A DNA stretch of 64,000 bases from Mitsuaria sp. GD03876 (GTDB lineage: Bacteria; Pseudomonadota; Gammaproteobacteria; Burkholderiales; Burkholderiaceae_C): contig NZ_JAOCCU010000001.1 in the NCBI RefSeq assembly GCF_029840635.1, positions 124,001-188,000 of the forward strand, read 5' to 3'. The notes beneath the pieces were generated by a model. That model was not told the DNA's origin, searched no databases, and saw only the letters and a list, made by a program, of their open reading frames with translations. This document shows, piece after piece, positions 1 to 64,000 of the stretch. The translations under genes were made by a program, and so were the position numbers. Each line of letters starts with the position of its first letter. Position 1 is the first letter of the stretch.

Positions 1-921
1 CAGGTCTCCGAGATGAACATGCGCCGCTACCGCCAGTGGCTGCAGCCGGCGGTGCGCGCCATGGGCAGCAAGGCGCTCGGCGACTGGCTGCGCTGGTGGC
101 ATCCGCTGCGCCAGCAGCACCTGGCGGTCTCCGACCTGCATCCGCTCGCGCCCTGGATCCGCCAGGCCGCCGACGCCGCGCGCGAACGCCGCCAGACCGT
201 GGCGCCGGACAACCCCTGGCTGCAGTGGGAACAACTCGGCTCGCGCTGGATCAGCGAATCGCTGGACCGCGTGGGCCAGCAGCGCGACGCGGCGCTGGTG
301 CACTGGGTCGAGGCGGTCTACGGACCGCGCGGCCTGGGCGCGCTGCTGCCGCCGCGCGAGTCGGACCAGGCCTCGGGCGCCGCGCACGCAGCCGCCGACG
401 AGGCGGACGGCCGGCGCGTCGCGCTCGAGCAGGTCGAGCAAGGCGGCTTCGCCGACGCGGTCTGCCGCATCCTGCTGGCCGGGCTGGCGCATCGCGGCGT
501 CGTGCAGCGGCGCGGGCTGATCCTGGGCCAGCAGCTGGCGGACGCGCATAGGCGCATGGCCGCCGAGGCCGAGGGCGCCGTCGCCGCGGCGCCCACCGAG
601 GACTGGGCCACGCTGCTGCACCGGCAGGCGCTGATCGTGACCTTCGCGCGGGACGAGGCGATGGCCGCGCTGCCGCGACTGCTGCCCACGCTCGAGGACC
701 GGGAGCAGGCGCTGGCGCTGGCCAGCGCGGTGCTGATGGCGGAATCGGAGCTCGCCGATCCGCAGTCGCCCGCCGCGCGCTACGTGCACGAGCTGCTGCA
801 GGTCGATCCGGCGCACGTGGCGGACATGGCGCTGGCGCTGTCCGCGCCGGCCGCGGCGACGGTGTCGATCGCGGCCTCCCCCGCGCCCCGGCCGGCGCGC
901 CGGCGCAAGGCGGCCGCATGA
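1..921 (+). CDS. DUF3141 domain protein, C-terminal part (5' end outside window)
   Basis: The frame is already open at base 1 and runs to a TGA at 919-921, so only the last ~306 residues are present. The protein is Ala/Arg-rich and ends in a basic, proline-rich tail. Recognition as the C-terminal part of a DUF3141 protein (family often annotated as poly-3-hydroxyalkanoate-synthase-like, usually 700-800 residues) rests on weak sequence resemblance and on context. DUF3141 genes are commonly found beside phosphate acetyltransferase, acetate kinase and a FabI-type reductase, the last two of which follow here. The stop overlaps the start of the next gene (ATGA), indicating translational coupling. 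The role is uncertain; a link to acyl-CoA or PHA metabolism is inference. Confidence 0.6.
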   Translation, partial: QVSEMNMRRYRQWLQPAVRAMGSKALGDWLRWWHPLRQQHLAVSDLHPLAPWIRQAADAARERRQTVAPDNPWLQWEQLGSRWISESLDRVGQQRDAALVHWVEAVYGPRGLGALLPPRESDQASGAAHAAADEADGRRVALEQVEQGGFADAVCRILLAGLAHRGVVQRRGLILGQQLADAHRRMAAEAEGAVAAAPTEDWATLLHRQALIVTFARDEAMAALPRLLPTLEDREQALALASAVLMAESELADPQSPAARYVHELLQVDPAHVADMALALSAPAAATVSIAASPAPRPARRRKAAA

Positions 922-1706
922 CCGCGGCCTCCCCCTACGGCCGGCTGCTGGCGGGCCGCAAGGTGCTGGTCACCGGCATCGCCAACGACCAGTCGATCGC
1001 CTACGGCTGCGCCCGCGCCTTCCGCGCGATGGGCGCGGACCTGGCGCTGACCTACCTCAACGACAAGGCGCTGCCGCATGTGAAGCCGCTGGCCGAGGAG
1101 CTCGGCGCCGAGCTGCTGCTGCCGCTGGACCTGCGCGAGCCCGAGGCGCTCGACGCCGTCTTCGACGCGATCTCGGCGCGCTGGGGCGTGCTGCACGCGG
1201 CGTTGCATTCGATCGCGTTCGCGCCCAAGGACGACCTGCACGGCCGCCTGGTCGACAGCAGCGCGGCCGGCTTCGCGATGGCGATGGACATCTCGTGCCA
1301 CAGCTTCATCCGGATGGCGCGGCTGGCCGAACCGCTGATGCGCGCCGGCGGCGGCACGCTGTTCACGATGAGCTTCCAGGGCGCCAGCCGCGTGGTCGAG
1401 CACTACAACCTGATGGGCCCGGTGAAGGCGGCGCTGGAGGCGTCGGTGCGCTACCTGGCGCATGAACTGGGGCCGTCGGGCATCCGGGTGCATGCGATCT
1501 CGCCGGGGCCGATCGCGACGCGCGCGGCCTCGGGGCTGGCGGAGTTCGACGCGCTGCTGGCCGACGCCGCGGCCCGCGCCCCGGCGCACGCGCTGGCCAC
1601 GATCGACGACGTCGGCTACGCGACCGCGATGCTCGCGGCCGATCCCGCGCGGCTCATCACCGGCACCACGCTGTACGTCGACGGCGGTTATCACATCATG
1701 GGGTGA
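918..1706 (+). CDS. fabI: Enoyl-[acyl-carrier-protein] reductase (FabI-type, SDR)
   Basis: This 262-residue short-chain dehydrogenase has FabI features. The N-terminal GIANDQSIAYG stretch replaces the classical glycine motif, and the catalytic pair is Tyr163-x6-Lys170 (YNLMGPVK). It would reduce enoyl-ACP or enoyl-CoA with NAD(P)H in the cytoplasm. The position equivalent to E. coli Tyr146 is Phe153, as in InhA, where Phe149 fills this role. The ATGA overlap with the upstream gene and the 3-base gap to ackA place it in a three-gene operon. Because it sits beside ackA rather than in a fatty-acid synthesis cluster, it may be a paralogue of the housekeeping enzyme; that is inference. Confidence 0.85.
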   Translation: MTAASPYGRLLAGRKVLVTGIANDQSIAYGCARAFRAMGADLALTYLNDKALPHVKPLAEELGAELLLPLDLREPEALDAVFDAISARWGVLHAALHSIAFAPKDDLHGRLVDSSAAGFAMAMDISCHSFIRMARLAEPLMRAGGGTLFTMSFQGASRVVEHYNLMGPVKAALEASVRYLAHELGPSGIRVHAISPGPIATRAASGLAEFDALLADAAARAPAHALATIDDVGYATAMLAADPARLITGTTLYVDGGYHIMG

Positions 1707-1709
1707 GCG

Positions 1710-2930
1710 ATGGATCCACGGCTCGAAGGCGAATTCATCGCGGTGGTCAACGCGGGGTCCTCCAGCATCAAGCTGTCGATGTTCTCGCTGCACGACGACC
1801 GCCGCCAAGGCCCGCTGCGGCTGGAACTGCGCGCGCAGGTCGAGGGCCTGGGCACCTCGGCGCCGCGCTTCGAGGCCGTCCACGCCGACGGCTCGCCGGC
1901 GGGTTCGCGCGCCTGGCCGGTCGACGCGCGGCTCACGCATGACGGCGCGCTCGACCACCTCGTCGAGTTCGTCACCCACGAGTTCCCCGGCATCGAGATG
2001 CTGGGCATCGGGCACCGCGTCGTGCACGGCGGCACCGCCTTCGACCAGCCGGTGGTGGTGACGCCGCCGGTGCTGGCGCAGCTGGAGACGCTGGTCCCGC
2101 TGGCGCCGCTGCACCAGCCGCACAACCTGGCGCCGATCCGGCGCGCGTTCGCGGCGCTGCCGGGGTTGCCGCAGGTCGCCTGCTTCGACACCGCCTTCCA
2201 CCGCGGCCAGTCCGACATCGCCGATGCCTTCGCGCTGCCCTATGCGCTGTTCGAGGCCGGCGTGCGCCGCTACGGCTTCCACGGGCTCAGCTACGAGTAC
2301 ATCGCGTCGCGGCTGCCGGCGCTGTCGCCGCGGCTGGCGGACGGACGCACCGTCGTGCTGCACCTGGGCAACGGCGCCAGCGCCTGCGCGATGCACCGCG
2401 GCCGCAGCGTGGCCAGCAGCATGGGCTTCACCGCGCTGGACGGCCTGCCGATGGGCACGCGCAGCGGCGCGGTCGACCCCGGCGTGCTGATCTACCTGAT
2501 GGACGAGCAGCGCATGGACGCGCGCGACCTGGAGGCGCTGCTCTACAAGCAGTCCGGGCTGCTGGGGCTGTCGGGCGTGTCCAGCGACATGCGCCAGCTG
2601 CTGACCAGCGACGCGCCGCGGGCGCGCTTCGCGATCGACGTCTTCGTGCACCGCGTCGCCCGCGAGATCGGCGCGCTGGCCGCGGAGATGGGCGGCCTGG
2701 ACGGGCTGGTGTTCACCGCCGGCATCGGCGAGCATGCGACCGAGATCCGGCGCCGCGTGCTGTCGCGCTGCCTGTGGCTGGGGCTGTCGGTGCAGGACGT
2801 CGCCAATCGCGAGGGCCCGCCCGAACGCCGCATCAGCACCGTCGACAGCCGCTGCGAGGCCTGGGTCATCCCGACCGACGAGGAATTCATGATGGCCCGG
2901 CACGCCTTCCGGCTGCTCGCCGGCGAGTGA
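1710..2930 (+). CDS. ackA: Acetate kinase / acetate-propionate family kinase
   Basis: This 406-residue ASKHA-fold kinase interconverts acetate (or propionate) plus ATP with the acyl phosphate plus ADP. Visible motifs are VVNAGSSSIKLS near residue 11, GHRVVHGG, CFDTAFHR, RYGFHGLSYEY, the phosphate-binding HLGNGAS and a C-terminal FTAGIGEH. The length matches the family (about 400). It starts 3 bases after the fabI stop, so it is almost certainly co-transcribed. The partner phosphate acetyltransferase would be expected upstream of the window. Confidence 0.93.
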   Translation: MDPRLEGEFIAVVNAGSSSIKLSMFSLHDDRRQGPLRLELRAQVEGLGTSAPRFEAVHADGSPAGSRAWPVDARLTHDGALDHLVEFVTHEFPGIEMLGIGHRVVHGGTAFDQPVVVTPPVLAQLETLVPLAPLHQPHNLAPIRRAFAALPGLPQVACFDTAFHRGQSDIADAFALPYALFEAGVRRYGFHGLSYEYIASRLPALSPRLADGRTVVLHLGNGASACAMHRGRSVASSMGFTALDGLPMGTRSGAVDPGVLIYLMDEQRMDARDLEALLYKQSGLLGLSGVSSDMRQLLTSDAPRARFAIDVFVHRVAREIGALAAEMGGLDGLVFTAGIGEHATEIRRRVLSRCLWLGLSVQDVANREGPPERRISTVDSRCEAWVIPTDEEFMMARHAFRLLAGE

Positions 2931-3061
2931 GCCGGACGGCGACGCCGGCGACGCGCGACGGCGTTTCCTTGTTTCCTTGCCGGCGGCGTGTCCGTGACGC
3001 GCGCCGCGCCTTGTTCCCGGTCCGCCTTGTTCCGTGATTCCCGCGTGGAAAGGAGATCCCG

Positions 3062-3421
3062 ATGAGAACGCCCAAGCAGCGCTACAGCGCCGAGGAATGG
3101 GAGAAGACGGTCCACGACGTGGACCTGGAGATCGCGCAGCTGGCGATCATGTGCCACATCCGCCTGCTGGATCCGGGGGTGATCGAGCGCGTGCTGGACA
3201 ACGACGCGCGGGTCTGCCGCGACGGGCATGAAGGCGGCTTCGAAAAACTGCGGGGGATGCTCTACCTGCATTACGAGGTCCAGGCCCGGCTCGCGGAGGA
3301 ACTCGGCCCGGCGGACGCGGCCGAGGTGATCCAGCGCGTGCGCGCGCACCTGCTGACGCGCATCGGGACGCAGCTCGGCACGCTGGGCACGGTCGGCGGC
3401 GCGGGGCCCGAGAGCCAATAA
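3062..3421 (+). CDS. Small conserved hypothetical protein
   Basis: This 119-residue soluble protein has an unknown role. A strong Shine-Dalgarno sequence (AAAGGAGA) sits 6-7 bases before the ATG, and the coding composition matches neighbouring genes, so it is probably real. It looks all-helical: charged N-terminal helices, a CHIRLLDPGVIERVLD stretch, and a C-terminal Gly/Thr-rich tail. No signal peptide, membrane segment or catalytic motif is visible. It lies 131 bp after ackA and may have its own promoter. Confidence 0.6.
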   Translation: MRTPKQRYSAEEWEKTVHDVDLEIAQLAIMCHIRLLDPGVIERVLDNDARVCRDGHEGGFEKLRGMLYLHYEVQARLAEELGPADAAEVIQRVRAHLLTRIGTQLGTLGTVGGAGPESQ

Positions 3422-3487
3422 CCCCACCGGCTTGGGCCGCGCGGGCCACGGCGCTACAGTGGGCCGCATCGCCTCGCGGGACGCCCC

Positions 3488-4093
3488 ATGCGCATCGCCC
3501 TCCTTTCCTTCGACGGCTTCAACGAGATCGACAGCTTCGTCCCGCTGGGACTGCTGAACCGGCTCAAGCCGCTGGGCTGGTCCGCGGAGCTGTGCGGGCC
3601 GGGCGCGACGGTCACGTCGATGAACGGCGTGACGGTGCAGCTCAAGCGCTCGCTGGAATGGGCCAACGAGGCCGACGCGGTCTGGTTCGGCTCGGGCATC
3701 TACACGCGGGCGATCGCGGAGAACTCCGCGCTGCTGGACCGGCTGCAGATCGACCCGACGCGGCAGCTGATCGCGTCGCAGTGCTCGGGCGCGCTGCTGG
3801 TGGCGCGGCTCGGCCTGCTGGGCGACGCCCCCGCCTGCACCGATTCGTCGACCCGCCCCTGGCTCGTGGAGGCCGGCGTGCGCGTGCTCGACGAGCCCTT
3901 CCATGCCCGCGGCCCGGTGGCGACCTCGGGCGGTTGCCTGGCATCGCAGTACCTGTCGGCCTGGCTGATGTGGAGCAAGGCGGGCGAGGCCGCCACCCGC
4001 GACGCGTTGACCTATGCCGCGCCGGTCGGCGAGAAGGCCGAGTACGTCGAGCGCCTGCTCGCCCGCGTCCGCCCGTTCATGGCCGACGCATGA
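3488..4093 (+). CDS. DJ-1/PfpI family protein
   Basis: This 201-residue class-I glutamine-amidotransferase-like protein belongs to the DJ-1/PfpI group. It starts with the typical strand-loop RIALLSFDGFNEID, whose Glu13 matches the conserved acidic residue. The nucleophile elbow is SQCSGALL with Cys99. Related proteins are isonitrile hydratases, glyoxalase III/deglycases and the sensor half of GlxA-type regulators. No AraC-type DNA-binding domain is attached, so it is more likely an enzyme or chaperone. The exact substrate cannot be read from sequence. Confidence 0.82.
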   Translation: MRIALLSFDGFNEIDSFVPLGLLNRLKPLGWSAELCGPGATVTSMNGVTVQLKRSLEWANEADAVWFGSGIYTRAIAENSALLDRLQIDPTRQLIASQCSGALLVARLGLLGDAPACTDSSTRPWLVEAGVRVLDEPFHARGPVATSGGCLASQYLSAWLMWSKAGEAATRDALTYAAPVGEKAEYVERLLARVRPFMADA

Positions 4094-4121
4094 CGCACCG
4101 CCACGCAGTCCGTGATCCAGA

Positions 4122-4205
4122 GTCGGCGGGAGCCGGCCTGGGGGCTGCGACCTGCGGTTAAGCCCCGCCAGCGTGGGAGCAGCCCCCAGGCCGGCTCCCG
4201 CCGAC
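4122..4205. repeat. Long perfect intergenic inverted repeat (27-bp arms)
   Basis: Arms at 4122-4148 and 4179-4205 are exact reverse complements over 27 bp, separated by a 30-bp loop. The arms contain GGAGCCGGCC and GGGGGCTGC. There is no T-run, so it is not a classical intrinsic terminator. It fills the gap between the PfpI-like gene and prfC and could form a very stable RNA or cruciform hairpin. It resembles the REP-type palindromes seen between genes in proteobacteria. Confidence 0.85.
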
Positions 4206-4261
4206 GGGCGCAGTCCACACGAGACCCCCGATAATCGCGAGTTCGCCGCCCAAGAGCCGCC

Positions 4262-5902
<1,641 letters not shown>

Positions 5903-5980
5903 GCCGGCTATTCGCACAGCCGTGGCGCCTGGCCCCGCGCCAGCGCACGGCCTGTCATGCCCGCTTCCTACACTGGTGCG

Positions 5981-6781
5981 ATGCCCCACGTGATCGAGCC
6001 CTCGCCGGAGCGCCGCCGCTGCTGCCTCCTGCTCGCGGCCGCGCTGCTGCCGGGCGCGATGCCGGCGGCGGCCTGGGCCTCCCGGCGCCCCGCGGACGGC
6101 CCCGGCGAGCTGGTCGGCTTCACCGAGAACCTGCCGCCGCTGAACTACGCCGACAACGGCGTGCCGCGCGGCTTCGCCACCGAGCTGCTGCAGGCGATGG
6201 CCGCCGAGGCCGGCCAGCGGCTGCGCGTCGAGGTGCTGCCCTGGCAGCGCTCGGTGCAGGAATCGGCGCGGCAGGCCGACAGCGTGCTGTTCTCGCTGAC
6301 GCGCACGCCGGAACGCGAAGCCCAGTTCCGCTGGATCGGGCCGATCAGCCCGCGTCGCATCCTCGTCTACCGGCTGAGCCATCGCACCGAGGTGCGGCCG
6401 GCCAGCCTGAAGCAGCTCAACGGCTGGCGGCTGGGCGTGTCGCGCGACTCGGCCTCGGCCAAGCAGTTGCTGGCGGAAGGCCTGCGTCCGGAGACCGACC
6501 TGGAACTGGGGCTGGACGACGCCACCAACCTGCGCAAGCTGCTCGCCGGCCGCATGGACCTGATCGTGCTGCTGGACTGGGCCGCGGCCTGGCACCTGCG
6601 CGAGATGAAGCTGCCCTACGAGGCGCTGACGCCGGTGCTGCCGCTGGACGTGGACAAGTCCTACTGGTTCGGGATGCCGGCGGACGGCGATCCGGCCCTG
6701 GCGCGGCGGCTGCAGGCCGCGCTGGACCGGATCAGGCGGGACGGGCGCTACGAGCGCCTGCGCCAGCAGTACTTCGCGTGA
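5981..6781 (+). CDS. Periplasmic solute-binding protein, amino-acid type (SBP family 3)
   Basis: From the ATG at 5981 this is a 266-residue precursor. An arginine-rich n-region (ERRR) precedes a hydrophobic Ala/Leu core ending near AAAWA, a likely signal peptide. The body has the PBPb/SBP_bac_3 pattern: FTENLPPLNYADNGVPRGFATELLQAMA, then SVLFSLTRTPEREAQFRWIGPI. An in-frame ATG at 5957 is an alternative start; neither has a clear ribosome site. No permease or ATPase gene is adjacent, so it is an orphan receptor of unknown ligand. The 3' end overlaps the convergent epimerase gene by 50 bp. Confidence 0.8.
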   Translation: MPHVIEPSPERRRCCLLLAAALLPGAMPAAAWASRRPADGPGELVGFTENLPPLNYADNGVPRGFATELLQAMAAEAGQRLRVEVLPWQRSVQESARQADSVLFSLTRTPEREAQFRWIGPISPRRILVYRLSHRTEVRPASLKQLNGWRLGVSRDSASAKQLLAEGLRPETDLELGLDDATNLRKLLAGRMDLIVLLDWAAAWHLREMKLPYEALTPVLPLDVDKSYWFGMPADGDPALARRLQAALDRIRRDGRYERLRQQYFA

Positions 6782-7829
6782 GCGCGTCGGTCGGCGCGTC
6801 CGGCAGGCAGCCCAGCGAGGCCAGCGTGCGCTCCACCGCCAGCTCCAGCGGCGTGTGCGGCACGCCGCCGTCGCGGCGCAGCTCGGCCGCCAACCGGGCG
6901 CCGTCCATGCGCAGCGGCTCGCGCCACAGGTAGCGCATCTCGGCGAGTTCGCGGAACAGCGGCACCACCGGCTGCGCCAGCCGCACCGCCCACCACGGGA
7001 AGCGCGCGAGCTTGGGCATCGCGCCGGTGCGGCGCTTCACCACGCGCTGGATCGCCGCCGCCATCTGGCGGCCGTCGGCGTCCCAATGGCCTTCGAAGTG
7101 GAAGCGGGCGAACGCGGGCAGCGCGTCTCGGCGCGCGATCAGCGCCGCCATCGCCGCCGCGACGTCGGGCAGGTAGGCCCACTGGTGGCCGACGCCGTCG
7201 GTGCCCGGTTGCTGGATCCGCGTCACCGGCCGGCCCGGCGTCACCAGGCCCTGCGAGAACCAGTTGTTGGCCGCGCCCGGGCCGAAGAAGTCGCCGGCGC
7301 GCAGCACGATGGCGCGGAACTGGCCGCGCTCGGCGCCCTCGCGCAGGCGGCGTTCCATCTCCACCCGGATCGCGCCCTTGCGGGTCCGCGGGCGCTGCGG
7401 CGCGTCCTCGGCCGGATGCGGCAGCGCGTCCGGGCCGAAGTTGTAGACGGTGCCCGGCAGCACGACGGTCGCGCCGCGCGCCGCGGCGGCGGCGATCGTG
7501 TTGTCGAGCATCGGCAGCACCAGCTCGCTCCAGCGGCGGTAGCCGGGCGGGTTCACCGCGTGGACGATCACGTCGCAGCCCTGGGCGGCACGCTGCACAT
7601 CCTGGGCGTCGAGCGCGTCGCCCCGCAGCCAGTGCAGGCCGTCGCGGTGCTCGGACTCGCCGGCCAGTCCGCGCTGGAGCGCCTTGACCGTCCAGCCGGC
7701 GTCGCGCAGCGCCCGGGCCACCGCGCCGCCGATCCCGCCGCTGGCGCCCAGCACCAGCGCCGTGCGCTTGGCCACCGCCGTCATCGCGGCCAGCACGCCG
7801 ATCGCATCCATCGAAGTCATCGCATCCAT
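6732..7829 (-). CDS. NAD(P)-dependent epimerase/NmrA-like reductase
   Basis: This 365-residue extended or atypical SDR has the dinucleotide-binding motif GASGGIGG at residues 28-35. The start at 7829 is chosen because AGGAG lies 7 bases upstream; an in-frame ATG at 7856 has no such site. The pattern VIHAVNPPGYRRWSELVLPMLDNTIAAA and an internal GTVYNFGP segment match NAD-dependent epimerase/dehydratase family proteins. It is divergent from a LysR-type regulator gene 98 bp away, which probably controls it. The substrate is unknown. Confidence 0.78.
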   Translation of the reverse strand: MDAMTSMDAIGVLAAMTAVAKRTALVLGASGGIGGAVARALRDAGWTVKALQRGLAGESEHRDGLHWLRGDALDAQDVQRAAQGCDVIVHAVNPPGYRRWSELVLPMLDNTIAAAAARGATVVLPGTVYNFGPDALPHPAEDAPQRPRTRKGAIRVEMERRLREGAERGQFRAIVLRAGDFFGPGAANNWFSQGLVTPGRPVTRIQQPGTDGVGHQWAYLPDVAAAMAALIARRDALPAFARFHFEGHWDADGRQMAAAIQRVVKRRTGAMPKLARFPWWAVRLAQPVVPLFRELAEMRYLWREPLRMDGARLAAELRRDGGVPHTPLELAVERTLASLGCLPDAPTDALTRSTAGAGARSARPA

Positions 7830-7911
7830 GTTCCGCTCCTGTTGTGGGGAAGGCATGGGACGGATTCTGGGAAATGGCGACTTTCCTGAAAATTACCGAG
7901 CATCGACGGGC

Positions 7912-7933
7912 AGCTATACATTTCTGTATGGCT
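7912..7933. promoter_or_regulatory. Candidate LysR-type regulator binding site (ATAC-N6-GTAT)
   Basis: Between the divergent epimerase and LysR genes is a 9-bp inverted repeat with one mismatch (AGCTATACA / TGTATGGCT, 4-bp spacer). Its core ATAC-N6-GTAT is the classical LysR-family box. The right arm overlaps the LysR start codon at 7928, which fits autorepression by the regulator. Confidence 0.55.
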
Positions 7934-8827
7934 TCGACGATCGCATGGGAGTGGTATCGCTCCTTCCTGGGGGTGTTGCGCGAGGGCTCGCTATCCGGCG
8001 CGGCACGGGTGCTGGACCTGACGCAGCCGACGGTGGGCCGGCACGTGGCGGCGCTGGAGGCGCAGGTGGGGCAGTCGCTGTTCGTGCGCACGCCCGCGGG
8101 CCTGCTGCCGACCGAGGCGGCGCTGGCCTTGCGGCCTTACGCGGAGGCGATGGACAGCACGGCGGCCGCGTTGGAGCGCACCGCGCGCAGCCATGGCGAC
8201 GGCGTGCGCGGCGTGGTGCGGGTGACCGCGAGCGAGGTGGTCGGCGTGGAGATCCTGCCGCCGCTGATCGCCGCGCTGCGGGAACGGCATCCGGCGCTGG
8301 TCGTGGAACTGGCGCTGACCAACAAGGTCCAGGACCTGCTGCGGCGCGAGGCCGACATCGCAATCCGGATGACCCCGCCGAAGCAGGAGCAGCTGATCGC
8401 GCGGCGGGTCGGGGTGATCGAGCTCGGCCTGCATGCGCATGAGCGCTACCTGGCGGCGCGCGGGACGCCGGCGTCGATGCCGGCGCTGCTGGCCGACGGG
8501 CATGCGCTGATCGGCTACGACGACACGCCGCCCTACGTGCGGGCGCTGGCGCGGCGCTTCCCGCAGTTCGAGCGGGAGAACTTCGCGGTGCGCGCGGACA
8601 GCGACCTGGCGCAGCTGGCGCTGATCCGCGCGGGCGCGGGGATCGGGGTCTGCCAGACGGGACTGGCCAGGCGCGACCCGGCGGTCCGGCGCGTGCTCGC
8701 CGAGGTCTTCAGCATCCCGCTGGAGACCTGGATCACGATGCACGAGGACCTGCGCGACAGCCCGCGCTGCCGGGTGGTGTTCGAGGCGCTGGTCACCGGC
8801 CTCGAACGGCACATCGAGGCCGGCTGA
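7928..8827 (+). CDS. LysR-family transcriptional regulator
   Basis: This 299-residue regulator has an N-terminal winged helix-turn-helix (about residues 5-65, including GSLSGAARVLDLTQPTVGRHVAALE) and a C-terminal LysR substrate-binding domain. It is divergent from the epimerase gene and probably controls it in response to an unknown effector. The start at 7928 puts the HTH about 10 residues from the N-terminus, as usual; a longer form from 7844 is less likely. A LysR-type palindrome overlaps the start codon. Confidence 0.88.
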   Translation: MASTIAWEWYRSFLGVLREGSLSGAARVLDLTQPTVGRHVAALEAQVGQSLFVRTPAGLLPTEAALALRPYAEAMDSTAAALERTARSHGDGVRGVVRVTASEVVGVEILPPLIAALRERHPALVVELALTNKVQDLLRREADIAIRMTPPKQEQLIARRVGVIELGLHAHERYLAARGTPASMPALLADGHALIGYDDTPPYVRALARRFPQFERENFAVRADSDLAQLALIRAGAGIGVCQTGLARRDPAVRRVLAEVFSIPLETWITMHEDLRDSPRCRVVFEALVTGLERHIEAG

Positions 8828-8844
8828 GGCGCCCGGGACACGCC

Positions 8845-8868
8845 GGGCGCCGGGCGCCGGGCGCCGGG
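8845..8868. repeat. Short tandem repeat GGGCGCC x3
   Basis: Three exact head-to-tail copies of GGGCGCC, plus a partial fourth, lie in the 47-bp gap between the convergent LysR and metallo-hydrolase genes. The unit is itself nearly palindromic, so the run can fold into alternative hairpins and may end transcription from both sides. It is also a likely slippage site. Confidence 0.7.
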
Positions 8869-8874
8869 ACCGCC

Positions 8875-9825
8875 TTACGGCTTGATGCTGTAGTTCGCCG
8901 GCACCCAGCGGTAGCCCTTGCCGTCCTTGGCCACGTGGCCCAGGCCCGGGAAGGACACATGCGCGATGGCGACCCAGTAGCCGTTCTTCGCCGCGTCCGC
9001 GTAGGCCGCCTGGCGCTGCGGCATCGCGCGCTTGGAGTCGGTGTCGAAGCTGATCGTCACCGTCGGGTCCGGGAACTGCACCGCCGCGACGTGCATCAGG
9101 TCGCCCCACACCGCCAGCTTCTGGCCCTGGCTCTGCACCAAGTAGACCGTGTGGCCCGGCGTGTGGCCGTAGGCCGCGTGCGTGCGGATGCCCGGCACCA
9201 GCTCCGTCTCGCCGCTGAACGGCTTGAGCCGGCCCGCGTCCTGGTACGGCTTGAGCGCCGCGATCGCCGCGCCGAAGAAGTCCTTGTGCGCCGGATCCTT
9301 CGCCGCGTTGTCCGCGTTCAGCCAGAAGTCCGCGTCCTGCTGGTCCATCCGGACCACGGCGTTGGGGAACAGCGCCTGTCCGTCCTTGGTCAGGCCCGCC
9401 GTGTGGTCGGGGTGCAGGTGGGTGATGTAGACCTCGTCGACCTGCTCGGGCTGGTAGCCCGCCGCCTTCAGGTTGGCCATCAGCTTGCCGGTCGTGGGAC
9501 CGAAGGCGCCGTTGGCGCCGGTGTCGATCAGCACCAGCTTGGTGCCGGTGTTGACCAGGTAGGCGTTGATCGAGGTCTCGACCGGCGGCTTCAGGAAGCT
9601 CTTGCCCAGCGCCTTCGCGACGGTGCCGGGCTTGGCCTTGTCCATCAGCTGGTCCACCGGCAGGTCGATCGTGCCGTCGTTGAGCGCGGTGATCTCGAAG
9701 TCGCCGAGCATCATCCGGTAGTACCCCGGCGCCTGCGTCTTCACCTGCGGCGCGGCGGCCTGCGCGCCGGCGGCGGCGAGGGCGAGCGCGAGACCGAGGA
9801 CGGCGAATCTTCCGGAACGGATCAT
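8875..9825 (-). CDS. Secreted MBL-fold metallo-hydrolase, methyl parathion hydrolase-like
   Basis: This 316-residue precursor starts at 9825, where AGGAGG lies 7 bases upstream. An N-terminal signal peptide ends near GAQA (residues ~20-24). The zinc-binding motif HLHPDH is at 136-141, with His221, Asp242 and His289 as further expected ligands. The whole sequence lines up, from memory, with bacterial methyl parathion hydrolase (MPH), including GYYRMMLGDFEITALNDGT. At the sites reported to change during MPH evolution it carries Leu60, His245, Ile258 and Phe260, the presumed ancestral states. It is therefore more likely a periplasmic lactonase/arylesterase than an efficient organophosphate hydrolase. 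It stands alone on this strand. Confidence 0.85.
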   Translation of the reverse strand: MIRSGRFAVLGLALALAAAGAQAAAPQVKTQAPGYYRMMLGDFEITALNDGTIDLPVDQLMDKAKPGTVAKALGKSFLKPPVETSINAYLVNTGTKLVLIDTGANGAFGPTTGKLMANLKAAGYQPEQVDEVYITHLHPDHTAGLTKDGQALFPNAVVRMDQQDADFWLNADNAAKDPAHKDFFGAAIAALKPYQDAGRLKPFSGETELVPGIRTHAAYGHTPGHTVYLVQSQGQKLAVWGDLMHVAAVQFPDPTVTISFDTDSKRAMPQRQAAYADAAKNGYWVAIAHVSFPGLGHVAKDGKGYRWVPANYSIKP

Positions 9826-10146
9826 GGGGAACCTCCTGTGCATGTCATGGGTGTCTTCGAGCAGGCGCGCAGCATAGCCACGCCGCGCCGGCACGACCCG
9901 CCCCGTTCGGAATAGGGACCCTTCTCCCTCGGGAGATTCGAGGGACACCACCGCGTCAATGGCTCCTTTGTGTCAGGGGCGCGGGGGCCCGCCGTCAGCC
10001 TCGTGAAAGGCAGCGCCGCGGTTCGAGGGTTAGCCCTTGCGCAATGCTGCGTAAAGGGTTTTACGCTGTCGGCGGCCCCTGCCAGGGCCCCTATATTCCT
10101 GGCTCCACTACAGAGGCACCGGCCACCGGCGCCCACCCTTGCGCCG
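9826..10146. other. 321-bp intergenic region between the MPH-like gene and livG
   Basis: No convincing gene is seen here; the codons upstream of livG ATG 10147 in the same frame do not resemble any ABC ATPase. It must hold divergent promoters. A TATATT hexamer at 10092-10097 could be a -10 element for the liv operon but has no good -35. Confidence 0.5.
10050..10065. promoter_or_regulatory. Palindrome upstream of the liv operon (CGTAAA-N4-TTTACG)
   Basis: A perfect 6-bp inverted repeat with a 4-bp spacer sits 82 bp upstream of the livG start. It is the kind of site a dimeric repressor or activator would bind; the regulator is unknown. It could also form a small hairpin. Confidence 0.4.
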
Positions 10147-10916
10147 ATGAGCAACCTCATCCTGGAGACACGCAAACTGACCAAGGAGTTCAAGGGCTTC
10201 ACCGCCGTGGACTCGGTCGACCTGCAAGTGCAGCGCGGGCACATCCACGCGCTGATCGGCCCCAACGGCGCCGGCAAGACGACCTGCTTCAACCTGCTGA
10301 CGAAGTTCCTGACCCCGACCCGGGGCCAGATCCTGTTCAACGGCGCGGACATCACCGGCGAGAAGCCCGCGCAGATCGCGCGCCGCGGCGTGATCCGCTC
10401 GTTCCAGATCTCGGCGGTGTTCCCCCACCTGACGGTGCTGGAGAACGTGCGCATCGGGCTGCAGCGCTTCACCGGCACCAGCTATCACTTCTGGACCGGC
10501 CTGGCGGGGCTGCGCAAGCTCGACGACCGGGCGCTGGAGCTGCTGGAGCTGGTGGACCTGCGCGACATGGCCGCGCTGCGCGCCGCCGACCTGCCCTACG
10601 GCCGCAAGCGCGCGCTGGAGATCGCCACCACGATGGCGATGGAGCCCGAGCTGATGCTGCTGGACGAGCCCACGCAGGGCATGGGCCACGAGGACGTGGA
10701 CCGCGTCACCGCGCTGATCAAGCGCGTGGCCGAGGGCCGCACCGTGCTGATGGTGGAACACAACATGAAGGTGATCAGCCGCATCGCCGACCGCATCACC
10801 GTGCTGGCGCGCGGCGCCGTGCTGGCCGAAGGCGACTACGCGACCGTCTCCCGGCACCCGAAGGTGCTCGAGGCCTACATGGGCTCCGAGGCCGCCGAGC
10901 TGCAGGGGGCGCATTG

Positions 10917-10917
<1 letters not shown>
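10147..10917 (+). CDS. livG: Branched-chain amino-acid-type ABC transporter ATPase LivG
   Basis: This 256-residue ABC ATPase has Walker A GPNGAGKTT at about residues 38-46, Walker B LMLLDEPTQGM and a signature region LPYGRKRALEIA in the LivG style, plus the D-loop and MVEHNMKV H-loop. It powers uptake together with LivF. The ATG at 10147 is chosen because the family begins a few residues before the first strand. It overlaps livF by one base and heads a five-gene importer set whose ligand is not defined by sequence. Confidence 0.92.
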
Positions 10918-11627
<710 letters not shown>

Positions 11628-11712
11628 CCCGGCGCGACATCCGGATTCCCTTCCGAGCTTCGAGTCTGAAACCCGCGTGGCCCGACGAGGCCGTTAGAAA
11701 AGGAGACAAGCG

Positions 11713-12921
11713 ATGAAGACGACCCTCAAGACCGTTGCCCTGGCCTCGGTGCTGGCCTGCGGCAGCCTCGGCGCGCAGGCGCAGGTGTCGGGCGACGTGG
11801 TCAAGATCGGCATCATCACCGACATGTCCAGCGTCTACGCCGACATCGACGGCGCCGGCGGCGTGGAGGCCATCCGCATGGCCATCGCCGACGCCAAGGG
11901 CATGGTCGCCGGCAAGAAGATCGAGCTGGTCTTCGCCGACCACCAGAACAAGGCCGACGTGGCCGCGTCCAAGGCGCGCGAGTGGTTCGACACGCAAGGC
12001 CTGGACCTGCTGATCGGCGGCACCAACTCCGGCACCAGCCTGGCGATGGCCAAGGTGGCGGCGGAGAAGAAGAAGCCCTTCATCTCGATCGGCGCCGGCA
12101 CCTCGCGCCTGACCAACGAGGAATGCACGCCCTACACCATCCACTACGCCTACGACACGGTGGCCCTGGCCAACGGCACCGGCGCGGCGGTGACCAAGGC
12201 GGGCGGCAAGACCTGGTACTTCCTGACGGCGGACTACGCCTTCGGCACCTCGCTGCAGAGCGACACCTCGGCGGTGGTGACCAAGTCCGGCGGCCAGGTG
12301 CTGGGCGCGGTGAAGCACCCGCTCAACGCGAGCGACTTCTCCTCGTTCCTGCTGCAGGCGCAGAGCTCCAAGGCGCAGATCCTGGGCCTGGCCAACGCCG
12401 GCGGCGACACCATCAACGCGGTCAAGGCGGCCAACGAGTTCGGCATCACCAAGACGATGAAGCTGGCCGGGCTGCTGATGTTCATCAACGACGTGCACTC
12501 GCTGGGCCTCAAGACCACCGAGGGCATGTACCTGACCGACAGCTGGTACTGGAACCAGAGCCCCGAGGCGCGCGCCTGGGCGCGCCGCTTCTTCGAGAAG
12601 ATGAAGCGCATGCCGTCCTCGCTGCAGGCGGCGGACTACTCGGCGGTGTCGCATTACCTGAAGGCGGTCGAGGCGATCAAGGGCGACGACGGCGACAAGG
12701 TCGTGGCGCAGATGAAGGCCACGCCGATCAACGACTTCTACACCAAGGGCACGATCCGCAAGGAAGACGGCCGCGGCGTGCACGACATGTTCCTGCTGCA
12801 GGTGAAGTCGGCCAAGGAGTCCACCGAGCCGTGGGACTACTTCAAGGTCGTGACCCGCATCCCGGGCGACGACGCGTTCACCAAGCTGGCCGACTCCAAG
12901 TGCCCGCTGGTCAAGAAGTGA
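11713..12921 (+). CDS. livK: ABC transporter periplasmic substrate-binding protein, LivK type
   Basis: This 402-residue precursor has a signal peptide (MKTTLKTVALASVLACGSLGAQAQ) with cleavage near AQAQ. The type I periplasmic-binding fold starts VVKIGIITDMSSVYADIDG. Such receptors bind branched-chain amino acids, amides, urea or aromatic acids; the ligand cannot be fixed here. AAAAGGAGA lies just upstream of the ATG. The order G-F-K-H-M is unusual only in having the ATPases first. A strong stem-loop follows the gene. Confidence 0.9.
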   Translation: MKTTLKTVALASVLACGSLGAQAQVSGDVVKIGIITDMSSVYADIDGAGGVEAIRMAIADAKGMVAGKKIELVFADHQNKADVAASKAREWFDTQGLDLLIGGTNSGTSLAMAKVAAEKKKPFISIGAGTSRLTNEECTPYTIHYAYDTVALANGTGAAVTKAGGKTWYFLTADYAFGTSLQSDTSAVVTKSGGQVLGAVKHPLNASDFSSFLLQAQSSKAQILGLANAGGDTINAVKAANEFGITKTMKLAGLLMFINDVHSLGLKTTEGMYLTDSWYWNQSPEARAWARRFFEKMKRMPSSLQAADYSAVSHYLKAVEAIKGDDGDKVVAQMKATPINDFYTKGTIRKEDGRGVHDMFLLQVKSAKESTEPWDYFKVVTRIPGDDAFTKLADSKCPLVKK

Positions 12922-12932
12922 TGACCTGATCC

Positions 12933-12970
12933 GCGCCGCGCGCGCCCGCCGATGCGGGACCGCGCGGCGC
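12933..12970 (+). terminator. GC-rich stem-loop between livK and livH
   Basis: Nine-bp perfect arms (12933-12941 and 12962-12970) enclose a 20-base loop. No T-run follows. Hairpins at this place, just after a binding-protein gene, commonly protect its mRNA and reduce read-through into the permease genes, giving more receptor than channel. Confidence 0.45.
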
Positions 12971-12996
12971 CCTGAACCGTAGGAAGAGCGACCCTT

Positions 12997-13884
12997 ATGT
13001 CTGAGGTCTTCGGAGTTCCATTGCCGGCACTGCTGGGCCAGCTGCTGCTGGGCCTGGTGAACGGCTCGTTCTACGCGATGCTGTCGCTGGGGCTGGCGGT
13101 GATCTTCGGCATGCTGAACATCATCAACTTCGCCCACGGGGCGCTCTACATGATGGGCGCGTTCCTGGCGTGGATGGGGCTGGAGTACTTCGGCATCAAC
13201 TACTGGGCGATGCTCCTGATCGCGCCGCTGATCGTGGGCGTGTTCGGGCTGGTGATCGAGCGGCTGCTGCTGCAGTGGCTCTACAAGCTGGACCACCTGT
13301 ACGGGCTGCTGCTGACCTTCGGGCTGACGCTGGTGATCGAGGGCGTGTTCCGCTCCTTCTTCGGCGTGGGCGGGCAGCCGTACTCGGCGCCGGAGGCGCT
13401 GTCGGGCGCGACCAACCTGGGCTTCATGATCCTGCCCAACTACCGGGCGTGGGTGGTGGTGGCCTCGCTGGTGGTGTGCCTGGGGGTGTGGGTGCTGATC
13501 GAGAAGACCTCGCTGGGCGCGACGCTGCGCGCGGGCACGGAGAACCCGAAGCTGGTGCAGGCCTTCGGCGTGAACGTGCCGCGGCTGGTGACGCTGACCT
13601 ACGCGGGCGGCGTGGCGCTGGCGGGGTTCGCCGGCGTGCTGGCGGCGCCGATCCTGCAGGTGAATTCGCTGATGGGCTCCAACCTGATCATCGTCGTCTT
13701 CGCGGTGGTGGTGATCGGGGGCATGGGCTCGATCCTGGGCTCGATCCTGACCGGCCTGGGCCTGGGCGTGATCGAGGGGCTGACCAAGGTCTTCTATCCG
13801 GAGGGCTCCAACACCGTGGTGTTCGTCATCATGGCGGCGGTGCTGCTGGTGCGTCCCGCCGGCCTGTTCGGCAAAGAGAAATGA
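12997..13884 (+). CDS. livH: Branched-chain amino-acid-type ABC permease LivH
   Basis: This 295-residue integral membrane protein has about eight hydrophobic segments. It carries the LivH-type beginning LLLGLVNGSFYAMLSLGLAVIFGMLNIINFAHGALYM and the late motif VIGGMGSILGSILTGLGLG. It forms the inner-membrane channel with LivM. The stop overlaps the livM start (ATGA). Length and topology match the family. Confidence 0.93.
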   Translation: MSEVFGVPLPALLGQLLLGLVNGSFYAMLSLGLAVIFGMLNIINFAHGALYMMGAFLAWMGLEYFGINYWAMLLIAPLIVGVFGLVIERLLLQWLYKLDHLYGLLLTFGLTLVIEGVFRSFFGVGGQPYSAPEALSGATNLGFMILPNYRAWVVVASLVVCLGVWVLIEKTSLGATLRAGTENPKLVQAFGVNVPRLVTLTYAGGVALAGFAGVLAAPILQVNSLMGSNLIIVVFAVVVIGGMGSILGSILTGLGLGVIEGLTKVFYPEGSNTVVFVIMAAVLLVRPAGLFGKEK

Positions 13885-14858
13885 ACAAGAAACCGCTGGG
13901 CTACGGGGCCCTGTTCGTCGGCATCGCGCTGCTGCCGCTGCTGGGCGTGTACCCGATCTTCGCGATGAAGGTGATGTGCTACGCGCTGTTCGCGTGCGCC
14001 TTCAACCTGCTGATCGGCTTCACCGGGCTCTTGAGCTTCGGGCACGCGGCCTTCCTGGGCGCGGCGGCCTACGGCGCGGGTCACGCGCTGAAGGTCTGGG
14101 GTTTCCCGCCGCTGCTGGGGATCGCCTTCGGCACGCTGATGGCGGCGGTCGCGGGGCTGGTGTTCGGGCTGCTGGCGATCCGGCGTTCGGGGATCTATTT
14201 CTCGATGATCACGCTGGCGCTGGCGCAGATGCTGTTCTTCTACTTCCTGCAGGCGCCGTTCACCGGCGGCGAGGACGGCTTGCAGTCGGTGCCGCGCGGC
14301 AGCCTGCTGGGCATCAACCTGGAGAACGACACGGCGCTGTACTACCTGGTGCTGGCGGTGTTCGTGTTCGGGTTCTGGCTGATCTACCGGACGGTGCATT
14401 CGCCGTTCGGGCAGGTGCTGACGTCGATCCGCGAGAACGAGGCGCGCGCGACCTCGCTGGGTTACGACGCGGCGCGCTTCAAGCTGATGGCGTTCGTGAT
14501 CTCGGCGGCGCTGGCGGGGCTGGCGGGGGCGACCAAGACGCTGGTGCTGGGCTTCGCGACGCTGACGGACGCGGTCTGGACGACGTCCGGCCTGGTGATC
14601 TTGATGACGCTGGTGGGCGGCATGGGGACGATGGTGGGGCCGATCGTGGGGGCGCTGGTGATCATCGCCCTGGAGAACAAGATCGGCGACCTGGGCCAGT
14701 GGCTGGCCAACGTGACGGGGGTGCAGTGGTTCACCGGGCTGGGCGAATCGGTCAGCCTGGTCACCGGGATGATCTTCATCCTGTGCGTGCTGGCGTTCCG
14801 CCGCGGCCTGGTGGGCGAGGCGGGGGCGCTGGTGGAGCGGTTCAGGAAGGGTGCTTGA
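13881..14858 (+). CDS. livM: Branched-chain amino-acid-type ABC permease LivM
   Basis: This 325-residue membrane protein has the family patterns CYALFACAFNLLIGFTGLLSFGHAAFLG and LVGGMGTMVGPIVGALVI. It pairs with LivH in the importer. It starts four bases before the livH stop and is the last gene of the cluster. Its end overlaps the convergent PIN-domain gene by 17 bp, so termination must occur inside that gene. Confidence 0.93.
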   Translation: MNKKPLGYGALFVGIALLPLLGVYPIFAMKVMCYALFACAFNLLIGFTGLLSFGHAAFLGAAAYGAGHALKVWGFPPLLGIAFGTLMAAVAGLVFGLLAIRRSGIYFSMITLALAQMLFFYFLQAPFTGGEDGLQSVPRGSLLGINLENDTALYYLVLAVFVFGFWLIYRTVHSPFGQVLTSIRENEARATSLGYDAARFKLMAFVISAALAGLAGATKTLVLGFATLTDAVWTTSGLVILMTLVGGMGTMVGPIVGALVIIALENKIGDLGQWLANVTGVQWFTGLGESVSLVTGMIFILCVLAFRRGLVGEAGALVERFRKGA

Positions 14859-15447
14859 CCCCGGGGCCGAACACCTTGATGAAGGCCTTGTGTTTCGCGG
14901 CACGCCAGGCCTGCGGCAGATCCCCGTTGCGTTCGAGGGCTTCGTAGATCTCTCGGACGAGATCGTTGTCGATCATCTTCGCCGTACGCAGCTTGGCCAG
15001 CAGCTCATGTCCGTGCATCACCTCGATGCCAAATGTGTTGGCCAGGTCGTGCATGGCCAGGTCGTCGGTCACGACGGCAGCCTGGTGTACTTGGCCGAAA
15101 GCCAGGACACGGCAATCGACCCGACTCGGCGGCGTACGGCCCCTCGACGTGAAGCTCATGACCTCCTCGATGACCCAGTCGTAGAGGAACTTGGCTGTCA
15201 TGTCCAGTTCCAGTTGCTCTGGCCTGGACAACCGGACGGCCTGCGCCAAACGTTCGGCAGCGGCACCTTCATCGGTTGAGAACCAGGGAAACAGGTGGCG
15301 CAAGCGGCCGCTGCGCAACACCTCATGCTCGACATCGGACAACACCGTCAGCACGTACTGCTTTTGCCCGAACGCGACGCCCAGTAGCGGTTTCACGCGT
15401 CGCGCGAGACGCAAGTACGCGCAGGTATCGAGCAACAGTAGCGTCAA
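14842..15447 (-). CDS. PIN-domain-like protein, putative toxin of a TA pair
   Basis: This 201-residue protein begins LLLLDTCAYLRLA, with an acidic residue (Asp7) at the end of the first strand. It later has VDCRVLAFGQVHQAAVVTDDLAMHDLANTFGIEV, the pattern of acidic residues seen in PIN ribonucleases. It starts 6 bases after the stop of an XRE-ImmA/IrrE gene, so the two form an operon. COG2856 (XRE-ImmA/IrrE) genes paired with PIN-like partners are a recognised toxin-antitoxin layout, and RosmerTA defence loci have a similar antitoxin. PIN assignment is from pattern reading only, and toxicity is inference. Confidence 0.7.
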   Translation of the reverse strand: MTLLLLDTCAYLRLARRVKPLLGVAFGQKQYVLTVLSDVEHEVLRSGRLRHLFPWFSTDEGAAAERLAQAVRLSRPEQLELDMTAKFLYDWVIEEVMSFTSRGRTPPSRVDCRVLAFGQVHQAAVVTDDLAMHDLANTFGIEVMHGHELLAKLRTAKMIDNDLVREIYEALERNGDLPQAWRAAKHKAFIKVFGPGVKHPS

Positions 15448-15453
15448 AGGCGT

Positions 15454-16581
15454 TTACCTCGTCAGCACTGCGTGGAGGGCCGTCGCGTCAGCCAACGGCA
15501 GGTCCAGGATCTGCTGCAGATACGCGGGCCCGATGTCGTGCGCCTTCAACATCCGCTGGAGCGAAGGGAAGAACTCGCTTCGGAAGACGTTCTGAGCCGC
15601 GGCCAGGTAGGCGCCCGGGTCGGGAGGAGCCGTGCCGAAGAGGTCTTGCGCGACGGTCCTGCCTCGTACGGCACTGCGCACGGCGTGGATGTCGGCTCCC
15701 TCGTTCAGCGCCAGGGGCCTGAGACCGTGCGCCTTGGCGAATGCCTGGGCCTGGCAATAGACGGTGAACAGCGAAATCTCATGCGCGGTCGCATGTCGCA
15801 TCAATGCCGCGACGACGTCCGCCTTGCGTCTGGCGGAGTTCGCTTCCCGCCATGCCCGTTCGGCGAGGGCTTGCGGAAACAGCAGGGCACCGGCAAAGGC
15901 GTCCGCGAAGTCTTCTCCCTCGTCGGAGCCGGCCAAGGGCGGCGTGTAGACATGCGCCAGCTCATGCGCCATCCAGAACTTGAAGTCCTCGATCCGCGCG
16001 TCGATATTCAAGTAAATGAACGTCACGCGCGTGGCCGGCAGCAGGATGTGGAGCGCGTTTTCATGGCGGCTCTTCTCGCCCCAGAGCACGGGCACGAGGA
16101 ATGCGTCGTTCGCGGCGAACTCGCTGATCAGCACCGAGTACGCCAGTCTGGCGTCTTGCCCGATTCCGAGCTTGGCCCGCGTTTGCGCGACCGCTCGTTG
16201 GAGGTCCGCGTAGTCGGTACTCGGGTTGGGCAACTCGGTGCGCAATGCCCGGAGCTCAGGCAACGACGGGACCAGCGCTCGTAGCAGCTTGCCTCGCGTC
16301 ACTGCATCGTCAACGTGCTGCTGTGTCGTCTTCGTCGCCGCTCGCTTGCGGAAGGCCACGACCGGACGATCAGGATCTTCGGCCTTGACCAATTGCCCCA
16401 GCGACAGCCGAAGCGTCGTCGCGAGCTTCAACAACTTGTCTGGTCGAGGAAGACCCTCTCCCTTCAACCACAACGTCACCGCCTGAGCCGAGACGCCAAG
16501 CGATTCGGCGAGCTGCTTTTGAGTCCACCCCTTTTGCGCGAGTGCGGCCTTGATGTTCTCGCTGTGGACAACCTTGTGCAT
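15454..16581 (-). CDS. XRE-family HTH plus ImmA/IrrE metallopeptidase protein, putative antitoxin/regulator
   Basis: This 375-residue, two-domain protein has an XRE helix-turn-helix at about residues 8-62 (KGWTQKQLAESLGVSAQAVTLW). The ImmA/IrrE-type peptidase domain contains the zinc motif HELAH at 206-210 and a later EDFADAFAGALLFP segment that can supply the third ligand. The start at 16581 places the HTH at the N-terminus. It precedes the PIN-like gene by 6 bases. The family role is to repress the operon and to be cleaved, or to cleave a partner, under stress. Base composition here is less GC-biased than in flanking ubiA and livM, suggesting acquisition by transfer. Confidence 0.85.
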   Translation of the reverse strand: MHKVVHSENIKAALAQKGWTQKQLAESLGVSAQAVTLWLKGEGLPRPDKLLKLATTLRLSLGQLVKAEDPDRPVVAFRKRAATKTTQQHVDDAVTRGKLLRALVPSLPELRALRTELPNPSTDYADLQRAVAQTRAKLGIGQDARLAYSVLISEFAANDAFLVPVLWGEKSRHENALHILLPATRVTFIYLNIDARIEDFKFWMAHELAHVYTPPLAGSDEGEDFADAFAGALLFPQALAERAWREANSARRKADVVAALMRHATAHEISLFTVYCQAQAFAKAHGLRPLALNEGADIHAVRSAVRGRTVAQDLFGTAPPDPGAYLAAAQNVFRSEFFPSLQRMLKAHDIGPAYLQQILDLPLADATALHAVLTR

Positions 16582-16624
16582 AGAGGGTGGATTGTCGGTG
16601 GATATTGTTTGGCAATCAAGTTTT

Positions 16625-16636
16625 TTCAAGTTTGAA
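16625..16636. promoter_or_regulatory. Operator/promoter region of the XRE-PIN pair
   Basis: An inverted repeat TTCAA-GT-TTGAA lies 44 bp before the start of the XRE gene. Read on the minus strand, TTGAAA at its edge makes a good -35, with a weak AATATC -10 seventeen bases on. The AACTTGA half-site recurs once more just downstream. This AT-rich stretch stands out from the surrounding GC-rich DNA and fits autorepression by the XRE domain. Confidence 0.5.
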
Positions 16637-16716
16637 GTCCGTGTGTGCGTGAACGGCGCGGTGTGGTGCGGTGATGCGCTGGTTTGGAGATGTTCTTGAA
16701 AGCGACAATCCCCGCC

Positions 16717-17634
16717 ATGACTCCCGCCGCCCCCTCTCCCGTCGCGCCGTCGCGTCTGTCGCTCTACCTGAACCTGATCCGCTGGGACCGGCCGGCCGGC
16801 ACCTACCTGCTGCTGTGGCCGACGCTGTCGGCGCTGTGGATGGCCGCCGACGGCTGGCCGGGCTGGCACCTGCTGCTGGTCTTCACGATTGGCACCTTCC
16901 TGATGCGCAGCGCCGGCTGCGCCGTCAACGACGTCGCCGACCGCGACTTCGACAAGCACGTCAAACGCACCGCCCAGCGCCCCGTCACCGCGGGCCTGAT
17001 CACCGTGAAACAGGCGCTGACGCTCGGCGCGGTGCTGGCGCTGGTCGCCTTCGCGCTGGTGCTCACCACCAATCCGCCGACCATCCTGCTGTCCTTCGCC
17101 GCGCTCGCGGTGACCCTGCTCTACCCGTTCACCAAGCGCTGGATCTCGATGCCGCAGGCGGTGCTGGGCGTGGCGTTCTCGTTCGGCATCCCGATGGCCT
17201 TCGCCGCGGCCCAGGGCGGCCGCGAATGGAGCCTGCAGGCGATCGCCGCGTCGGTGCCGCTGTCCGCCTGGGGGCTGCTGGTCGCCAACCAGTGCTGGGT
17301 GCTGGCCTACGACACCGAGTACGCGATGGTCGACCGCGACGACGACATCCGCATCGGCATCCAGACCTCGGCGCTGACGCTGGGGCGCTTCGACGTCATC
17401 GGCGTGATGGCCTTCTACGTCGTCTTCCTGGCGCTGTGGGCGGCGCTGGGGCTGAAGCTGGGCATGGGTCACTGGTTCCTGGCCGGCCTGGCCGTCGCGG
17501 CGGCGCAGGTGGTGTGGCACTACACGCTGATCAAGGACCGCACCCGCGAGGGCTGCTTCAAGGCCTTCCGCGAGAACCACTGGGTCGGCTTCGCGATCTT
17601 CGCCGGCACGGTGGCCGACCTGGCACTGCGCTGA
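16717..17634 (+). CDS. ubiA: 4-hydroxybenzoate polyprenyltransferase
   Basis: This 305-residue inner-membrane prenyltransferase attaches the polyprenyl tail to 4-hydroxybenzoate in ubiquinone synthesis. The two Asp-rich motifs are present: NDVADRDFD and, later, [12 protein letters not shown]. It also has YPFTKRW and several hydrophobic helices. The ATG at 16717 is preferred over an upstream TTG in frame. ubiC, which makes its substrate, is 2 kb away on the other strand. It is convergent with, and directly abuts, the DUF4337 gene. Confidence 0.95.
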
Positions 17635-18249
17635 TCAGGACAGCAGCCGCACGATCATGTCCGGGTGCAGCGGCCAGCCGGCCAGGCCGGCCAGCCCCAT
17701 CAGCACGCCGAAGCCGGTCGGCACCATGGCCACCGCGAACAGCGCCCACATCTGCGTCAGCGCGGTGATCGCCAGCATCGCGATCGCGATGGCGAGCAGC
17801 GCGTCGGACAGGTCGAACTGGTCGTCGCGGAAGTTGAGCGCGTCGTAGCGCTGCTGGTCGGACTCGGCCTGCTTGCGCAGCTCGTCCTTCTTGGCGGACT
17901 GCTCGGCGACGAGCGTCTCGTAGCGCGCGATCGCCTGCTGGTAGCCCTCGGCCGCCGAGGCGGGGGCGCCGACGGCCTGCAGCTTCAGCTGCGTCAGCGT
18001 GGCCTTGGCGACCTCCTCGCGGGCGTTGCGCGCCTGGTAGAAGGCCCAGTGGTCGATCTTGTCGGCCTGCGCCTGCTGCATGCCCTGGCCGATGTTGTCG
18101 TCCTTGATCTTGCAGATGCCCATGAAGGTCGCCAGCAGCGCGACCGTCACCGCGACCGCCACGTTCAGCCGCGACTGCGGCGGCGGCGCCTCCGGCCGGT
18201 CGATGGCCTGGCGGGCGTTCTCGATCAGTTCTTCGGGGTCGATGTCCAT
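17635..18249 (-). CDS. DUF4337 family membrane protein
   Basis: This 204-residue protein has an acidic N-terminus (MDIDPEELIENARQAIDRP) and one hydrophobic helix at about 30-48. A long charged coiled-coil-like stretch (ARNAREEVAKATLTQLKLQA to ~150) follows, and two C-terminal hydrophobic helices. This is the architecture of DUF4337 proteins, whose function is unknown. Its stop codon abuts the ubiA stop. It is 92 bp downstream of the HPP-CBS gene on the same strand but separated by a probable promoter gap. Confidence 0.78.
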   Translation of the reverse strand: MDIDPEELIENARQAIDRPEAPPPQSRLNVAVAVTVALLATFMGICKIKDDNIGQGMQQAQADKIDHWAFYQARNAREEVAKATLTQLKLQAVGAPASAAEGYQQAIARYETLVAEQSAKKDELRKQAESDQQRYDALNFRDDQFDLSDALLAIAIAMLAITALTQMWALFAVAMVPTGFGVLMGLAGLAGWPLHPDMIVRLLS

Positions 18250-18341
18250 CGGCTCGGCTCGGGGCAAGGGGAACGGCCGGCCGCGCGCGGCCGGAGCCGG
18301 CGCAGCATAGCGAGCAAAGCTGAGCGGGACCTGTACGCGGC

Positions 18342-19541
18342 CTACAACCGCTCCATCCTCGCCAGCGCCGCCACCAGGTCCGACTGGGTCAGGATGCCCA
18401 CCAGCCGGGCCTCGTCGCCGACGATCGGGATGTGGTGATGTCCGGTCGCCGCGAACATCGGCACCAGGTCCGCCAGCGGCCGCTCCGCGCTGGCCACCCG
18501 CACCTGCCGGCTCATGATCTGGCCGACCACCTCCGGCTTGTCGCTGTGCGTCCCCGGCGACCGCTGGATCAGCTGCCGCAGCCGCGCCGGCCAGTCCGCG
18601 TGCACGTCCAGCGACGCGCCCCGCATGAAGTCCGCCAGCGTCACGATGCCCACCACCCGCCGCGCCCGGTCCACCACCGGCAGCGCCTTGATGTGGTGCT
18701 CCCGCAGCAGCGACCAGGCCTCCTGCAGCGGCGTGCCCCACTCCGCCACCTTCACGTCGCGGGACATCACGTCCTCGCAGCGCAGCGTCGTCATCCGCCG
18801 GCGCGCCGCCAGCAGCCCCGCCTCGTCGACGATCGCCTGCAGGTCGTCGCGCGGGATGTCCAGCACCTGGTTGTAATGCGCCAGCACCGTCTCCAGGTCG
18901 GCGCCGCTGAAGGCCGTCGCCTCGCCCGCCGGGCCGCGCGCGGCCACCGCCGGCGCCGCGACCTGCGGGTGCGGGTACTTGCGGCCGGTCACCCCGTTGT
19001 AGGCCATGCCCGCCGCGACCATCAGCACCGAGTTCAACAGCACCGGATCGAGCGCGAAATGCCAGTCGTGCACGCCGCTGAGCACCATCAGCAGCGCCGC
19101 GGCGCCGCCGGGTGGATGCAGGCAGCGCAGCAGGAACATCAGCCCGATCGCGCCGCCGACGGCGATCGCCGCGGCCAGCTCCGGCACGCTGCCGAACAGG
19201 TGCACGCAGGCGACGCCGACCAGCGCCGAGGCCGTGTTGCCCATCACCACCGACCACGGCTGCGCCAGCGGGCTGGCCGGCACGCCGAACACCAGCACCG
19301 CGCTCGCGCCCAGCGGCGCGACCAGCCACGGCACGCCCGGCGCGTGGCGCGACAGCCACTCGGTCAGCACCGCCGTCAGCAACAGCCCGGCGATCGCGCC
19401 GGCCACCACGCGCAGCCGTTCGCGCGCGTCCACGCGCATCGGCGCCGGGCGCAGCGCCAGCAGCCAGCGCCGCAATCCCGCCGTCCACCGCGACGCGGCG
19501 GCGGGCTGCGGGGAAGGGGAGGAAGGACTCGGATCAGGCAT
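18342..19541 (-). CDS. HPP-family membrane protein with two CBS domains
   Basis: This 399-residue protein has an N-terminal part with four or more hydrophobic segments carrying the HPP motif (LRCLHPPGGAAAL). The C-terminal half has two CBS repeats, ending near THSDKPEVVGQIMSRQVRVASAERPLADLVPMF and HIPIVGDEARLVGILTQSDLVAAL. CBS pairs bind adenosine nucleotides, so activity is likely tuned by energy state. HPP proteins have been linked to nitrite transport in plants and cyanobacteria; the role here is unknown. It starts 36 bp after ubiC and may be co-transcribed. Confidence 0.85.
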   Translation of the reverse strand: MPDPSPSSPSPQPAAASRWTAGLRRWLLALRPAPMRVDARERLRVVAGAIAGLLLTAVLTEWLSRHAPGVPWLVAPLGASAVLVFGVPASPLAQPWSVVMGNTASALVGVACVHLFGSVPELAAAIAVGGAIGLMFLLRCLHPPGGAAALLMVLSGVHDWHFALDPVLLNSVLMVAAGMAYNGVTGRKYPHPQVAAPAVAARGPAGEATAFSGADLETVLAHYNQVLDIPRDDLQAIVDEAGLLAARRRMTTLRCEDVMSRDVKVAEWGTPLQEAWSLLREHHIKALPVVDRARRVVGIVTLADFMRGASLDVHADWPARLRQLIQRSPGTHSDKPEVVGQIMSRQVRVASAERPLADLVPMFAATGHHHIPIVGDEARLVGILTQSDLVAALARMERL

Positions 19542-19577
19542 GGGAACTCCGAAGGCGCCTGGCGCGCGCCGCCGCGG

Positions 19578-20138
19578 TCAGCGGCGCGGGCGCGACTTGC
19601 GCCGCAACGGCCCGGGATCGCGCAGCGCGACCTCGGGCACGAACATCTCCATCACCCGCAGCTGCTGGCCGTGCCGGGTGAAGACCGAATTGCGCGACCA
19701 CTGCATCAGCGCCGGCGCCGCCTGGCCGGTCGCCGCCAGCCATTGGCGCTCCATCTGCCGGTGCGTCGCGCCATGGCGCGTCACGCGCCGCGGCTGGAGC
19801 TCGCTGCGCTGGATGCGGGGATCGTCGTACAGCAGGTGGCCGAGCGGCCGCGCGCCCAGCCCCTTCAGCGCCTTCCACGGGCCGGCCAGCGAGTGCCCGT
19901 GCACCGCCGAGCGCGCCCACACCAGCGGCACCCCGTCCACGCGCAGCAGCACCTCGCGCACCACCGTCAGCCCGCGCCGCGGCAGGCCCAGCGCGGCGCG
20001 CTCCTGCGGCCGCAGCGGCGCCACGCTCTGGCGCAGCACCTGCACCTCGTAGCGGCGGCCGGTCGCGGCCAGGCGCTTGCTCAGCGAGCCCGGCGCGCGC
20101 AGCCACGCGCGCAGACCCCAGCGGTCGGTGATCCCCAT
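19578..20138 (-). CDS. ubiC: Chorismate--pyruvate lyase
   Basis: This 186-residue protein of the UbiC family makes 4-hydroxybenzoate and pyruvate from chorismate, the first committed step of ubiquinone synthesis. The conserved core VREVLLRVDGVPLVWARS and the late RNSVFTRHGQQLRVMEMFVPEV match the family. It follows proC by 54 bp on the same strand and supplies the substrate of the nearby UbiA. Confidence 0.87.
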   Translation of the reverse strand: MGITDRWGLRAWLRAPGSLSKRLAATGRRYEVQVLRQSVAPLRPQERAALGLPRRGLTVVREVLLRVDGVPLVWARSAVHGHSLAGPWKALKGLGARPLGHLLYDDPRIQRSELQPRRVTRHGATHRQMERQWLAATGQAAPALMQWSRNSVFTRHGQQLRVMEMFVPEVALRDPGPLRRKSRPRR

Positions 20139-20192
20139 CGATCGGCAGTCGGTTGGCGTCGGAAGTCGAAGGTCGCGGACGGTCCCGGCGCC

Positions 20193-21008
20193 TCAGGCGC
20201 GGCCGAACTCGTCGCCCAGCTCGCCGGCGCGGCGGTGCGCGGCAGCCACCGCGCGCTCGATCGCCTCGCCGACGCCGTCGGCCTGCAGGCTGGTGATCGC
20301 GGCGTGCGTCGTGCCGCCCTTGGACGTGACCTTCTCGCGCAGCACCGTCGGCGACTCGCCCGACTGCGTGGCCAGCGCCGCCGCGCCGCCGCAGGTGGCC
20401 AGCGCGAGCTCGCGCGCCTTGGCCTCGTCCAGGCCCAGCGCGCGCGCCGCGGCGACCATGTGCTCGATCAGGAAGAAGAAATACGCCGGGCCCGAGCCCG
20501 ACAGCGCGGTCACCGTGTCGAGGTCGCCCTCGCCGTCGACCCACACGGTCTGGCCGGTGGGCCGCAGCAGCCGCTCGACCAGCGCGCGGTCCTCGGCGGT
20601 GACGGCGGCGCTCGCATGCAGCCCGGTGATGCCCTGGCCGATCAGCGCCGGCGTGTTCGGCATGCCGCGCACGACGCGCGTCGCGCCGGTCGCGCGCGCG
20701 ATCGCGTCGCCGCGCAGGCCCGCCATCACCGACAGCTGCAGCGCCGCGCCCGCATGCGGCGCCACCGGGGCGGCCGCTTCCTGGAACAGCTGCGGCTTGA
20801 CCGCCCACACCACCGCCTGGGCGCGCGTCAACGACGCGTCGGCGGCGGCCAGCGGCCGGATCCCGAATTCCGCGGCGAGCCGCTCGCGCTGGGCCTCGAA
20901 GGGCTCGACCACCAGCAGGTCCTCGGCCGGATGCCCGGCCCGGCGCAGGCCGCCGACGATGGCGCTGGCCATGTTGCCGCCACCGATGAATGCGATGCAG
21001 GAATTCAT
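20193..21008 (-). CDS. proC: Pyrroline-5-carboxylate reductase
   Basis: This 271-residue enzyme makes proline from pyrroline-5-carboxylate with NAD(P)H. It has the nucleotide-binding FIGGGNMASAIVGGL at the N-terminus, VVRGMPNTPALIGQG, and the family signature SGSGPAYFFFLIEHMV to VTSKGGTTHAAI. Length matches the family. It lies upstream of ubiC on the same strand. The opposing catabolic enzyme PutA is encoded 2.2 kb away. Confidence 0.95.
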   Translation of the reverse strand: MNSCIAFIGGGNMASAIVGGLRRAGHPAEDLLVVEPFEAQRERLAAEFGIRPLAAADASLTRAQAVVWAVKPQLFQEAAAPVAPHAGAALQLSVMAGLRGDAIARATGATRVVRGMPNTPALIGQGITGLHASAAVTAEDRALVERLLRPTGQTVWVDGEGDLDTVTALSGSGPAYFFFLIEHMVAAARALGLDEAKARELALATCGGAAALATQSGESPTVLREKVTSKGGTTHAAITSLQADGVGEAIERAVAAAHRRAGELGDEFGRA

Positions 21009-21049
21009 GGGCCGGCAGTGTAGCCCTGGCCCCGCGGGCGACGGCGCGA

Positions 21050-22660
21050 TCAGCGAGCGCGCAGCATCGACGCGCACAGCTCGCCCAGCACCGCGACGCC
21101 GCGCCGCTGGGCCTCGTCCATCGGGTTGCCGGCGTTGACGCGGATGAACCGGTCGAAGCGGTCCGAGTTCGAGTACATCAGCCCCGGCCCGATGCGCACG
21201 CCCTTCTCCAGCGCCGCGTCGAACAGCGCCAGCGAGGACAGCCCCTCGGGCAGCTCCACCCACAGGCTCGGGCCGCCGGGCGGCAGGCTCAGCCGCGTGC
21301 CCACGGGCAACTCGTCGGACAGCGCCTCCACCATCTGCTCGCGCTGCGTGGCGAGCCGGGCGCGCAGCGCGCGCAGGTGGCGCTCGATCTGCCCGCCGGC
21401 CAGGAACTCCGCCAGGATCGCCTGGCCGAGCATCTCGTTGGGCCGGCTCTGCGCGTACTTCAGGATCTCGACCCGCGGCTGCCAGCGCCCCGCCGCGATC
21501 CACCCGACCCGCATGCCCGGCGCCAGCGTCTTGTGCAGCGACGAGCAGAAGATCACCCGCCCCGTCGTGTCCCAGGACTTGATCGCGCGCTGCGGCGTGT
21601 CGCACAGCAGCGCGTAGGTGTCGTCCTCGATCAGCGCGAGGTCGCGCGCCTCGCATGCCGCCAGCAGCGCCTGCTTGGCCGCGTCCGGCATCACCGCGCC
21701 CAGCGGGTTCTGCAGGTTGGGCACCACCACCACCGCCTTGAGCCGCGGCTCGCGCGCGGCCGCCGCCTCGAGCGCCTCCACCGAGATCCCGGTGTGCGGA
21801 CTGGTGGGGATCTCCAGCGCGCGCAGGTTCAGGCTCTCGAGCAGCTGCAGCAGGCCGTAGTAGGTCGGCGACTCCACCGCCACCGCGTCGCCCGGCGTCG
21901 TCACCGCCCGCAGCGCGACGCTGAGCGCCTCGGTGCAGCCATGCGTGATGACGAGCTGCGACGGATCGATCTGGATCTGCGCGTTCAGCGCCAGCCGCGA
22001 CAGCGCCTGGCGCAGCGCGAGCAGGCCCTGCGGATCGGGCTGGGTGCCGAGGATCTCGGGACGGCGGCGCAGCAGCCGCTGGCCGTGCAGCGCCAGCGCG
22101 CGGGTCGGGTACAGCGACGGATGCGCGCAGGCGCCCGACAGGTTGATCTCGGCCTTGGCGGCGATGCCGCGCGTCAGGATGTCGGAGATCCGCTCATGCA
22201 CACCGACGAAACGCGCCGGATCGGCCTGGGTCTGGCTCGGCTCGGCGGCCCGGGCCAGCCGCGTCGGGCGCGGCGCGCGGACGAAGTAGCCGGCGCGCTG
22301 GCGCGCCTGCAGCAGGCCCTGGCTTTCGAGCAGCCGGCAGGCCTGCAGCGCGGTGCTCAGGCTGACGCGGTGCAGCCCCATCAGCGTGCGCACCGACGGC
22401 ATCCGGCTGCCCGGCGGCATCGTGCCGGCGGCGATGGCCTGGCGGTAATGCGCGGCGACCTGCGCGTACAGCGGGTCCGACGACATGCCGGCCGCGTGGG
22501 CCGCGCCGGAAGCAGTGCCGGACGCGGTGCCGGAAGCGACGCCGGTGGTGCCGGCATCGGCGGCGGTCGGGCCGGCGGCGACGGTTGCGGCGGTTGCGGC
22601 GGTTGCGCCGGGAGCAGCGGTCAAGGCGGGAGGCGCGGCCTGGCGCGCGGGCGTGTCCAT
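21050..22660 (-). CDS. MocR-type GntR regulator with aminotransferase-like domain
   Basis: This 536-residue protein has a GntR winged helix (about residues 60-130: DPLYAQVAAHYRQAIAAGTMPPGSRMPSVRTL). It is joined to a fold-type I PLP aminotransferase domain with the Schiff-base lysine segment SSLHKTLAPGMRVGW. MocR proteins use PLP or amino-acid adducts as effectors. The first 58 residues are an Ala/Gly/Thr-rich low-complexity tail encoded by imperfect tandem repeats, including GGTTGCGGC-like units near 22584. An alternative start at ATG 22486 would skip this tail. The gene is divergent from the DUF2917-like gene. Confidence 0.88.
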   Translation of the reverse strand: MDTPARQAAPPALTAAPGATAATAATVAAGPTAADAGTTGVASGTASGTASGAAHAAGMSSDPLYAQVAAHYRQAIAAGTMPPGSRMPSVRTLMGLHRVSLSTALQACRLLESQGLLQARQRAGYFVRAPRPTRLARAAEPSQTQADPARFVGVHERISDILTRGIAAKAEINLSGACAHPSLYPTRALALHGQRLLRRRPEILGTQPDPQGLLALRQALSRLALNAQIQIDPSQLVITHGCTEALSVALRAVTTPGDAVAVESPTYYGLLQLLESLNLRALEIPTSPHTGISVEALEAAAAREPRLKAVVVVPNLQNPLGAVMPDAAKQALLAACEARDLALIEDDTYALLCDTPQRAIKSWDTTGRVIFCSSLHKTLAPGMRVGWIAAGRWQPRVEILKYAQSRPNEMLGQAILAEFLAGGQIERHLRALRARLATQREQMVEALSDELPVGTRLSLPPGGPSLWVELPEGLSSLALFDAALEKGVRIGPGLMYSNSDRFDRFIRVNAGNPMDEAQRRGVAVLGELCASMLRAR

Positions 22661-22844
22661 GGCGGCGATTCTGCGCCCGCGTGCGCGCGAGGCACCGGAA
22701 CAGCGGCGTGGCACTCGATACGGAACAGGCCGCGCGCGGGCGCTGTTCCGCAGAACAAATCGATCCGCTGTGCCTGTCGCGGCCGGGCGCCGGCCGGAAC
22801 ACTGGACGTCATCCCATCGAGGCGCCCATCGCGGGCGACACGCC

Positions 22845-23216
22845 ATGTTCCTTTCCGCCGTCCTGAGGTCGCTGCCCATCCCCTGGCCCTGGCAGCAGGC
22901 GCGCGCCCGCGTGATGCGGCCGCCCTCGCCGTCGACGTACGAGCACGCGCTGGCCCCGGGTCAGTCGCTGATGCTCAAGCTTGCCCGCGGCACCGTGATG
23001 CATGTGCACGCGGGCGTGGTCGACGTCGAGGACGCGCCCTCGCTGTGGGCCGACCAATGCTGGCCGCGGGCGCGGCGCTTCCGCGCCGGTGAGGTCTGGG
23101 TCGTGCCGCGCACCGGCTGGTGGCGGCTCGACGGCCGGGTCTCGCGCGACCCGGCCGCGCGGGTCAGTGCACGCCCGCCAGCAGCGCGGCGTTCCCGCCA
23201 GCGGCCGCCGTATTGA
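22845..23216 (+). CDS. DUF2917-like small protein
   Basis: This 123-residue protein has a core LARGTVMHVHAGVVDVEDAPSLW followed by RRFRAGEVWVVPRTGWWRLDG, the beta-rich pattern of DUF2917 proteins, which are of unknown function. It is divergent from the MocR gene, 184 bp away, so the regulator may control it. Its 3' end overlaps the convergent putA by 53 bp, and the last ~17 residues (Arg/Pro-rich) are encoded in that overlap. Family call is by pattern only. Confidence 0.6.
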   Translation: MFLSAVLRSLPIPWPWQQARARVMRPPSPSTYEHALAPGQSLMLKLARGTVMHVHAGVVDVEDAPSLWADQCWPRARRFRAGEVWVVPRTGWWRLDGRVSRDPAARVSARPPAARRSRQRPPY

Positions 23217-26200
23217 TCGTCAGCGTCTGCTCGGCGACCAGGCGGTAGAGCTGACGCGCATCGGCCAGCTCGACCATCGGCACGACCGGCAGGATCGCGC
23301 CGTCCCGGCCGGCCAGCGCGCGCTGCACCGGCACCTGCAGCGCCGCCGACGCGATCACGCCGGCCAGCTTCCCGGCGCGCAGCACCGCGCCGAGTTGGTC
23401 CGCCGGCAGCAGCTGCATCGCCGCGGCCGCCACGCCGCCGCGCATCAGCGCGGTACGCAGCTCCTGCGCCACGTCCCCGCCGCCGACGACCGCGACCGCG
23501 TTGCCGGCCACCAGCGCCGCGCCCAGGGCCCGCGCCAGTTCCTCCGGCGACGCGCCCTGCGCCAGCACCGCGATCACGCCGCGGCCATGCAGGCGCAGCT
23601 CGTTGCTCTCGCCGGTCGGGCCCGGCAGCGCCACGTCGACCAGCACGCGCCGCGCGGCCGCGCCCAGCGTCCGCCACGCCCCGCCGACACCCGGCGTCTG
23701 GCCGGCCGACGAGCGCTCCAGCGCCGTCGCCCGCTCGTCGACCGGGCGCTCGGCCCAGGCTTCATGCGCGGCGAACAGCGGCGACAGGTCGGCGCCCGCG
23801 CCGGTCGTCGCGACCGCCGAGGCCGCTGCCTCGGCGCCTGCCTCGACCTTCGGCTGCGCGACGAAGCGCAGCAGGTAGTGCGGACCGCCCGCCTTCGGGC
23901 CGGTGCCGGACATGCCCTCGCCGCCGAACGGCTGCACGCCGACGACCGCGCCGATGATGTTGCGGTTCACGTAGACGTTGCCGATGCGGGCTTCCGACGC
24001 CAGGCGCAGCGCGCGGCTGTCGATGCGGGTCTGGATGCCCAGCGTCAGGCCGTAGCCCAGCGCGTTGATCTCGCGCACGACGCCGTCGACGTCGCCGTTC
24101 CAGCGCACCACGTGCAGCACCGGGCCGAAGATCTCCTGCTTCAGCGACGCGATCGTCGGCAGCTCGACCGCCACCGGCGGCAGCAGGCGCGGGCAGCCGT
24201 CGGCCGGCACCGCCTCGGCGATCAGCGTGGCCTCGCGCTTGAGGCGCTGGACCTCGCGCGACACGCCGTCGAAGGCCTCGTCGTCGATCAGCGGGCCGAC
24301 GTCGGTGGCCAGGTCCGCGGACTCGCCCACGCGCAGTTCCTTGACCGCGCCGCGCAGCATCTCGATGACGCCGTCGGCCACCGCCTCGTGCACCGCCAGC
24401 AGCCGCAGCGCCGAGCAACGCTGGCCCGCGCTGCGGAAGGCCGACTGCACGACCGCGTCGATGACCTGCTCCGGCAGCGCCGTCGAGTCCACGATCATCG
24501 CGTTCAGGCCGCCGGTCTCGGCGATCAGCGGCAGCGCCGCGGCGCCCGGCTTGGACGCCAGCTGGCGGTTGATGATCTGCGCCACCTGCGTCGAGCCGGT
24601 GAAGCACACGCCCGCCGTCTGCGGCGCGGCCACCAGGCGCGCGCCGACGGTCTCGCCGCGGCCGTGCAGCAGCTGCACCGCGTCCTGCGGCACGCCGGCG
24701 GCATGCAGCAGCTTCACGCATTCGGCGGCCACGGCCGGCGTCTGCTCGGCCGGCTTCGCGGCGACCGCGTTGCCCGCGGCCAGCGCCGCCACGACCTGGC
24801 CGGCGAAGATCGCCAGCGGGAAGTTCCACGGCGAGATGCACACGAACACGCCGCGGCCGTTCAGCGCGACGCCGTCGGCGGCCAGGCGCTCCGCCTCGTC
24901 GGCGTAGTAGCGCAGGAAGTCGATCGCTTCGCGGACCTCGCTGATCGCGTCGCCGAAGCTCTTGTAGGCCTCCTTGACCAGCAGCGCGCAGTAGCGCGGC
25001 AGCTGGTCCTGCAGCGCGTCGGCGGCGCGGCGCAGCACGGCGGCGCGCTCGGCCACCGGCGTCGCGTTCCAGCCGGCGAAGCCGCCCTGCAGCCGGGCCA
25101 TCGCGGCGTCGACTTCATCGGTGGTCGCCTCGGACATCGCGGGCACGGTGCACTGGCTCAAGGCGTCCAGCAGCGGCCGGCGCTGTTCCGGCACCGCCAG
25201 GTCCAGGCCCGACGAGTTGTCGCGGCCCCGGCCCGCGGCGTCGCGGTACAGGTCGACCGGCAGCGGCAGCGCGGCGGCCGTCTGGATCTGCTCGAGCGGC
25301 GAGCCCAGCAGTTCCTCCGGCGCCACCGTCGGATCGGCCAGCTGGTGGACGAAGGACGAGTTGGCGCCGTTCTCCAGCAGGCGGCGGACCAGATAGGCCA
25401 GCAGGTCGCGGTGCTCGCCGACCGGCGCGTAGACGCGGCACGGGATCGAGCCGTCCTTCAGCACCTCGCGGTAGACGCCCTCGCCCATGCCGTGCAGGCG
25501 CTGCATCTCGAACTTGGCGCCCAGCGAGCGCGCCATCTGCAGGATCGCGGCGATCGTGCCGGCGTTGTGGCTCGCGAACTGCGGGTAGATCACGTCGTGG
25601 TGGCGCAGCAGCGCCTGCGCGCAGGCCAGGTACGAGACGTCGGTGTGCGGCTTGTGCGTGTAGACCGGGTAGCACGGCAGGCCCTGCTCCTGCGCGCGCT
25701 TGATCTCGCCGTCCCAGTAGGCGCCCTTGACCAGGCGGACCATGAAGCGCAGGCCGTGCTTGCGGGCGATCGCGGCGACCGCCTCGACGACGTCGCGGGC
25801 GCGCGTCTGGTACGCCTGCACCGCCAGGCCGAAGCCGCGCCACTGCGGGAAGTGCCGGGCGATGCGCTCGGCCAACGCCTCCAGCAGCTCCAGCGAGAGC
25901 TCGAGCCGGTCGACCTCCTCGGCGTCGATGGTCAGGTTGATGTTGGCCTGCGCGGCCTTCTCGACCAGCTGCCACACGCGCGGCAGCAGCTCGGCGTAGA
26001 CGCGCTCGCGCTGCAGCACCTCGTAGCGCGAGAACAGCGCCGACAGCTTGATCGAGATGCCGTCGCTGCCTTCGGGCGACTCGGCCTTGCGGCCGGCGGC
26101 GATCGCGGCGATCGCGTTCAGGTAGGACGCCTGGTAGCGCTCGGCGTCGCGTTCGGTGCGGGCGCCCTCGCCCAGCATGTCGTAGGAGAAGCGCAGCTGC

Positions 26201-26757
26201 GCCTGCGCCTTGCGGGCCGCGTCGGCTTCCTTCATCGCCTCCTGGATGTTGCGGCCCAGCACGAACTGGCGGCCCAGCAGCTGGATCGCGCGCACCGTGG
26301 CGGCGACCACCGTCTGCGCGCCCAGGCGCTTCATCACGCCCGAGTCCGACTCCGCGTCGGGCAGGAACTTCTTGGACAGCGAGATCGCGCTCGCCGCCAG
26401 GCCGGCCAGCATCTTGTGCGGGCCGTCGGAGCCGCCGTCGAAATCGGCGCGGCCGAGCTGGTCGGCGGTCAGCGCGATGGCGGTCTCCGCGTCGGGCACG
26501 CGCAGCAGCGCCTCGGCCAGGCGCATCAGCGCCAGGCCCTCGGCGCTGGTGATCGGGTACTCGCGCAACAGCGACTCCATCGCCCAGAACGGCGCCGGGT
26601 TGGCGCGCACCTGCTGCACCCACGGGCGGGCCTGGCCGATCACCGCCGGCCAGTTCAGCGCGCGCAGCTCCTCGGCGAGCGCGCGCACCAGCGGCAGCTC
26701 CTCGCGGTAGGGGTCCGGCAGGCGGGAGGTTTCCGGCGGAAGGGCAAAGGCGGTCAT
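23164..26757 (-). CDS. putA: Bifunctional proline dehydrogenase / P5C dehydrogenase
   Basis: This 1197-residue flavoprotein oxidises proline to glutamate. The N-terminal half is the FAD-binding proline dehydrogenase barrel (about residues 70-450; FMVRLVKGAYWDGEIKRAQ, RVYAPVGEH). The middle is an aldehyde dehydrogenase with Glu near residue 747 (AETGGLN) and catalytic Cys near 780 (GQRCSALR). A C-terminal ALDH-like tail follows. The N-terminal ribbon-helix-helix DNA-binding domain of E. coli PutA is absent, so this enzyme does not repress itself. A divergent Lrp-family gene 114 bp away is the likely regulator. The start at 26757 has GAGGA just upstream. Confidence 0.96.
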   Translation of the reverse strand: MTAFALPPETSRLPDPYREELPLVRALAEELRALNWPAVIGQARPWVQQVRANPAPFWAMESLLREYPITSAEGLALMRLAEALLRVPDAETAIALTADQLGRADFDGGSDGPHKMLAGLAASAISLSKKFLPDAESDSGVMKRLGAQTVVAATVRAIQLLGRQFVLGRNIQEAMKEADAARKAQAQLRFSYDMLGEGARTERDAERYQASYLNAIAAIAAGRKAESPEGSDGISIKLSALFSRYEVLQRERVYAELLPRVWQLVEKAAQANINLTIDAEEVDRLELSLELLEALAERIARHFPQWRGFGLAVQAYQTRARDVVEAVAAIARKHGLRFMVRLVKGAYWDGEIKRAQEQGLPCYPVYTHKPHTDVSYLACAQALLRHHDVIYPQFASHNAGTIAAILQMARSLGAKFEMQRLHGMGEGVYREVLKDGSIPCRVYAPVGEHRDLLAYLVRRLLENGANSSFVHQLADPTVAPEELLGSPLEQIQTAAALPLPVDLYRDAAGRGRDNSSGLDLAVPEQRRPLLDALSQCTVPAMSEATTDEVDAAMARLQGGFAGWNATPVAERAAVLRRAADALQDQLPRYCALLVKEAYKSFGDAISEVREAIDFLRYYADEAERLAADGVALNGRGVFVCISPWNFPLAIFAGQVVAALAAGNAVAAKPAEQTPAVAAECVKLLHAAGVPQDAVQLLHGRGETVGARLVAAPQTAGVCFTGSTQVAQIINRQLASKPGAAALPLIAETGGLNAMIVDSTALPEQVIDAVVQSAFRSAGQRCSALRLLAVHEAVADGVIEMLRGAVKELRVGESADLATDVGPLIDDEAFDGVSREVQRLKREATLIAEAVPADGCPRLLPPVAVELPTIASLKQEIFGPVLHVVRWNGDVDGVVREINALGYGLTLGIQTRIDSRALRLASEARIGNVYVNRNIIGAVVGVQPFGGEGMSGTGPKAGGPHYLLRFVAQPKVEAGAEAAASAVATTGAGADLSPLFAAHEAWAERPVDERATALERSSAGQTPGVGGAWRTLGAAARRVLVDVALPGPTGESNELRLHGRGVIAVLAQGASPEELARALGAALVAGNAVAVVGGGDVAQELRTALMRGGVAAAAMQLLPADQLGAVLRAGKLAGVIASAALQVPVQRALAGRDGAILPVVPMVELADARQLYRLVAEQTLTINTAAAGGNAALLAGVH

Positions 26758-26791
26758 GTCGTCCTCGAATGTTCGTGCCAGAGCCGATCCC

Positions 26792-26808
26792 CTAGCGAAT
26801 GGAGCTAG
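26792..26808. promoter_or_regulatory. Palindrome between putA and the Lrp-type regulator
   Basis: CTAGC-N7-GCTAG sits in the 114-bp divergent region, 35 bp from the putA start. CTAG is rare in such genomes, and a 15-17 bp dyad is what Lrp/AsnC octamers bind. It is a good candidate operator for proline-responsive control of both genes. Confidence 0.4.
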
Positions 26809-26871
26809 TGTAGAAAAGGACGCCATGAATTACTCTCCAATCTTCGCCAGCTTGGCCGCACAAAATCCATC

Positions 26872-27342
26872 ATGAGCACCCTAAAAGACCTGGACAAGAT
26901 CGATCTGCAGATCCTGGGCCTGCTGCAGCAGGACGGGCGGCTGAGCAACCTGAAGCTGGCGGAGGCGGTGGCGATGTCGCCGACGGCGGTGCTGGAGCGG
27001 GTGCGGCGGCTCACGCGCGAGGAGTTCATCCTCGGCTACGAGGCGCGGCTGAACCCGGCCAAGCTGGGCGCGCAGATGCTGGTGTTCATCGAGATCCTGC
27101 TCGACCGCACGGTCCACGACGTCATGGACAACTTCCGCGCCGCGGTGCAGGCGCGGCCGGAGATCCTGGAGTGCCACCTGGTGGCGGGCGGCTTCGACTA
27201 CCTGCTCAAGACGCGGGTGTCGGACATGACGGCCTACCGGGAGTTCATCGGCGAGGTGATCTGGACGCTGCCCGGCGTGCGCGAGACCCGGACCTACGCG
27301 GTGATGGAAGAGGTCAAGAGCACGACAGCGCTACCCCTATGA
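26872..27342 (+). CDS. Lrp/AsnC-family transcriptional regulator, probable proline-catabolism regulator
   Basis: This 156-residue protein has an N-terminal helix-turn-helix (LDKIDLQILGLLQQDGRLSNLKLAEAVAMSPTAVLERVRRL). A C-terminal RAM ligand-binding domain follows (PEILECHLVAGGFDYLLKTRVSDMTAYREFIGE). The divergent position beside putA matches PutR/BkdR-type activators of proline utilisation, which answer to proline. The gene-specific role is inferred from position. Confidence 0.9.
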   Translation: MSTLKDLDKIDLQILGLLQQDGRLSNLKLAEAVAMSPTAVLERVRRLTREEFILGYEARLNPAKLGAQMLVFIEILLDRTVHDVMDNFRAAVQARPEILECHLVAGGFDYLLKTRVSDMTAYREFIGEVIWTLPGVRETRTYAVMEEVKSTTALPL

Positions 27343-27483
27343 CTTCCACACACCGCTGAGCGCCGCAAGGGAATTCAAGGGGGACATCTCCTCCCCCGCC
27401 AGCCCCTCCATCTGCGGGCTGCCGTACAGGCTCCGACAGGATCACCATGGAGTGCCTCTCCCCGAGATCCCGGAGTTCCACAA

Positions 27484-27840
27484 ATGAAGTACCGGTCCTC
27501 CCAGTCCCAGCTCCCGCGCGCCGCGTCCAGGCCGCTCGCGGGCGGCGGCGGGCCTGACAGCCTGTATCCCAGCCACTACGGCGGCGACAGCCGGTTCAGC
27601 CACGGCGAGAGCCGCTTCTCGGACAACGGCAGCAGCTTCGGCGATTCCGACTTCGGCGCGGAGCCCTGTCCCCGGCGCGCGGTGGCCGGGCCGGTGGAAA
27701 GCTGGCACGACTCGAGCTACGTGCTGCGGCGCGGGCTCGAGGTCCGCGAGATCAGCGCCAAGGAATGGCGCCTGTGGGATGCCGAGCCGAATCCGCCGAC
27801 CGCGCCGCGGCGGCGCACGAACGGTGACGGCAATGCGTGA
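27484..27840 (+). CDS. Hypothetical protein, low complexity
   Basis: This 118-residue protein is not recognised. The first 70 residues are rich in Gly, Ser, Arg and Phe (repeated GDSRFS / GESRFS / GSSFGDSDFG units) and are probably disordered. The C-terminal part SWHDSSYVLRRGLEVREISAKEWRLWD looks structured. No signal peptide or membrane helix is present. It follows the Lrp gene by 141 bp and converges on the GGDEF-EAL gene. Confidence 0.5.
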   Translation: MKYRSSQSQLPRAASRPLAGGGGPDSLYPSHYGGDSRFSHGESRFSDNGSSFGDSDFGAEPCPRRAVAGPVESWHDSSYVLRRGLEVREISAKEWRLWDAEPNPPTAPRRRTNGDGNA

Positions 27841-27872
27841 GACGACGCGCGCCCGGCCGGGAGCGCGCGCGC

Positions 27873-30197
27873 TCAGGCCAGCTGCAGCCGCTTGGCCGGC
27901 GCGCGGCGCAGCGGTTCGGGCGGGGGCGTCAAGACGAAGTCCTCCGCCGGCATCGGGCGGCCGTAGTACCAGCCCTGGGCCCAGTCGCAGCCTTCGCGGC
28001 GCAGCCACTCGGCCTGCTCGATCGTCTCGACGCCTTCGGCCAGCACGTCGAGGTTGAGGCTGCGCGCCAGCACGATGACCGTGCGCGCGATCGCGGCGAC
28101 GTTGGCGTCGCTGCTGAGTTCGTTGACGAAGCTGCGGTCGATCTTCAGCGTGCTCACCGGCATGCGCTTCAGGTAGGCCAGCGACGAATACCCGGTGCCG
28201 AAGTCGTCGATCGCGATCCGCACGCCGCGGTTGGAGATCCGCGTGAGCAGGCTGATCGCCTGCTCGGCGTCCTCGAGCAGCAGGCTCTCGGTCACCTCCA
28301 GCTCCAGCGCGCTGGGCGGGCAGCCGGTCTCGCCGAGGACGAAGTCCAGCGTCTCGATGAAGTCCGGCTGGCGCAGCTGCCGGGCCGACACGTTCACCGC
28401 GACCTGCTGCGGCTTGCCTTCCTGGCCCTGCCAGCGCGCTACCTGCGCGCAGGCCTGTTCCAGCACCCAGCGGCCGATCGGGATGATCAATCCGGTCTCT
28501 TCCGCCAGCGGGATGAAGTCGGCCGGCGAGATCGGTCCGCGCGTCGGATGGCGCCAGCGCAGCAGCGCCTCGGCGCCGATCAGCTGGCCGTCGCTCAGGC
28601 GCACCTGCGGCTGGTACTCGATGCGGAACTGCGCCGCCTCGTTGGCCTGGCGCAGCGCGTGCGTCAGCTCGAAGCGGTGCTGCACCGCCTGCGTCAGCTC
28701 CGGCCGGTAGGCCTGGACCGAGCCGCGGGCGTGCAGCTTCGCGCGCACCATCGCGACCTCGGCGTTGCGCAGCAGCTCGTCGACCTGCGTGCCGTCGGCC
28801 GGGAACAGCGCCAGCCCGATGCTGGCGCCGACATTGAAGCGGTGGTGGTCGATGACGACGGGTTCGTCCATCGCCTGGATCAGGCGGTCGCCCAGGCGCA
28901 TCGCGGTTTCCTCGTCGACCAGGCCGGACAGCACGACGACGAATTCGTCCGCGCCCACCCGCGCCACCGAGTCGCTCAACCGCGTCACGTTGGCGAAGCG
29001 CGCCGCCGCGGTCAGCAGCACCTGGTCGCCGGCGGCATGGCCGGCGATGTCGTTGACGTCGCGGAAGCCGTCCAGGTCGATGTACAGCACCGCGACGCAG
29101 GTCTGCTCGCGCTGCGCGTTGGCCACCTGGCGCGAGATGCGGTCGCGCAGCAGCGCCGCGTTGGGCAGCCCGGTCAGGCTGTCGTGCAGCGACTGGTGCA
29201 GCAGCTCGGCCTCGGTCTGCTTGATGCGGGAGATGTCGGTCAGCACGCTGAGGTACTGCACCTGCTCCGGGTCGCCCGACGGCGACGGCACCTTCACGAA
29301 GGTCGCCCACATCGGGATCGACTCGCCGTTCTTGTGGCGCTCGGTGACCTCGCCGCTCCACTTGCCGCGCTCGTCGATGTCCAGCCACAGCTGGCGCAGC
29401 TTCTCGGGGTCCTGCTCGGCCTCGCGCAGCAGCAGCGGGCGCTTGCCCAGCAGCGTCTGGCGGTCATGGCCCACCATCGCCACCAGCGCCGGGTTGACGT
29501 CGACGATGCGCAGCTGGTGGTCGATGACCATGATGCCCTCGCCGCAGTGCTCGTACACGGTGGCGGCGCGGCGCGCGGCGTCGGTGGCCTGCTGCAGCTG
29601 GGTCACGTCGCGCGCGATGGCGACCTGGCCCAGGTACTGGTCGTCGTCGAAGACGCGGGCGCTGAGCACGTCCAGGCAGCGCGCCCCGTCGTTGCCGTCG
29701 CGCCAGGTCAGGCTGCGGCCGTCGGACTGGGTGTCGACCCAGCCCGGGGGATGGGGCAGGTCGGCGTCGCGGCGGCCGATCAGTTCCTGCTCGCTGAGCC
29801 CGACGGCGCGCTCGAAGGCCGGATTGCAGCCTTCGTAGGCGCCCTGGGCGTCCTTGAAATACATCGGGTCGGGGATCGCGTTGAGCAGCGCGCTGAGGCG
29901 GGCGCGTTCGCGGCGCACGCGCTTGAGCTCGTCGCGGCGGCGCGCCAGGCGGCCACGCTGCTGCAGGAACAGGCTGACCATCACGCCCAGCGTGAGCCCG
30001 CCGACGACGCAGCCCGCGCCGAGCCAGAACACCGTCGAGCCCGAATCGATCCAGGCCGGCAGGTGCACCATCGAGCGCGCCGTCGCCGAGGCCGCGCCGG
30101 ACGCGGACGCGTCCGCCCATGCCGGCGCGCTCAGGCACGCGGGCAGCAGCGCGGACACGGCGAGGCGTCCCCAACGACGGTTCAGGCGAAGACGCAT
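27873..30197 (-). CDS. Membrane-bound PAS-PAS-GGDEF-EAL cyclic-di-GMP protein
   Basis: This 774-residue protein has a signal/anchor, a short periplasmic piece and a second membrane helix ([20 protein letters not shown]). Two PAS domains follow ([34 protein letters not shown]), then a GGDEF domain whose motif reads GADEF (about residue 414). The EAL domain keeps its catalytic residues (EALLRW near 542, DDFGTGYSS near 664). The protein probably hydrolyses c-di-GMP; cyclase activity is doubtful given the altered motif. ATG 30197 is preferred over a TTG at 30239. It follows fadH on the same strand by 136 bp, with a hairpin between. Confidence 0.9.
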
Positions 30198-30333
30198 GGC
30201 TTGACCCAAGCTTCTCTTGTGATTTTTTAGGAGGGGCAACAGCTGGCCCCAGGTCGGCCGTCCGCGGGTGGCGGACGTTCCCGTTCGCTCGACCTTCGGA
30301 GTATCGACGGCGCGCTGAAGGCGCCGCTAGGGT

Positions 30334-32427
<2,094 letters not shown>

Positions 32428-32639
32428 TTAGAGAGCCGGACCCAAGGCGCCATGCGGGTTGGCGGATCGTGGCGCGGCGCCGACGGGGCGGGTTTGTCCG
32501 GGCTGCGCGCCGGGCCGGGAACACGCGGGCAACTCTGTGTCGGGCCTGATATGGAAGTTCACAAAGCTGGCAAGCCGCCACAAGCCGCAGCAACACGGGG
32601 CCCGTTCAATCGCCGCATCCTCAATCGGAGTGTCGGACG

Positions 32640-33920
32640 ATGCGATTCAAGACCTGGGCCTGGGGCCTGAGCGTGGCCAGCGCGGCCTTGTTGGCCGCCT
32701 GCGGCGGCGGCGGCAGCGACAGCACGGCGCAGATGCGCCTGCTCAACGCCAGCATCGGCTACGCCGCGCTGGACATGGCGGTGGACAGCACCACGGTGAA
32801 CTCGGCCGTCGCCTACGCGGGCGTGGGCGCCTACGCCGACGTGAAGACCAACGCCACCGGCACCGAGGTGCAGAGCAACAACGTCGGCAGCACGCTCGTG
32901 TCGACGACGCCGACGCTGGCCTCCGGCAGCCATTACTCGCTGATCGCGTACGGCTCGGCCGGCTCGATGCAGACCACGCTGCTGCAGGAGGACCAGGACG
33001 CCCCGGCCTCCGGCAAGACCAAGCTGCTGGTGCTGAACCTGGCGCCGGACGCCGGCGCGATGGACGTCTACGTCACCGGCGCCGACGACGCGCTGGACAG
33101 CGCCAGCGCGGTGGCCAGCAGCATCGCCACCGGTTCGGGCAGCGGCTACGTGACGCTCAACAGCGGCACCTTCCGCGTGCGCATGACCGCCGCCGGCGGC
33201 AAGGGCGACCTGCGGCTGGACATCCCGAGCATCACGCTGCCCTCGGCCGGTGTCTCGACGCTGATCCTGACCGGCAGCACCGGCGGCGTGCTGGTCAACG
33301 GCATCCAGCTGATCCAGCAGGGCGCGACGACCAACTTCCCGAACACGACCGCCCGCGCCCGCCTGGTGGCCGCGGTCGGCGGCGGGGCGCTGGTGTCGGG
33401 CGCGATCGGCCAGACCTCGCTGCTGCCGACCTCGGTCGCGCCGACGATCGGCGACTACGCCACCGTCGCCGCCGGCACGGCCAACCTGACGGTCTACGTC
33501 AACGGCCAGGCGCTGTCGCTGGCCAACCCGGCGCTGGCCGCCGGCAGCGACTACACGCTGATGGTCTGGGGCCCGGCCGCGAGCCCGCAATTCACCGTGC
33601 TGGCCGACGACAACCGCCTGCCCACCAGCCCGACGACGAACGCCAAGATCCGCCTGGTCAACGGCGTGGCGAACGCCTCGACCGGCCTGACGCTGAACGT
33701 CGACTACAGCGCGCTGGCCTCGAACGTGGTGGCGGGCACCTCGTCCACGCCGCAGACGACGCCGGCCTCGACCTCCTCGCTGCTGACGGTGACCTCGCCG
33801 TCCTCGACGACGCCGGTCTACAGCCTGAGCGCGCTGCAGATCCAGGCCGGCTACGTCTACACCGTCTTCATGATGGGCGACAACACCGCGATGGTCGGTT
33901 CGCTGCGCCGCGAGCGCTGA
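32640..33920 (+). CDS. DUF4397 lipoprotein (first of a tandem pair)
   Basis: This 426-residue lipoprotein has a signal peptide ending in the lipobox LLAAC, followed by GGGG. Two DUF4397 modules follow: one from MRLLNASIGYAALDMAVDS to ~200, another from ARLVAAVGGGALVSG to ~360. A Ser/Thr-rich stretch and a conserved end (YTVFMMGDNTAMVGSLRRER) complete it. Secreted DUF4397 proteins are surface or periplasmic beta-sandwich proteins of unknown function. A paralogue of identical length (426) follows after a terminator. Confidence 0.85.
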   Translation: MRFKTWAWGLSVASAALLAACGGGGSDSTAQMRLLNASIGYAALDMAVDSTTVNSAVAYAGVGAYADVKTNATGTEVQSNNVGSTLVSTTPTLASGSHYSLIAYGSAGSMQTTLLQEDQDAPASGKTKLLVLNLAPDAGAMDVYVTGADDALDSASAVASSIATGSGSGYVTLNSGTFRVRMTAAGGKGDLRLDIPSITLPSAGVSTLILTGSTGGVLVNGIQLIQQGATTNFPNTTARARLVAAVGGGALVSGAIGQTSLLPTSVAPTIGDYATVAAGTANLTVYVNGQALSLANPALAAGSDYTLMVWGPAASPQFTVLADDNRLPTSPTTNAKIRLVNGVANASTGLTLNVDYSALASNVVAGTSSTPQTTPASTSSLLTVTSPSSTTPVYSLSALQIQAGYVYTVFMMGDNTAMVGSLRRER

Positions 33921-34028
33921 TCCGACGCTGTCCACCCGCCGGGGAACAGACCCCGGCGCCGGGCCACTGAACGCGCATCCCGCGCGGCGGCCGCAAGACC
34001 GCGGCCCGGCGATTACCACCTCCCTGTT

Positions 34029-34064
34029 GGCCACGTCCTCTCCCGAGGCGTGGCCTTTTTTTTT
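34029..34064 (+). terminator. Rho-independent terminator of the first DUF4397 gene
   Basis: GGCCACG pairs with CGTGGCC across a 13-base loop and is followed directly by nine T residues. It is the clearest intrinsic terminator in the window. It lies about 110 bp after the stop codon, in the 359-bp gap between the two lipoprotein genes. The remainder of that gap shows no gene. Confidence 0.9.
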
Positions 34065-34279
34065 GGTCCGGCCGGGCGCGCGGACCGGCACGCCGGGAAG
34101 GCGGCGCCAGGGATGGCGACGCCCCTGTCCCACCACTTCAAGTAGGTCCGATTCCTTGTTTCGCTGGAAGACGTCGGCAGGCTCACTGCTCAGGGCTGGT
34201 GTCCGCGGGCGGCGGCCCCCCTAGGCTCGATGGCTTCTTCCACACCCGTGGCCCCGGATCCGAAGGGGCCCTTGCCACC

Positions 34280-35560
34280 ATGCCTCTCCCCCCACGACAC
34301 GCGTCGCGCCTGCTCGCGCCGATCGGCGCGCTGGCCTGCGCCTGGCTGCTCTGCGCCTGCGGCGGCGGCAGCAACGACGGATCGACCCGGATCCGGCTCC
34401 TGAACGCTAGCCCCGACCTGGCCCAGGGCGACCTGGACATCGACAAGGACCGGATCGCCAGCGCGGTGCCCGCGTTGACGCTGAGCGCGTACAAGCGCCG
34501 CGACGGCGGCGCGGTGTCGCTGCAGGTCCGCGACGGCGGTGCCGGCGCGACCGTCGCCTCCTCGCCGGCGACGCTCAAGGACGATGCGCACTACACGCTG
34601 ATCGCCTACGGGACGCCGGGTGCGATGCGCACCAGCCTGCTCGAGGAGGACCAGCCCGCGCCCGCGAGCGGCCAGAGCAAGCTGATGGTGCTGAACCTCG
34701 CGCCGGATGCCGGCCCGGTGGACGTCTTCCTGACCTCGGACGACGCCGCGCTCGCCGGCGCGGTGCCGTTCGTGACACGGGTCGCCGCCGGCGCCGGCAG
34801 CGGCTTCGTGACCCGCGACAGCGGCAGCTACCGGCTGCGCGTGACCGGCGCCGGACGGCGCGACGACGTGCGGCTGGACCTGCCGGCGATCGAGCTCGCC
34901 TCCGCCCAGGTGGCGACCCTGGTGCTGCGCGGCGGCGCGGGCGGCGTGCTGGTGCACGGCCTGATGCTGCCCCAGCGCGGCGAGGCGATCCGCCGCGACA
35001 ACCCGTCGGCGCGCGTGCGGCTGGTCGCGGCCCTCGCGCGGGGCCGGGTCGACGGCCAGCTCGATGGCCAGGCGCTGCTGGCGGACGGGGCCTCGCCGGC
35101 GATCGGCGCCTACCAGCTGGTGCCCGCGGGCGCGCGAACGCTGCAGGCCAGCGTGGACGGGCGCGCGCTTGCGCCGATCGCCGTGTCGCTGCAGCCCGGC
35201 GCGGACCACACGCTGCTGCTGCGCGGTCCGGCGACCGCGCCGACCGTGGACGTCCTGACCGACGACAACCGCCTGCCGGCCGGTGACGGGCAGGCGAGGC
35301 TGCGGCTCCTCAACGGCCTGGCGAGGCCCGCGACGCTGAACTTCAACTACAGCCCGATCGCCGAGGCGATCGGGCCCGGACAGGCCGGACTCGCGACCGT
35401 GCGGGCGACAGGCGCGGGCCTGCTGACGGTGAGCGCGGCGGGGTCGACCGCGCCGCTGCATGCGGAGCGCGACTTCGCGGCCCAAACCAACAGCGTCTAC
35501 TCGGTCTTCCTGGTCGGCGACGACGCGGCGCCGCAGGGCATCGTCCGCCTGGAGCGCTGA
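34280..35560 (+). CDS. DUF4397 lipoprotein (second of a tandem pair)
   Basis: This 426-residue protein has signal peptide and lipobox (WLLCAC-GGG), then IRLLNASPDLAQGDLDI and the shared block HYTLIAYGTPGAMRTSLLEEDQPAPASG. The late segment YSVFLVGDDAAPQGIVRLER mirrors the end of the upstream gene. The two are clearly duplicated and diverged, and separated by a strong terminator, so they can be expressed independently. The function is unknown; an outer-membrane-anchored role is inferred from the lipobox. Confidence 0.85.
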   Translation: MPLPPRHASRLLAPIGALACAWLLCACGGGSNDGSTRIRLLNASPDLAQGDLDIDKDRIASAVPALTLSAYKRRDGGAVSLQVRDGGAGATVASSPATLKDDAHYTLIAYGTPGAMRTSLLEEDQPAPASGQSKLMVLNLAPDAGPVDVFLTSDDAALAGAVPFVTRVAAGAGSGFVTRDSGSYRLRVTGAGRRDDVRLDLPAIELASAQVATLVLRGGAGGVLVHGLMLPQRGEAIRRDNPSARVRLVAALARGRVDGQLDGQALLADGASPAIGAYQLVPAGARTLQASVDGRALAPIAVSLQPGADHTLLLRGPATAPTVDVLTDDNRLPAGDGQARLRLLNGLARPATLNFNYSPIAEAIGPGQAGLATVRATGAGLLTVSAAGSTAPLHAERDFAAQTNSVYSVFLVGDDAAPQGIVRLER

Positions 35561-35655
35561 TCGGCCCGCCGCGGGCCGCGGGAGCGGCGGCGGCGGTCGC
35601 CGGGGCTGCGTCCCTGCTGACGGCCCCGGGCAGCGCCTTGCGGCAACATCCCCGG

Positions 35656-36390
35656 ATGTCCGCGACCTCGCCCCGCCCCACGGTGATCCAGATCCGCCGC
35701 CTGCGCCAGCTGTGGCGCTCGGCCGGCTGGCCTTGCCAGGACATGCTGGAGGTCGAGCTGCTGGCGCTGGGCTGGCTGGAACGGCAACGCGACCTGCACG
35801 GCCGCGAGACGCTGCGGCTGACCGCGCCCGGCATCGAGGTGCTGCACCTCGGGCTCCAGAAGAACCGCACCGCCCGCGATCGCCACGAGGACCTGGTGGC
35901 CCGCATGGCGATCGAACTGCAGCGGGCGGGACGCGTCGCCTGGCGCGGGCTGTCGCTGCGCGCCGGCCTGCCGCGCGAGGACGAACCGGCGCGCATGCGC
36001 TGGGTCAACGCGATGCCGGACGTCTACTCGGTGCGCAACACCACCGTCGAGGACTACCTCGAACCGGCGGTGCACGAGATCAAGGTGAGCCGCGCCGACC
36101 TGCTGTCCGAGCTCCGCCGGCCGGCCAAGTCACAGGCCTATCTCGCGCTGAGCGGCCAGTGCTGGTACGTGCTGCGGGCCGGCATCGCCACGGTCGAGGA
36201 GATTCCGCCGGCCTTCGGCGTGCTGTTCGCGCACGACCTCGCGGGCGGCGGCAGCCTGCGGTTCGAGCTCGGCCGGCCGGCGCCGCGCCGGGCGATGAAA
36301 CCGGACTTCGCGACCTGGATGGCGCTCGCGAAGGCGACGCCGGAGCCGGCGCCGCTGGACGAGGGTCAGGACTTGCTCGGCGAAGCCTGA
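35656..36390 (+). CDS. Predicted PD-(D/E)XK nuclease-like protein with N-terminal helical/winged region
   Basis: This 244-residue protein is not named. The middle carries a PD-(D/E)XK signature: Pro121-Asp122 (MPDVYSV), then Glu141-x-Lys143 (VHEIKVSRADLLSEL), with an upstream acidic residue (Glu78, RHEDLVARM). This spacing matches nuclease families such as MmcB/DUF1052-type repair proteins. The first 65 residues look like a winged helix (LRQLWRSAGWPCQDMLEVELLALGWLER...LRLTAPGIEVL). The 3' end overlaps a convergent membrane-protein gene by 25 bp. Nuclease activity is inference. Confidence 0.65.
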   Translation: MSATSPRPTVIQIRRLRQLWRSAGWPCQDMLEVELLALGWLERQRDLHGRETLRLTAPGIEVLHLGLQKNRTARDRHEDLVARMAIELQRAGRVAWRGLSLRAGLPREDEPARMRWVNAMPDVYSVRNTTVEDYLEPAVHEIKVSRADLLSELRRPAKSQAYLALSGQCWYVLRAGIATVEEIPPAFGVLFAHDLAGGGSLRFELGRPAPRRAMKPDFATWMALAKATPEPAPLDEGQDLLGEA

Positions 36391-36704
36391 GCGGCGGCGC
36401 TCGACGGCCGCGCGGCCGCGCCGGAGGCCCTCGGCGCCAGCAGCAGGTACAGCAGCGGGCCGATCGAGCCGGCCGCCAGCGTCAGCACCGCGTACGGCCA
36501 GAAGCGCCGTCCGGTCGCCTGGGCGTCGCGCCACAGGTAGCCCAGCAGCAGCACGCAGGCGATCACCAGGTCGGCCAGCGCCTGGCGGCTGCCCAGGCGC
36601 TCGAACAGCGACATCCACAGGCCGACATAACCCAGCTCGGCGATCGCGACCATCGAGTACGCGCCGAACGCGGCCAGCACCAGGGCAAGGGAGATCTTCA
36701 GCAT
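36366..36704 (-). CDS. DUF2834-like small membrane protein
   Basis: This 112-residue protein has three hydrophobic helices (LKISLALVLAAFGAYSMVAIAE; LADLVIACVLLLGYLW; YAVLTLAAGSIGPLLYLLL) and a disordered Ala/Ser tail. AAAGGAG lies 7 bases before the ATG at 36704. It resembles DUF2834 inner-membrane proteins. It is divergent from an XRE/MmyB regulator, with a perfect 19-bp palindrome between them, so it is probably its target. Confidence 0.72.
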   Translation of the reverse strand: MLKISLALVLAAFGAYSMVAIAELGYVGLWMSLFERLGSRQALADLVIACVLLLGYLWRDAQATGRRFWPYAVLTLAAGSIGPLLYLLLAPRASGAAARPSSAAAQASPSKS

Positions 36705-36774
36705 GACGGGCTCCTTTCGAGCATCAACGGGGTAGGACATGGCCTGCAGTCTCGGCGCCGGCGCGCACGGCCTC

Positions 36775-36793
36775 AATGACCTCCGAGGTCATT
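36775..36793. promoter_or_regulatory. 19-bp perfect palindromic operator
   Basis: AATGACCTC-C-GAGGTCATT, 9-bp arms around one central base, lies between the divergent DUF2834 and XRE/MmyB genes: 71 bp from the former and 34 bp from the latter start. It is the expected type of site for a dimeric XRE regulator. Confidence 0.7.
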
Positions 36794-36826
36794 GCCGCGG
36801 GCCGGCCGGCCGCTAGCATCGATCGC

Positions 36827-37603
36827 ATGAACACCACCGCCGCCCCGACCGTGACCGCCCTCCTCCCGCAGCTGCGCCGCGAGCGCCGGCTCAGCCAGCT
36901 GGAGCTGTCGCTGCGCGTCGGCGTGTCGCAGCGCCACCTGAGCTGCATCGAGACCGGCCGCGCCCGCCCGAGCCGCGAGATGCTGATCGCGCTGCTGGAC
37001 GCGCTCGACGCGCCGCTGCCGCGCCGCAACGAGACGCTGCTGGCCGCCGGGTACGCGCCGCACTATCCGCGCCGCTCGCTGGACGATCCGGCGATGGCCG
37101 AGATCCGCCAGGCGCTGCACCACCTGCTCGAGGCGCACGACCCCGCGCCGGCGCTGGTGCTGGACGGCGGCTGGAACCTGGTGATGGCCAACCGCGGCAT
37201 GCACCGGCTCATGACGCTGCTGGGCGTCGATCCGGACGTGGCGCTGCGGCCCGGCTTCAACCTGCTGCGCGCCTGCCTCGCGCCCGGCGGCCTGCGCGCG
37301 CTGTGCGAGAACGAGGACGAGGTCTGCGCCGCGCTCTGGAGCCGCGCCAACCACGAGGCGGCGCACTTCCCCGAGCTCAAGCCGCTGATCGAGGAACTGC
37401 GCCCGCATGTCTCGGCGCGCGTCGCGCCGGCCGCCCACACGCCGCTGCTGCACACGCGGCTGCGCTCGTCGGCGGGATCGCTGAGCCTGTTCTCGGCCTT
37501 CACCAGCTTCGGCTCGCCGCTGGACGTCACGCTGGCCTCGCTGCGCGTGGAGCACTTCTTCCCCGCCGACGCGGCCACGCGGATCGCGCTGGCGGACGGC
37601 TGA
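36827..37603 (+). CDS. XRE-family regulator with MmyB-like ligand-binding domain
   Basis: This 258-residue protein has an N-terminal helix-turn-helix (LRRERRLSQLELSLRVGVSQRHLSCIETGRARPSREML). A C-terminal MmyB-type domain (PALVLDGGWNLVMANRGMHRLM ... FPELKPLIEEL) follows, a PAS-like fold that binds fatty acids in MmyB. Conserved actinobacterial/proteobacterial members repress a divergent gene. The start at 36827 puts the HTH at about residue 12. A 19-bp palindrome overlaps its promoter region, so it is probably autoregulated. Confidence 0.88.
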   Translation: MNTTAAPTVTALLPQLRRERRLSQLELSLRVGVSQRHLSCIETGRARPSREMLIALLDALDAPLPRRNETLLAAGYAPHYPRRSLDDPAMAEIRQALHHLLEAHDPAPALVLDGGWNLVMANRGMHRLMTLLGVDPDVALRPGFNLLRACLAPGGLRALCENEDEVCAALWSRANHEAAHFPELKPLIEELRPHVSARVAPAAHTPLLHTRLRSSAGSLSLFSAFTSFGSPLDVTLASLRVEHFFPADAATRIALADG

Positions 37604-37691
37604 GCGCCGTCCCCGATTCGCGTCGCCGTCGTGCCGCGACTGGCCGTTTTCGGCCGGCTATGCTGCGCGCCTCGCCTCAGGGAGACCCAGG

Positions 37692-38192
37692 ATGACCGAC
37701 GCGCAAGACGTTTTCGAAGGCGGCTGCGACTGCCGCCAGGTCCGCTACCGGATGACCGGCCGGCCGCTGATCGTCCACTGCTGCCACTGCCGTTGGTGCC
37801 AGCGCGCCAGCGGCGCGGCCTTCGCGCTCAACGCGATGATCGAGGCGGACCGCGTCGAGCTGCTCGCCGGCGAGCCGGTGCCGGTGATGAACCCGTCCGC
37901 CAGCGGCAAGGGCCAGAAGATCTGGCGCTGCCCGAGCTGCGCGATCGCCGTCTGGAGCAACTACGCCGGCGGCGGCGACGCGGTGCGCTTCGTCCGCGTC
38001 GGCACGCTCGACGAGCCCGACCGCCTGCCGCCGGACATCCACATCTTCACCGAGTCCAAGCAGCCCTGGGTGGAGCTGCCGAAAGGCGCGAAGGCGGTGC
38101 CGCACTACTACGACGTCCGCGAGGTGTGGTCGCCCGAGAGCCTGGCGCGCGGCGCGGTGCTCCGCGGCAAGAAGGCGCCGCCGACGGCCTGA
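37692..38192 (+). CDS. GFA-family zinc protein
   Basis: This 166-residue protein has zinc-binding cysteines spaced as in glutathione-dependent formaldehyde-activating enzymes: GGCDCRQVRY, CCHCRWCQRASG, and WRCPSCAIAVWS. The family name comes from Gfa of Paracoccus, but most members have unproven activity. GHY-type end PHYYDVREVWS matches the family. It is separate from the surrounding genes, with a GC hairpin (GGCCCC/GGGGCC) near 38213-38231 after its stop. Confidence 0.87.
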   Translation: MTDAQDVFEGGCDCRQVRYRMTGRPLIVHCCHCRWCQRASGAAFALNAMIEADRVELLAGEPVPVMNPSASGKGQKIWRCPSCAIAVWSNYAGGGDAVRFVRVGTLDEPDRLPPDIHIFTESKQPWVELPKGAKAVPHYYDVREVWSPESLARGAVLRGKKAPPTA

Positions 38193-38339
38193 GCACGCGA
38201 CCGGCGCACCCGGGCCCCAGGTGCCGGGGCCTTGCCGGGCGAGGGAGCTTAGAAGCCACCCGCATATCGGGGACGGCCGGGGAACGCCACAATGCCGGCT
38301 TCCCTCGACAAGACCGGCTCACGAGGCCGAGCGTCCGCC

Positions 38340-39932
38340 ATGACTTTCCACACCGCGATGCAGGGCCGCCTGCGCTCGACCGCCCGCCTGTCCGTCCTCG
38401 CCGCCGCGCTGCTCGCGATCGGCGCCGCGCCGGCCCTGATGTCCGCGGCGGTCGCCGCCAGCGCCTCGGCCTCGGTGTCCTGGCAGGAGGCCTCGGGCGA
38501 TGCCGACATCGAGCGCGCCTTCACCCAGGCCCGCGGCGAGAAGAAGCCGGTGCTGCTGTACTGGGGCGCCAAGTGGTGCCCGCCCTGCAACCAGCTCAAG
38601 GCCACGCTGTTCAACCGCGCCGACTTCATCGAGCAGTCGCGCGCCTTCGTCGCGGTCCACATCGACGGCGACAACCCCGGCGCCCAGCGCCTGGGCGCGC
38701 GTTTCAAGGTGCGCGGTTATCCCACCATGATCCTGTTCGGCAACGACGGCCAGGAGATCACCCGCCTGCCCGGCGAGGTCGACGCGCCGCAGGTGCTGCG
38801 CGTGCTGCAGCTGGGCCTGGCGGGCGGCCGCCCGGTCAAGACGGTGCTGGCCGACGCGCAGGCCGGCAAGAAGCTGGCGGCCAACGAGTGGAAGCTGCTG
38901 GGCTTCTATTCCTGGGAGACGGACGAGCAGCAGCTCGTGCCCGCCGCGCAGCGGCCCGCGCTGCTGGCGAAGCTGGCCGCCGCGAGCCAGGGCGTCGACG
39001 ACGAGACGACCACGCGGCTGTGGCTGAAGGCGCTGGCCGCGACCGAAGGCGGCGGCACGCTCAAGGCCGACGCGGCGCTGAAGGCGCGCGTGGAGAAGGT
39101 GCTGGCGGACGCCGACGCCGCCCGCGCGCAGATGGACGTGCTCAGCAACAACGGCGACGACATCGTGCGCGCGCTGGCGCCGTCGGCGGGCGCCGAGCGC
39201 CAGGCGCTGGTCGGGAAGTTCGATGTCGCGCTCAAGCGCTTCGAGGGCGATGCGTCGCTGTCGCGCGCGGACCGGCTGCAGTCGCTGATCGCGCGGGTGG
39301 AGCTGGCTCGCCTGGACCAGAAGAAGGACGAGCTCCAGCCGAAGCTGCCCGCGGCGCTGCTGGCCGAGGTCAAGGCGCAGGCCGCCAAGGTCGACAAGGA
39401 AGTGACGGACGGCTACGAGCGCCAGGCGGTGATCACGTCGGCGGCGTACGTACTGGGCCGTGCCGGCCTGTGGAGCGACAGCGACGCGCTGCTGAAGGCG
39501 AGCCTGGCCAAGAGCCACAGCCCGTATTACCTGATGAGCTCGCTGGGCGGCAACGCGCGCAAGCAGGGTCGCAAGGAAGAGGCGCTGCGCTGGTACGAGG
39601 AGGCCTTCAACAAGAGCGAGGGCCCGGCCACGCGGCTGCAGTGGGGATCGAGCTACCTGAGCGCGCTGGTGGAGCTGGCGCCGCAGGATTCGGCGCGCAT
39701 CGAGAAGGCGGCGGCGCAGTTGCTGGCCGAGGCCGAGAAGGACAAGGGCGCCTTCTACGAGCGCAGCGCGCGCTCGCTGCAGAAGGTGGGCGGCCAGCTG
39801 GTCGCATGGAACGCGGGTGGCCAGCATGAGGCGACGCTCGCCCGGCTGCGCACGCAACTGGACGGCGTCTGCGCGAAGCAGGAGGCGTCCGACAAGGGCG
39901 CCTGCGAATCGCTGCTGAAGAAGAAGGGCTGA
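38340..39932 (+). CDS. Exported thioredoxin-fold protein with long helical C-terminal region
   Basis: This 530-residue precursor has an Ala-rich signal peptide (cleavage near AVAASA, residue ~40). It has a thioredoxin domain (about 50-165) with redox motif WCPPC (Cys80, Cys83) and cis-proline region GYPTMILF. The remaining ~365 residues are alpha-helical, Lys/Ala/Leu-rich, with TPR-like features (AAYVLGRAGLWSDSDALLKASLAKS; GRKEEALRWYEEAF). It should act in the periplasm, possibly as a disulfide reductase with a protein-binding tail. An in-frame ATG at 38292 is a weaker alternative start. Confidence 0.8.
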   Translation: MTFHTAMQGRLRSTARLSVLAAALLAIGAAPALMSAAVAASASASVSWQEASGDADIERAFTQARGEKKPVLLYWGAKWCPPCNQLKATLFNRADFIEQSRAFVAVHIDGDNPGAQRLGARFKVRGYPTMILFGNDGQEITRLPGEVDAPQVLRVLQLGLAGGRPVKTVLADAQAGKKLAANEWKLLGFYSWETDEQQLVPAAQRPALLAKLAAASQGVDDETTTRLWLKALAATEGGGTLKADAALKARVEKVLADADAARAQMDVLSNNGDDIVRALAPSAGAERQALVGKFDVALKRFEGDASLSRADRLQSLIARVELARLDQKKDELQPKLPAALLAEVKAQAAKVDKEVTDGYERQAVITSAAYVLGRAGLWSDSDALLKASLAKSHSPYYLMSSLGGNARKQGRKEEALRWYEEAFNKSEGPATRLQWGSSYLSALVELAPQDSARIEKAAAQLLAEAEKDKGAFYERSARSLQKVGGQLVAWNAGGQHEATLARLRTQLDGVCAKQEASDKGACESLLKKKG

Positions 39933-39940
39933 CCCCCTCC

Positions 39941-40020
39941 TCTCCTCTCCTCTCCTCTCCGCTCCTCTCCGCTCCTCTCGGCTCCTCTCGGCTCCTCTCG
40001 GCTCCTCTCGGCTCCTCTCA
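39941..40020. repeat. 10-bp polypyrimidine minisatellite, eight units
   Basis: Eight consecutive 10-bp units of the form (T/G)CTCCTCTC(C/G/A) run from 39941 to 40020, with a short CCTCC lead-in. Five units read GCTCCTCTC plus C or G. Because one strand is almost pure pyrimidine, it may adopt H-DNA-like structures and is prone to copy-number change. It lies 9 bp after the thioredoxin-like gene. Confidence 0.95.
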
Positions 40021-40091
40021 GCGCTTGCTTCGCGTCGTCGCACCGTGCTGTGCGTGGCGCCGCGTCGCTCGATGGTGGCGGGAAGCGGGGG

Positions 40092-40159
40092 GTGCCGGGG
40101 CCCCTTGGAGCGAATTCCGAGCGGCGAGGAGGAGATTGAGCGGAAAGGGGCCCCGGCAC
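40092..40159. repeat. Intergenic inverted repeat (15-bp perfect arms)
   Basis: GTGCCGGGGCCCCTT (40092-40106) pairs exactly with its reverse complement at 40145-40159 across a 38-bp loop. It is between the convergent thioredoxin-like and GST genes, just after the minisatellite. No T-run follows on either strand. It could act as a bidirectional hairpin terminator or belong to the same class as the palindromes at 4122 and 50234. Confidence 0.8.
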
Positions 40160-40201
40160 TCTCCGCGATCGCTCGGTGGCCCCAAGCGGCCGAGGCTGAA
40201 A

Positions 40202-40810
40202 TTACTTCAGCAGTCCTTCCACCTTCATCGCTTCCTGGACGGCCGGCCGTGCCGCGACACGGCCGCGATACGCCACGAGGCTGGCATAGGCCGAGAGGTC
40301 GATGCCGACGTGCTGGGCCCAGTTCGACACGGTGAACAGGTAGGCGTCGGCGACGGTGAACTGCTCGCCCATCAGGAACTGCTTGCCTTCGAGTTGGCTG
40401 TCGACCCACTTGAAGCGCTCATGCAGCTTCGCGCGGAACACGCCCTTGGCGTCCTCGGAGATCGCGGGGTTGAACAGCGGGCTGAAGGTCTTGTGCAGTT
40501 CGGTGGTGATGAAGTTGAGCCACTCCTGCAGCCGATAGCGTTCCATCGAGCCGTTGGCCGGCGCGAGTTGCTTGGCCGGCGCCTGGTCGGCGATGTACTG
40601 GACGATGGCGGGGCCTTCGCTCAGGCGCTGGCCGTCGTCGAGCTCCAGCAGCGGCACGTAGCCCTTGGGGTTGATGCCGTAGTAATCGGTCCCGTCCTGC
40701 AGCTTGTGGGTCTTGGTGCTGGCGAGCACGGGCTCGAAGTCGAGGCCGGCCTCGCGCAGGACGATGTGGGGCGAGAGCGAGCAGGCGCCGGGGCTGTAGT
40801 AGAGCTTCAT
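40202..40810 (-). CDS. Glutathione S-transferase, beta class
   Basis: This 202-residue GST starts MKLYYSPGACSLSPHI; the position of Cys10 is characteristic of bacterial beta-class GSTs. It has the glutathione-site segment NPKGYVPLLELDDGQRLSEGPAIVQYI and the C-terminal helix motif FLMGEQFTVADAYLFTVSNW. AAGGAGA lies upstream of the ATG at 40810. It should conjugate or carry glutathione in detoxification. It stands alone. Confidence 0.93.
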   Translation of the reverse strand: MKLYYSPGACSLSPHIVLREAGLDFEPVLASTKTHKLQDGTDYYGINPKGYVPLLELDDGQRLSEGPAIVQYIADQAPAKQLAPANGSMERYRLQEWLNFITTELHKTFSPLFNPAISEDAKGVFRAKLHERFKWVDSQLEGKQFLMGEQFTVADAYLFTVSNWAQHVGIDLSAYASLVAYRGRVAARPAVQEAMKVEGLLK

Positions 40811-41012
40811 GGGGGGTCTCCTTCGGTGGGCGCGCCGGGGCGCGTGAGGGGCTCGTGAAGAGCGGTCCCGGGAGCGGGACCCGGGGACCATACGCGCGCG
40901 GCGTGTCGGCTGCAATGACAAGGGCATTGGCGGGGTTGTCACGGTCGCGCCAATCGCGCAGGCGGCGCGGGCCTACAGTCGGCCGGTCACGACATGCCCG
41001 AGGGGTTCACCG

Positions 41013-41480
41013 ATGAGCAGCGCCGCATCCGCCAAGACCTATGCGTTCGAGGATTTCAGCGTCGGCCAGGTGCGCGAGTTCGGCTCGCGCGTGGTCGACC
41101 GCGAGGAGGGCCTGGCCTTCGCCGCCGCCTACGACCCGCAGCCCCTGCACCTGGACGAGGAGGCGGCCAACGCGTCGGTGCTGGGCGGGCTGTCGATCAG
41201 CGGCTGGCAGACCTGCGCGCTGGTGATGCGGATGATGTGCGACGCCTACCTGCTGGACTCGACCAGCCAGGGCTCGCCGGGCATCGACAACCTTCGCTGG
41301 CTCAAGCCGGTGCGTCCCGGCGACACGCTGCGCGTGCGCATGACGGTGATGGAGACCAAGGCCAGCCGCAGCCGGCCGCAGCTCGGGCTGGTGCGGTCGA
41401 CCTGGGAGGTCTTCAACCAGCATGACGAACAGGTCATGAGCATGGACGGCTGGGGCATGTTCGGACGCCGCGACAGCTGA
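41013..41480 (+). CDS. MaoC-family (R)-specific hydratase
   Basis: This 155-residue hot-dog-fold protein has the hydratase dyad Asp41-x4-His46 (YDPQPLHLDEEAA). It probably hydrates enoyl-CoA esters to (R)-3-hydroxyacyl-CoA, as PhaJ and MaoC do. The C-terminal hot-dog half ends with VRSTWEVFNQHDEQVMSMDGWGMF. It precedes the alpha/beta-hydrolase operon by 64 bp on the same strand but seems functionally separate. Confidence 0.85.
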   Translation: MSSAASAKTYAFEDFSVGQVREFGSRVVDREEGLAFAAAYDPQPLHLDEEAANASVLGGLSISGWQTCALVMRMMCDAYLLDSTSQGSPGIDNLRWLKPVRPGDTLRVRMTVMETKASRSRPQLGLVRSTWEVFNQHDEQVMSMDGWGMFGRRDS

Positions 41481-41544
41481 CGGAAGGCACCCCGTCTCCC
41501 CGCCTCGCGCTGGCCATAATCGCCGCCACGAGGAGGAGTGAGAC

Positions 41545-43098
41545 ATGTCGACGCGCCCCGGGGCAAGGCCTGCCCCCCGATCCCGGCCAGTCCCGGCCTT
41601 GCTGGCGGCAGCCGCCGCCGCCATCGCCTGTGGCGGTGCCCAGGCCGCGCCCGCCGATGCCGACGCATCGCGGCAGGCCCTGCATCCCTGCCGCATCGAG
41701 GGCGTCGCCACCGAGGTCCTGTGCGGCAGCGTGAAGCGCCCGCTCGATCCGGCCCGCCCCGAGGCCACCTCGATCGACGTCCACTACGTCGTCGTGCCGG
41801 CGCTGGCGCGCAACAAGCTGCCCGACCCGGTGCTGCTGCTGGCCGGCGGCCCTGGCCAGAGCGCCATCGCGCTGACCTCGACGGTGATGCCGCGGCTGTC
41901 GCGACTGAACTACCGCCGCGACCTCGTCTTCATCGACCAGCGCGGCACCGGCCGCTCGGCGCCGCTGTCCTGCCCGGACAACAGCGACCGCGGCCTCGAG
42001 GAGCTGCTCAAGCCGGGCGCGAAGGTGCGGCTGCTCGAGCAATGCCGCGACGAGCTGAAGCGGCTGCCCTACGGCGACCTGCGCTTCTTCACGACGACGA
42101 TCGCGATGCAGGACATGGATGCCGTGCGCGCCGCGCTCGGCGCGGAGAAGTGGAACCTGGTCGGCGCGTCCTACGGCACGCGCGCGGCGCTGGAGTACCA
42201 GCGCCAGTTCCCCGATCGCGTGCGCCGCGCCGTCATCGACGGCGTCGCGCCGCCGGACATGGTGCTGCCGGTGAGCTTCTCGCAGGACGGCCAGCGCGCG
42301 CTGGACCTGATGTTCGACGCCTGCGCCAAGTCCGCCGACTGCAACGCCCGCTACCCGGCGCTGAAGACCGAATGGCAGGCGCTCATCAAGGGCCTGCCGC
42401 GCAAGGTCTCGTTCACGCATCCGCTGACCGGCCGCGCCGAGGAGGTCACGCTGACCCGCGACGCGCTGCTCGGCCTGGTGCGTCCGCCGCTGTACGCGCC
42501 GCAGTTCGCGGCCGCGCTGCCGGCGGCGCTGCACGAGGCGTCGCAAGGCCGCTTCGACGCGCTCGGCGGCCTGGCCGGGCAACTGGGCGGCGGCTCGCGC
42601 TCGATGCGCATCTTCGAGGGCATGCATTTCTCGGTCGTGTGCGCCGAGGACGCGCCGCGCATCGCCGCCTCGACCGACGTGCCCGGCACCGATTTCGGCA
42701 CGATGGACCGCGAGCTCTACACCCGCGTGTGCGCCGGCTGGCCGCGCGGCGACGTGCCGGCGGCGTTCTACGCGATCCCGCCGGCCCGGACGCCGGTGCT
42801 GATGACCAGCGGCGGCAGCGACCCGGCGACGCCGGAGCGCCATGCGCGGCGCGTCCAGCAGGCGCTGGGCGCGAACGCGCGCTCGGTCGTCGTCGGCGCC
42901 GCCGGTCACGGCGTCGCGCTGACGCTGCCCTGCCTGCGCGACGCGCTGTTCCGCTTCATCGACGCCCCCAAGGACGCCGACGCGCTGCAGGTCGACACCA
43001 GCTGCGCCAAGGACGTGCCGCGTCCGCCCGCCTACCTGCCCCCCACCCCGGCGACCATCGCGGCCGCCGCTTCCGCCGCCCGGGAGTCCGACCGATGA
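41545..43098 (+). CDS. Exported alpha/beta hydrolase, TAP-like peptidase family
   Basis: This 517-residue precursor has an Ala-rich signal peptide ending near AQAAPA. Catalytic elements are visible: GGPGQSA oxyanion loop, FIDQRGTGRS, nucleophile GASYGT (Ser~209), acid SGGSDPAT (Asp~429) and AAGHGVAL (His~455). This is the layout of proline-iminopeptidase/TAP-type hydrolases (S33). The stop overlaps the next gene (ATGA), coupling it to an ABC exporter. A substrate or link with the exporter is not evident. Confidence 0.85.
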   Translation: MSTRPGARPAPRSRPVPALLAAAAAAIACGGAQAAPADADASRQALHPCRIEGVATEVLCGSVKRPLDPARPEATSIDVHYVVVPALARNKLPDPVLLLAGGPGQSAIALTSTVMPRLSRLNYRRDLVFIDQRGTGRSAPLSCPDNSDRGLEELLKPGAKVRLLEQCRDELKRLPYGDLRFFTTTIAMQDMDAVRAALGAEKWNLVGASYGTRAALEYQRQFPDRVRRAVIDGVAPPDMVLPVSFSQDGQRALDLMFDACAKSADCNARYPALKTEWQALIKGLPRKVSFTHPLTGRAEEVTLTRDALLGLVRPPLYAPQFAAALPAALHEASQGRFDALGGLAGQLGGGSRSMRIFEGMHFSVVCAEDAPRIAASTDVPGTDFGTMDRELYTRVCAGWPRGDVPAAFYAIPPARTPVLMTSGGSDPATPERHARRVQQALGANARSVVVGAAGHGVALTLPCLRDALFRFIDAPKDADALQVDTSCAKDVPRPPAYLPPTPATIAAAASAARESDR

Positions 43099-43913
43099 TC
43101 CGCCTGCACGCGCTCCACAAGACCTTCCAGACGCGCGGCGGCGGGGGCGGCTCGCTCGGATCGCTGTTCGGCAAGAAGAGCGCCGCGCGCACCGTGGTCG
43201 CGGTCGAGCAACTGGACCTCGACGCCCCGAACGGCCGCATCACCGGGCTGCTCGGCCCGAACGGCGCGGGCAAGACGACCTCGCTGCGGATGCTGGCGGG
43301 CCTGTTCCCGCCGGACCGCGGCGCGATCGAGGTCGACGGCGTCGACGTGCTCAAGCAGCCGCGCGCGGCGCTGGCGCGCATGGGCATCCTGGGCGACGCC
43401 CACGGCCTGTACCCGCGGCTGACCGCGCGCGAGAACATCGTCTACTTCGCCCGGCTGCAGGACATCCCGATGGACCAGGCGCAGGCCCGCGCCGAGTCGC
43501 TGGCCGAGCTGCTGGACATGCGCGCCATCCTGGACCGCCGCGCCGACGGCTTCAGCCAGGGCGAGCGGATGAAGACCGCACTGGCGCGCGCGCTGGTCCA
43601 CGATCCCGCCAACATCGTGCTCGACGAGCCGACCAACGGGCTGGACGTCGTCGCCACGCGCGCGCTGCGCGAGGTGCTGCGGCACCTGCGCTCGCCGGCC
43701 GGCGGCGGAAAGTGCATCGTCTTCTCGAGCCACATCATGCAAGAGGTGGAACAGCTCTGCGATCAGGTGGTGGTGATGTCGCATGGCCGTTCGGTGGCCA
43801 CCGGCACCGTCGACGGGCTGCTCGCGCAGACCGGCCGCCAACGCTTCGAGGACGCCTTCGTCGACCTCGCCTTCCCTGAAGCGGCGCGCGCGCGCGCCCT
43901 GGAGTCCGCATGA
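43095..43913 (+). CDS. ABC exporter ATPase, NatA type
   Basis: This 272-residue ATPase has Walker A GPNGAGKTT at 54-62, signature region FSQGERMKTALARALVHDP and Walker B NIVLDEPTNGLD. NatA-like sequences often drive sodium export or efflux of other small molecules. A glycine-rich insertion (RGGGGGSLGS) precedes the ATPase core near residue 15. It overlaps both neighbours by four bases, so the three genes form one operon. Confidence 0.9.
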   Translation: MIRLHALHKTFQTRGGGGGSLGSLFGKKSAARTVVAVEQLDLDAPNGRITGLLGPNGAGKTTSLRMLAGLFPPDRGAIEVDGVDVLKQPRAALARMGILGDAHGLYPRLTARENIVYFARLQDIPMDQAQARAESLAELLDMRAILDRRADGFSQGERMKTALARALVHDPANIVLDEPTNGLDVVATRALREVLRHLRSPAGGGKCIVFSSHIMQEVEQLCDQVVVMSHGRSVATGTVDGLLAQTGRQRFEDAFVDLAFPEAARARALESA

Positions 43914-45088
43914 ACGGATCGTTCCTCAAAGCCTTCCGCACGGTCTTCGCCAAGGAGATCGTCGACGCCCTGCGCGACCGGCGCACGCTGCTGCGGCTGC
44001 TGATCCCGTCGGTGCTGATGGGGCCGTTGATGCTGATGATGATGTCGGGGCTGGCGGCGTCGCTGCAGGAACGCGCCGAGCAGCGCGAGGTGCTGGTCGC
44101 CGGCATCGAGCACGCGCCCACGCTGCGCAACTACATCGAGCGCCAGACCTACACGATCAAGGCGGCCCCGGCCGACTTCGAGGCGCAGCTGCGCGCATCG
44201 AAGCTGACCGACCCGGTGCTGGTCGTGCCGCCGGACTTCGAGACGCTGCTGGCCGGCGGCGAGCCGGCCGCGGTCGAGATCGTCAGCGACAGCGTCAACC
44301 AGCGCGCCGAGGCCGGCGTGGGCGCGATCAGCCGGCTGCTGCAGGGCTTCGGCAACGAGCGCGCGACGCTGATGCTGGCGATGCGCGGCCTGGGCCCGCA
44401 GCAGCTGCGCCCGCTGGACGTGCGCGAGCGCGACCTGGCCAGCATGCAGGCGCGGTCCACGCGGCTGACGCAGATGCTGCCGATGTTCATCATGATGGCG
44501 GTGCTCTACGGCGCGCTCACCGCGGCGCTGGACAGCACCGCGGGCGAGCGCGAGCGCGGCTCGCTCGAGCCGCTGCTGGTGAACCCGGCGCCGCACGCGG
44601 CCATCGTGGCCGGCAAGTGGGCCGCGGTGCTGATGGCGGGGATGCTGGTGGCGGTGCTGTCCAACCTCAGCTTCCTGCCCGGCCAGTGGCTGATGCGCAG
44701 CGACGCGCTGGCGGCGATGTTCCAGTTCGGCTGGGCCGAGGCGCTGCGCTTCCTGCTGCTGCAGATCCCGCTGGGCGCGGGCTTGTCGGCGGTCCTGATG
44801 GCGCTGGCGATCCGCACGAAGACCTTCAAGGAAGCGCAGGCGAGCACCACGCTGGTCATCACCGCGGTGGCGCTGACACCGATGGTGGCGATCGTGAACC
44901 CGGGCGGGGAGGCGGCGTGGCACCTGTGGGTGCCGGGCCTGGGTCAGAACCTGCTGATGATGCAGGTGCTCAAGGGCGAGCCGCTGACCTTCGCGAAAGT
45001 GATGCCGACGGTGATCGTCGGCGCGGCGCTGACCGTGGGCGGCCTGGCGCTGGTGGCGCGCTCGATGCGCGCGGCGGTGGCGCGATGA
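43910..45088 (+). CDS. ABC exporter permease, NatB type
   Basis: This 392-residue membrane protein begins FAKEIVDALRDRRTLLRLLIPSVLMGPLMLMMM, a hallmark of NatB/ABC-2 permeases. A large loop (about residues 60-180) and several C-terminal hydrophobic helices follow. It partners NatA. Related proteins move Na+ or antibiotics; the substrate is unknown. It ends 42 bp before a convergent small gene, with a GGGGCGC hairpin in the gap. Confidence 0.87.
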   Translation: MNGSFLKAFRTVFAKEIVDALRDRRTLLRLLIPSVLMGPLMLMMMSGLAASLQERAEQREVLVAGIEHAPTLRNYIERQTYTIKAAPADFEAQLRASKLTDPVLVVPPDFETLLAGGEPAAVEIVSDSVNQRAEAGVGAISRLLQGFGNERATLMLAMRGLGPQQLRPLDVRERDLASMQARSTRLTQMLPMFIMMAVLYGALTAALDSTAGERERGSLEPLLVNPAPHAAIVAGKWAAVLMAGMLVAVLSNLSFLPGQWLMRSDALAAMFQFGWAEALRFLLLQIPLGAGLSAVLMALAIRTKTFKEAQASTTLVITAVALTPMVAIVNPGGEAAWHLWVPGLGQNLLMMQVLKGEPLTFAKVMPTVIVGAALTVGGLALVARSMRAAVAR

Positions 45089-45099
45089 GGCGCGCGCGC

Positions 45100-45117
45100 G
45101 GGGCGCTCGCGCGCCCC
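45100..45117. terminator. Short GC hairpin between convergent genes
   Basis: GGGGCGC and GCGCCCC pair around a 4-base loop, midway between the NatB stop and the convergent 81-residue gene's stop. No T-run. It is a likely bidirectional end of transcription. Confidence 0.4.
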
Positions 45118-45129
45118 GTCGCGTCGGGT

Positions 45130-45375
45130 TCAGTGCCGCGTGGCCAGCGCGAGCTGCACCTGCTCCTGCCACGGCAGCGTGTGGACGATGCCGTTGAGCT
45201 GGATCACCGATTCCATCGGCGCCAGCACCTCGCCGGCGCGGTTCAGGAACTGCAGGTTGGTGACCAGCGCCATCGGATCCACCATCGAGACCATGCCGTA
45301 GGGCATGCGGACCCAGTCCCAGGCGACCCCGGCGGCGCCATACTCGGATTCCCCGCTCCACAGGGTTTGCCCCAT
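45130..45375 (-). CDS. Small protein of unknown function beside luxR
   Basis: This 81-residue protein starts at the ATG at 45375 (MGQTLWSGESEYG). It contains VAWDWVRMPYGMVSMVDPMALVTNLQFLNRAGEVL and has the look of a compact soluble domain. An upstream extension to 45573 would run through a clearly AT-richer stretch that looks like promoter, so the short form is preferred. It is divergent from the LuxR-type regulator and shares its 333-bp upstream region, including a lux-box-like site. No known family is recognised. Confidence 0.55.
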   Translation of the reverse strand: MGQTLWSGESEYGAAGVAWDWVRMPYGMVSMVDPMALVTNLQFLNRAGEVLAPMESVIQLNGIVHTLPWQEQVQLALATRH

Positions 45376-45708
45376 GGCCGGGTGATCCTCGTCTCCCGCG
45401 ACCAACACGCGCGTGCTCAAATGCGCGAACTGCAAGCGAGGCAGACGCTGTACATCACACAATATTCGCGGCCACGCGTACACAATCCAGGCTGGTGTCA
45501 TTGTCAGAATTGTTGAGTTTGGATACTGCGGTTCGGCGGTTGCGCTTCTCCCCATGGGCTGAAGTGTGGTCACGACAGACGGGCCTCGCCAGCTGTAAAC
45601 CCTAGCAGGGGCGTGAAAGCCTCACGCGGACGCCGCGCAGGCACATCGGTGCGATGCGGCACCGCCACGGAGATCACCAGGGCCGGGCCCGTGCGGCCGG
45701 AGCGATAG
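45376..45708. other. 333-bp divergent regulatory region of the luxR locus
   Basis: No gene is seen here. Bases about 45440-45540 are markedly richer in A+T than the flanking DNA and probably hold divergent promoters. A lux-box-like sequence is present at 45591-45608. The sequence GGAG sits just before the luxR start at 45709. Confidence 0.6.
45591..45608. promoter_or_regulatory. Lux-box-like site upstream of luxR
   Basis: AGCTGTAAACCCTAGCAG lies 100 bp before the luxR ATG. It contains the CT-N12-AG spacing seen in LasR/RhlR-type boxes. Fourteen of 18 bases match a site at 46446-46463, before the exported-peptide gene, and the first ten (AGCTGTAAAC) are identical. Confidence 0.6.
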
Positions 45709-46428
45709 ATGCTGCAAGGCGGTTATCAATCAGTGTTGGAAGCGAGTTCGCGCGACGAGTTCCGCAGCGAGATCACGCGGTTCGCGCGTGGGCTGGAATT
45801 CGAGCGGTTCTCGGCGATCCTGGTCGTCGACCACGCGATCGGGAACTCCGATTTCATCGCGGTGGAGAACGCGCCGGACGGCTTCTCGGACATCTTCAAC
45901 GACCCGCGGCTGGGCAAGCGCGACCCCGTCATGCAGCACTGCAAGCGGCAGAGCGTGCCCATCGTCTGGAACCAGCAGACCTACGTGAAGAACGATGCGC
46001 CGGAGCTCTGGGAAGCGCAGGCGCCGTTCGGCTACAAGGTCGGCATCTCGCTGGCGCTGCACCTGCCCGAGGGGCGCCATTTCGTGCTGGGCGTGAATCG
46101 CGACGAAGGCCTGCCGACCAACCCGACCGCGCTCACGCGCATGGTCGCGGACCTGCAGCTGTTCGCGGTGCACGCGGTCGATGCCGCGATGCGGCTGCTG
46201 CTGCCGACACCGACCGCGCCCGACGTGGACACGCCGCGCCTGACGCCGCGCGAGCTCGAGTGCCTGCACTGGACCATGGAAGGCAAGACCGCCTGGGAAG
46301 TCGGCGCCATCCTCAGCATCACCGAACGCACGGCGGTGCTGCACATCAACAATGCGATGCACAAGCTCGGCTGCACGAACAAGCACCAGGCGGTGCTCAA
46401 GGCGCTTCGGCTGGGCCTGATTCGCTGA
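45709..46428 (+). CDS. LuxR-family quorum-sensing-type regulator (no luxI nearby)
   Basis: This 239-residue protein has an autoinducer-binding-type domain (residues 1-165) and a LuxR helix-turn-helix (177-239: RLTPRELECLHWTMEGKTAWEVGAIL). Aligned by spacing with TraR/LasR, the conserved residues Asp72, Pro73 and Trp87 are kept, but the Trp57/Tyr61 equivalents are Phe59 and Phe63. No luxI-type synthase is in the window, so it is an orphan or solo regulator, perhaps sensing an exogenous or altered ligand. It immediately precedes the peptide-export genes and shares a lux-box-like sequence with them. Confidence 0.9.
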   Translation: MLQGGYQSVLEASSRDEFRSEITRFARGLEFERFSAILVVDHAIGNSDFIAVENAPDGFSDIFNDPRLGKRDPVMQHCKRQSVPIVWNQQTYVKNDAPELWEAQAPFGYKVGISLALHLPEGRHFVLGVNRDEGLPTNPTALTRMVADLQLFAVHAVDAAMRLLLPTPTAPDVDTPRLTPRELECLHWTMEGKTAWEVGAILSITERTAVLHINNAMHKLGCTNKHQAVLKALRLGLIR

Positions 46429-46445
46429 TGCTGCCCCGCGGCGGC

Positions 46446-46477
46446 AGCTGTAAACACTGTAAGAGCTGACAGTTACA
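46446..46477. promoter_or_regulatory. Lux-box-like site and dyad upstream of the exported-peptide gene
   Basis: AGCTGTAAACACTGTAAG (46446-46463) has CT-N12-AG spacing and matches the luxR-upstream site at 14 of 18 bases. It overlaps a second symmetric element, TGTAA-N10-TTACA (46458-46477, 20 bp). The block lies 89-76 bp upstream of the peptide start, about the same distance as the site before luxR. It is the probable control point of the operon. Confidence 0.6.
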
Positions 46478-46552
46478 AGGCGTCCTGGGCGCTGCTTCAA
46501 TCCGTCCCGTGCTCAACGAATCCGCAGCACGTCACCGAATCTGGAGCCTCTC

Positions 46553-46744
46553 ATGAACGCCCAACCGAACACCGCCGCCGTCGAAACCGTCGAACAAGAA
46601 GGCCTGGTCGAGCTGGATCTCGAATGCCTGACCCACGTCGGTGGCGGCACGCCGAAGGGCACCTGGCTGACCAGCCAGGACGTCTCGCTGCAGAGCGTGG
46701 CCGCGACCGGCGGCGTCGAACCCACGCCCAAGGGCACCTGGTAA
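46553..46744 (+). CDS. Double-glycine-leader peptide with duplicated TPKGTW motif
   Basis: This 63-residue precursor has leader LVELDLECLTHVGGG. Taking the cut after the third Gly (residue 32) places Val at -4, Leu at -7 and Leu at -12, as in class-II/C39 leaders. The predicted mature 31 residues start with TPKGTW (33-38) and end with TPKGTW (58-63). The two coding blocks (46649-46666 and 46724-46741) match at 17 of 18 bases. A second GG (residues 53-54) could release a shorter peptide. There is no cysteine in the mature part and no modification gene nearby. GGAG lies 7 bases upstream of the ATG. The HlyD and C39-ABC genes follow directly. Bacteriocin or signal peptide; the latter is favoured by the LuxR link and lack of an immunity gene. 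Confidence 0.75.
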   Translation: MNAQPNTAAVETVEQEGLVELDLECLTHVGGGTPKGTWLTSQDVSLQSVAATGGVEPTPKGTW

Positions 46745-46796
46745 GCCTCGCGGCTGACCGCGCGATCCGTCAGGTTCGCAACAAGGAGTAGCAAAC

Positions 46797-48044
46797 GTGG
46801 TGGCGCTGTTCCGCGCCGAAGCCCAGGCCTCGCAACAGCAGGCCTGGCTGGGATCGGTGCAACTGCATCGTCCGGCCACGTTGCGGTGGCTGAGCATCCT
46901 GGCGCTGGGCGGCGTGGTCGCCGTCGGGGCCTTCCTGTTCAGCACCGAGTACACCCGCAAGGCCCGCGTCAACGGCCTGCTGGTGCCCGAGCGCGGCGTG
47001 ATGCGGCTGAGCGTGCCGCAGAGCGCCACCGTCGTGGCGCGACCCGTCCAGGACGGCCAGCAGGTGCATGCCGGCGACGTGCTGTTCGTGCTGTCGCTGG
47101 ACAGCGCGAACCCGACCGGCGACGGCCTGTCGAGGACCTTGAAGGAACGCGAGCAATCGCTGGGTGCGGCGCAGTCGCAGCAGCGGGAGCTGGCGCAAAG
47201 TCAGGCGAGCGCGTTGAAGGCGCGCATCGCGACGCTCGAATCCACGCTGCGGCAGGCCGATGCCGAGCTGCAGCTGCACGCGGAGCGCGAAGCGCTCGCG
47301 CGCCAGAGTCTGGGACGGCTGGAGTCGCTGGCGAAAGACCAGTTCGTCTCGAGCGCCCAGGTCCAGACCAAGCGGGAGGAGTTGCTTGGCTTGCAGGCCC
47401 AACGGCAGGCACTTTCGCGTGAGCGCGAAAACCTGCAGCGGGAGGCGTTGGGCTTGCAAGCTGAGCTTCATGCGATCCCCTTGAAGGCGCAGGTGCAGCA
47501 AGGGGAACTGGCGCGCGACATCGCCGCGCTGCAGGCGCAGGGCGTCGAGAACGAAGCCCGCCGCCGCCTCGTGCTGCGCGCCCCGAGCGACGGCCAGATG
47601 AGCACGGTGCTCGCCGAGCCCGGCCAGGTCGTGCAGGCCGGCACGCAGCTCGCCGCGCTGCTTCCGGCGCGCACCTCGCTGCAGGCCCATCTCTACGCCC
47701 CGTCCAGCGCCGTCGGATTCCTGCGGCCGCACCAGGCGGTGCTGCTGCGCTACCAGGCGTTTCCGTACCAGAAATTCGGCCAGCAGGAAGGCGAGGTCCT
47801 GCAGGTCTCGCGCACGCCGCTGCAGGCTGCGGAGCTCGCGCAACTCGGCCTGCCCGCCGCGATGGCGCAAGGCGAGCCGATGTACCGCATCACCGTGCAG
47901 CTGCAACGCCAGTCGGTCGAAGCCTACGGGCAGGACCAGACGCTCAGCCCCGGTATGCTGCTCGAGGCCGACGTGCTGCTCGAGCGGCGCCGTCTGATCG
48001 AATGGATCTTCGAACCGCTGCTGAGCCTCGCCCGCCGTGTCTGA
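46797..48044 (+). CDS. HlyD-family membrane-fusion protein of a peptide exporter
   Basis: This 415-residue protein starts at GTG 46797 (AAGGAG 8 bases upstream). One membrane helix (about 30-50) is followed by the short lipoyl-like half ESVNGLLVPERGVMRLS, a long coiled coil rich in Gln/Glu/Ala/Leu (about 105-265), the second half (VLRAPSDGQMSTVLAEPGQVVQAGTQLAALLP) and a beta-barrel end. It would link the ABC exporter to an outer-membrane channel. No TolC-type gene is present here, so that part must be shared. It lies 52 bp after the peptide gene and overlaps the transporter gene by 8 bp. Confidence 0.92.
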   Translation: MVALFRAEAQASQQQAWLGSVQLHRPATLRWLSILALGGVVAVGAFLFSTEYTRKARVNGLLVPERGVMRLSVPQSATVVARPVQDGQQVHAGDVLFVLSLDSANPTGDGLSRTLKEREQSLGAAQSQQRELAQSQASALKARIATLESTLRQADAELQLHAEREALARQSLGRLESLAKDQFVSSAQVQTKREELLGLQAQRQALSRERENLQREALGLQAELHAIPLKAQVQQGELARDIAALQAQGVENEARRRLVLRAPSDGQMSTVLAEPGQVVQAGTQLAALLPARTSLQAHLYAPSSAVGFLRPHQAVLLRYQAFPYQKFGQQEGEVLQVSRTPLQAAELAQLGLPAAMAQGEPMYRITVQLQRQSVEAYGQDQTLSPGMLLEADVLLERRRLIEWIFEPLLSLARRV

Positions 48045-50202
48045 TGCCCCCTCTTCCGGCGCCCCCGCGGGCGCCCCGCCGCCGGGCCTGCTCGCGCGGC
48101 TGAACCTCGGCTGGCGCCGCCGCCGTCCCGTCATCCTCCAGACCGAGGCCGCCGAGTGCGGCCTCGCCTGCCTGGCGATGGTCGCGGCGACGCATGGCCA
48201 GCGCTGGTCGCTGGGCGAGCTGCGCGATCGCTTCGCCGTCTCGCTCAAGGGCCTGACGATGGCGGACCTGGTGCGCATGGGCGCGCAGCTCGGCCTGACC
48301 GCGCGAGCGCTGCGTGCCGAGCCGCATTCGCTGCACAAGCTGCAGACGCCCTGCATCCTGCATTGGGACTTCAACCACTTCGTCGTGCTCGACGGCGTGC
48401 AGGGCGACCGCGCGGTCATCCTCGACCCCGCGCACGGCGAGCGCCGCCTGCCGCTGTCGGAGGTCTCCAAGCACTTCACCGGCGTCGCGCTCGAGCTGCG
48501 CCCGGGCATGGACTTCGCGCGCAAGGCGCCGGCGCCCGCGCCGAAGTGGCGCCAGCTGCTCGGCCACGTGAGCGGCCTGAAGCGCTCGCTGGCGCAGGTG
48601 CTGGGCCTCGCCCTCGGCCTGGAGCTGCTGGGCCTGCTCGCGCCCTTCCTGCTGCAATGGACCGTCGACGGCGTCATCGTCAGCGCCGACCGCGACCTGC
48701 TCGTCACGCTGGGCATCGGCTTCGCGCTGCTGGTGCTGCTGCAGGTCGGCGTCGGCGTGCTGCGCTCGTGGGCGGTGCTGATCCTGTCGGCGTCGCTCAA
48801 CCTGCAGTGGCTGTCCAACGTGTTCTCGCACCTGCTGCGGCTGCCGCTGGCGTGGTTCGAGAAACGCCATCTCGGCGACATCTGGTCGCGCTTCTCCAGC
48901 GTGCAGGAGATCCAGAAGACGCTGACCGGCAGCTTCATCGAGGCGGTGCTCGACGGCCTCATGGTGCTGCTCACGCTGATGATGATGCTGCTCTACAGCG
49001 GCCGGCTGACCGCCGTCGCGCTGACCGCGGTGGCCGGCTACGCGCTGCTGCGGTGGGCCTTCTTCAAGCCGATGCGCGGCGCGCAGGAAGAAGCCCTGAC
49101 CCACGAGGCCCGCCAGAACACCCACTTCCTCGAGTCGCTGCGCGGCGCGCAGGCGATCAAGCTCTTCAACGCGCAGGCCGATCGCAGCGCGCGCTTCGCC
49201 AACCTGGTCGTGGAGCAGATGAACGCCTCGCTGACCGGGCGCAAGCTCGAGCTCGGCATGACGCAAGGCAATCGGCTGCTGTTCGGGCTGGAGCGCGTGG
49301 CCATCGTCGCGATGGGCGCGATGCTGGTCCTCGACAAGGAACTGTCGGTCGGGATGCTGTTCGCGTTCCTCGCCTACAAGGACCAGTTCAGCCAACGCAT
49401 CGCCGGACTGATCGACAAGGTCGTCGCGCTGAAGATGCTGCGCCTGCAAGGCGAGCGCCTCGCCGACATCGTGCTCACCGCGCCCGAAGCCGACCTCGAC
49501 GCGCCCGGCCGCGCCGTGCCGCAAGGCGCCGCACTCGAGCTCGACACGCTGCGCTTCCGCTACGCCGACGGCGAACCCGAGGTCATCGCCGGCTGCTCTC
49601 TGCGCATCGAGCCCGGAGAGTCGGTCGCCATCGTCGGCCCCTCAGGCTGCGGCAAGACGACGCTGATGAAACTGATGCTCGGCATCCACGCGCCGCAGCA
49701 CGGCGAGATCCGCATCGGCGGCGTGTCCCTCGCCCAACTCGGCGCGAACGCCTGGCGCGAACGCATCGGCACCGTCATGCAAGACGACCAGCTCTTCGCC
49801 GGCAGCATCGCCGACAACATCAGCTTCTTCGACCTGAACATCGACCCCGATTGGGTCCGCGAATGCGCCCGGCTGGCATGCGTGCTCGAAGACATCGAGG
49901 CCATGCCGATGCGGTTCCAGACGCTCATCGGGGACATGGGGTCCAGCCTCTCAGGCGGCCAGCGGCAACGCATCCTGCTCGCGCGAGCGCTCTACAAGCG
50001 GCCGCAGTTCCTGTTCCTCGACGAGGCGACCAGCGCGCTCGACGTGGAGCGGGAACGGCTCGTCAATGCGAGCCTGCGGCAGCTGTCGCTGACCCGGATC
50101 GTCATCGCGCATCGGCCGGAAACCATCGCGGCAGCGCAGCGGGTCGTCAGCCTGCAAGGCGGGCGGGTGGTGCAGGATCTGCGGACGGTGCACCACGCTT
50201 GA
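48037..50202 (+). CDS. Peptidase-containing ABC exporter (C39)
   Basis: This 721-residue transporter starts at GTG 48037. The N-terminal C39 peptidase has Cys41 (AAECGLACLAM), His114 (DFNHFVVLDG) and Asp130 (AVILDP), the full cysteine-protease triad. Six-helix membrane domain spans about 165-450. The ATPase has Walker A GPSGCGKTT (~534), signature LSGGQRQR (~638) and Walker B FLFLDEAT (~660). This class cuts double-glycine leaders and exports the peptide in one step. The GG-leader peptide encoded just upstream is the obvious substrate. Confidence 0.95.
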   Translation: MSDAPSSGAPAGAPPPGLLARLNLGWRRRRPVILQTEAAECGLACLAMVAATHGQRWSLGELRDRFAVSLKGLTMADLVRMGAQLGLTARALRAEPHSLHKLQTPCILHWDFNHFVVLDGVQGDRAVILDPAHGERRLPLSEVSKHFTGVALELRPGMDFARKAPAPAPKWRQLLGHVSGLKRSLAQVLGLALGLELLGLLAPFLLQWTVDGVIVSADRDLLVTLGIGFALLVLLQVGVGVLRSWAVLILSASLNLQWLSNVFSHLLRLPLAWFEKRHLGDIWSRFSSVQEIQKTLTGSFIEAVLDGLMVLLTLMMMLLYSGRLTAVALTAVAGYALLRWAFFKPMRGAQEEALTHEARQNTHFLESLRGAQAIKLFNAQADRSARFANLVVEQMNASLTGRKLELGMTQGNRLLFGLERVAIVAMGAMLVLDKELSVGMLFAFLAYKDQFSQRIAGLIDKVVALKMLRLQGERLADIVLTAPEADLDAPGRAVPQGAALELDTLRFRYADGEPEVIAGCSLRIEPGESVAIVGPSGCGKTTLMKLMLGIHAPQHGEIRIGGVSLAQLGANAWRERIGTVMQDDQLFAGSIADNISFFDLNIDPDWVRECARLACVLEDIEAMPMRFQTLIGDMGSSLSGGQRQRILLARALYKRPQFLFLDEATSALDVERERLVNASLRQLSLTRIVIAHRPETIAAAQRVVSLQGGRVVQDLRTVHHA

Positions 50203-50233
50203 ATTCCCCCGCCTGCAGGCATCGACCGAGCAC

Positions 50234-50317
50234 AGCGGAGGAAGCCCAGGGGCAGGACTCCTCATACGCTCGGCAGGCTCCGCTAAATCGTCGCCCTGCC
50301 CCTGGGCTCCCTCCGCT
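50234..50317. repeat. Long intergenic inverted repeat (23-bp arms, one mismatch)
   Basis: Arms at 50234-50256 and 50295-50317 are reverse complements at 22 of 23 positions, around a 38-base loop. They contain AGCCCAGGGGCAGG. The hairpin lies between the C39-exporter gene and the convergent TctC gene. It resembles the palindrome at 4122 in size and GC-rich style and has no T-run. Confidence 0.85.
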
Positions 50318-50379
50318 CACACCCACCTCGGCGTGCGGGCCTGACGGTTCGGTGAAGATCCAGCCTGCGTCGGAGTGGC

Positions 50380-51378
50380 TCAGTCAGGCTTGATCTTGGC
50401 GCGGGCCACGACCTGCTTCCAACGCTGCTGCTCCTGCGCGATGAAGGCCGCGAATTGCGCCGGCGTGTTGCCAATGGCCTCGGCAGCATCGTGGCTCAGA
50501 CGCTCGCGCGCAGTCGCGGACTTGATCGCCTTCACGGACTCGGCGGCCAACTTGTCGACGTTCGCCGGGGCGAGGTTCGACGGCGCGCACAGGCCGTACC
50601 ACTGCGTCATCTCGAAACCCGGATACCCCTGCTCAGCCACCGTCGGCACATCGGGGAGTTGCGGCAGACGCTCCTTCGAACCCGTCGCGATGCAACGCAA
50701 CTTGCCCGCCTTGATGAACTGCATGATCGCCGGCGCACCCACCGAGGCCGCCTCCAACCGCCCCGCCAACAAATCCGTCAACTGCGGACCCGTGCCCCGG
50801 TACGGCACATGCAGGATGAAGAGGTCGGCCACCATCTTCAGATACTCCATCGCCAGGTGACCCGCGCTGCCATTGCCCGCCGAGCCATAACTGAACTTGC
50901 CGGGGTTCTTGCGCACCAGCGCCACGAACTCCTTCAGGTTGCGCGCCGGGACGTCCGGGTGGATCACATACAGGCTGGGCACCTTGGCCAGCAAGGTGAT
51001 CGGCTTGAAATCGCGGTTCGGGTCGTAGGGCAGCTTGTCGTAGATGTACGGGTTCACCGCCAAGGTGCCGATGTGGCCCAGGATCAAGGTGTGCTGGTCC
51101 TCGGCACGCGCCACTTCACCCATCGCGATATTGCCGCCGCCGCCGGGCTTGTTGTCCACGTAGACCGCCTGGCCCAGCGTCTTGCTGAGCTCCGCGGCCG
51201 TGGCGCGGGCCACGATCTCGCTGCTGCCGCCCGGCGCGAACGGCACGACCAGCCGCACGTTGCGCGACGGCCAGGTCGACTGCGCGAACGCCCCCGGCGC
51301 CAGGCCGAACGACGCGCCGGCACCCAGCGCGGCGGATTGCAGGAGGAAGCGGCGACGGTCCTCGTCGGTGGGGGTCAT
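50380..51378 (-). CDS. Bug-type (TctC) tripartite tricarboxylate transporter receptor
   Basis: This 332-residue periplasmic binding protein has a twin-arginine-type leader (DRRRFLLQSAALGAG...AFAQ). The family pattern VRLVVPFAPGGSSEIVARATAAELSKTLGQ is followed by VDNKPGGGGNIA and YGSAGNGSAGHLAMEYLK. Such Bug receptors are greatly expanded in Burkholderiales and often lie apart from TctA/TctB, as here. The ligand is unknown, probably a carboxylate. Confidence 0.92.
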   Translation of the reverse strand: MTPTDEDRRRFLLQSAALGAGASFGLAPGAFAQSTWPSRNVRLVVPFAPGGSSEIVARATAAELSKTLGQAVYVDNKPGGGGNIAMGEVARAEDQHTLILGHIGTLAVNPYIYDKLPYDPNRDFKPITLLAKVPSLYVIHPDVPARNLKEFVALVRKNPGKFSYGSAGNGSAGHLAMEYLKMVADLFILHVPYRGTGPQLTDLLAGRLEAASVGAPAIMQFIKAGKLRCIATGSKERLPQLPDVPTVAEQGYPGFEMTQWYGLCAPSNLAPANVDKLAAESVKAIKSATARERLSHDAAEAIGNTPAQFAAFIAQEQQRWKQVVARAKIKPD

Positions 51379-51449
51379 GCGGTGTCTCCGATGTGATCTT
51401 CTGGAAACACCGACTCTACGCGGGGCGCGCTTTCAGAGTCCTGTCGAGC

Positions 51450-51719
51450 TCAGCGCGCGGGCGGTACGGGCGCCGTCTGCTCCTCCATCCAGCCAAGCCA
51501 GCGCATCGCCTGCTCCCGGCTGTCCCCGCACATGTCCTCGTGCGGCGGCAGCGAGCCGCAAACCGCCGGCCGCTCCGGGTGGCCGAAGATCTTGCAGCGC
51601 AGGTCGTCGTCGAGCTGGATGCAGCGCACGCCCGCCGGCTTGCCCTCGGGCATGCCGGGAATGGGGCTGCTGATCGACGGCGCGATGCAGCAGGCGGCGC
51701 AATGGGGACGACAGTTCAT
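51450..51719 (-). CDS. YkgJ-family cysteine-cluster protein
   Basis: This 89-residue protein has CRPHCAACC at the N-terminus and later cysteines in [15 protein letters not shown] and [15 protein letters not shown], the pattern of YkgJ zinc- or iron-sulfur-binding proteins. The role is unknown. It sits between the TctC gene and mnmG on the minus strand. Confidence 0.8.
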
Positions 51720-51793
51720 GACCGGCGGATTGTCGCCGCGAGCCGCTCCGCGGCGCCAATAAGGTCCGCCGCGCATGCCCCTGGGGCAGTGAC

Positions 51794-51802
51794 TTATCCA
51801 CA
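51794..51802 (+). other. Consensus DnaA box TTATCCACA
   Basis: A perfect nine-base DnaA box lies 128 bp upstream of the mnmG start. It is the only exact copy I noticed in the intergenic parts of the window. mnmG is often beside the origin, and ATP-DnaA commonly regulates genes there, so this may be a regulatory or origin-linked box. A single box is not an origin. Confidence 0.6.
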
Positions 51803-51929
51803 GGCCCGCGTAAAATCGCGCCCTTCCCTCATCTGACCGCCAGCCGGCTGTCCATCGCCTGAACCCGCGTCTGCCGCGGCCCGCGATGGCCTCGATCGAC
51901 CGATCGCCGAATCCGCTGGACGCCTTGCC

Positions 51930-53897
51930 ATGCTTTATCCGAAAGAGTTCGACGTGATCGTGGTCGGTGGTGGCCATGCCGGCACCGAAGCCGCGCTGGC
52001 CGCCGCCCGCATGGGCGTCAGCACGCTGCTGCTGACCCACAACATCGAGACGCTCGGCCAGATGAGCTGCAACCCGTCGATCGGCGGCATCGGCAAGGGC
52101 CACCTGGTCAAGGAAGTCGACGCGCTCGGCGGCGCGATGGCCGCGGCCACCGACGAGGGCGGCATCCAGTTCCGCATCCTGAACGGCTCCAAGGGCCCGG
52201 CCGTGCGCGCCACCCGCGCCCAGGCGGACCGCATTCTCTACAAGGCCGCCATCCGCCGCCGGCTCGAGAACCAGCCCAACCTGATGCTGTTCCAGCAGGC
52301 CGTCGACGACCTGATGGTCGAAGGCGACCGCGTGGTCGGCGCCGTCACCCAGTCGGGCCTGCGCTTCCGCGCCCGCGCCGTCGTGCTGACCGCCGGCACC
52401 TTCCTGGACGGCCGGATCCACATCGGCCTGGACAACTACGCCGCCGGCCGCGCCGGCGATCCGCCGGCGGTGTCGCTGTCGGGCCGCCTCAAGGAGCTGA
52501 AGCTGCCGCAAGGCCGCCTGAAGACCGGCACCCCGCCGCGGCTGGACGGCCGGACGATCGACTTCTCGAAGTGCGCCGAACAACCCGGCGACCTGGACCC
52601 GGTGCCCGTGTTCAGCTTCATGGGGAACGCCGCCCAGCATCCGCAACAACTGCCCTGCTGGATCACCCACACCAACGAGCGCACCCACGAGATCATCCGC
52701 TCCGGCTTCGACCGCAGCCCGATGTTCACCGGCGTGATCGAAGGCGTCGGTCCGCGCTACTGCCCGTCCATCGAGGACAAGATCAATCGCTTCGCCGACA
52801 AGGACTCACACCAGATCTTCCTGGAGCCCGAAGGCCTGACGACGCACGAGTTCTATCCGAACGGCATCTCGACCTCCCTGCCCTTCGACATCCAGCTGGC
52901 CGCCGTCCAGTCCATCCCCGGGCTGGAGAACGCGCACATCCTGCGCCCCGGCTATGCGATCGAGTACGACTACTTCGACCCGCGCGAACTGAAGTCCAGC
53001 TTCGAGACCCGCGCGATCGGTGGACTGTTCTTCGCCGGCCAGATCAACGGGACCACCGGCTATGAAGAGGCCGCGGCCCAAGGCCTGTTCGCCGGGTTGA
53101 ATGCCGCGCTGCAAGTCCAAGGCAAGGACGCTTGGCTGCCGAGCCGCGACCAGGCCTACCTGGGCGTGCTGGTCGACGACCTGATCACCAAGGGCGTGAC
53201 CGAGCCCTATCGGATGTTCACCAGCCGCGCCGAGTTCCGCCTGCAGCTCCGCGAGGACAACGCCGACCTGCGCCTGACCGAAGCCGGCCGCCAATTGGGG
53301 CTGGTGGACGACGCCCGGTGGGATGCCTTCAACCGGAAGCGCGATGCTGTTTCACGTGAAACAGAGAAGCTGAAGACGACTTGGGTGCACCCGAACATCC
53401 TGCCGGCCGCCGATGCGGAACGGCTAGTCGGCAAGGCGTTGGAGCGCGAGTACACGTTGGTCGATCTGTTGCGCCGCCCCGGCGTCACCTTCGATACCGT
53501 GTCCGAGGTCGCCGCCATCGCGCGTCCGGAAGCGGGTGTCTCCCGCACTGCGCTGTCGGAGTCGCTGGGCGTGGAGCTGGCGGACGCGGTCGTCGAGCAG
53601 GTGGAGATCAGCGTCAAGTACGCCGGCTACATCAGCAAGCAGCAGGAAGACGTGGCCCGCGCTTTCAGCTACGAGCACCTGAAGCTGCCCGAGGACCTGG
53701 ACTACGGCCTGGTCACCGCCCTCTCCTTCGAGGCGCGGCAGAAGCTGAACAAGCATCGGCCGGAGACCCTGGGCCAAGCATCCAGAATCTCCGGGATCAC
53801 GCCGGCGGCCATCTCGCTGCTGCTGATCCACCTGCGCAAGGGCCGCTTCAAGGGCTTCGCCGACCAGGAAGCGCCGGCCGAGCCATCTGCCGCCTGA
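51930..53897 (+). CDS. mnmG: tRNA uridine-5-carboxymethylaminomethyl modification enzyme MnmG
   Basis: This 655-residue flavoprotein, together with MnmE, modifies the wobble uridine of several tRNAs. It has [20 protein letters not shown] at the N-terminus, the [18 protein letters not shown] segment and [16 protein letters not shown]. Length and layout match GidA of E. coli (629). A perfect ParB-binding parS site is embedded in the coding sequence at 53348-53363. rsmG follows after 74 bp. Confidence 0.97.
53348..53363 (+). other. parS site inside mnmG
   Basis: TGTTTCACGTGAAACA is the exact, fully palindromic 16-bp ParB-binding consensus. It encodes Val-Ser-Arg-Glu-Thr of MnmG, so protein and DNA functions overlap. 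It lies about 5 kb from parB, as expected for an origin-proximal centromere. Confidence 0.95.
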
Positions 53898-53971
53898 TGA
53901 AGGAGGCGCGGTCAAGTGCCGCGCCCTTCCCGCTTCGCTGAACCGATCACCCCTTTCCGACCTCGCCGTTG

Positions 53972-54640
53972 ATGACCGACCTCGACCTCCGCGCCCGACT
54001 TGCCGCCGCCGCCCAGACCCTGGAGCTTGGCCTGAATGACCAGCAACTCGACCGGCTGATCGCCTACCTCGGGCTGCTGTCGAAGTGGAACAAGGTCTAC
54101 AACCTGACCGCCGTCCGTGATCCGGAAGCGATGCTGACCCAGCACCTGGTCGACAGCCTCAGCCTGATCCCCCCGCTGCGCCGCCATGCCGCCGGCCAAG
54201 CGCTGCGGTTGATGGACGTCGGTAGCGGTGGTGGGCTGCCGGGTGTCGTGATCGCGATCTGCGATCCGACGATCGACGTGACCTGCGTCGACACCGTCGG
54301 CAAGAAGGCGTTCTTCATCGCGCAGGTCGCCGCCGAGATCGGCCTGCCCAATCTGCATGCGGAGCACTCCCGCGTCGAGCAACTGAAGACCGCGCCCTTC
54401 GACGTGATCACCTCCCGTGCGTTCGCGTCGCTGGCCGACTTCACCGAATGGACCCGGATGCACCTGAAGCCGGGTGCCGTCTGGGCCGCGATGAAGGGGC
54501 AACACCCCACGGAAGAGCTGGAAGAACTGGCTCGCCGGGCGCCGGACCTGGGCGTGTTTCACGTGGAACAACTCGATGTCCCCGGTCTGGACGCACAGCG
54601 CTGCCTGCTCTGGATCCGTCCGACCGCCGCCATCGGTTAA
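53972..54640 (+). CDS. rsmG: 16S rRNA (guanine-527-N7) methyltransferase RsmG
   Basis: This 222-residue SAM-dependent methyltransferase has the AdoMet motif LMDVGSGGGLPGVVIA and the family segment YNLTAVRDPEAMLTQHLVDSL. It modifies G527 of 16S rRNA in the 30S subunit. ATG 53972 is preferred over the adjacent TTG. A second parS site lies near its 3' end. parA follows after 37 bp. Confidence 0.95.
   Translation: MTDLDLRARLAAAAQTLELGLNDQQLDRLIAYLGLLSKWNKVYNLTAVRDPEAMLTQHLVDSLSLIPPLRRHAAGQALRLMDVGSGGGLPGVVIAICDPTIDVTCVDTVGKKAFFIAQVAAEIGLPNLHAEHSRVEQLKTAPFDVITSRAFASLADFTEWTRMHLKPGAVWAAMKGQHPTEELEELARRAPDLGVFHVEQLDVPGLDAQRCLLWIRPTAAIG
54555..54570 (+). other. Second parS-like site inside rsmG
   Basis: TGTTTCACGTGGAACA differs from the perfect 16-mer by one base. 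It encodes Phe-His-Val-Glu of RsmG, a different reading phase from the site in mnmG. Two sites 1.2 kb apart, just upstream of parAB, form a typical ParB loading cluster. Confidence 0.85.
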
Positions 54641-54677
54641 GCTCCGCCCCTCTCCGAGCCCAGTCCTCCGACCATTC

Positions 54678-55451
54678 ATGGCCAAGATCTTCTGCGTTGC
54701 GAATCAAAAAGGCGGTGTCGGCAAGACGACCACCACGGTGAACCTGGCCGCCGGCCTCGCGAAGGTCGGCCAGCGCGTGCTGGTGGTCGACCTCGATCCG
54801 CAGGGCAACGCGACGATGGGATCGGGCATCGACAAGCGCGCCCTGGCCCTGACCGTCTATGACGTGCTGCTGGAATCGGCCACCATCGCCGAAGCCAAGC
54901 AGCGCAGCGAGAAGGCGGGCTACGACGTGCTGGGCGCCAACCGGGAACTGGCCGGCGCGGAGGTGGAGCTGGTCGAGCTGGAACGCCGCGAGAACCGCCT
55001 CAAGGCCGCTCTCACCGCCGCCGCCTCGGATTACGACTTCGTGCTGGTCGACTGCCCGCCATCGCTGTCGATGCTGACGCTGAACGGCCTGTGCTCGGCG
55101 CATGGCGTGGTCGTGCCGATGCAGTGCGAGTACTTCGCGCTGGAAGGCCTGACCGACTTGGTCAACACGATCAAGCAGATCCACGCCAACCTGAACCCGG
55201 ACCTGCAGATCATCGGCCTGCTGCGCGTCATGTTTGATCCGCGCATCACGCTGCAGCAGCAGGTCAGCGAGCAGCTGAAGGCGCACTTCGGCGACAAGGT
55301 CTTCGACACCGTCATCCCCCGCAACGTCCGCCTGGCCGAAGCGCCGAGCTACGGCCTGCCGGGCGTGGTGTTCGACGGCGGCTCGAAGGGCGCGCACGCG
55401 TTCATCGACTTCGCCAAGGAAATGGTCCAGCGCGTCGGCGCGATGCGCTGA
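54678..55451 (+). CDS. parA: Chromosome-partitioning ATPase ParA
   Basis: This 257-residue ParA/Soj-type ATPase has the deviant Walker A KGGVGKTTTTVNLA (about residues 11-20), VDLDPQGNATMG and VDCPPSLSMLTLNGL. It drives segregation of the origin region together with ParB and parS. It is part of the mnmG-rsmG-parA run on the plus strand. parB is separated from it by four genes or so, including two on the minus strand. Confidence 0.95.
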   Translation: MAKIFCVANQKGGVGKTTTTVNLAAGLAKVGQRVLVVDLDPQGNATMGSGIDKRALALTVYDVLLESATIAEAKQRSEKAGYDVLGANRELAGAEVELVELERRENRLKAALTAAASDYDFVLVDCPPSLSMLTLNGLCSAHGVVVPMQCEYFALEGLTDLVNTIKQIHANLNPDLQIIGLLRVMFDPRITLQQQVSEQLKAHFGDKVFDTVIPRNVRLAEAPSYGLPGVVFDGGSKGAHAFIDFAKEMVQRVGAMR

Positions 55452-55464
55452 GCGGCGGTCCGCC

Positions 55465-56253
55465 ATGGTGCCGCCGGAACTGGACGCCCTCGCCCGCCGC
55501 GCCGAACTGGCCGGACTCAATGCCGCGTCGGCGCCACGTGAAGCGCATGTGGATGGCTGGCTGCTGCGGCTGTCGCCGGGACACGCGCGGCGCTCCCGCT
55601 GCGTCAACGCCGTGGCCGCCGGCTCGCTGCCGTTGAACGAGGTCCTGCGCCGCTGCCGCGCCGCGTTCGACCAGGCCGGGCTCCCGCTGATCCTGCGGCT
55701 CACCCCCTTCAGCCAGCCGGCCGATCTGGCCGAGCAACTGGGCGCGCTGGGTTGGCGGGCGTTCGGACCGTCCGAAGTGATGGTGCTGCCGTCGCTCGAC
55801 GCCTTCGAGGACGACCACGGCCTGGTGGCCCTCACCTCCGCCGATTACGCCGCGCTGATCGGCCGCCTGCGCGGCTCCAGCGACGCGGAGATCGACGGCC
55901 ATGCCCGCCGCCTGGAACAGGCGAGCGTGCGGCATCAGGCCTTCCAGCTGGTCCGCGACGGCGAGCTGCTGGCCTGCGGCCAGGTGGCGATCGACCCGGG
56001 TCCCGACGGGTCGTCCCGGGACGGGATGGCCGGGCTCTTCGACATCTTCACGCCGCCGTCCCAGCGCGGACAGGGCCATGGCCGCCGGCTCTGCGCCGCG
56101 TTGCTGGCCATCGCGCGCCGCCAGGGCGCTTCGTCGGGGTATCTGCAGGTGGCTGCGGAGAACGAGGCCGCGAAGCGCCTGTACGCCTCGCTGGGCTTCC
56201 TGCGCGCCTACGACTACCACTACCGCAGCGACGACCCGCGCACCTGGGACTGA
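55465..56253 (+). CDS. GNAT-family N-acetyltransferase (two-domain)
   Basis: This 262-residue protein ends in a GNAT fold: GLFDIFTPPSQRGQGHGRRLCAALLAIA carries the acetyl-CoA-binding R/Q-x-x-G-x-G/A loop, and NEAAKRLYASLGF is typical. The N-terminal ~125 residues look like a second, degenerate GNAT half. It starts 13 bases after parA and may be co-transcribed. A gene of this type lies between parA and parB in other Burkholderiales; its substrate is unknown. Confidence 0.85.
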   Translation: MVPPELDALARRAELAGLNAASAPREAHVDGWLLRLSPGHARRSRCVNAVAAGSLPLNEVLRRCRAAFDQAGLPLILRLTPFSQPADLAEQLGALGWRAFGPSEVMVLPSLDAFEDDHGLVALTSADYAALIGRLRGSSDAEIDGHARRLEQASVRHQAFQLVRDGELLACGQVAIDPGPDGSSRDGMAGLFDIFTPPSQRGQGHGRRLCAALLAIARRQGASSGYLQVAAENEAAKRLYASLGFLRAYDYHYRSDDPRTWD

Positions 56254-56277
56254 GCCGTCCGCCGGTGCTCGCGAGGG

Positions 56278-56727
56278 TCAATCGCGCGGCCGCCAGACCT
56301 TCAGCAGCGTGTGGCGGGTGAAGCCCGGCACGAAGTCGTGCACATGGCTGATGCAGGCGTAGCCGAGGTGCTCGTAGAGATCGGCGACCTCGTCGAGCAG
56401 CGTCTCGATCAACGCGTCCACGCAACCGCGCTTCAGCGCCATCGCCTCGAGCTGGCGCAGGCAGTCGGTGCCGATGCCCTGCCCCCGGTGGTCGGCGTCG
56501 ACCCACAGGAAGCTCACGTAGAGCCGCTGGAACTCGGTGCGGCCGAAGCCGCCGGCGATCAGGTCGTCGCCGTCGTAGAGCGCGATGGCGATGTCCTCGG
56601 CATCGCTGCCCTGGGCCTGCTGGCGACCGTGGGCGGTGACGCCATCGCGGATGGCGTCGAGGTCGGTCCGCGGCACGGCGCCATCCCGGCGCCAGGTCCT
56701 GCCGTCGGACCGATCCGATCCGGCCAT
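56278..56727 (-). CDS. GNAT-family N-acetyltransferase
   Basis: This 149-residue single-domain GNAT has FLWVDADHRGQGIGTDCLRQLEAMALKRGC, with the CoA-binding RGQGIG loop, and LYEHLGYACISHV. It starts at 56727 on the ATGA overlap with the argC stop, so the two are translationally coupled. The acceptor is not identifiable. Confidence 0.85.
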   Translation of the reverse strand: MAGSDRSDGRTWRRDGAVPRTDLDAIRDGVTAHGRQQAQGSDAEDIAIALYDGDDLIAGGFGRTEFQRLYVSFLWVDADHRGQGIGTDCLRQLEAMALKRGCVDALIETLLDEVADLYEHLGYACISHVHDFVPGFTRHTLLKVWRPRD

Positions 56728-57692
56728 CAGATGCCGTTCACGTCCGGGCCGGTCAGGCCCAGCGATTCGTCGACGCCCAGGTGCACGTTCATGCTCTGCA
56801 CCGCGGCGCCGCTGGCGCCCTTGCCCAGGTTGTCCAGCCGCGCCATGACGAGGATCTGCTGCTCGCTGCCGAACACGAACAGGTCGACGTTGTTCGTGTC
56901 GTTGTTGGCCTGCACGTCGAAGAAGCCGCCGGCCAGCGTGTCCGGGTCGCGCAGCGGTTTCACGTGGATGAAGGCCTCGCCGTCGTAATGCGCGGCCAGC
57001 GCGTCGCGGACCTGCTGCGGCGTCGTGCCGGCGCGCAGCTGGCTCAGATGCAGCGGCACCGTGACCGCCAGGCCCTTGTAGAAATTGGCCACGATCGGCA
57101 TGAACACCGGCGCGGTCCTCAGCCCGGTGTGGGCCATCATTTCCGGCAGGTGCTTGTGGACCAGGCCCAGCGCGTACGGCCGCGGCGCGGTCAGCTTCGG
57201 ATTTCCGCCGGCCTCGTACTCCGCGATCATCGACTTGCCGCCGCCGGAGTAACCGGTGATCGAGGTCGCCGTGACCAGCGCGTCGGGCGACAGCAGGCCG
57301 GCGTCCACCAGCGGACGCACCGCCAGGATGAAGGCGCTGGCGTGGCAGCCCGGGTTGGCGATGCGCTTGGACTCGCGGATCGCGGCGCGCTGGCCCTTGG
57401 CCAGTTCCGGCAGGCCGAAGGCCCAGCCCGGCGCGGTGCGGTGCGCGGTGCTCGCGTCGATCAGGCAGGTCTTGGGGTTGGTCACCATCGCCGCCGCTTC
57501 GCGCGAGGCGGCGTCGGGCAGGCACAGGAAGGCGACATCGGCGGCGTTCAGCAGCCGGGCGCGCTCGGCGGGATCCTTGCGCTTGTCGGCGTCGATGCGC
57601 AGCACCTCGATGTCGGCGCGCTGCGCCAGATATTCATTGATGCGCAGGCCGGTCGTGCCTTCCTGCCCGTCGACATACACCGCGTACTTCAT
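56727..57692 (-). CDS. argC: N-acetyl-gamma-glutamyl-phosphate reductase (short, type-2 form)
   Basis: This 321-residue enzyme reduces N-acetyl-glutamyl-phosphate to the semialdehyde in arginine synthesis. Catalytic Cys116 lies in [11 protein letters not shown]. Other landmarks are [13 protein letters not shown] at the start, [19 protein letters not shown] and [21 protein letters not shown]. The start at 57692 has AGGAG just upstream. Its stop overlaps the downstream GNAT gene. No other arginine gene is nearby. Confidence 0.93.
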
Positions 57693-57760
57693 CGCCGCTC
57701 CTGCAAAATCCGCTGCCTCCGGGACCCTCCCGAAGAAAGCGCGAAGCATAAGGCCAACAG

Positions 57761-58351
57761 ATGTCACAGCACCCCCTCGCGACGAATGACCTCGAGGTTC
57801 CCGCCCTCGATCGCCTCGTCTTCCTGCTGCCGGGCTGGCTGAACTCCGACCCCGACCACTGGCAAAGCGAATGGCAGCGGCGCCACGGCGACACCCGCGT
57901 CGAGCAGAACGACTGGGAATGGCCCCGGCGTGGCGACTGGATGGCCCGGCTGGACGAGGTCCTTCAGCAGGAGGCGCGCCTGAACGAGCGCCCGGCGCTG
58001 CTGGTGGCGCACAGCCTGGGTTGCCAGCTGGTGGCGGCCTGGGCGGACCATTCGGCGCACACGCGGCGGGTGGCCGGCGCGCTGCTGGTCGCGCCGCCGG
58101 ACACCGAGCGCGAGGACACCCCGCCGCAGCTGCACAACTGGCGGCCGATCCGCCGTCCGCGGCTGCCCTTCCCCTCGATCGTCGTCGCCTCGAGCGACGA
58201 TCCCTTCTGCCGCCCCGAGCGCGCCGCCGGCATGGCGGCGGACTGGGGCGCGGAATTCGTCCTGGCCGGCGCGCTGGGCCATCTCAACGCGGCGTCGGGC
58301 CTGGGCGCCTGGCCCGAGGGCCGCGCGATGCTGCGGCGACTGGCCGACTGA
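57761..58351 (+). CDS. RBBP9/YdeN-family serine hydrolase
   Basis: This 196-residue alpha/beta hydrolase has [16 protein letters not shown] near the N-terminus, nucleophile VAHSLGC (Ser) and the terminal [15 protein letters not shown], all typical of YdeN/RBBP9. It lies between argC (divergent, 68 bp) and parB (32 bp downstream), and may be co-transcribed with parB. The substrate is unknown. Confidence 0.87.
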
Positions 58352-58383
58352 CCCGGCGCCGGAATCACGGAGAATCGCGCCCC

Positions 58384-59292
58384 ATGGCGACAAAGAAACC
58401 CAAGGGCCTGGGCATGGGCCTGGAGGCCCTGCTCGGCCCCAAAGTGAGCGACGCACCGGCGGTGCGCGAAGGCGAACCCGGCGTGCTGCCGCTGGCGCAG
58501 ATGCAGGCCGGCAAGTACCAGCCGCGCACGCGCATGGACGAGGGCTCGTTGTACGAGCTGGCCGAGAGCATCAAGGCGCAAGGGATCATGCAGCCGATCC
58601 TGGTGCGGCCGATCGCGCCCAACGGCGCGGTCCGCTACGAGATCATCGCGGGCGAACGGCGCTTCCGCGCCGCGAAGCTGGCCGGGCTGGCCGAGGTGCC
58701 GGTGCTGGTCAAGCCGGTCCCGGACGAGGCCGCCGCGGCGATGGCGCTGATCGAGAACATCCAGCGCGAGGACCTCAACGCGCTGGAAGAGGCGCAGGGC
58801 CTGAAGCGGCTGGTCGACGAGTTCGGCCTGACCCACGACCAGGCGGCGCAGGCGGTGGGCCGCTCGCGCAGCGCGGCGTCCAACCTGCTGCGCCTGCTGA
58901 ACCTGGCCGAGCCGGTGCAGAACATGCTGATGGCCGGCGACATCGACATGGGCCACGCGCGCGCGCTGCTGGCGCTGGACGGTGCTCACCAGATCACCAG
59001 CGCGACCGAGATCGCGGCCAAGAAGCTCAGCGTGCGCGACGCGGAGAAGCTCGTCCAGCGCCAGCAGGGCGCGGGCCGGCAGGCCCCGCTGCTGCGCGTC
59101 AAGGCTGGCAAGAGCCGCGACGTGCTGCGGCTCGAGGAAGAGCTGTCGGACCTGCTGACGGCGCAGGTGGAAATCCGCGTCAAGAAGAAGACCAAGCGCG
59201 GCGAGCAAGGCGAGGTCGCGATCAGCTTCGGATCGCTGGACGAATTGAACGGCTTGCTGCAAAAGCTGCGTCCGGACGACGCCGCCGAATAA
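58384..59292 (+). CDS. parB: Chromosome-partitioning protein ParB
   Basis: This 302-residue protein has the ParB/Srx CTPase-type domain with the arginine patch GERRFRAAKLAG, the segment ENIQREDLNALEEAQGLKRL and a helix-turn-helix (THDQAAQAVGRSRSAASNLLRLL). A C-terminal dimerisation region follows. It binds the two parS sites found in mnmG and rsmG and spreads on the DNA. Confidence 0.96.
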   Translation: MATKKPKGLGMGLEALLGPKVSDAPAVREGEPGVLPLAQMQAGKYQPRTRMDEGSLYELAESIKAQGIMQPILVRPIAPNGAVRYEIIAGERRFRAAKLAGLAEVPVLVKPVPDEAAAAMALIENIQREDLNALEEAQGLKRLVDEFGLTHDQAAQAVGRSRSAASNLLRLLNLAEPVQNMLMAGDIDMGHARALLALDGAHQITSATEIAAKKLSVRDAEKLVQRQQGAGRQAPLLRVKAGKSRDVLRLEEELSDLLTAQVEIRVKKKTKRGEQGEVAISFGSLDELNGLLQKLRPDDAAE

Positions 59293-59696
59293 GGCGTCCG
59301 CCGACGCCCAAACCGGGAGGATGGCACGCGGGATGCGTGCTGTCTTCTGCGTACTTCCCACAGGTGCCTCATACCAGGGGGAACCGTCAACTTCCGTGCT
59401 TCACAGACGTTGCATGAGGGAGTACAACGGGGTCATGTCTTGCTATCGCGCAACGTTGTCGATGGGCGTAGCATGACTCCAAAGCCTCGCCGCCCACGAG
59501 GTTGTCCTGCCCCCCGGGACATCGGGCGGTGGACTTTGCGCCAGCATGGGCTGGCCGTTTGCTGAATGCACGCTGAGCTCGGAAAGCTCTGATGACGCCT
59601 TGAGTCATGGACGTCGCCAGAACTTCCTGGACGATGCGAGGTCCGTTGTCGCACGGACGCGCGTCGCCTCCCCCACGAACTACTCTGGAGGTCAGC
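59293..59696. other. 404-bp intergenic region upstream of prkA
   Basis: No convincing coding region was found on either strand. It holds a sigma-54-type promoter (59322-59337), a perfect CAACGTTG palindrome near 59452 and a GTCATG/CATGAC inverted pair around 59432-59475, and ends with the GGAGG of prkA. A transcript from the sigma-54 site would have a leader of about 350 nt, which could carry further regulation. Confidence 0.6.
59322..59337 (+). promoter_or_regulatory. Sigma-54-type promoter before prkA
   Basis: TGGCACGCGGGATGCG matches the -24/-12 consensus TGGCACr-N4-TTGCW with GG-N10-GC spacing exactly, and only the first T of TTGC and the final base differ. It is 30 bp after the parB stop. 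In E. coli the orthologous yeaGH operon is reported to be NtrC/sigma-54 controlled, so the find is consistent with the family. Confidence 0.6.
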
Positions 59697-61619
59697 ATGG
59701 ATGTGATCAGCCATTTCGCGGCTCGCTACGAACGCAGCAAGGTCGAGGAACTCACGCTCGAGGAGTACCTGGACGAGTGCAAGCGCAATCCCCTCGCCTA
59801 CGCCACCGCGGCCGAGCGCATGCTCAAGGCCATCGGCGAGCCGCAGATGCTGGACACGCGCAACGACCCGCGGCTGTCGCGCATCTTCCAGAACAAGGTC
59901 ATCAAGATCTATCCCGCCTTCGCCGAGTTCTTCGGCATGGAGGACGCGATCGAGCAGGTGGTCAGCTACTTCCGCCACGCGGCGCAGGGGCTGGAGGAAA
60001 AGAAGCAGATCCTCTACCTGCTGGGCCCGGTGGGCGGCGGCAAGAGCTCGATCGCCGAGCGGCTCAAGCAGCTGATGGAGCACGTGCCCTTCTACGCGCT
60101 CAAGGACAGCCCGGTGAACGAGAGCCCGCTCGGGCTGTTCGATCCGGTCGAGGACGGTCCGCTGCTCGAGCGCGAGTACGGCATCCCGCGCCGTTACCTG
60201 AACCGCATCCTGAGCCCCTGGGCGGTGAAGCGGCTGGACGAGTTCGGCGGCGACATCCGCAAGTTCAAGGTCATCAAGCGGCTGCCGAGCGTGCTCAAGC
60301 AGGTCGGCGTCGCCAAGACCGAGCCTGGCGACGAGAACAACCAGGACATCAGCTCGCTGGTGGGCAAGGTCGACATCCGCAAGCTCGAGACCTACGCGCA
60401 GGACGATCCCGATGCCTACAGCTTCTCCGGCGGCCTGTGCCTGGCCAACCAGGGCCTGCTGGAATTCGTCGAGATGTTCAAGGCGCCGATCAAGGTGCTG
60501 CATCCGCTGCTGACGGCGACGCAGGAAGGCAACTTCAAGGGCACCGAGGGCTTTGGCGCGATCCCCTTCGACGGCATCGTGCTGGCGCACAGCAACGAGA
60601 GCGAGTGGAAGACCTTCCGCAATAACAAGAACAACGAGGCTTTCCTCGACCGCATCTACATCGTCAAGGTGCCCTACTGCCTGCGTGTCAGCGAGGAAGT
60701 GAAGATCTACGAGAAGCTGATCCGCAACTCGTCGCTGGCCGAGGCCAAGTGCGCGCCCGGGACGCTGAAGATGATGGCGCAGTTCGCGGTGCTGACACGG
60801 CTGAAGGATCCGGAGAACTCCAGCGCCTTCAGCAAGATGCAGATCTATGACGGCGAGAACCTGAAGGACACCGACCCGAAGGCCAAGTCGATCCAGGAGT
60901 ACCGCGACTACGCCGGCGTCGACGAGGGCATGGCCGGCATCTCCACGCGCTTCGCCTACAAGATCCTGTCCAAGGTCTTCAACTTCGACTCGACCGAGGT
61001 CGCCGCCAATCCGGTGCACCTGATGTACGTGCTGGAGCAGCAGATCGAGCGCGAGCAGTTCCCGCAGGAGGCCGAGCAGAAGTTCGTCGGCTTCATCAAG
61101 GAGGTACTGTCGCCGCGCTATGCCGAATTCATCGGCAAGGAGATCCAGACTGCCTACCTGGAAAGCTACAGCGAGTACGGCCAGAACATCTTCGACCGCT
61201 ACGTGACCTACGCCGATTACTGGATCCAGGACCAGGAGTACCGCGACACCGACACCGGCGAGGTGTTCGACCGCTCGGCGCTGAATGCGGAGCTCGAGAA
61301 GATCGAGAAGCCCGCGGGCATCAGCAATCCGAAGGATTTCCGCAACGAGATCGTGAACTTCGTGCTGCGGGCGCGGGCCAACAACGCCGGCAAGAACCCG
61401 ACGTGGACCAGCTACGAGAAGCTGCGCACGGTGATCGAGAAGAAGATGTTCTCCAACACCGAGGAGCTGCTGCCGGTGATCAGCTTCAACGCCAAGGCCA
61501 GCGCCGACGAGGCGAAGAAGCACGAGAACTTCGTGCAGCGCATGGTCGACAAGGGCTACACGCCCAAGCAGGTCCGGCTGCTGTGCGAGTGGTACCTGCG
61601 GGTCAGGAAGTCGAGCTGA
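59697..61619 (+). CDS. prkA: PrkA-type serine protein kinase (YeaG)
   Basis: This 640-residue protein has an AAA-like N-terminal half with Walker A GPVGGGKSS (110-118) and a C-terminal PrkA kinase-like domain. Length equals E. coli YeaG (644). The start at 59697 follows GGAGG by 5 bases. YeaG and YeaH are associated with general and nitrogen-starvation stress. It heads a three-gene run with yeaH and spoVR. Confidence 0.95.
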   Translation: MDVISHFAARYERSKVEELTLEEYLDECKRNPLAYATAAERMLKAIGEPQMLDTRNDPRLSRIFQNKVIKIYPAFAEFFGMEDAIEQVVSYFRHAAQGLEEKKQILYLLGPVGGGKSSIAERLKQLMEHVPFYALKDSPVNESPLGLFDPVEDGPLLEREYGIPRRYLNRILSPWAVKRLDEFGGDIRKFKVIKRLPSVLKQVGVAKTEPGDENNQDISSLVGKVDIRKLETYAQDDPDAYSFSGGLCLANQGLLEFVEMFKAPIKVLHPLLTATQEGNFKGTEGFGAIPFDGIVLAHSNESEWKTFRNNKNNEAFLDRIYIVKVPYCLRVSEEVKIYEKLIRNSSLAEAKCAPGTLKMMAQFAVLTRLKDPENSSAFSKMQIYDGENLKDTDPKAKSIQEYRDYAGVDEGMAGISTRFAYKILSKVFNFDSTEVAANPVHLMYVLEQQIEREQFPQEAEQKFVGFIKEVLSPRYAEFIGKEIQTAYLESYSEYGQNIFDRYVTYADYWIQDQEYRDTDTGEVFDRSALNAELEKIEKPAGISNPKDFRNEIVNFVLRARANNAGKNPTWTSYEKLRTVIEKKMFSNTEELLPVISFNAKASADEAKKHENFVQRMVDKGYTPKQVRLLCEWYLRVRKSS

Positions 61620-61694
61620 CGACGCGACAGGCCCCGCGCGGCGCCCGGCAACGGCGCGCGCGGGGCGGACACGACGAGAACCAGCGAGGTCCCC

Positions 61695-62984
61695 ATGACC
61701 GGCCTTCAACAAATCATCGATAGACGGCTGTCGGGCAAGAACAAGTCGATCGGCAATCGCGAGCGCTTCCTGCGCCGCTACCGAGACCAGATCCGCGACG
61801 CGGTGCGGCGCGCCGTCGACAAGCGCGGCATCCGCGACATGGAGCGCGGCGAGGACGTGCACATCCCCAAGCGCGACCTGAGCGAGCCCGTCTTCAGCCA
61901 CGGCGACGGCGGCATCCGCGAGGTCGTCCGGCCCGGCAACACCGAGCACATCAAGGGCGACCGCATCGGCAAGCCGCAAGGCGGCCAGGGCGGCGGCGGC
62001 GGATCGCAGGCGAGCGATTCCGGCGAGGGCGAGGACGATTTCGTCTTCCACCTCAGCAAGGAGGAGTTCATGCAGGTCTTCTTCGAGGACCTGGCGCTGC
62101 CCAACCTGGCGCGCACGACGCTGGCCGAGACGCCGGAGTACAAGACCGTGCGCGCCGGCTACGTCACCGACGGCACGCCGACCAACCTGCATGTGGTGCG
62201 CTCGATGCGCGGCGCGCTGGGGCGGCGCATCGCGCTGGGCATGGACAAGCGGCGCGAGCTGAGCGAGCTCGAGACCCGGCTGCAGACGCTGCGCCAGGAA
62301 GAGGACATCCGCCGCCCCGAGATCCAGGCGCTGATCGCCGAGACCGAGGCCCGCATCGTGCTGCTGCGCCAGCGCATCGGCGCGATCCCCTTCCTCGATC
62401 CGATCGACCTGCGCTTCCGCAACCGGATCAAGGTGCCGCAGCCGACGACGCGGGCGGTGATGTTCTGCCTGATGGACGTGTCGGGCTCGATGGACGAGAG
62501 CCGCAAGGACCTGGCCAAGCGCTTCTTCATCCTGCTGTACCTGTTCCTGACGCGGCACTACGAGAAGATCGAGGTCGTCTTCATCCGCCACCACACGCAG
62601 GCGCAGGAGGTCGACGAGCAGAACTTCTTCCACGCGACCGAGACCGGCGGGACGGTGGTGTCGTCGGCGCTGGTGATGATGGAAGAAATCATCCGCGCGC
62701 GGTATCCGGCCGGCGACTGGAACATCTACGGCGCCCAGGCCAGCGACGGCGACAACTGGCACCACGACAGCGGCCGCTGCCGCGAGCTGCTGGCCGACAA
62801 GATCCTCCCGCTGTGCCGCTACTACGCCTACGTGCAGGTGGCGGAAGCCGAGCAGAACCTGTGGGAGGAGTACGCGAAGCTCGAGGAAGACGTGCGGCAC
62901 TTCGCGATGCGCAAGGCCGTCGAGGTGGCGCAGATCTACCCCGTCTTCCGCGACCTGTTCAAGAAGGAAGGGGCCACCGCATGA
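61695..62984 (+). CDS. YeaH/YhbH family protein (DUF444)
   Basis: This 429-residue protein has a basic N-terminus (IIDRRLSGKNKSIGNRERFLRRYR), a Gly-rich low-complexity stretch (GGQGGGGGSQ) and a C-terminal von Willebrand A-type domain with MIDAS motif DVSGSMDES (Asp261). Partner of PrkA in stress responses. The stop overlaps the next start (ATGA). Confidence 0.93.
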   Translation: MTGLQQIIDRRLSGKNKSIGNRERFLRRYRDQIRDAVRRAVDKRGIRDMERGEDVHIPKRDLSEPVFSHGDGGIREVVRPGNTEHIKGDRIGKPQGGQGGGGGSQASDSGEGEDDFVFHLSKEEFMQVFFEDLALPNLARTTLAETPEYKTVRAGYVTDGTPTNLHVVRSMRGALGRRIALGMDKRRELSELETRLQTLRQEEDIRRPEIQALIAETEARIVLLRQRIGAIPFLDPIDLRFRNRIKVPQPTTRAVMFCLMDVSGSMDESRKDLAKRFFILLYLFLTRHYEKIEVVFIRHHTQAQEVDEQNFFHATETGGTVVSSALVMMEEIIRARYPAGDWNIYGAQASDGDNWHHDSGRCRELLADKILPLCRYYAYVQVAEAEQNLWEEYAKLEEDVRHFAMRKAVEVAQIYPVFRDLFKKEGATA

Positions 62985-64000
62985 GCGCGGGACCGGAGGA
63001 CATGACCATGAGCAGCCTGGAAAACCGTCGCAACGTGGGCATGGGCGTCGGCGCCAACGAGTACGGCGGCCGCCGCGCGCGGGCGCCGCTGACCAAGATG
63101 CGTCCGCTGGAAAAGCGGCCCGAGCGCCCGCTGGCCTCGCCCAGCGACTGGACCTTCGAACTGGTCGAGGAGTACCACGAGGTCATCCGCCAGACCGCCG
63201 AGCGCTATGGGCTGGACACCTATCCGAACCAGCTCGAGGTGATCACCGCCGAGCAGATGATGGATGCCTACGCGTCGGTCGGCATGCCGGTGAACTACCG
63301 GCACTGGAGCTACGGCAAGGAGTTCATCGCCACCGAGCGCCACTACAAGCGCGGCCAGATGGGCCTGGCCTACGAGATCGTCATCAACTCCGATCCGTGC
63401 ATCGCCTACCTGATGGAGGAGAACACGATGGCGATGCAGGCGCTGGTCATCGCGCATGCCTGCTACGGTCATAACAGCTTCTTCAAGAACAACTACCTGT
63501 TCCGGATGTGGACCGATGCGTCGTCGATCATCGATTACCTGGTCTACGCGAAGAACTACGTCGCCGACTGCGAGCAGCGCCACGGCCTGGACGCGGTGGA
63601 GTCGACGCTGGATTCTTGCCACGCGCTGATGAACCACGGGGTCGACCGCTACCGGCGCCCGGCCAAGCTGTCGCTGGCACAGGAACAGACGATGCGCAAG
63701 GACCGCGAGGCCTACGCGCAGCAGCAGGTCAACGACATGTGGCGCACGCTGCCGCGGCGTCCGGAGGACGAGGCCAAGGCGGAGGAGAAGCGCCGCTTCC
63801 CCGACGAGCCGCAGGAGAACCTGCTGTATTTCATCGAGAAGAACGCGCCGCTGCTGGAGCCGTGGCAGCGGGAGATCGTGCGCATCGTCCGCAAGATCGC
63901 GCAGTACTTCTATCCCCAGCGCCAGACGCAGGTGATGAACGAGGGCTGGGCGACGTTCTGGCATCACAAGCTGCTCAACACCATGTACGACGACGGTTAC
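62981..64000 (+). CDS. SpoVR-family protein, N-terminal part (3' end outside window)
   Basis: The frame is open from the ATG at 62981 to the end of the window (340 codons, no stop). It shows SpoVR family features: DWTFELVEEYHEVIRQTAERYGLDTYPNQLEVITAEQMMDAY, then NYRHWSYGKEFIATERHYKRG and ALVIAHACYGHNSFFKNNYLF. A NEGWATFWHHKLL segment falls near the end of the window. E. coli YcgB is about 510 residues. The gene is coupled to yeaH by overlap. A PrkA-YeaH-SpoVR trio is a known arrangement. Confidence 0.93.
   Translation, partial: MSAGPEDMTMSSLENRRNVGMGVGANEYGGRRARAPLTKMRPLEKRPERPLASPSDWTFELVEEYHEVIRQTAERYGLDTYPNQLEVITAEQMMDAYASVGMPVNYRHWSYGKEFIATERHYKRGQMGLAYEIVINSDPCIAYLMEENTMAMQALVIAHACYGHNSFFKNNYLFRMWTDASSIIDYLVYAKNYVADCEQRHGLDAVESTLDSCHALMNHGVDRYRRPAKLSLAQEQTMRKDREAYAQQQVNDMWRTLPRRPEDEAKAEEKRRFPDEPQENLLYFIEKNAPLLEPWQREIVRIVRKIAQYFYPQRQTQVMNEGWATFWHHKLLNTMYDDGY

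What the first reader, a model, noticed from the sequence alone, without database searches (positions are those of the whole stretch)
46553..50202. Self-contained double-glycine peptide export cassette with a duplicated hexapeptide
A 63-residue precursor is followed by HlyD and C39-peptidase ABC genes that can cut and export it. The predicted mature peptide begins and ends with TPKGTW, and the two coding blocks match at 17 of 18 bases, so this repeat is recent or under strong selection. No immunity or modification gene is seen, and a LuxR-type regulator lies next door. I know of no described peptide with this sequence. It may be a peptide signal or a new class of narrow-spectrum bacteriocin.
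Basis: partly seen in the sequence, partly recalled or inferred. Interest (0 to 1): 0.8.

Follow-up and report, generated by a model that had tools for sequence, protein, structure and literature searches.

The report
Exported hexapeptide signal paired with LuxR
A small exported peptide that carries the same six-letter ending twice appears to be a bacterial chemical message read by the neighbouring LuxR regulator, a receptor type best known for sensing fatty-acid-derived signals rather than gene-encoded peptides.

Summary
In detail: a 63-residue double-glycine precursor ends TPKGTW...TPKGTW and is followed by hlyD and a C39-ABC exporter. The repeat is not recent but kept by selection. It marks a precursor family encoded beside orthologues of the adjacent luxR in one bacterial family. 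Of 100 luxR loci (34 genera) 93 gave a candidate precursor, 89 with a hexamer xPxxxW (54 distinct), in 1-5 copies, identical in 33 of 37 multi-copy cases. A lux-box-like site lies between luxR and precursor (perfect in 80 of 97) at class II spacing. In the window genome no luxI was found and no second LuxR of this type.

Hexapeptide identity tracks LuxR, not the exporter (partial Mantel 0.34 against -0.04). LuxR residue 69 is glycine with T/V/Y at peptide residue 5 (38 of 41), never with glycine (0 of 36); the switch recurs in 12 of 13 independent pairs, while the best of 791 exporter sites scores 7.

Best reading (0.75): a self-inducing pheromone circuit whose receptor is a LuxR solo that binds the re-imported hexapeptide. 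Binding, trimming and import are inferred. A bacteriocin is unlikely. Nine searches of open PMC papers found no description.

The parts
45593..45608 (.). luxR-upstream lux-box-like site CTGTAAACCCTAGCAG (candidate autoregulation)
   Evidence: upstream of luxR 81 of 98 loci have 7 of 8 dyad bases and 4 have 8 of 8 (shuffles: about 8.5% at 7 or more), variants; weaker than the downstream site
45709..46428 (+). luxR solo, 239 aa: Autoind_bind (PF03472) + GerE (PF00196); proposed intracellular receptor of the hexapeptide
   Evidence: only PF03472 match in the genome, no luxI by PF00765
46457..46472 (.). lux-box-like operator CTGTAAGAGCTGACAG of the peptide promoter
   Evidence: the only hit at <=1 mismatch in the own genome
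46496..46501 (+). candidate -10 element TTCAAT; box centre to -10 centre is 34 nt, as in class II LuxR-activated promoters
   Evidence: consensus of 89 aligned upstream regions; class II spacing recalled
46553..46744 (+). precursor gene (63 aa): double-glycine leader to GGG (residue 32), then 31-residue product
46649..46666 (+). hexapeptide copy 1, TPKGTW, directly after the GGG site
46724..46741 (+). hexapeptide copy 2, TPKGTW, directly before the stop codon
46797..48044 (+). hlyD, periplasmic adaptor of the exporter
48037..50202 (+). peptidase (C39)-containing ABC exporter

Best explanation
luxR - precursor - hlyD - C39-ABC is a self-contained peptide pheromone circuit. The C39 domain cuts the leader after GG(G) during export; the product carries one or more copies of a hexapeptide xPxxxW (here TPKGTW), which other proteases trim where needed. 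The hexapeptide returns to the cytoplasm, probably through an oligopeptide permease, and binds the ligand pocket of the adjacent LuxR solo. The loaded LuxR binds the lux-box-like site at 46457-46472 and activates the precursor-exporter operon, so the signal induces itself. Shown here by sequence: genes, repeats, operator, no luxI found, covariation of hexapeptide and LuxR pocket. Inferred: binding, trimming, import, activation.
For: (1) A luxR match ends 115-260 nt before the precursor match, same strand, in all 25 true relatives among 26 loci fetched after the first family search. (2) Hypervariable code on a fixed frame: 89 of 93 candidate precursors hold xPxxxW, 54 distinct (last copy of each); copies identical in 33 of 37 multi-copy precursors. 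P-xxx-W-stop occurs within 400 nt downstream of luxR in 82 of 96 loci, antisense 0 of 96, 1.7% of shuffles. (3) Conserved operator: 80 of 97 perfect dyad, 94 of 97 at >=7/8; shuffles 0.1% and 5.7%; class II spacing; once in the own genome at <=1 mismatch. (4) Peptide distance versus LuxR given exporter ABC r=0.336 (p 0.001, n 66), versus ABC given LuxR -0.035 (p 0.81); with HlyD 0.288 (p 0.001) and 0.039 (p 0.19), n 65. (5) LuxR 69 and peptide residue 5, 87 loci: T -> Gly 34 of 37, V/Y -> Gly 4 of 4, G -> Gly 0 of 36. Exporter tree, 57 loci with G/T/V/Y: 12 of 13 independent pairs concordant, 0 discordant; best of 791 exporter sites 7. LuxR 75 is Met with peptide-3 K/R in 59 of 61, with V/T in 0 of 11. 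(6) In the window the ligand-domain half of luxR, not its DNA-binding half, departs from four relatives that use APKGTW (73-75% against 86-90% nt identity) while the coding flanks stay at 85-94%. (7) Five of 91 precursors have GG directly followed by a hexamer and stop (G089, G118, G226, G351, G356) and two a heptamer (G093, G197): the predicted C39 product alone is the peptide (G032 also listed, its cut site is ambiguous). (8) AHL contacts lost: LasR Y56 equivalent is Tyr in 0 of 97, W60 equivalent Trp in 6 of 97, S129 equivalent Gly in 95 of 97 (LasR contacts recalled). (9) Precedent: PipR, a LuxR solo answering to an imported peptide (PMC4981722, parts 1 and 3).
Against: No experiment. Covarying sites were found by scanning, and luxR is physically linked to the precursor (hlyD, on the other side, is the control). 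Size exchange at LuxR 69 is not complete: with peptide-5 S, R, A or M, Gly stands in only 1 of 10, and T goes with S or A in 3 of 37. With all peptide-5 classes the independent pairs give 13 of 16 concordant on the exporter tree and 11 of 19 on the LuxR tree, none discordant, the rest without a change at 69. Against mnmG both partial correlations are positive (0.382 and 0.260, n 38), so shared history remains; Mantel permutations do not fully control for it. The peptide-1/LuxR-114 link is no better than the best exporter sites, and LuxR 75 only slightly better. No dedicated importer is linked. LuxR keeps Asp72 (94 of 97), Pro73 (97 of 97) and Trp87 (96 of 97, one gap) of AHL receptors. 27 of 100 luxR loci show no C39-ABC in the stretch fetched (4 of them end within 140 nt of luxR). 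G209 and G401 have no xPxxxW; G282, G240b and G367 gave no candidate.
Confidence: 0.75

Rival explanations
1. The exported peptide is a bacteriocin or other secreted effector; LuxR merely switches it on in response to another ligand.
For: Double-glycine leader and C39-ABC also serve class II bacteriocins; LuxR-type regulators often control antimicrobial genes (general knowledge). Operator-like sites (1 mismatch) precede GG-type ORFs, one of them microcin-like, in G008 and G005. The ORF 45130-45573 beside luxR has no assigned function, so a remote immunity gene is not excluded.
Against: No immunity candidate between precursor and the end of the ABC gene. Hexapeptide correlates with LuxR, not exporter. 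Precursor genes persist beside luxR with no adjacent exporter, and in G026, G308, G240, G157 as 10-31 residue ORFs without a recognisable leader. In some loci the predicted product is only 6-7 residues.
Confidence: 0.08
2. The peptide is a signal, but its receptor is elsewhere; LuxR senses another molecule and only sets expression of the operon.
For: LuxR keeps Asp72, Pro73, Trp87; 4 of 16 genomes of the genus have a LuxI.
Against: The pocket residue 69 switch follows peptide residue 5 in 12 of 13 independent pairs; only the ligand-domain half of luxR differs strongly in the T/A contrast; in the window genome no LuxI and no second Autoind_bind protein were found.
Confidence: 0.1
3. The hexapeptide acts inside the producing cell as a LuxR co-ligand or timer, and export is secondary.
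For: Exporter-less lineages keep short ORFs ending xPxxxW, with no leader in G026, G308, G240 and G157.
Against: C39-ABC lies downstream in 73 of 100 loci and most precursors have a GG leader, which implies that export is normally selected; each of the 16 Roseateles genomes has another C39-ABC.
Confidence: 0.06

Closest known systems
PipR/OryR LuxR solos (Pseudomonas GM79; PMC4981722, parts 1 and 3 read)
   Same: LuxR solo, not AHL-responsive, activated by a peptide that must be imported by an ABC transporter; altered AHL-contact residues.
   Different: There the natural ligand is an unknown plant compound and the tested tripeptide is not said to be encoded by the system; here a linked gene encodes the proposed ligand and an exporter sends it out.
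RRNPP peptide quorum sensing of Gram-positives (Rap-Phr, PlcR-PapR, ComRS; recalled)
   Same: Short linear peptide from the end of a precursor, adjacent intracellular receptor, lineage-specific receptor-peptide coevolution.
   Different: Receptor fold is LuxR (Autoind_bind + GerE), not TPR; double-glycine/C39 export; up to five identical copies in one precursor.
LuxI-LuxR AHL quorum sensing
   Same: Receptor family, lux-box-like operator, class II promoter geometry, predicted positive feedback.
   Different: No LuxI found in the window genome; peptide in place of acyl-homoserine lactone; Tyr56, Trp60 and Ser129 (LasR numbering) mostly replaced.
Double-glycine peptides with C39-ABC exporters (class II bacteriocins, streptococcal pheromones; recalled)
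   Same: Leader, C39 peptidase exporter and adaptor.
   Different: Product is a repeated hexapeptide with a LuxR partner; no immunity gene and no histidine kinase seen in the unit.

Membership tests
LuxR solo | Autoinducer-binding domain plus GerE HTH | tested here: met
LuxR solo | No cognate luxI in the genome | tested here: met
   (PF00765: none in own genome; present in 4 of 16 genomes of the genus)
AHL-type LuxI-LuxR quorum sensing | AHL synthase linked or present | tested here: not met
   other synthase families were not searched
AHL-type LuxI-LuxR quorum sensing | Conserved AHL contacts (LasR Y56, W60, D73, W88, S129; recalled) | tested here: not met
   Y56, W60, S129 replaced in most of 97; D73 and W88 kept
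OryR/PipR subfamily | Flanking proline iminopeptidase gene | tested here: inconclusive
   No immediately flanking pip; an alpha/beta hydrolase with a TAP-like domain lies about 2.6 kb upstream
OryR/PipR subfamily | Response to peptide through an ABC importer | not testable with these tools
   Nine SBP_bac_5 matches in the genome, none on the window's contig
C39-exported double-glycine peptides | GG leader plus C39-ABC | tested here: met
   Val at -4 and Leu at -7 fit a cut after GGG (rule recalled)
Class II bacteriocin or microcin | Dedicated immunity gene | tested here: inconclusive
   none seen between precursor and end of the ABC gene; ORF 45130-45573 (-) beyond luxR is unassigned
Class II bacteriocin or microcin | Antimicrobial activity | not testable with these tools
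   needs bioassay
RRNPP | TPR receptor | tested here: not met
   Autoind_bind + GerE; no TPR family in the listing

The most novel reading that the evidence does not exclude
A quorum-sensing class of its own: LuxR-family receptors whose natural ligands are gene-encoded, exported linear hexapeptides xPxxxW, with at least 54 lineage-specific codes in one bacterial family and a recognisable specificity position (LuxR 69 against peptide residue 5). It would join the receptor type of Gram-negative signalling to the peptide signals known from Gram-positives.
Probability: 0.7. Interest if true: 0.95.

Novelty: new variant of a known kind. Interest (0 to 1): 0.88.

Why it matters
LuxR solos are abundant and many lack a known ligand (general knowledge). 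Here a family of them comes with its ligand apparently written next door in DNA, so receptor and signal can be read, swapped and tested directly. If right, encoded peptide signalling through LuxR proteins is widespread in one family of Burkholderiales (luxR orthologues in 92 of 398 genomes), offers dozens of candidate orthogonal channels, and adds a distinct route by which Gram-negative bacteria could sense kin by peptide.

Tried and rejected
Recent duplication of the hexapeptide: rejected, synonymous differences up to 4 with identical residues. Known precursor family: none in Pfam or NCBIfam for the window precursor, only single weak matches (E 0.2 or worse) for the 15 Roseateles precursors, none in PHROGs for the window precursor; precursors of other genera were not scanned. 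Large regulon: at <=1 mismatch the operator occurs once in the own genome, at <=2 mismatches of a slightly different pattern once more. C39-ABC paralogue loci: no operator-like site in the six paralogue stretches L243 and L246-L250; L244 and L245 were fetched because they have one. Peptide-1 to LuxR-114 pairing: suggestive crosstab but not above exporter sites, so not relied on. Per-position scans of single peptide positions are noisy (an ABC site reaches 0.40 for peptide position 1). Candidate precursors were picked with a score that favours a C-terminal W; the unbiased control is. Literature: PMC4981722 read in parts 1 and 3 of 6; PMC4338825 seen in passages only; other papers seen as listings and abstract starts only.
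Full report
WHAT IS THERE. The precursor ORF 46553-46744, hlyD 46797-48044 and the C39-ABC gene 48037-50202 are as described, and the two TPKGTW blocks match at 17 of 18 bases. A cut after GGG puts valine at -4 and leucine at -7, the usual double-glycine spacing (recalled), and makes TPKGTW the exact N-terminus of a 31-residue product whose C-terminus is the second TPKGTW. Upstream on the same strand lies luxR (45709-46428), with an autoinducer-binding and a GerE domain. It is the only Autoind_bind match in the genome, and no luxI is found by PF00765.

CONSERVATION IN THE GENUS. In 15 of 16 genomes of the genus the precursor sits beside luxR with orf45130 and mnmG near by. Named members include Mitsuaria chitosanitabida, Roseateles chitinivorans, R. 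noduli, R. aquatilis, R. depolymerans and R. terrae. All 15 end [TA]PKGTW-linker-[TA]PKGTW; nine are T/T, six A/A, none mixed, and the codons of the two copies differ at 0 to 4 positions. The linker varies in length and sequence. In six of the 15 (G001, G004, G005, G011, G014, G015) hlyD and the ABC gene are missing beside the precursor, although each of the 16 genomes holds some other C39-ABC at 36-54% identity. The 16th genome, G009, has a divergent precursor with APTKGW twice.

A FAMILY OF PRECURSORS. A profile search of 399 genomes of the family gave 33 with matches at E <= 0.01, in 17 genera. Reading them showed other duplicated endings: TPRGGW, GPKGGW, APKNTW, APKSGW, APRGGW, APKSTW, and four copies of SPKGTW. 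Of the 33, 26 loci were fetched at once (not G000, G004, G006, G015, already held; not G071 and G313, inside long frames; G081 came later); 25 are real (G270 is not). All 25 have luxR just upstream and 23 have hlyD and C39-ABC next. luxR orthologues at E <= 1e-60 occur in 92 of 398 genomes, 37 of 141 genera; I fetched loci from 34 of these genera. In 300 genomes of the order only the own genome, one family member and one genome of another family (40% identity) matched at E <= 1e-50.

THE HEXAPEPTIDE. Over the 100 luxR loci examined, 93 gave a candidate precursor, 89 of them with at least one xPxxxW; two more have a heptamer and two (G209, G401) neither. In 89 of 93 the ORF ends in W or within three residues of it; 54 hexamers are distinct; 33 of 37 multi-copy precursors have identical copies, the exceptions being G105, G157, G288 and G407. 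Because candidate choice favoured a final W, I ran a blind count: P-x-x-x-W-stop within 400 nt after luxR in 82 of 96 loci, 0 of 96 antisense, 1.7% of shuffles. Five of 91 precursors have GG followed at once by a hexamer and stop, and two by a heptamer, so the predicted C39 cut alone would release the peptide. In G026, G308, G240 and G157 only short ORFs (20, 10, 19 and 31 residues from the ATG I chose) ending in the hexamer remain, without a recognisable leader and without an adjacent C39-ABC.

THE SWITCH. Between luxR and the precursor lies CTGTAAGAGYTGACAG: 80 of 97 loci carry the full CTGT-N8-ACAG dyad and 94 of 97 at least 7 of 8 bases, against 0.1% and 5.7% of shuffles. In 89 aligned upstream regions the box is followed by a conserved T.cAAT whose centre is 34 nt from the box centre, the geometry of class II LuxR-activated promoters (recalled). 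In the own genome the site occurs once at up to one mismatch. LuxR is therefore most likely an activator of the precursor-exporter operon; this is inferred.

LINK BETWEEN HEXAPEPTIDE AND LUXR. Peptide distances follow LuxR distances when the exporter is held constant (r 0.336, p 0.001, n 66) but not the reverse (-0.035, p 0.81); with HlyD, the gene on the other side of the precursor, 0.288 against 0.039 (n 65). With mnmG both partial correlations are positive (0.382 and 0.260, n 38), so some shared history remains. Site scans put LuxR 69 and 66 on top; both exceed all HlyD and ABC sites in the joint scan of 64 loci, and 69 still does after dereplication to 49. Positions that align with LasR ligand contacts (recalled) score higher than the rest of the ligand domain (Mann-Whitney p 0.011, sites not independent; alignment). 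In 87 loci Gly at LuxR 69 goes with T, V or Y at peptide residue 5 (38 of 41) and never with G (0 of 36), where Trp, Ala, Met and others stand instead: a size exchange. It is not perfect: with S, R, A or M at residue 5, Gly stands in 1 of 10. LuxR 75 is Met with peptide-3 K/R (59 of 61) and never with V/T (0 of 11). On a tree of exporter proteins, with loci of peptide-5 G/T/V/Y, 12 of 13 independent pairs change together, none oppositely; the best of 791 exporter sites reaches 7. With all classes 13 of 16 pairs agree on the exporter tree and 11 of 19 on the LuxR tree, none opposite. For LuxR 75, 7 of 7 pairs agree, but other sites reach 6; for LuxR 114 the result does not stand out.

A NATURAL SWAP IN THE WINDOW. 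By pairwise identity hlyD, the ABC gene, the ABC-2 permease and mnmG place the window genome among relatives that use APKGTW, yet its LuxR is 72-75% identical to theirs and 86-92% to the TPKGTW users. By nucleotides, against four APKGTW users, the ligand-domain half of luxR is at 73-75%, the DNA-binding half at 86-90%, and the coding flanks at 85-94%; the intergenic stretches and the precursor itself are low (62-87%) against users of either type and decide nothing. The precursor linker of the window resembles that of APKGTW users by eye. So ligand domain and hexapeptide appear to have changed together.

MECHANISM AND STANDING. I read this as a self-inducing pheromone circuit with a LuxR solo as peptide receptor (0.75). 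Export and the first cut rest on family knowledge; trimming, import and binding are inferred. Nine oligopeptide-binding matches in the genome make import possible, none lies on the window's contig. PipR of Pseudomonas GM79 shows that a LuxR protein can answer to an imported peptide (PMC4981722, parts 1 and 3 of 6 read). Searches for this system in print found none, in a library that lacks most subscription journals and bioRxiv. A 2015 survey of LuxR solos, seen in passages, mentions neither HlyD nor Roseateles in its main text (PMC4338825).

Noticed in passing
41545-43098 (+): Alpha/beta hydrolase with a TAP-like domain, then an ABC ATPase and an ABC-2 permease (43910-45088); the hydrolase is found in 13 of the 25 loci and 13 of 14. 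Peptidase genes flank pipR, so it might act on xP peptides.
   Followed up: no
L184 (G111), L174 (G211), L177/L179 (G226/G356), L168 (G081): Tandem luxR paralogues, up to five in G111, beside a single xPxxxW precursor; extra receptors for one signal, or for foreign ones.
   Followed up: partly
L102, L103, L157 (G168, G043, G249): Precursors with four SPKGTW copies, a different short leader and no adjacent C39-ABC; a C39-only match lies just downstream in G043.
   Followed up: partly
L172 (G061): Precursor with five copies of GPNGGW spaced by short linkers.
   Followed up: no
L245 (G008), about 1922 on the minus strand: Operator-like site with one mismatch before a 60-residue GG-leader, microcin-like ORF followed by a membrane-protein-like ORF; a possible target of the circuit.
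   Followed up: partly
L244 (G005), about 5043: Operator-like site with one mismatch before a 230-residue GG-leader ORF near a C39-ABC gene.
   Followed up: partly
L222, L223, L224, L226, L227 (G011, G012, G015, G005, G010): One-mismatch sites CTGTAAGAGYTTGCAG in the same gene neighbourhood of five related genomes; in four a Ku-like ORF (label recalled) starts 76-138 nt on. They resemble the luxR-upstream variant, so a second target in this clade is possible.
   Followed up: partly
L029, L032, L033, L038 downstream of the precursor: Short remnants resembling the HlyD coiled coil (REELLGLQAQRQ-like), read by eye, where hlyD and the ABC gene are gone, suggesting deletion of the exporter.
   Followed up: no
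45130-45573 (-): 147-residue ORF without a family match over cut-off, divergent from luxR; found in all 14 Roseateles loci and 14 of the 25 loci.
   Followed up: no
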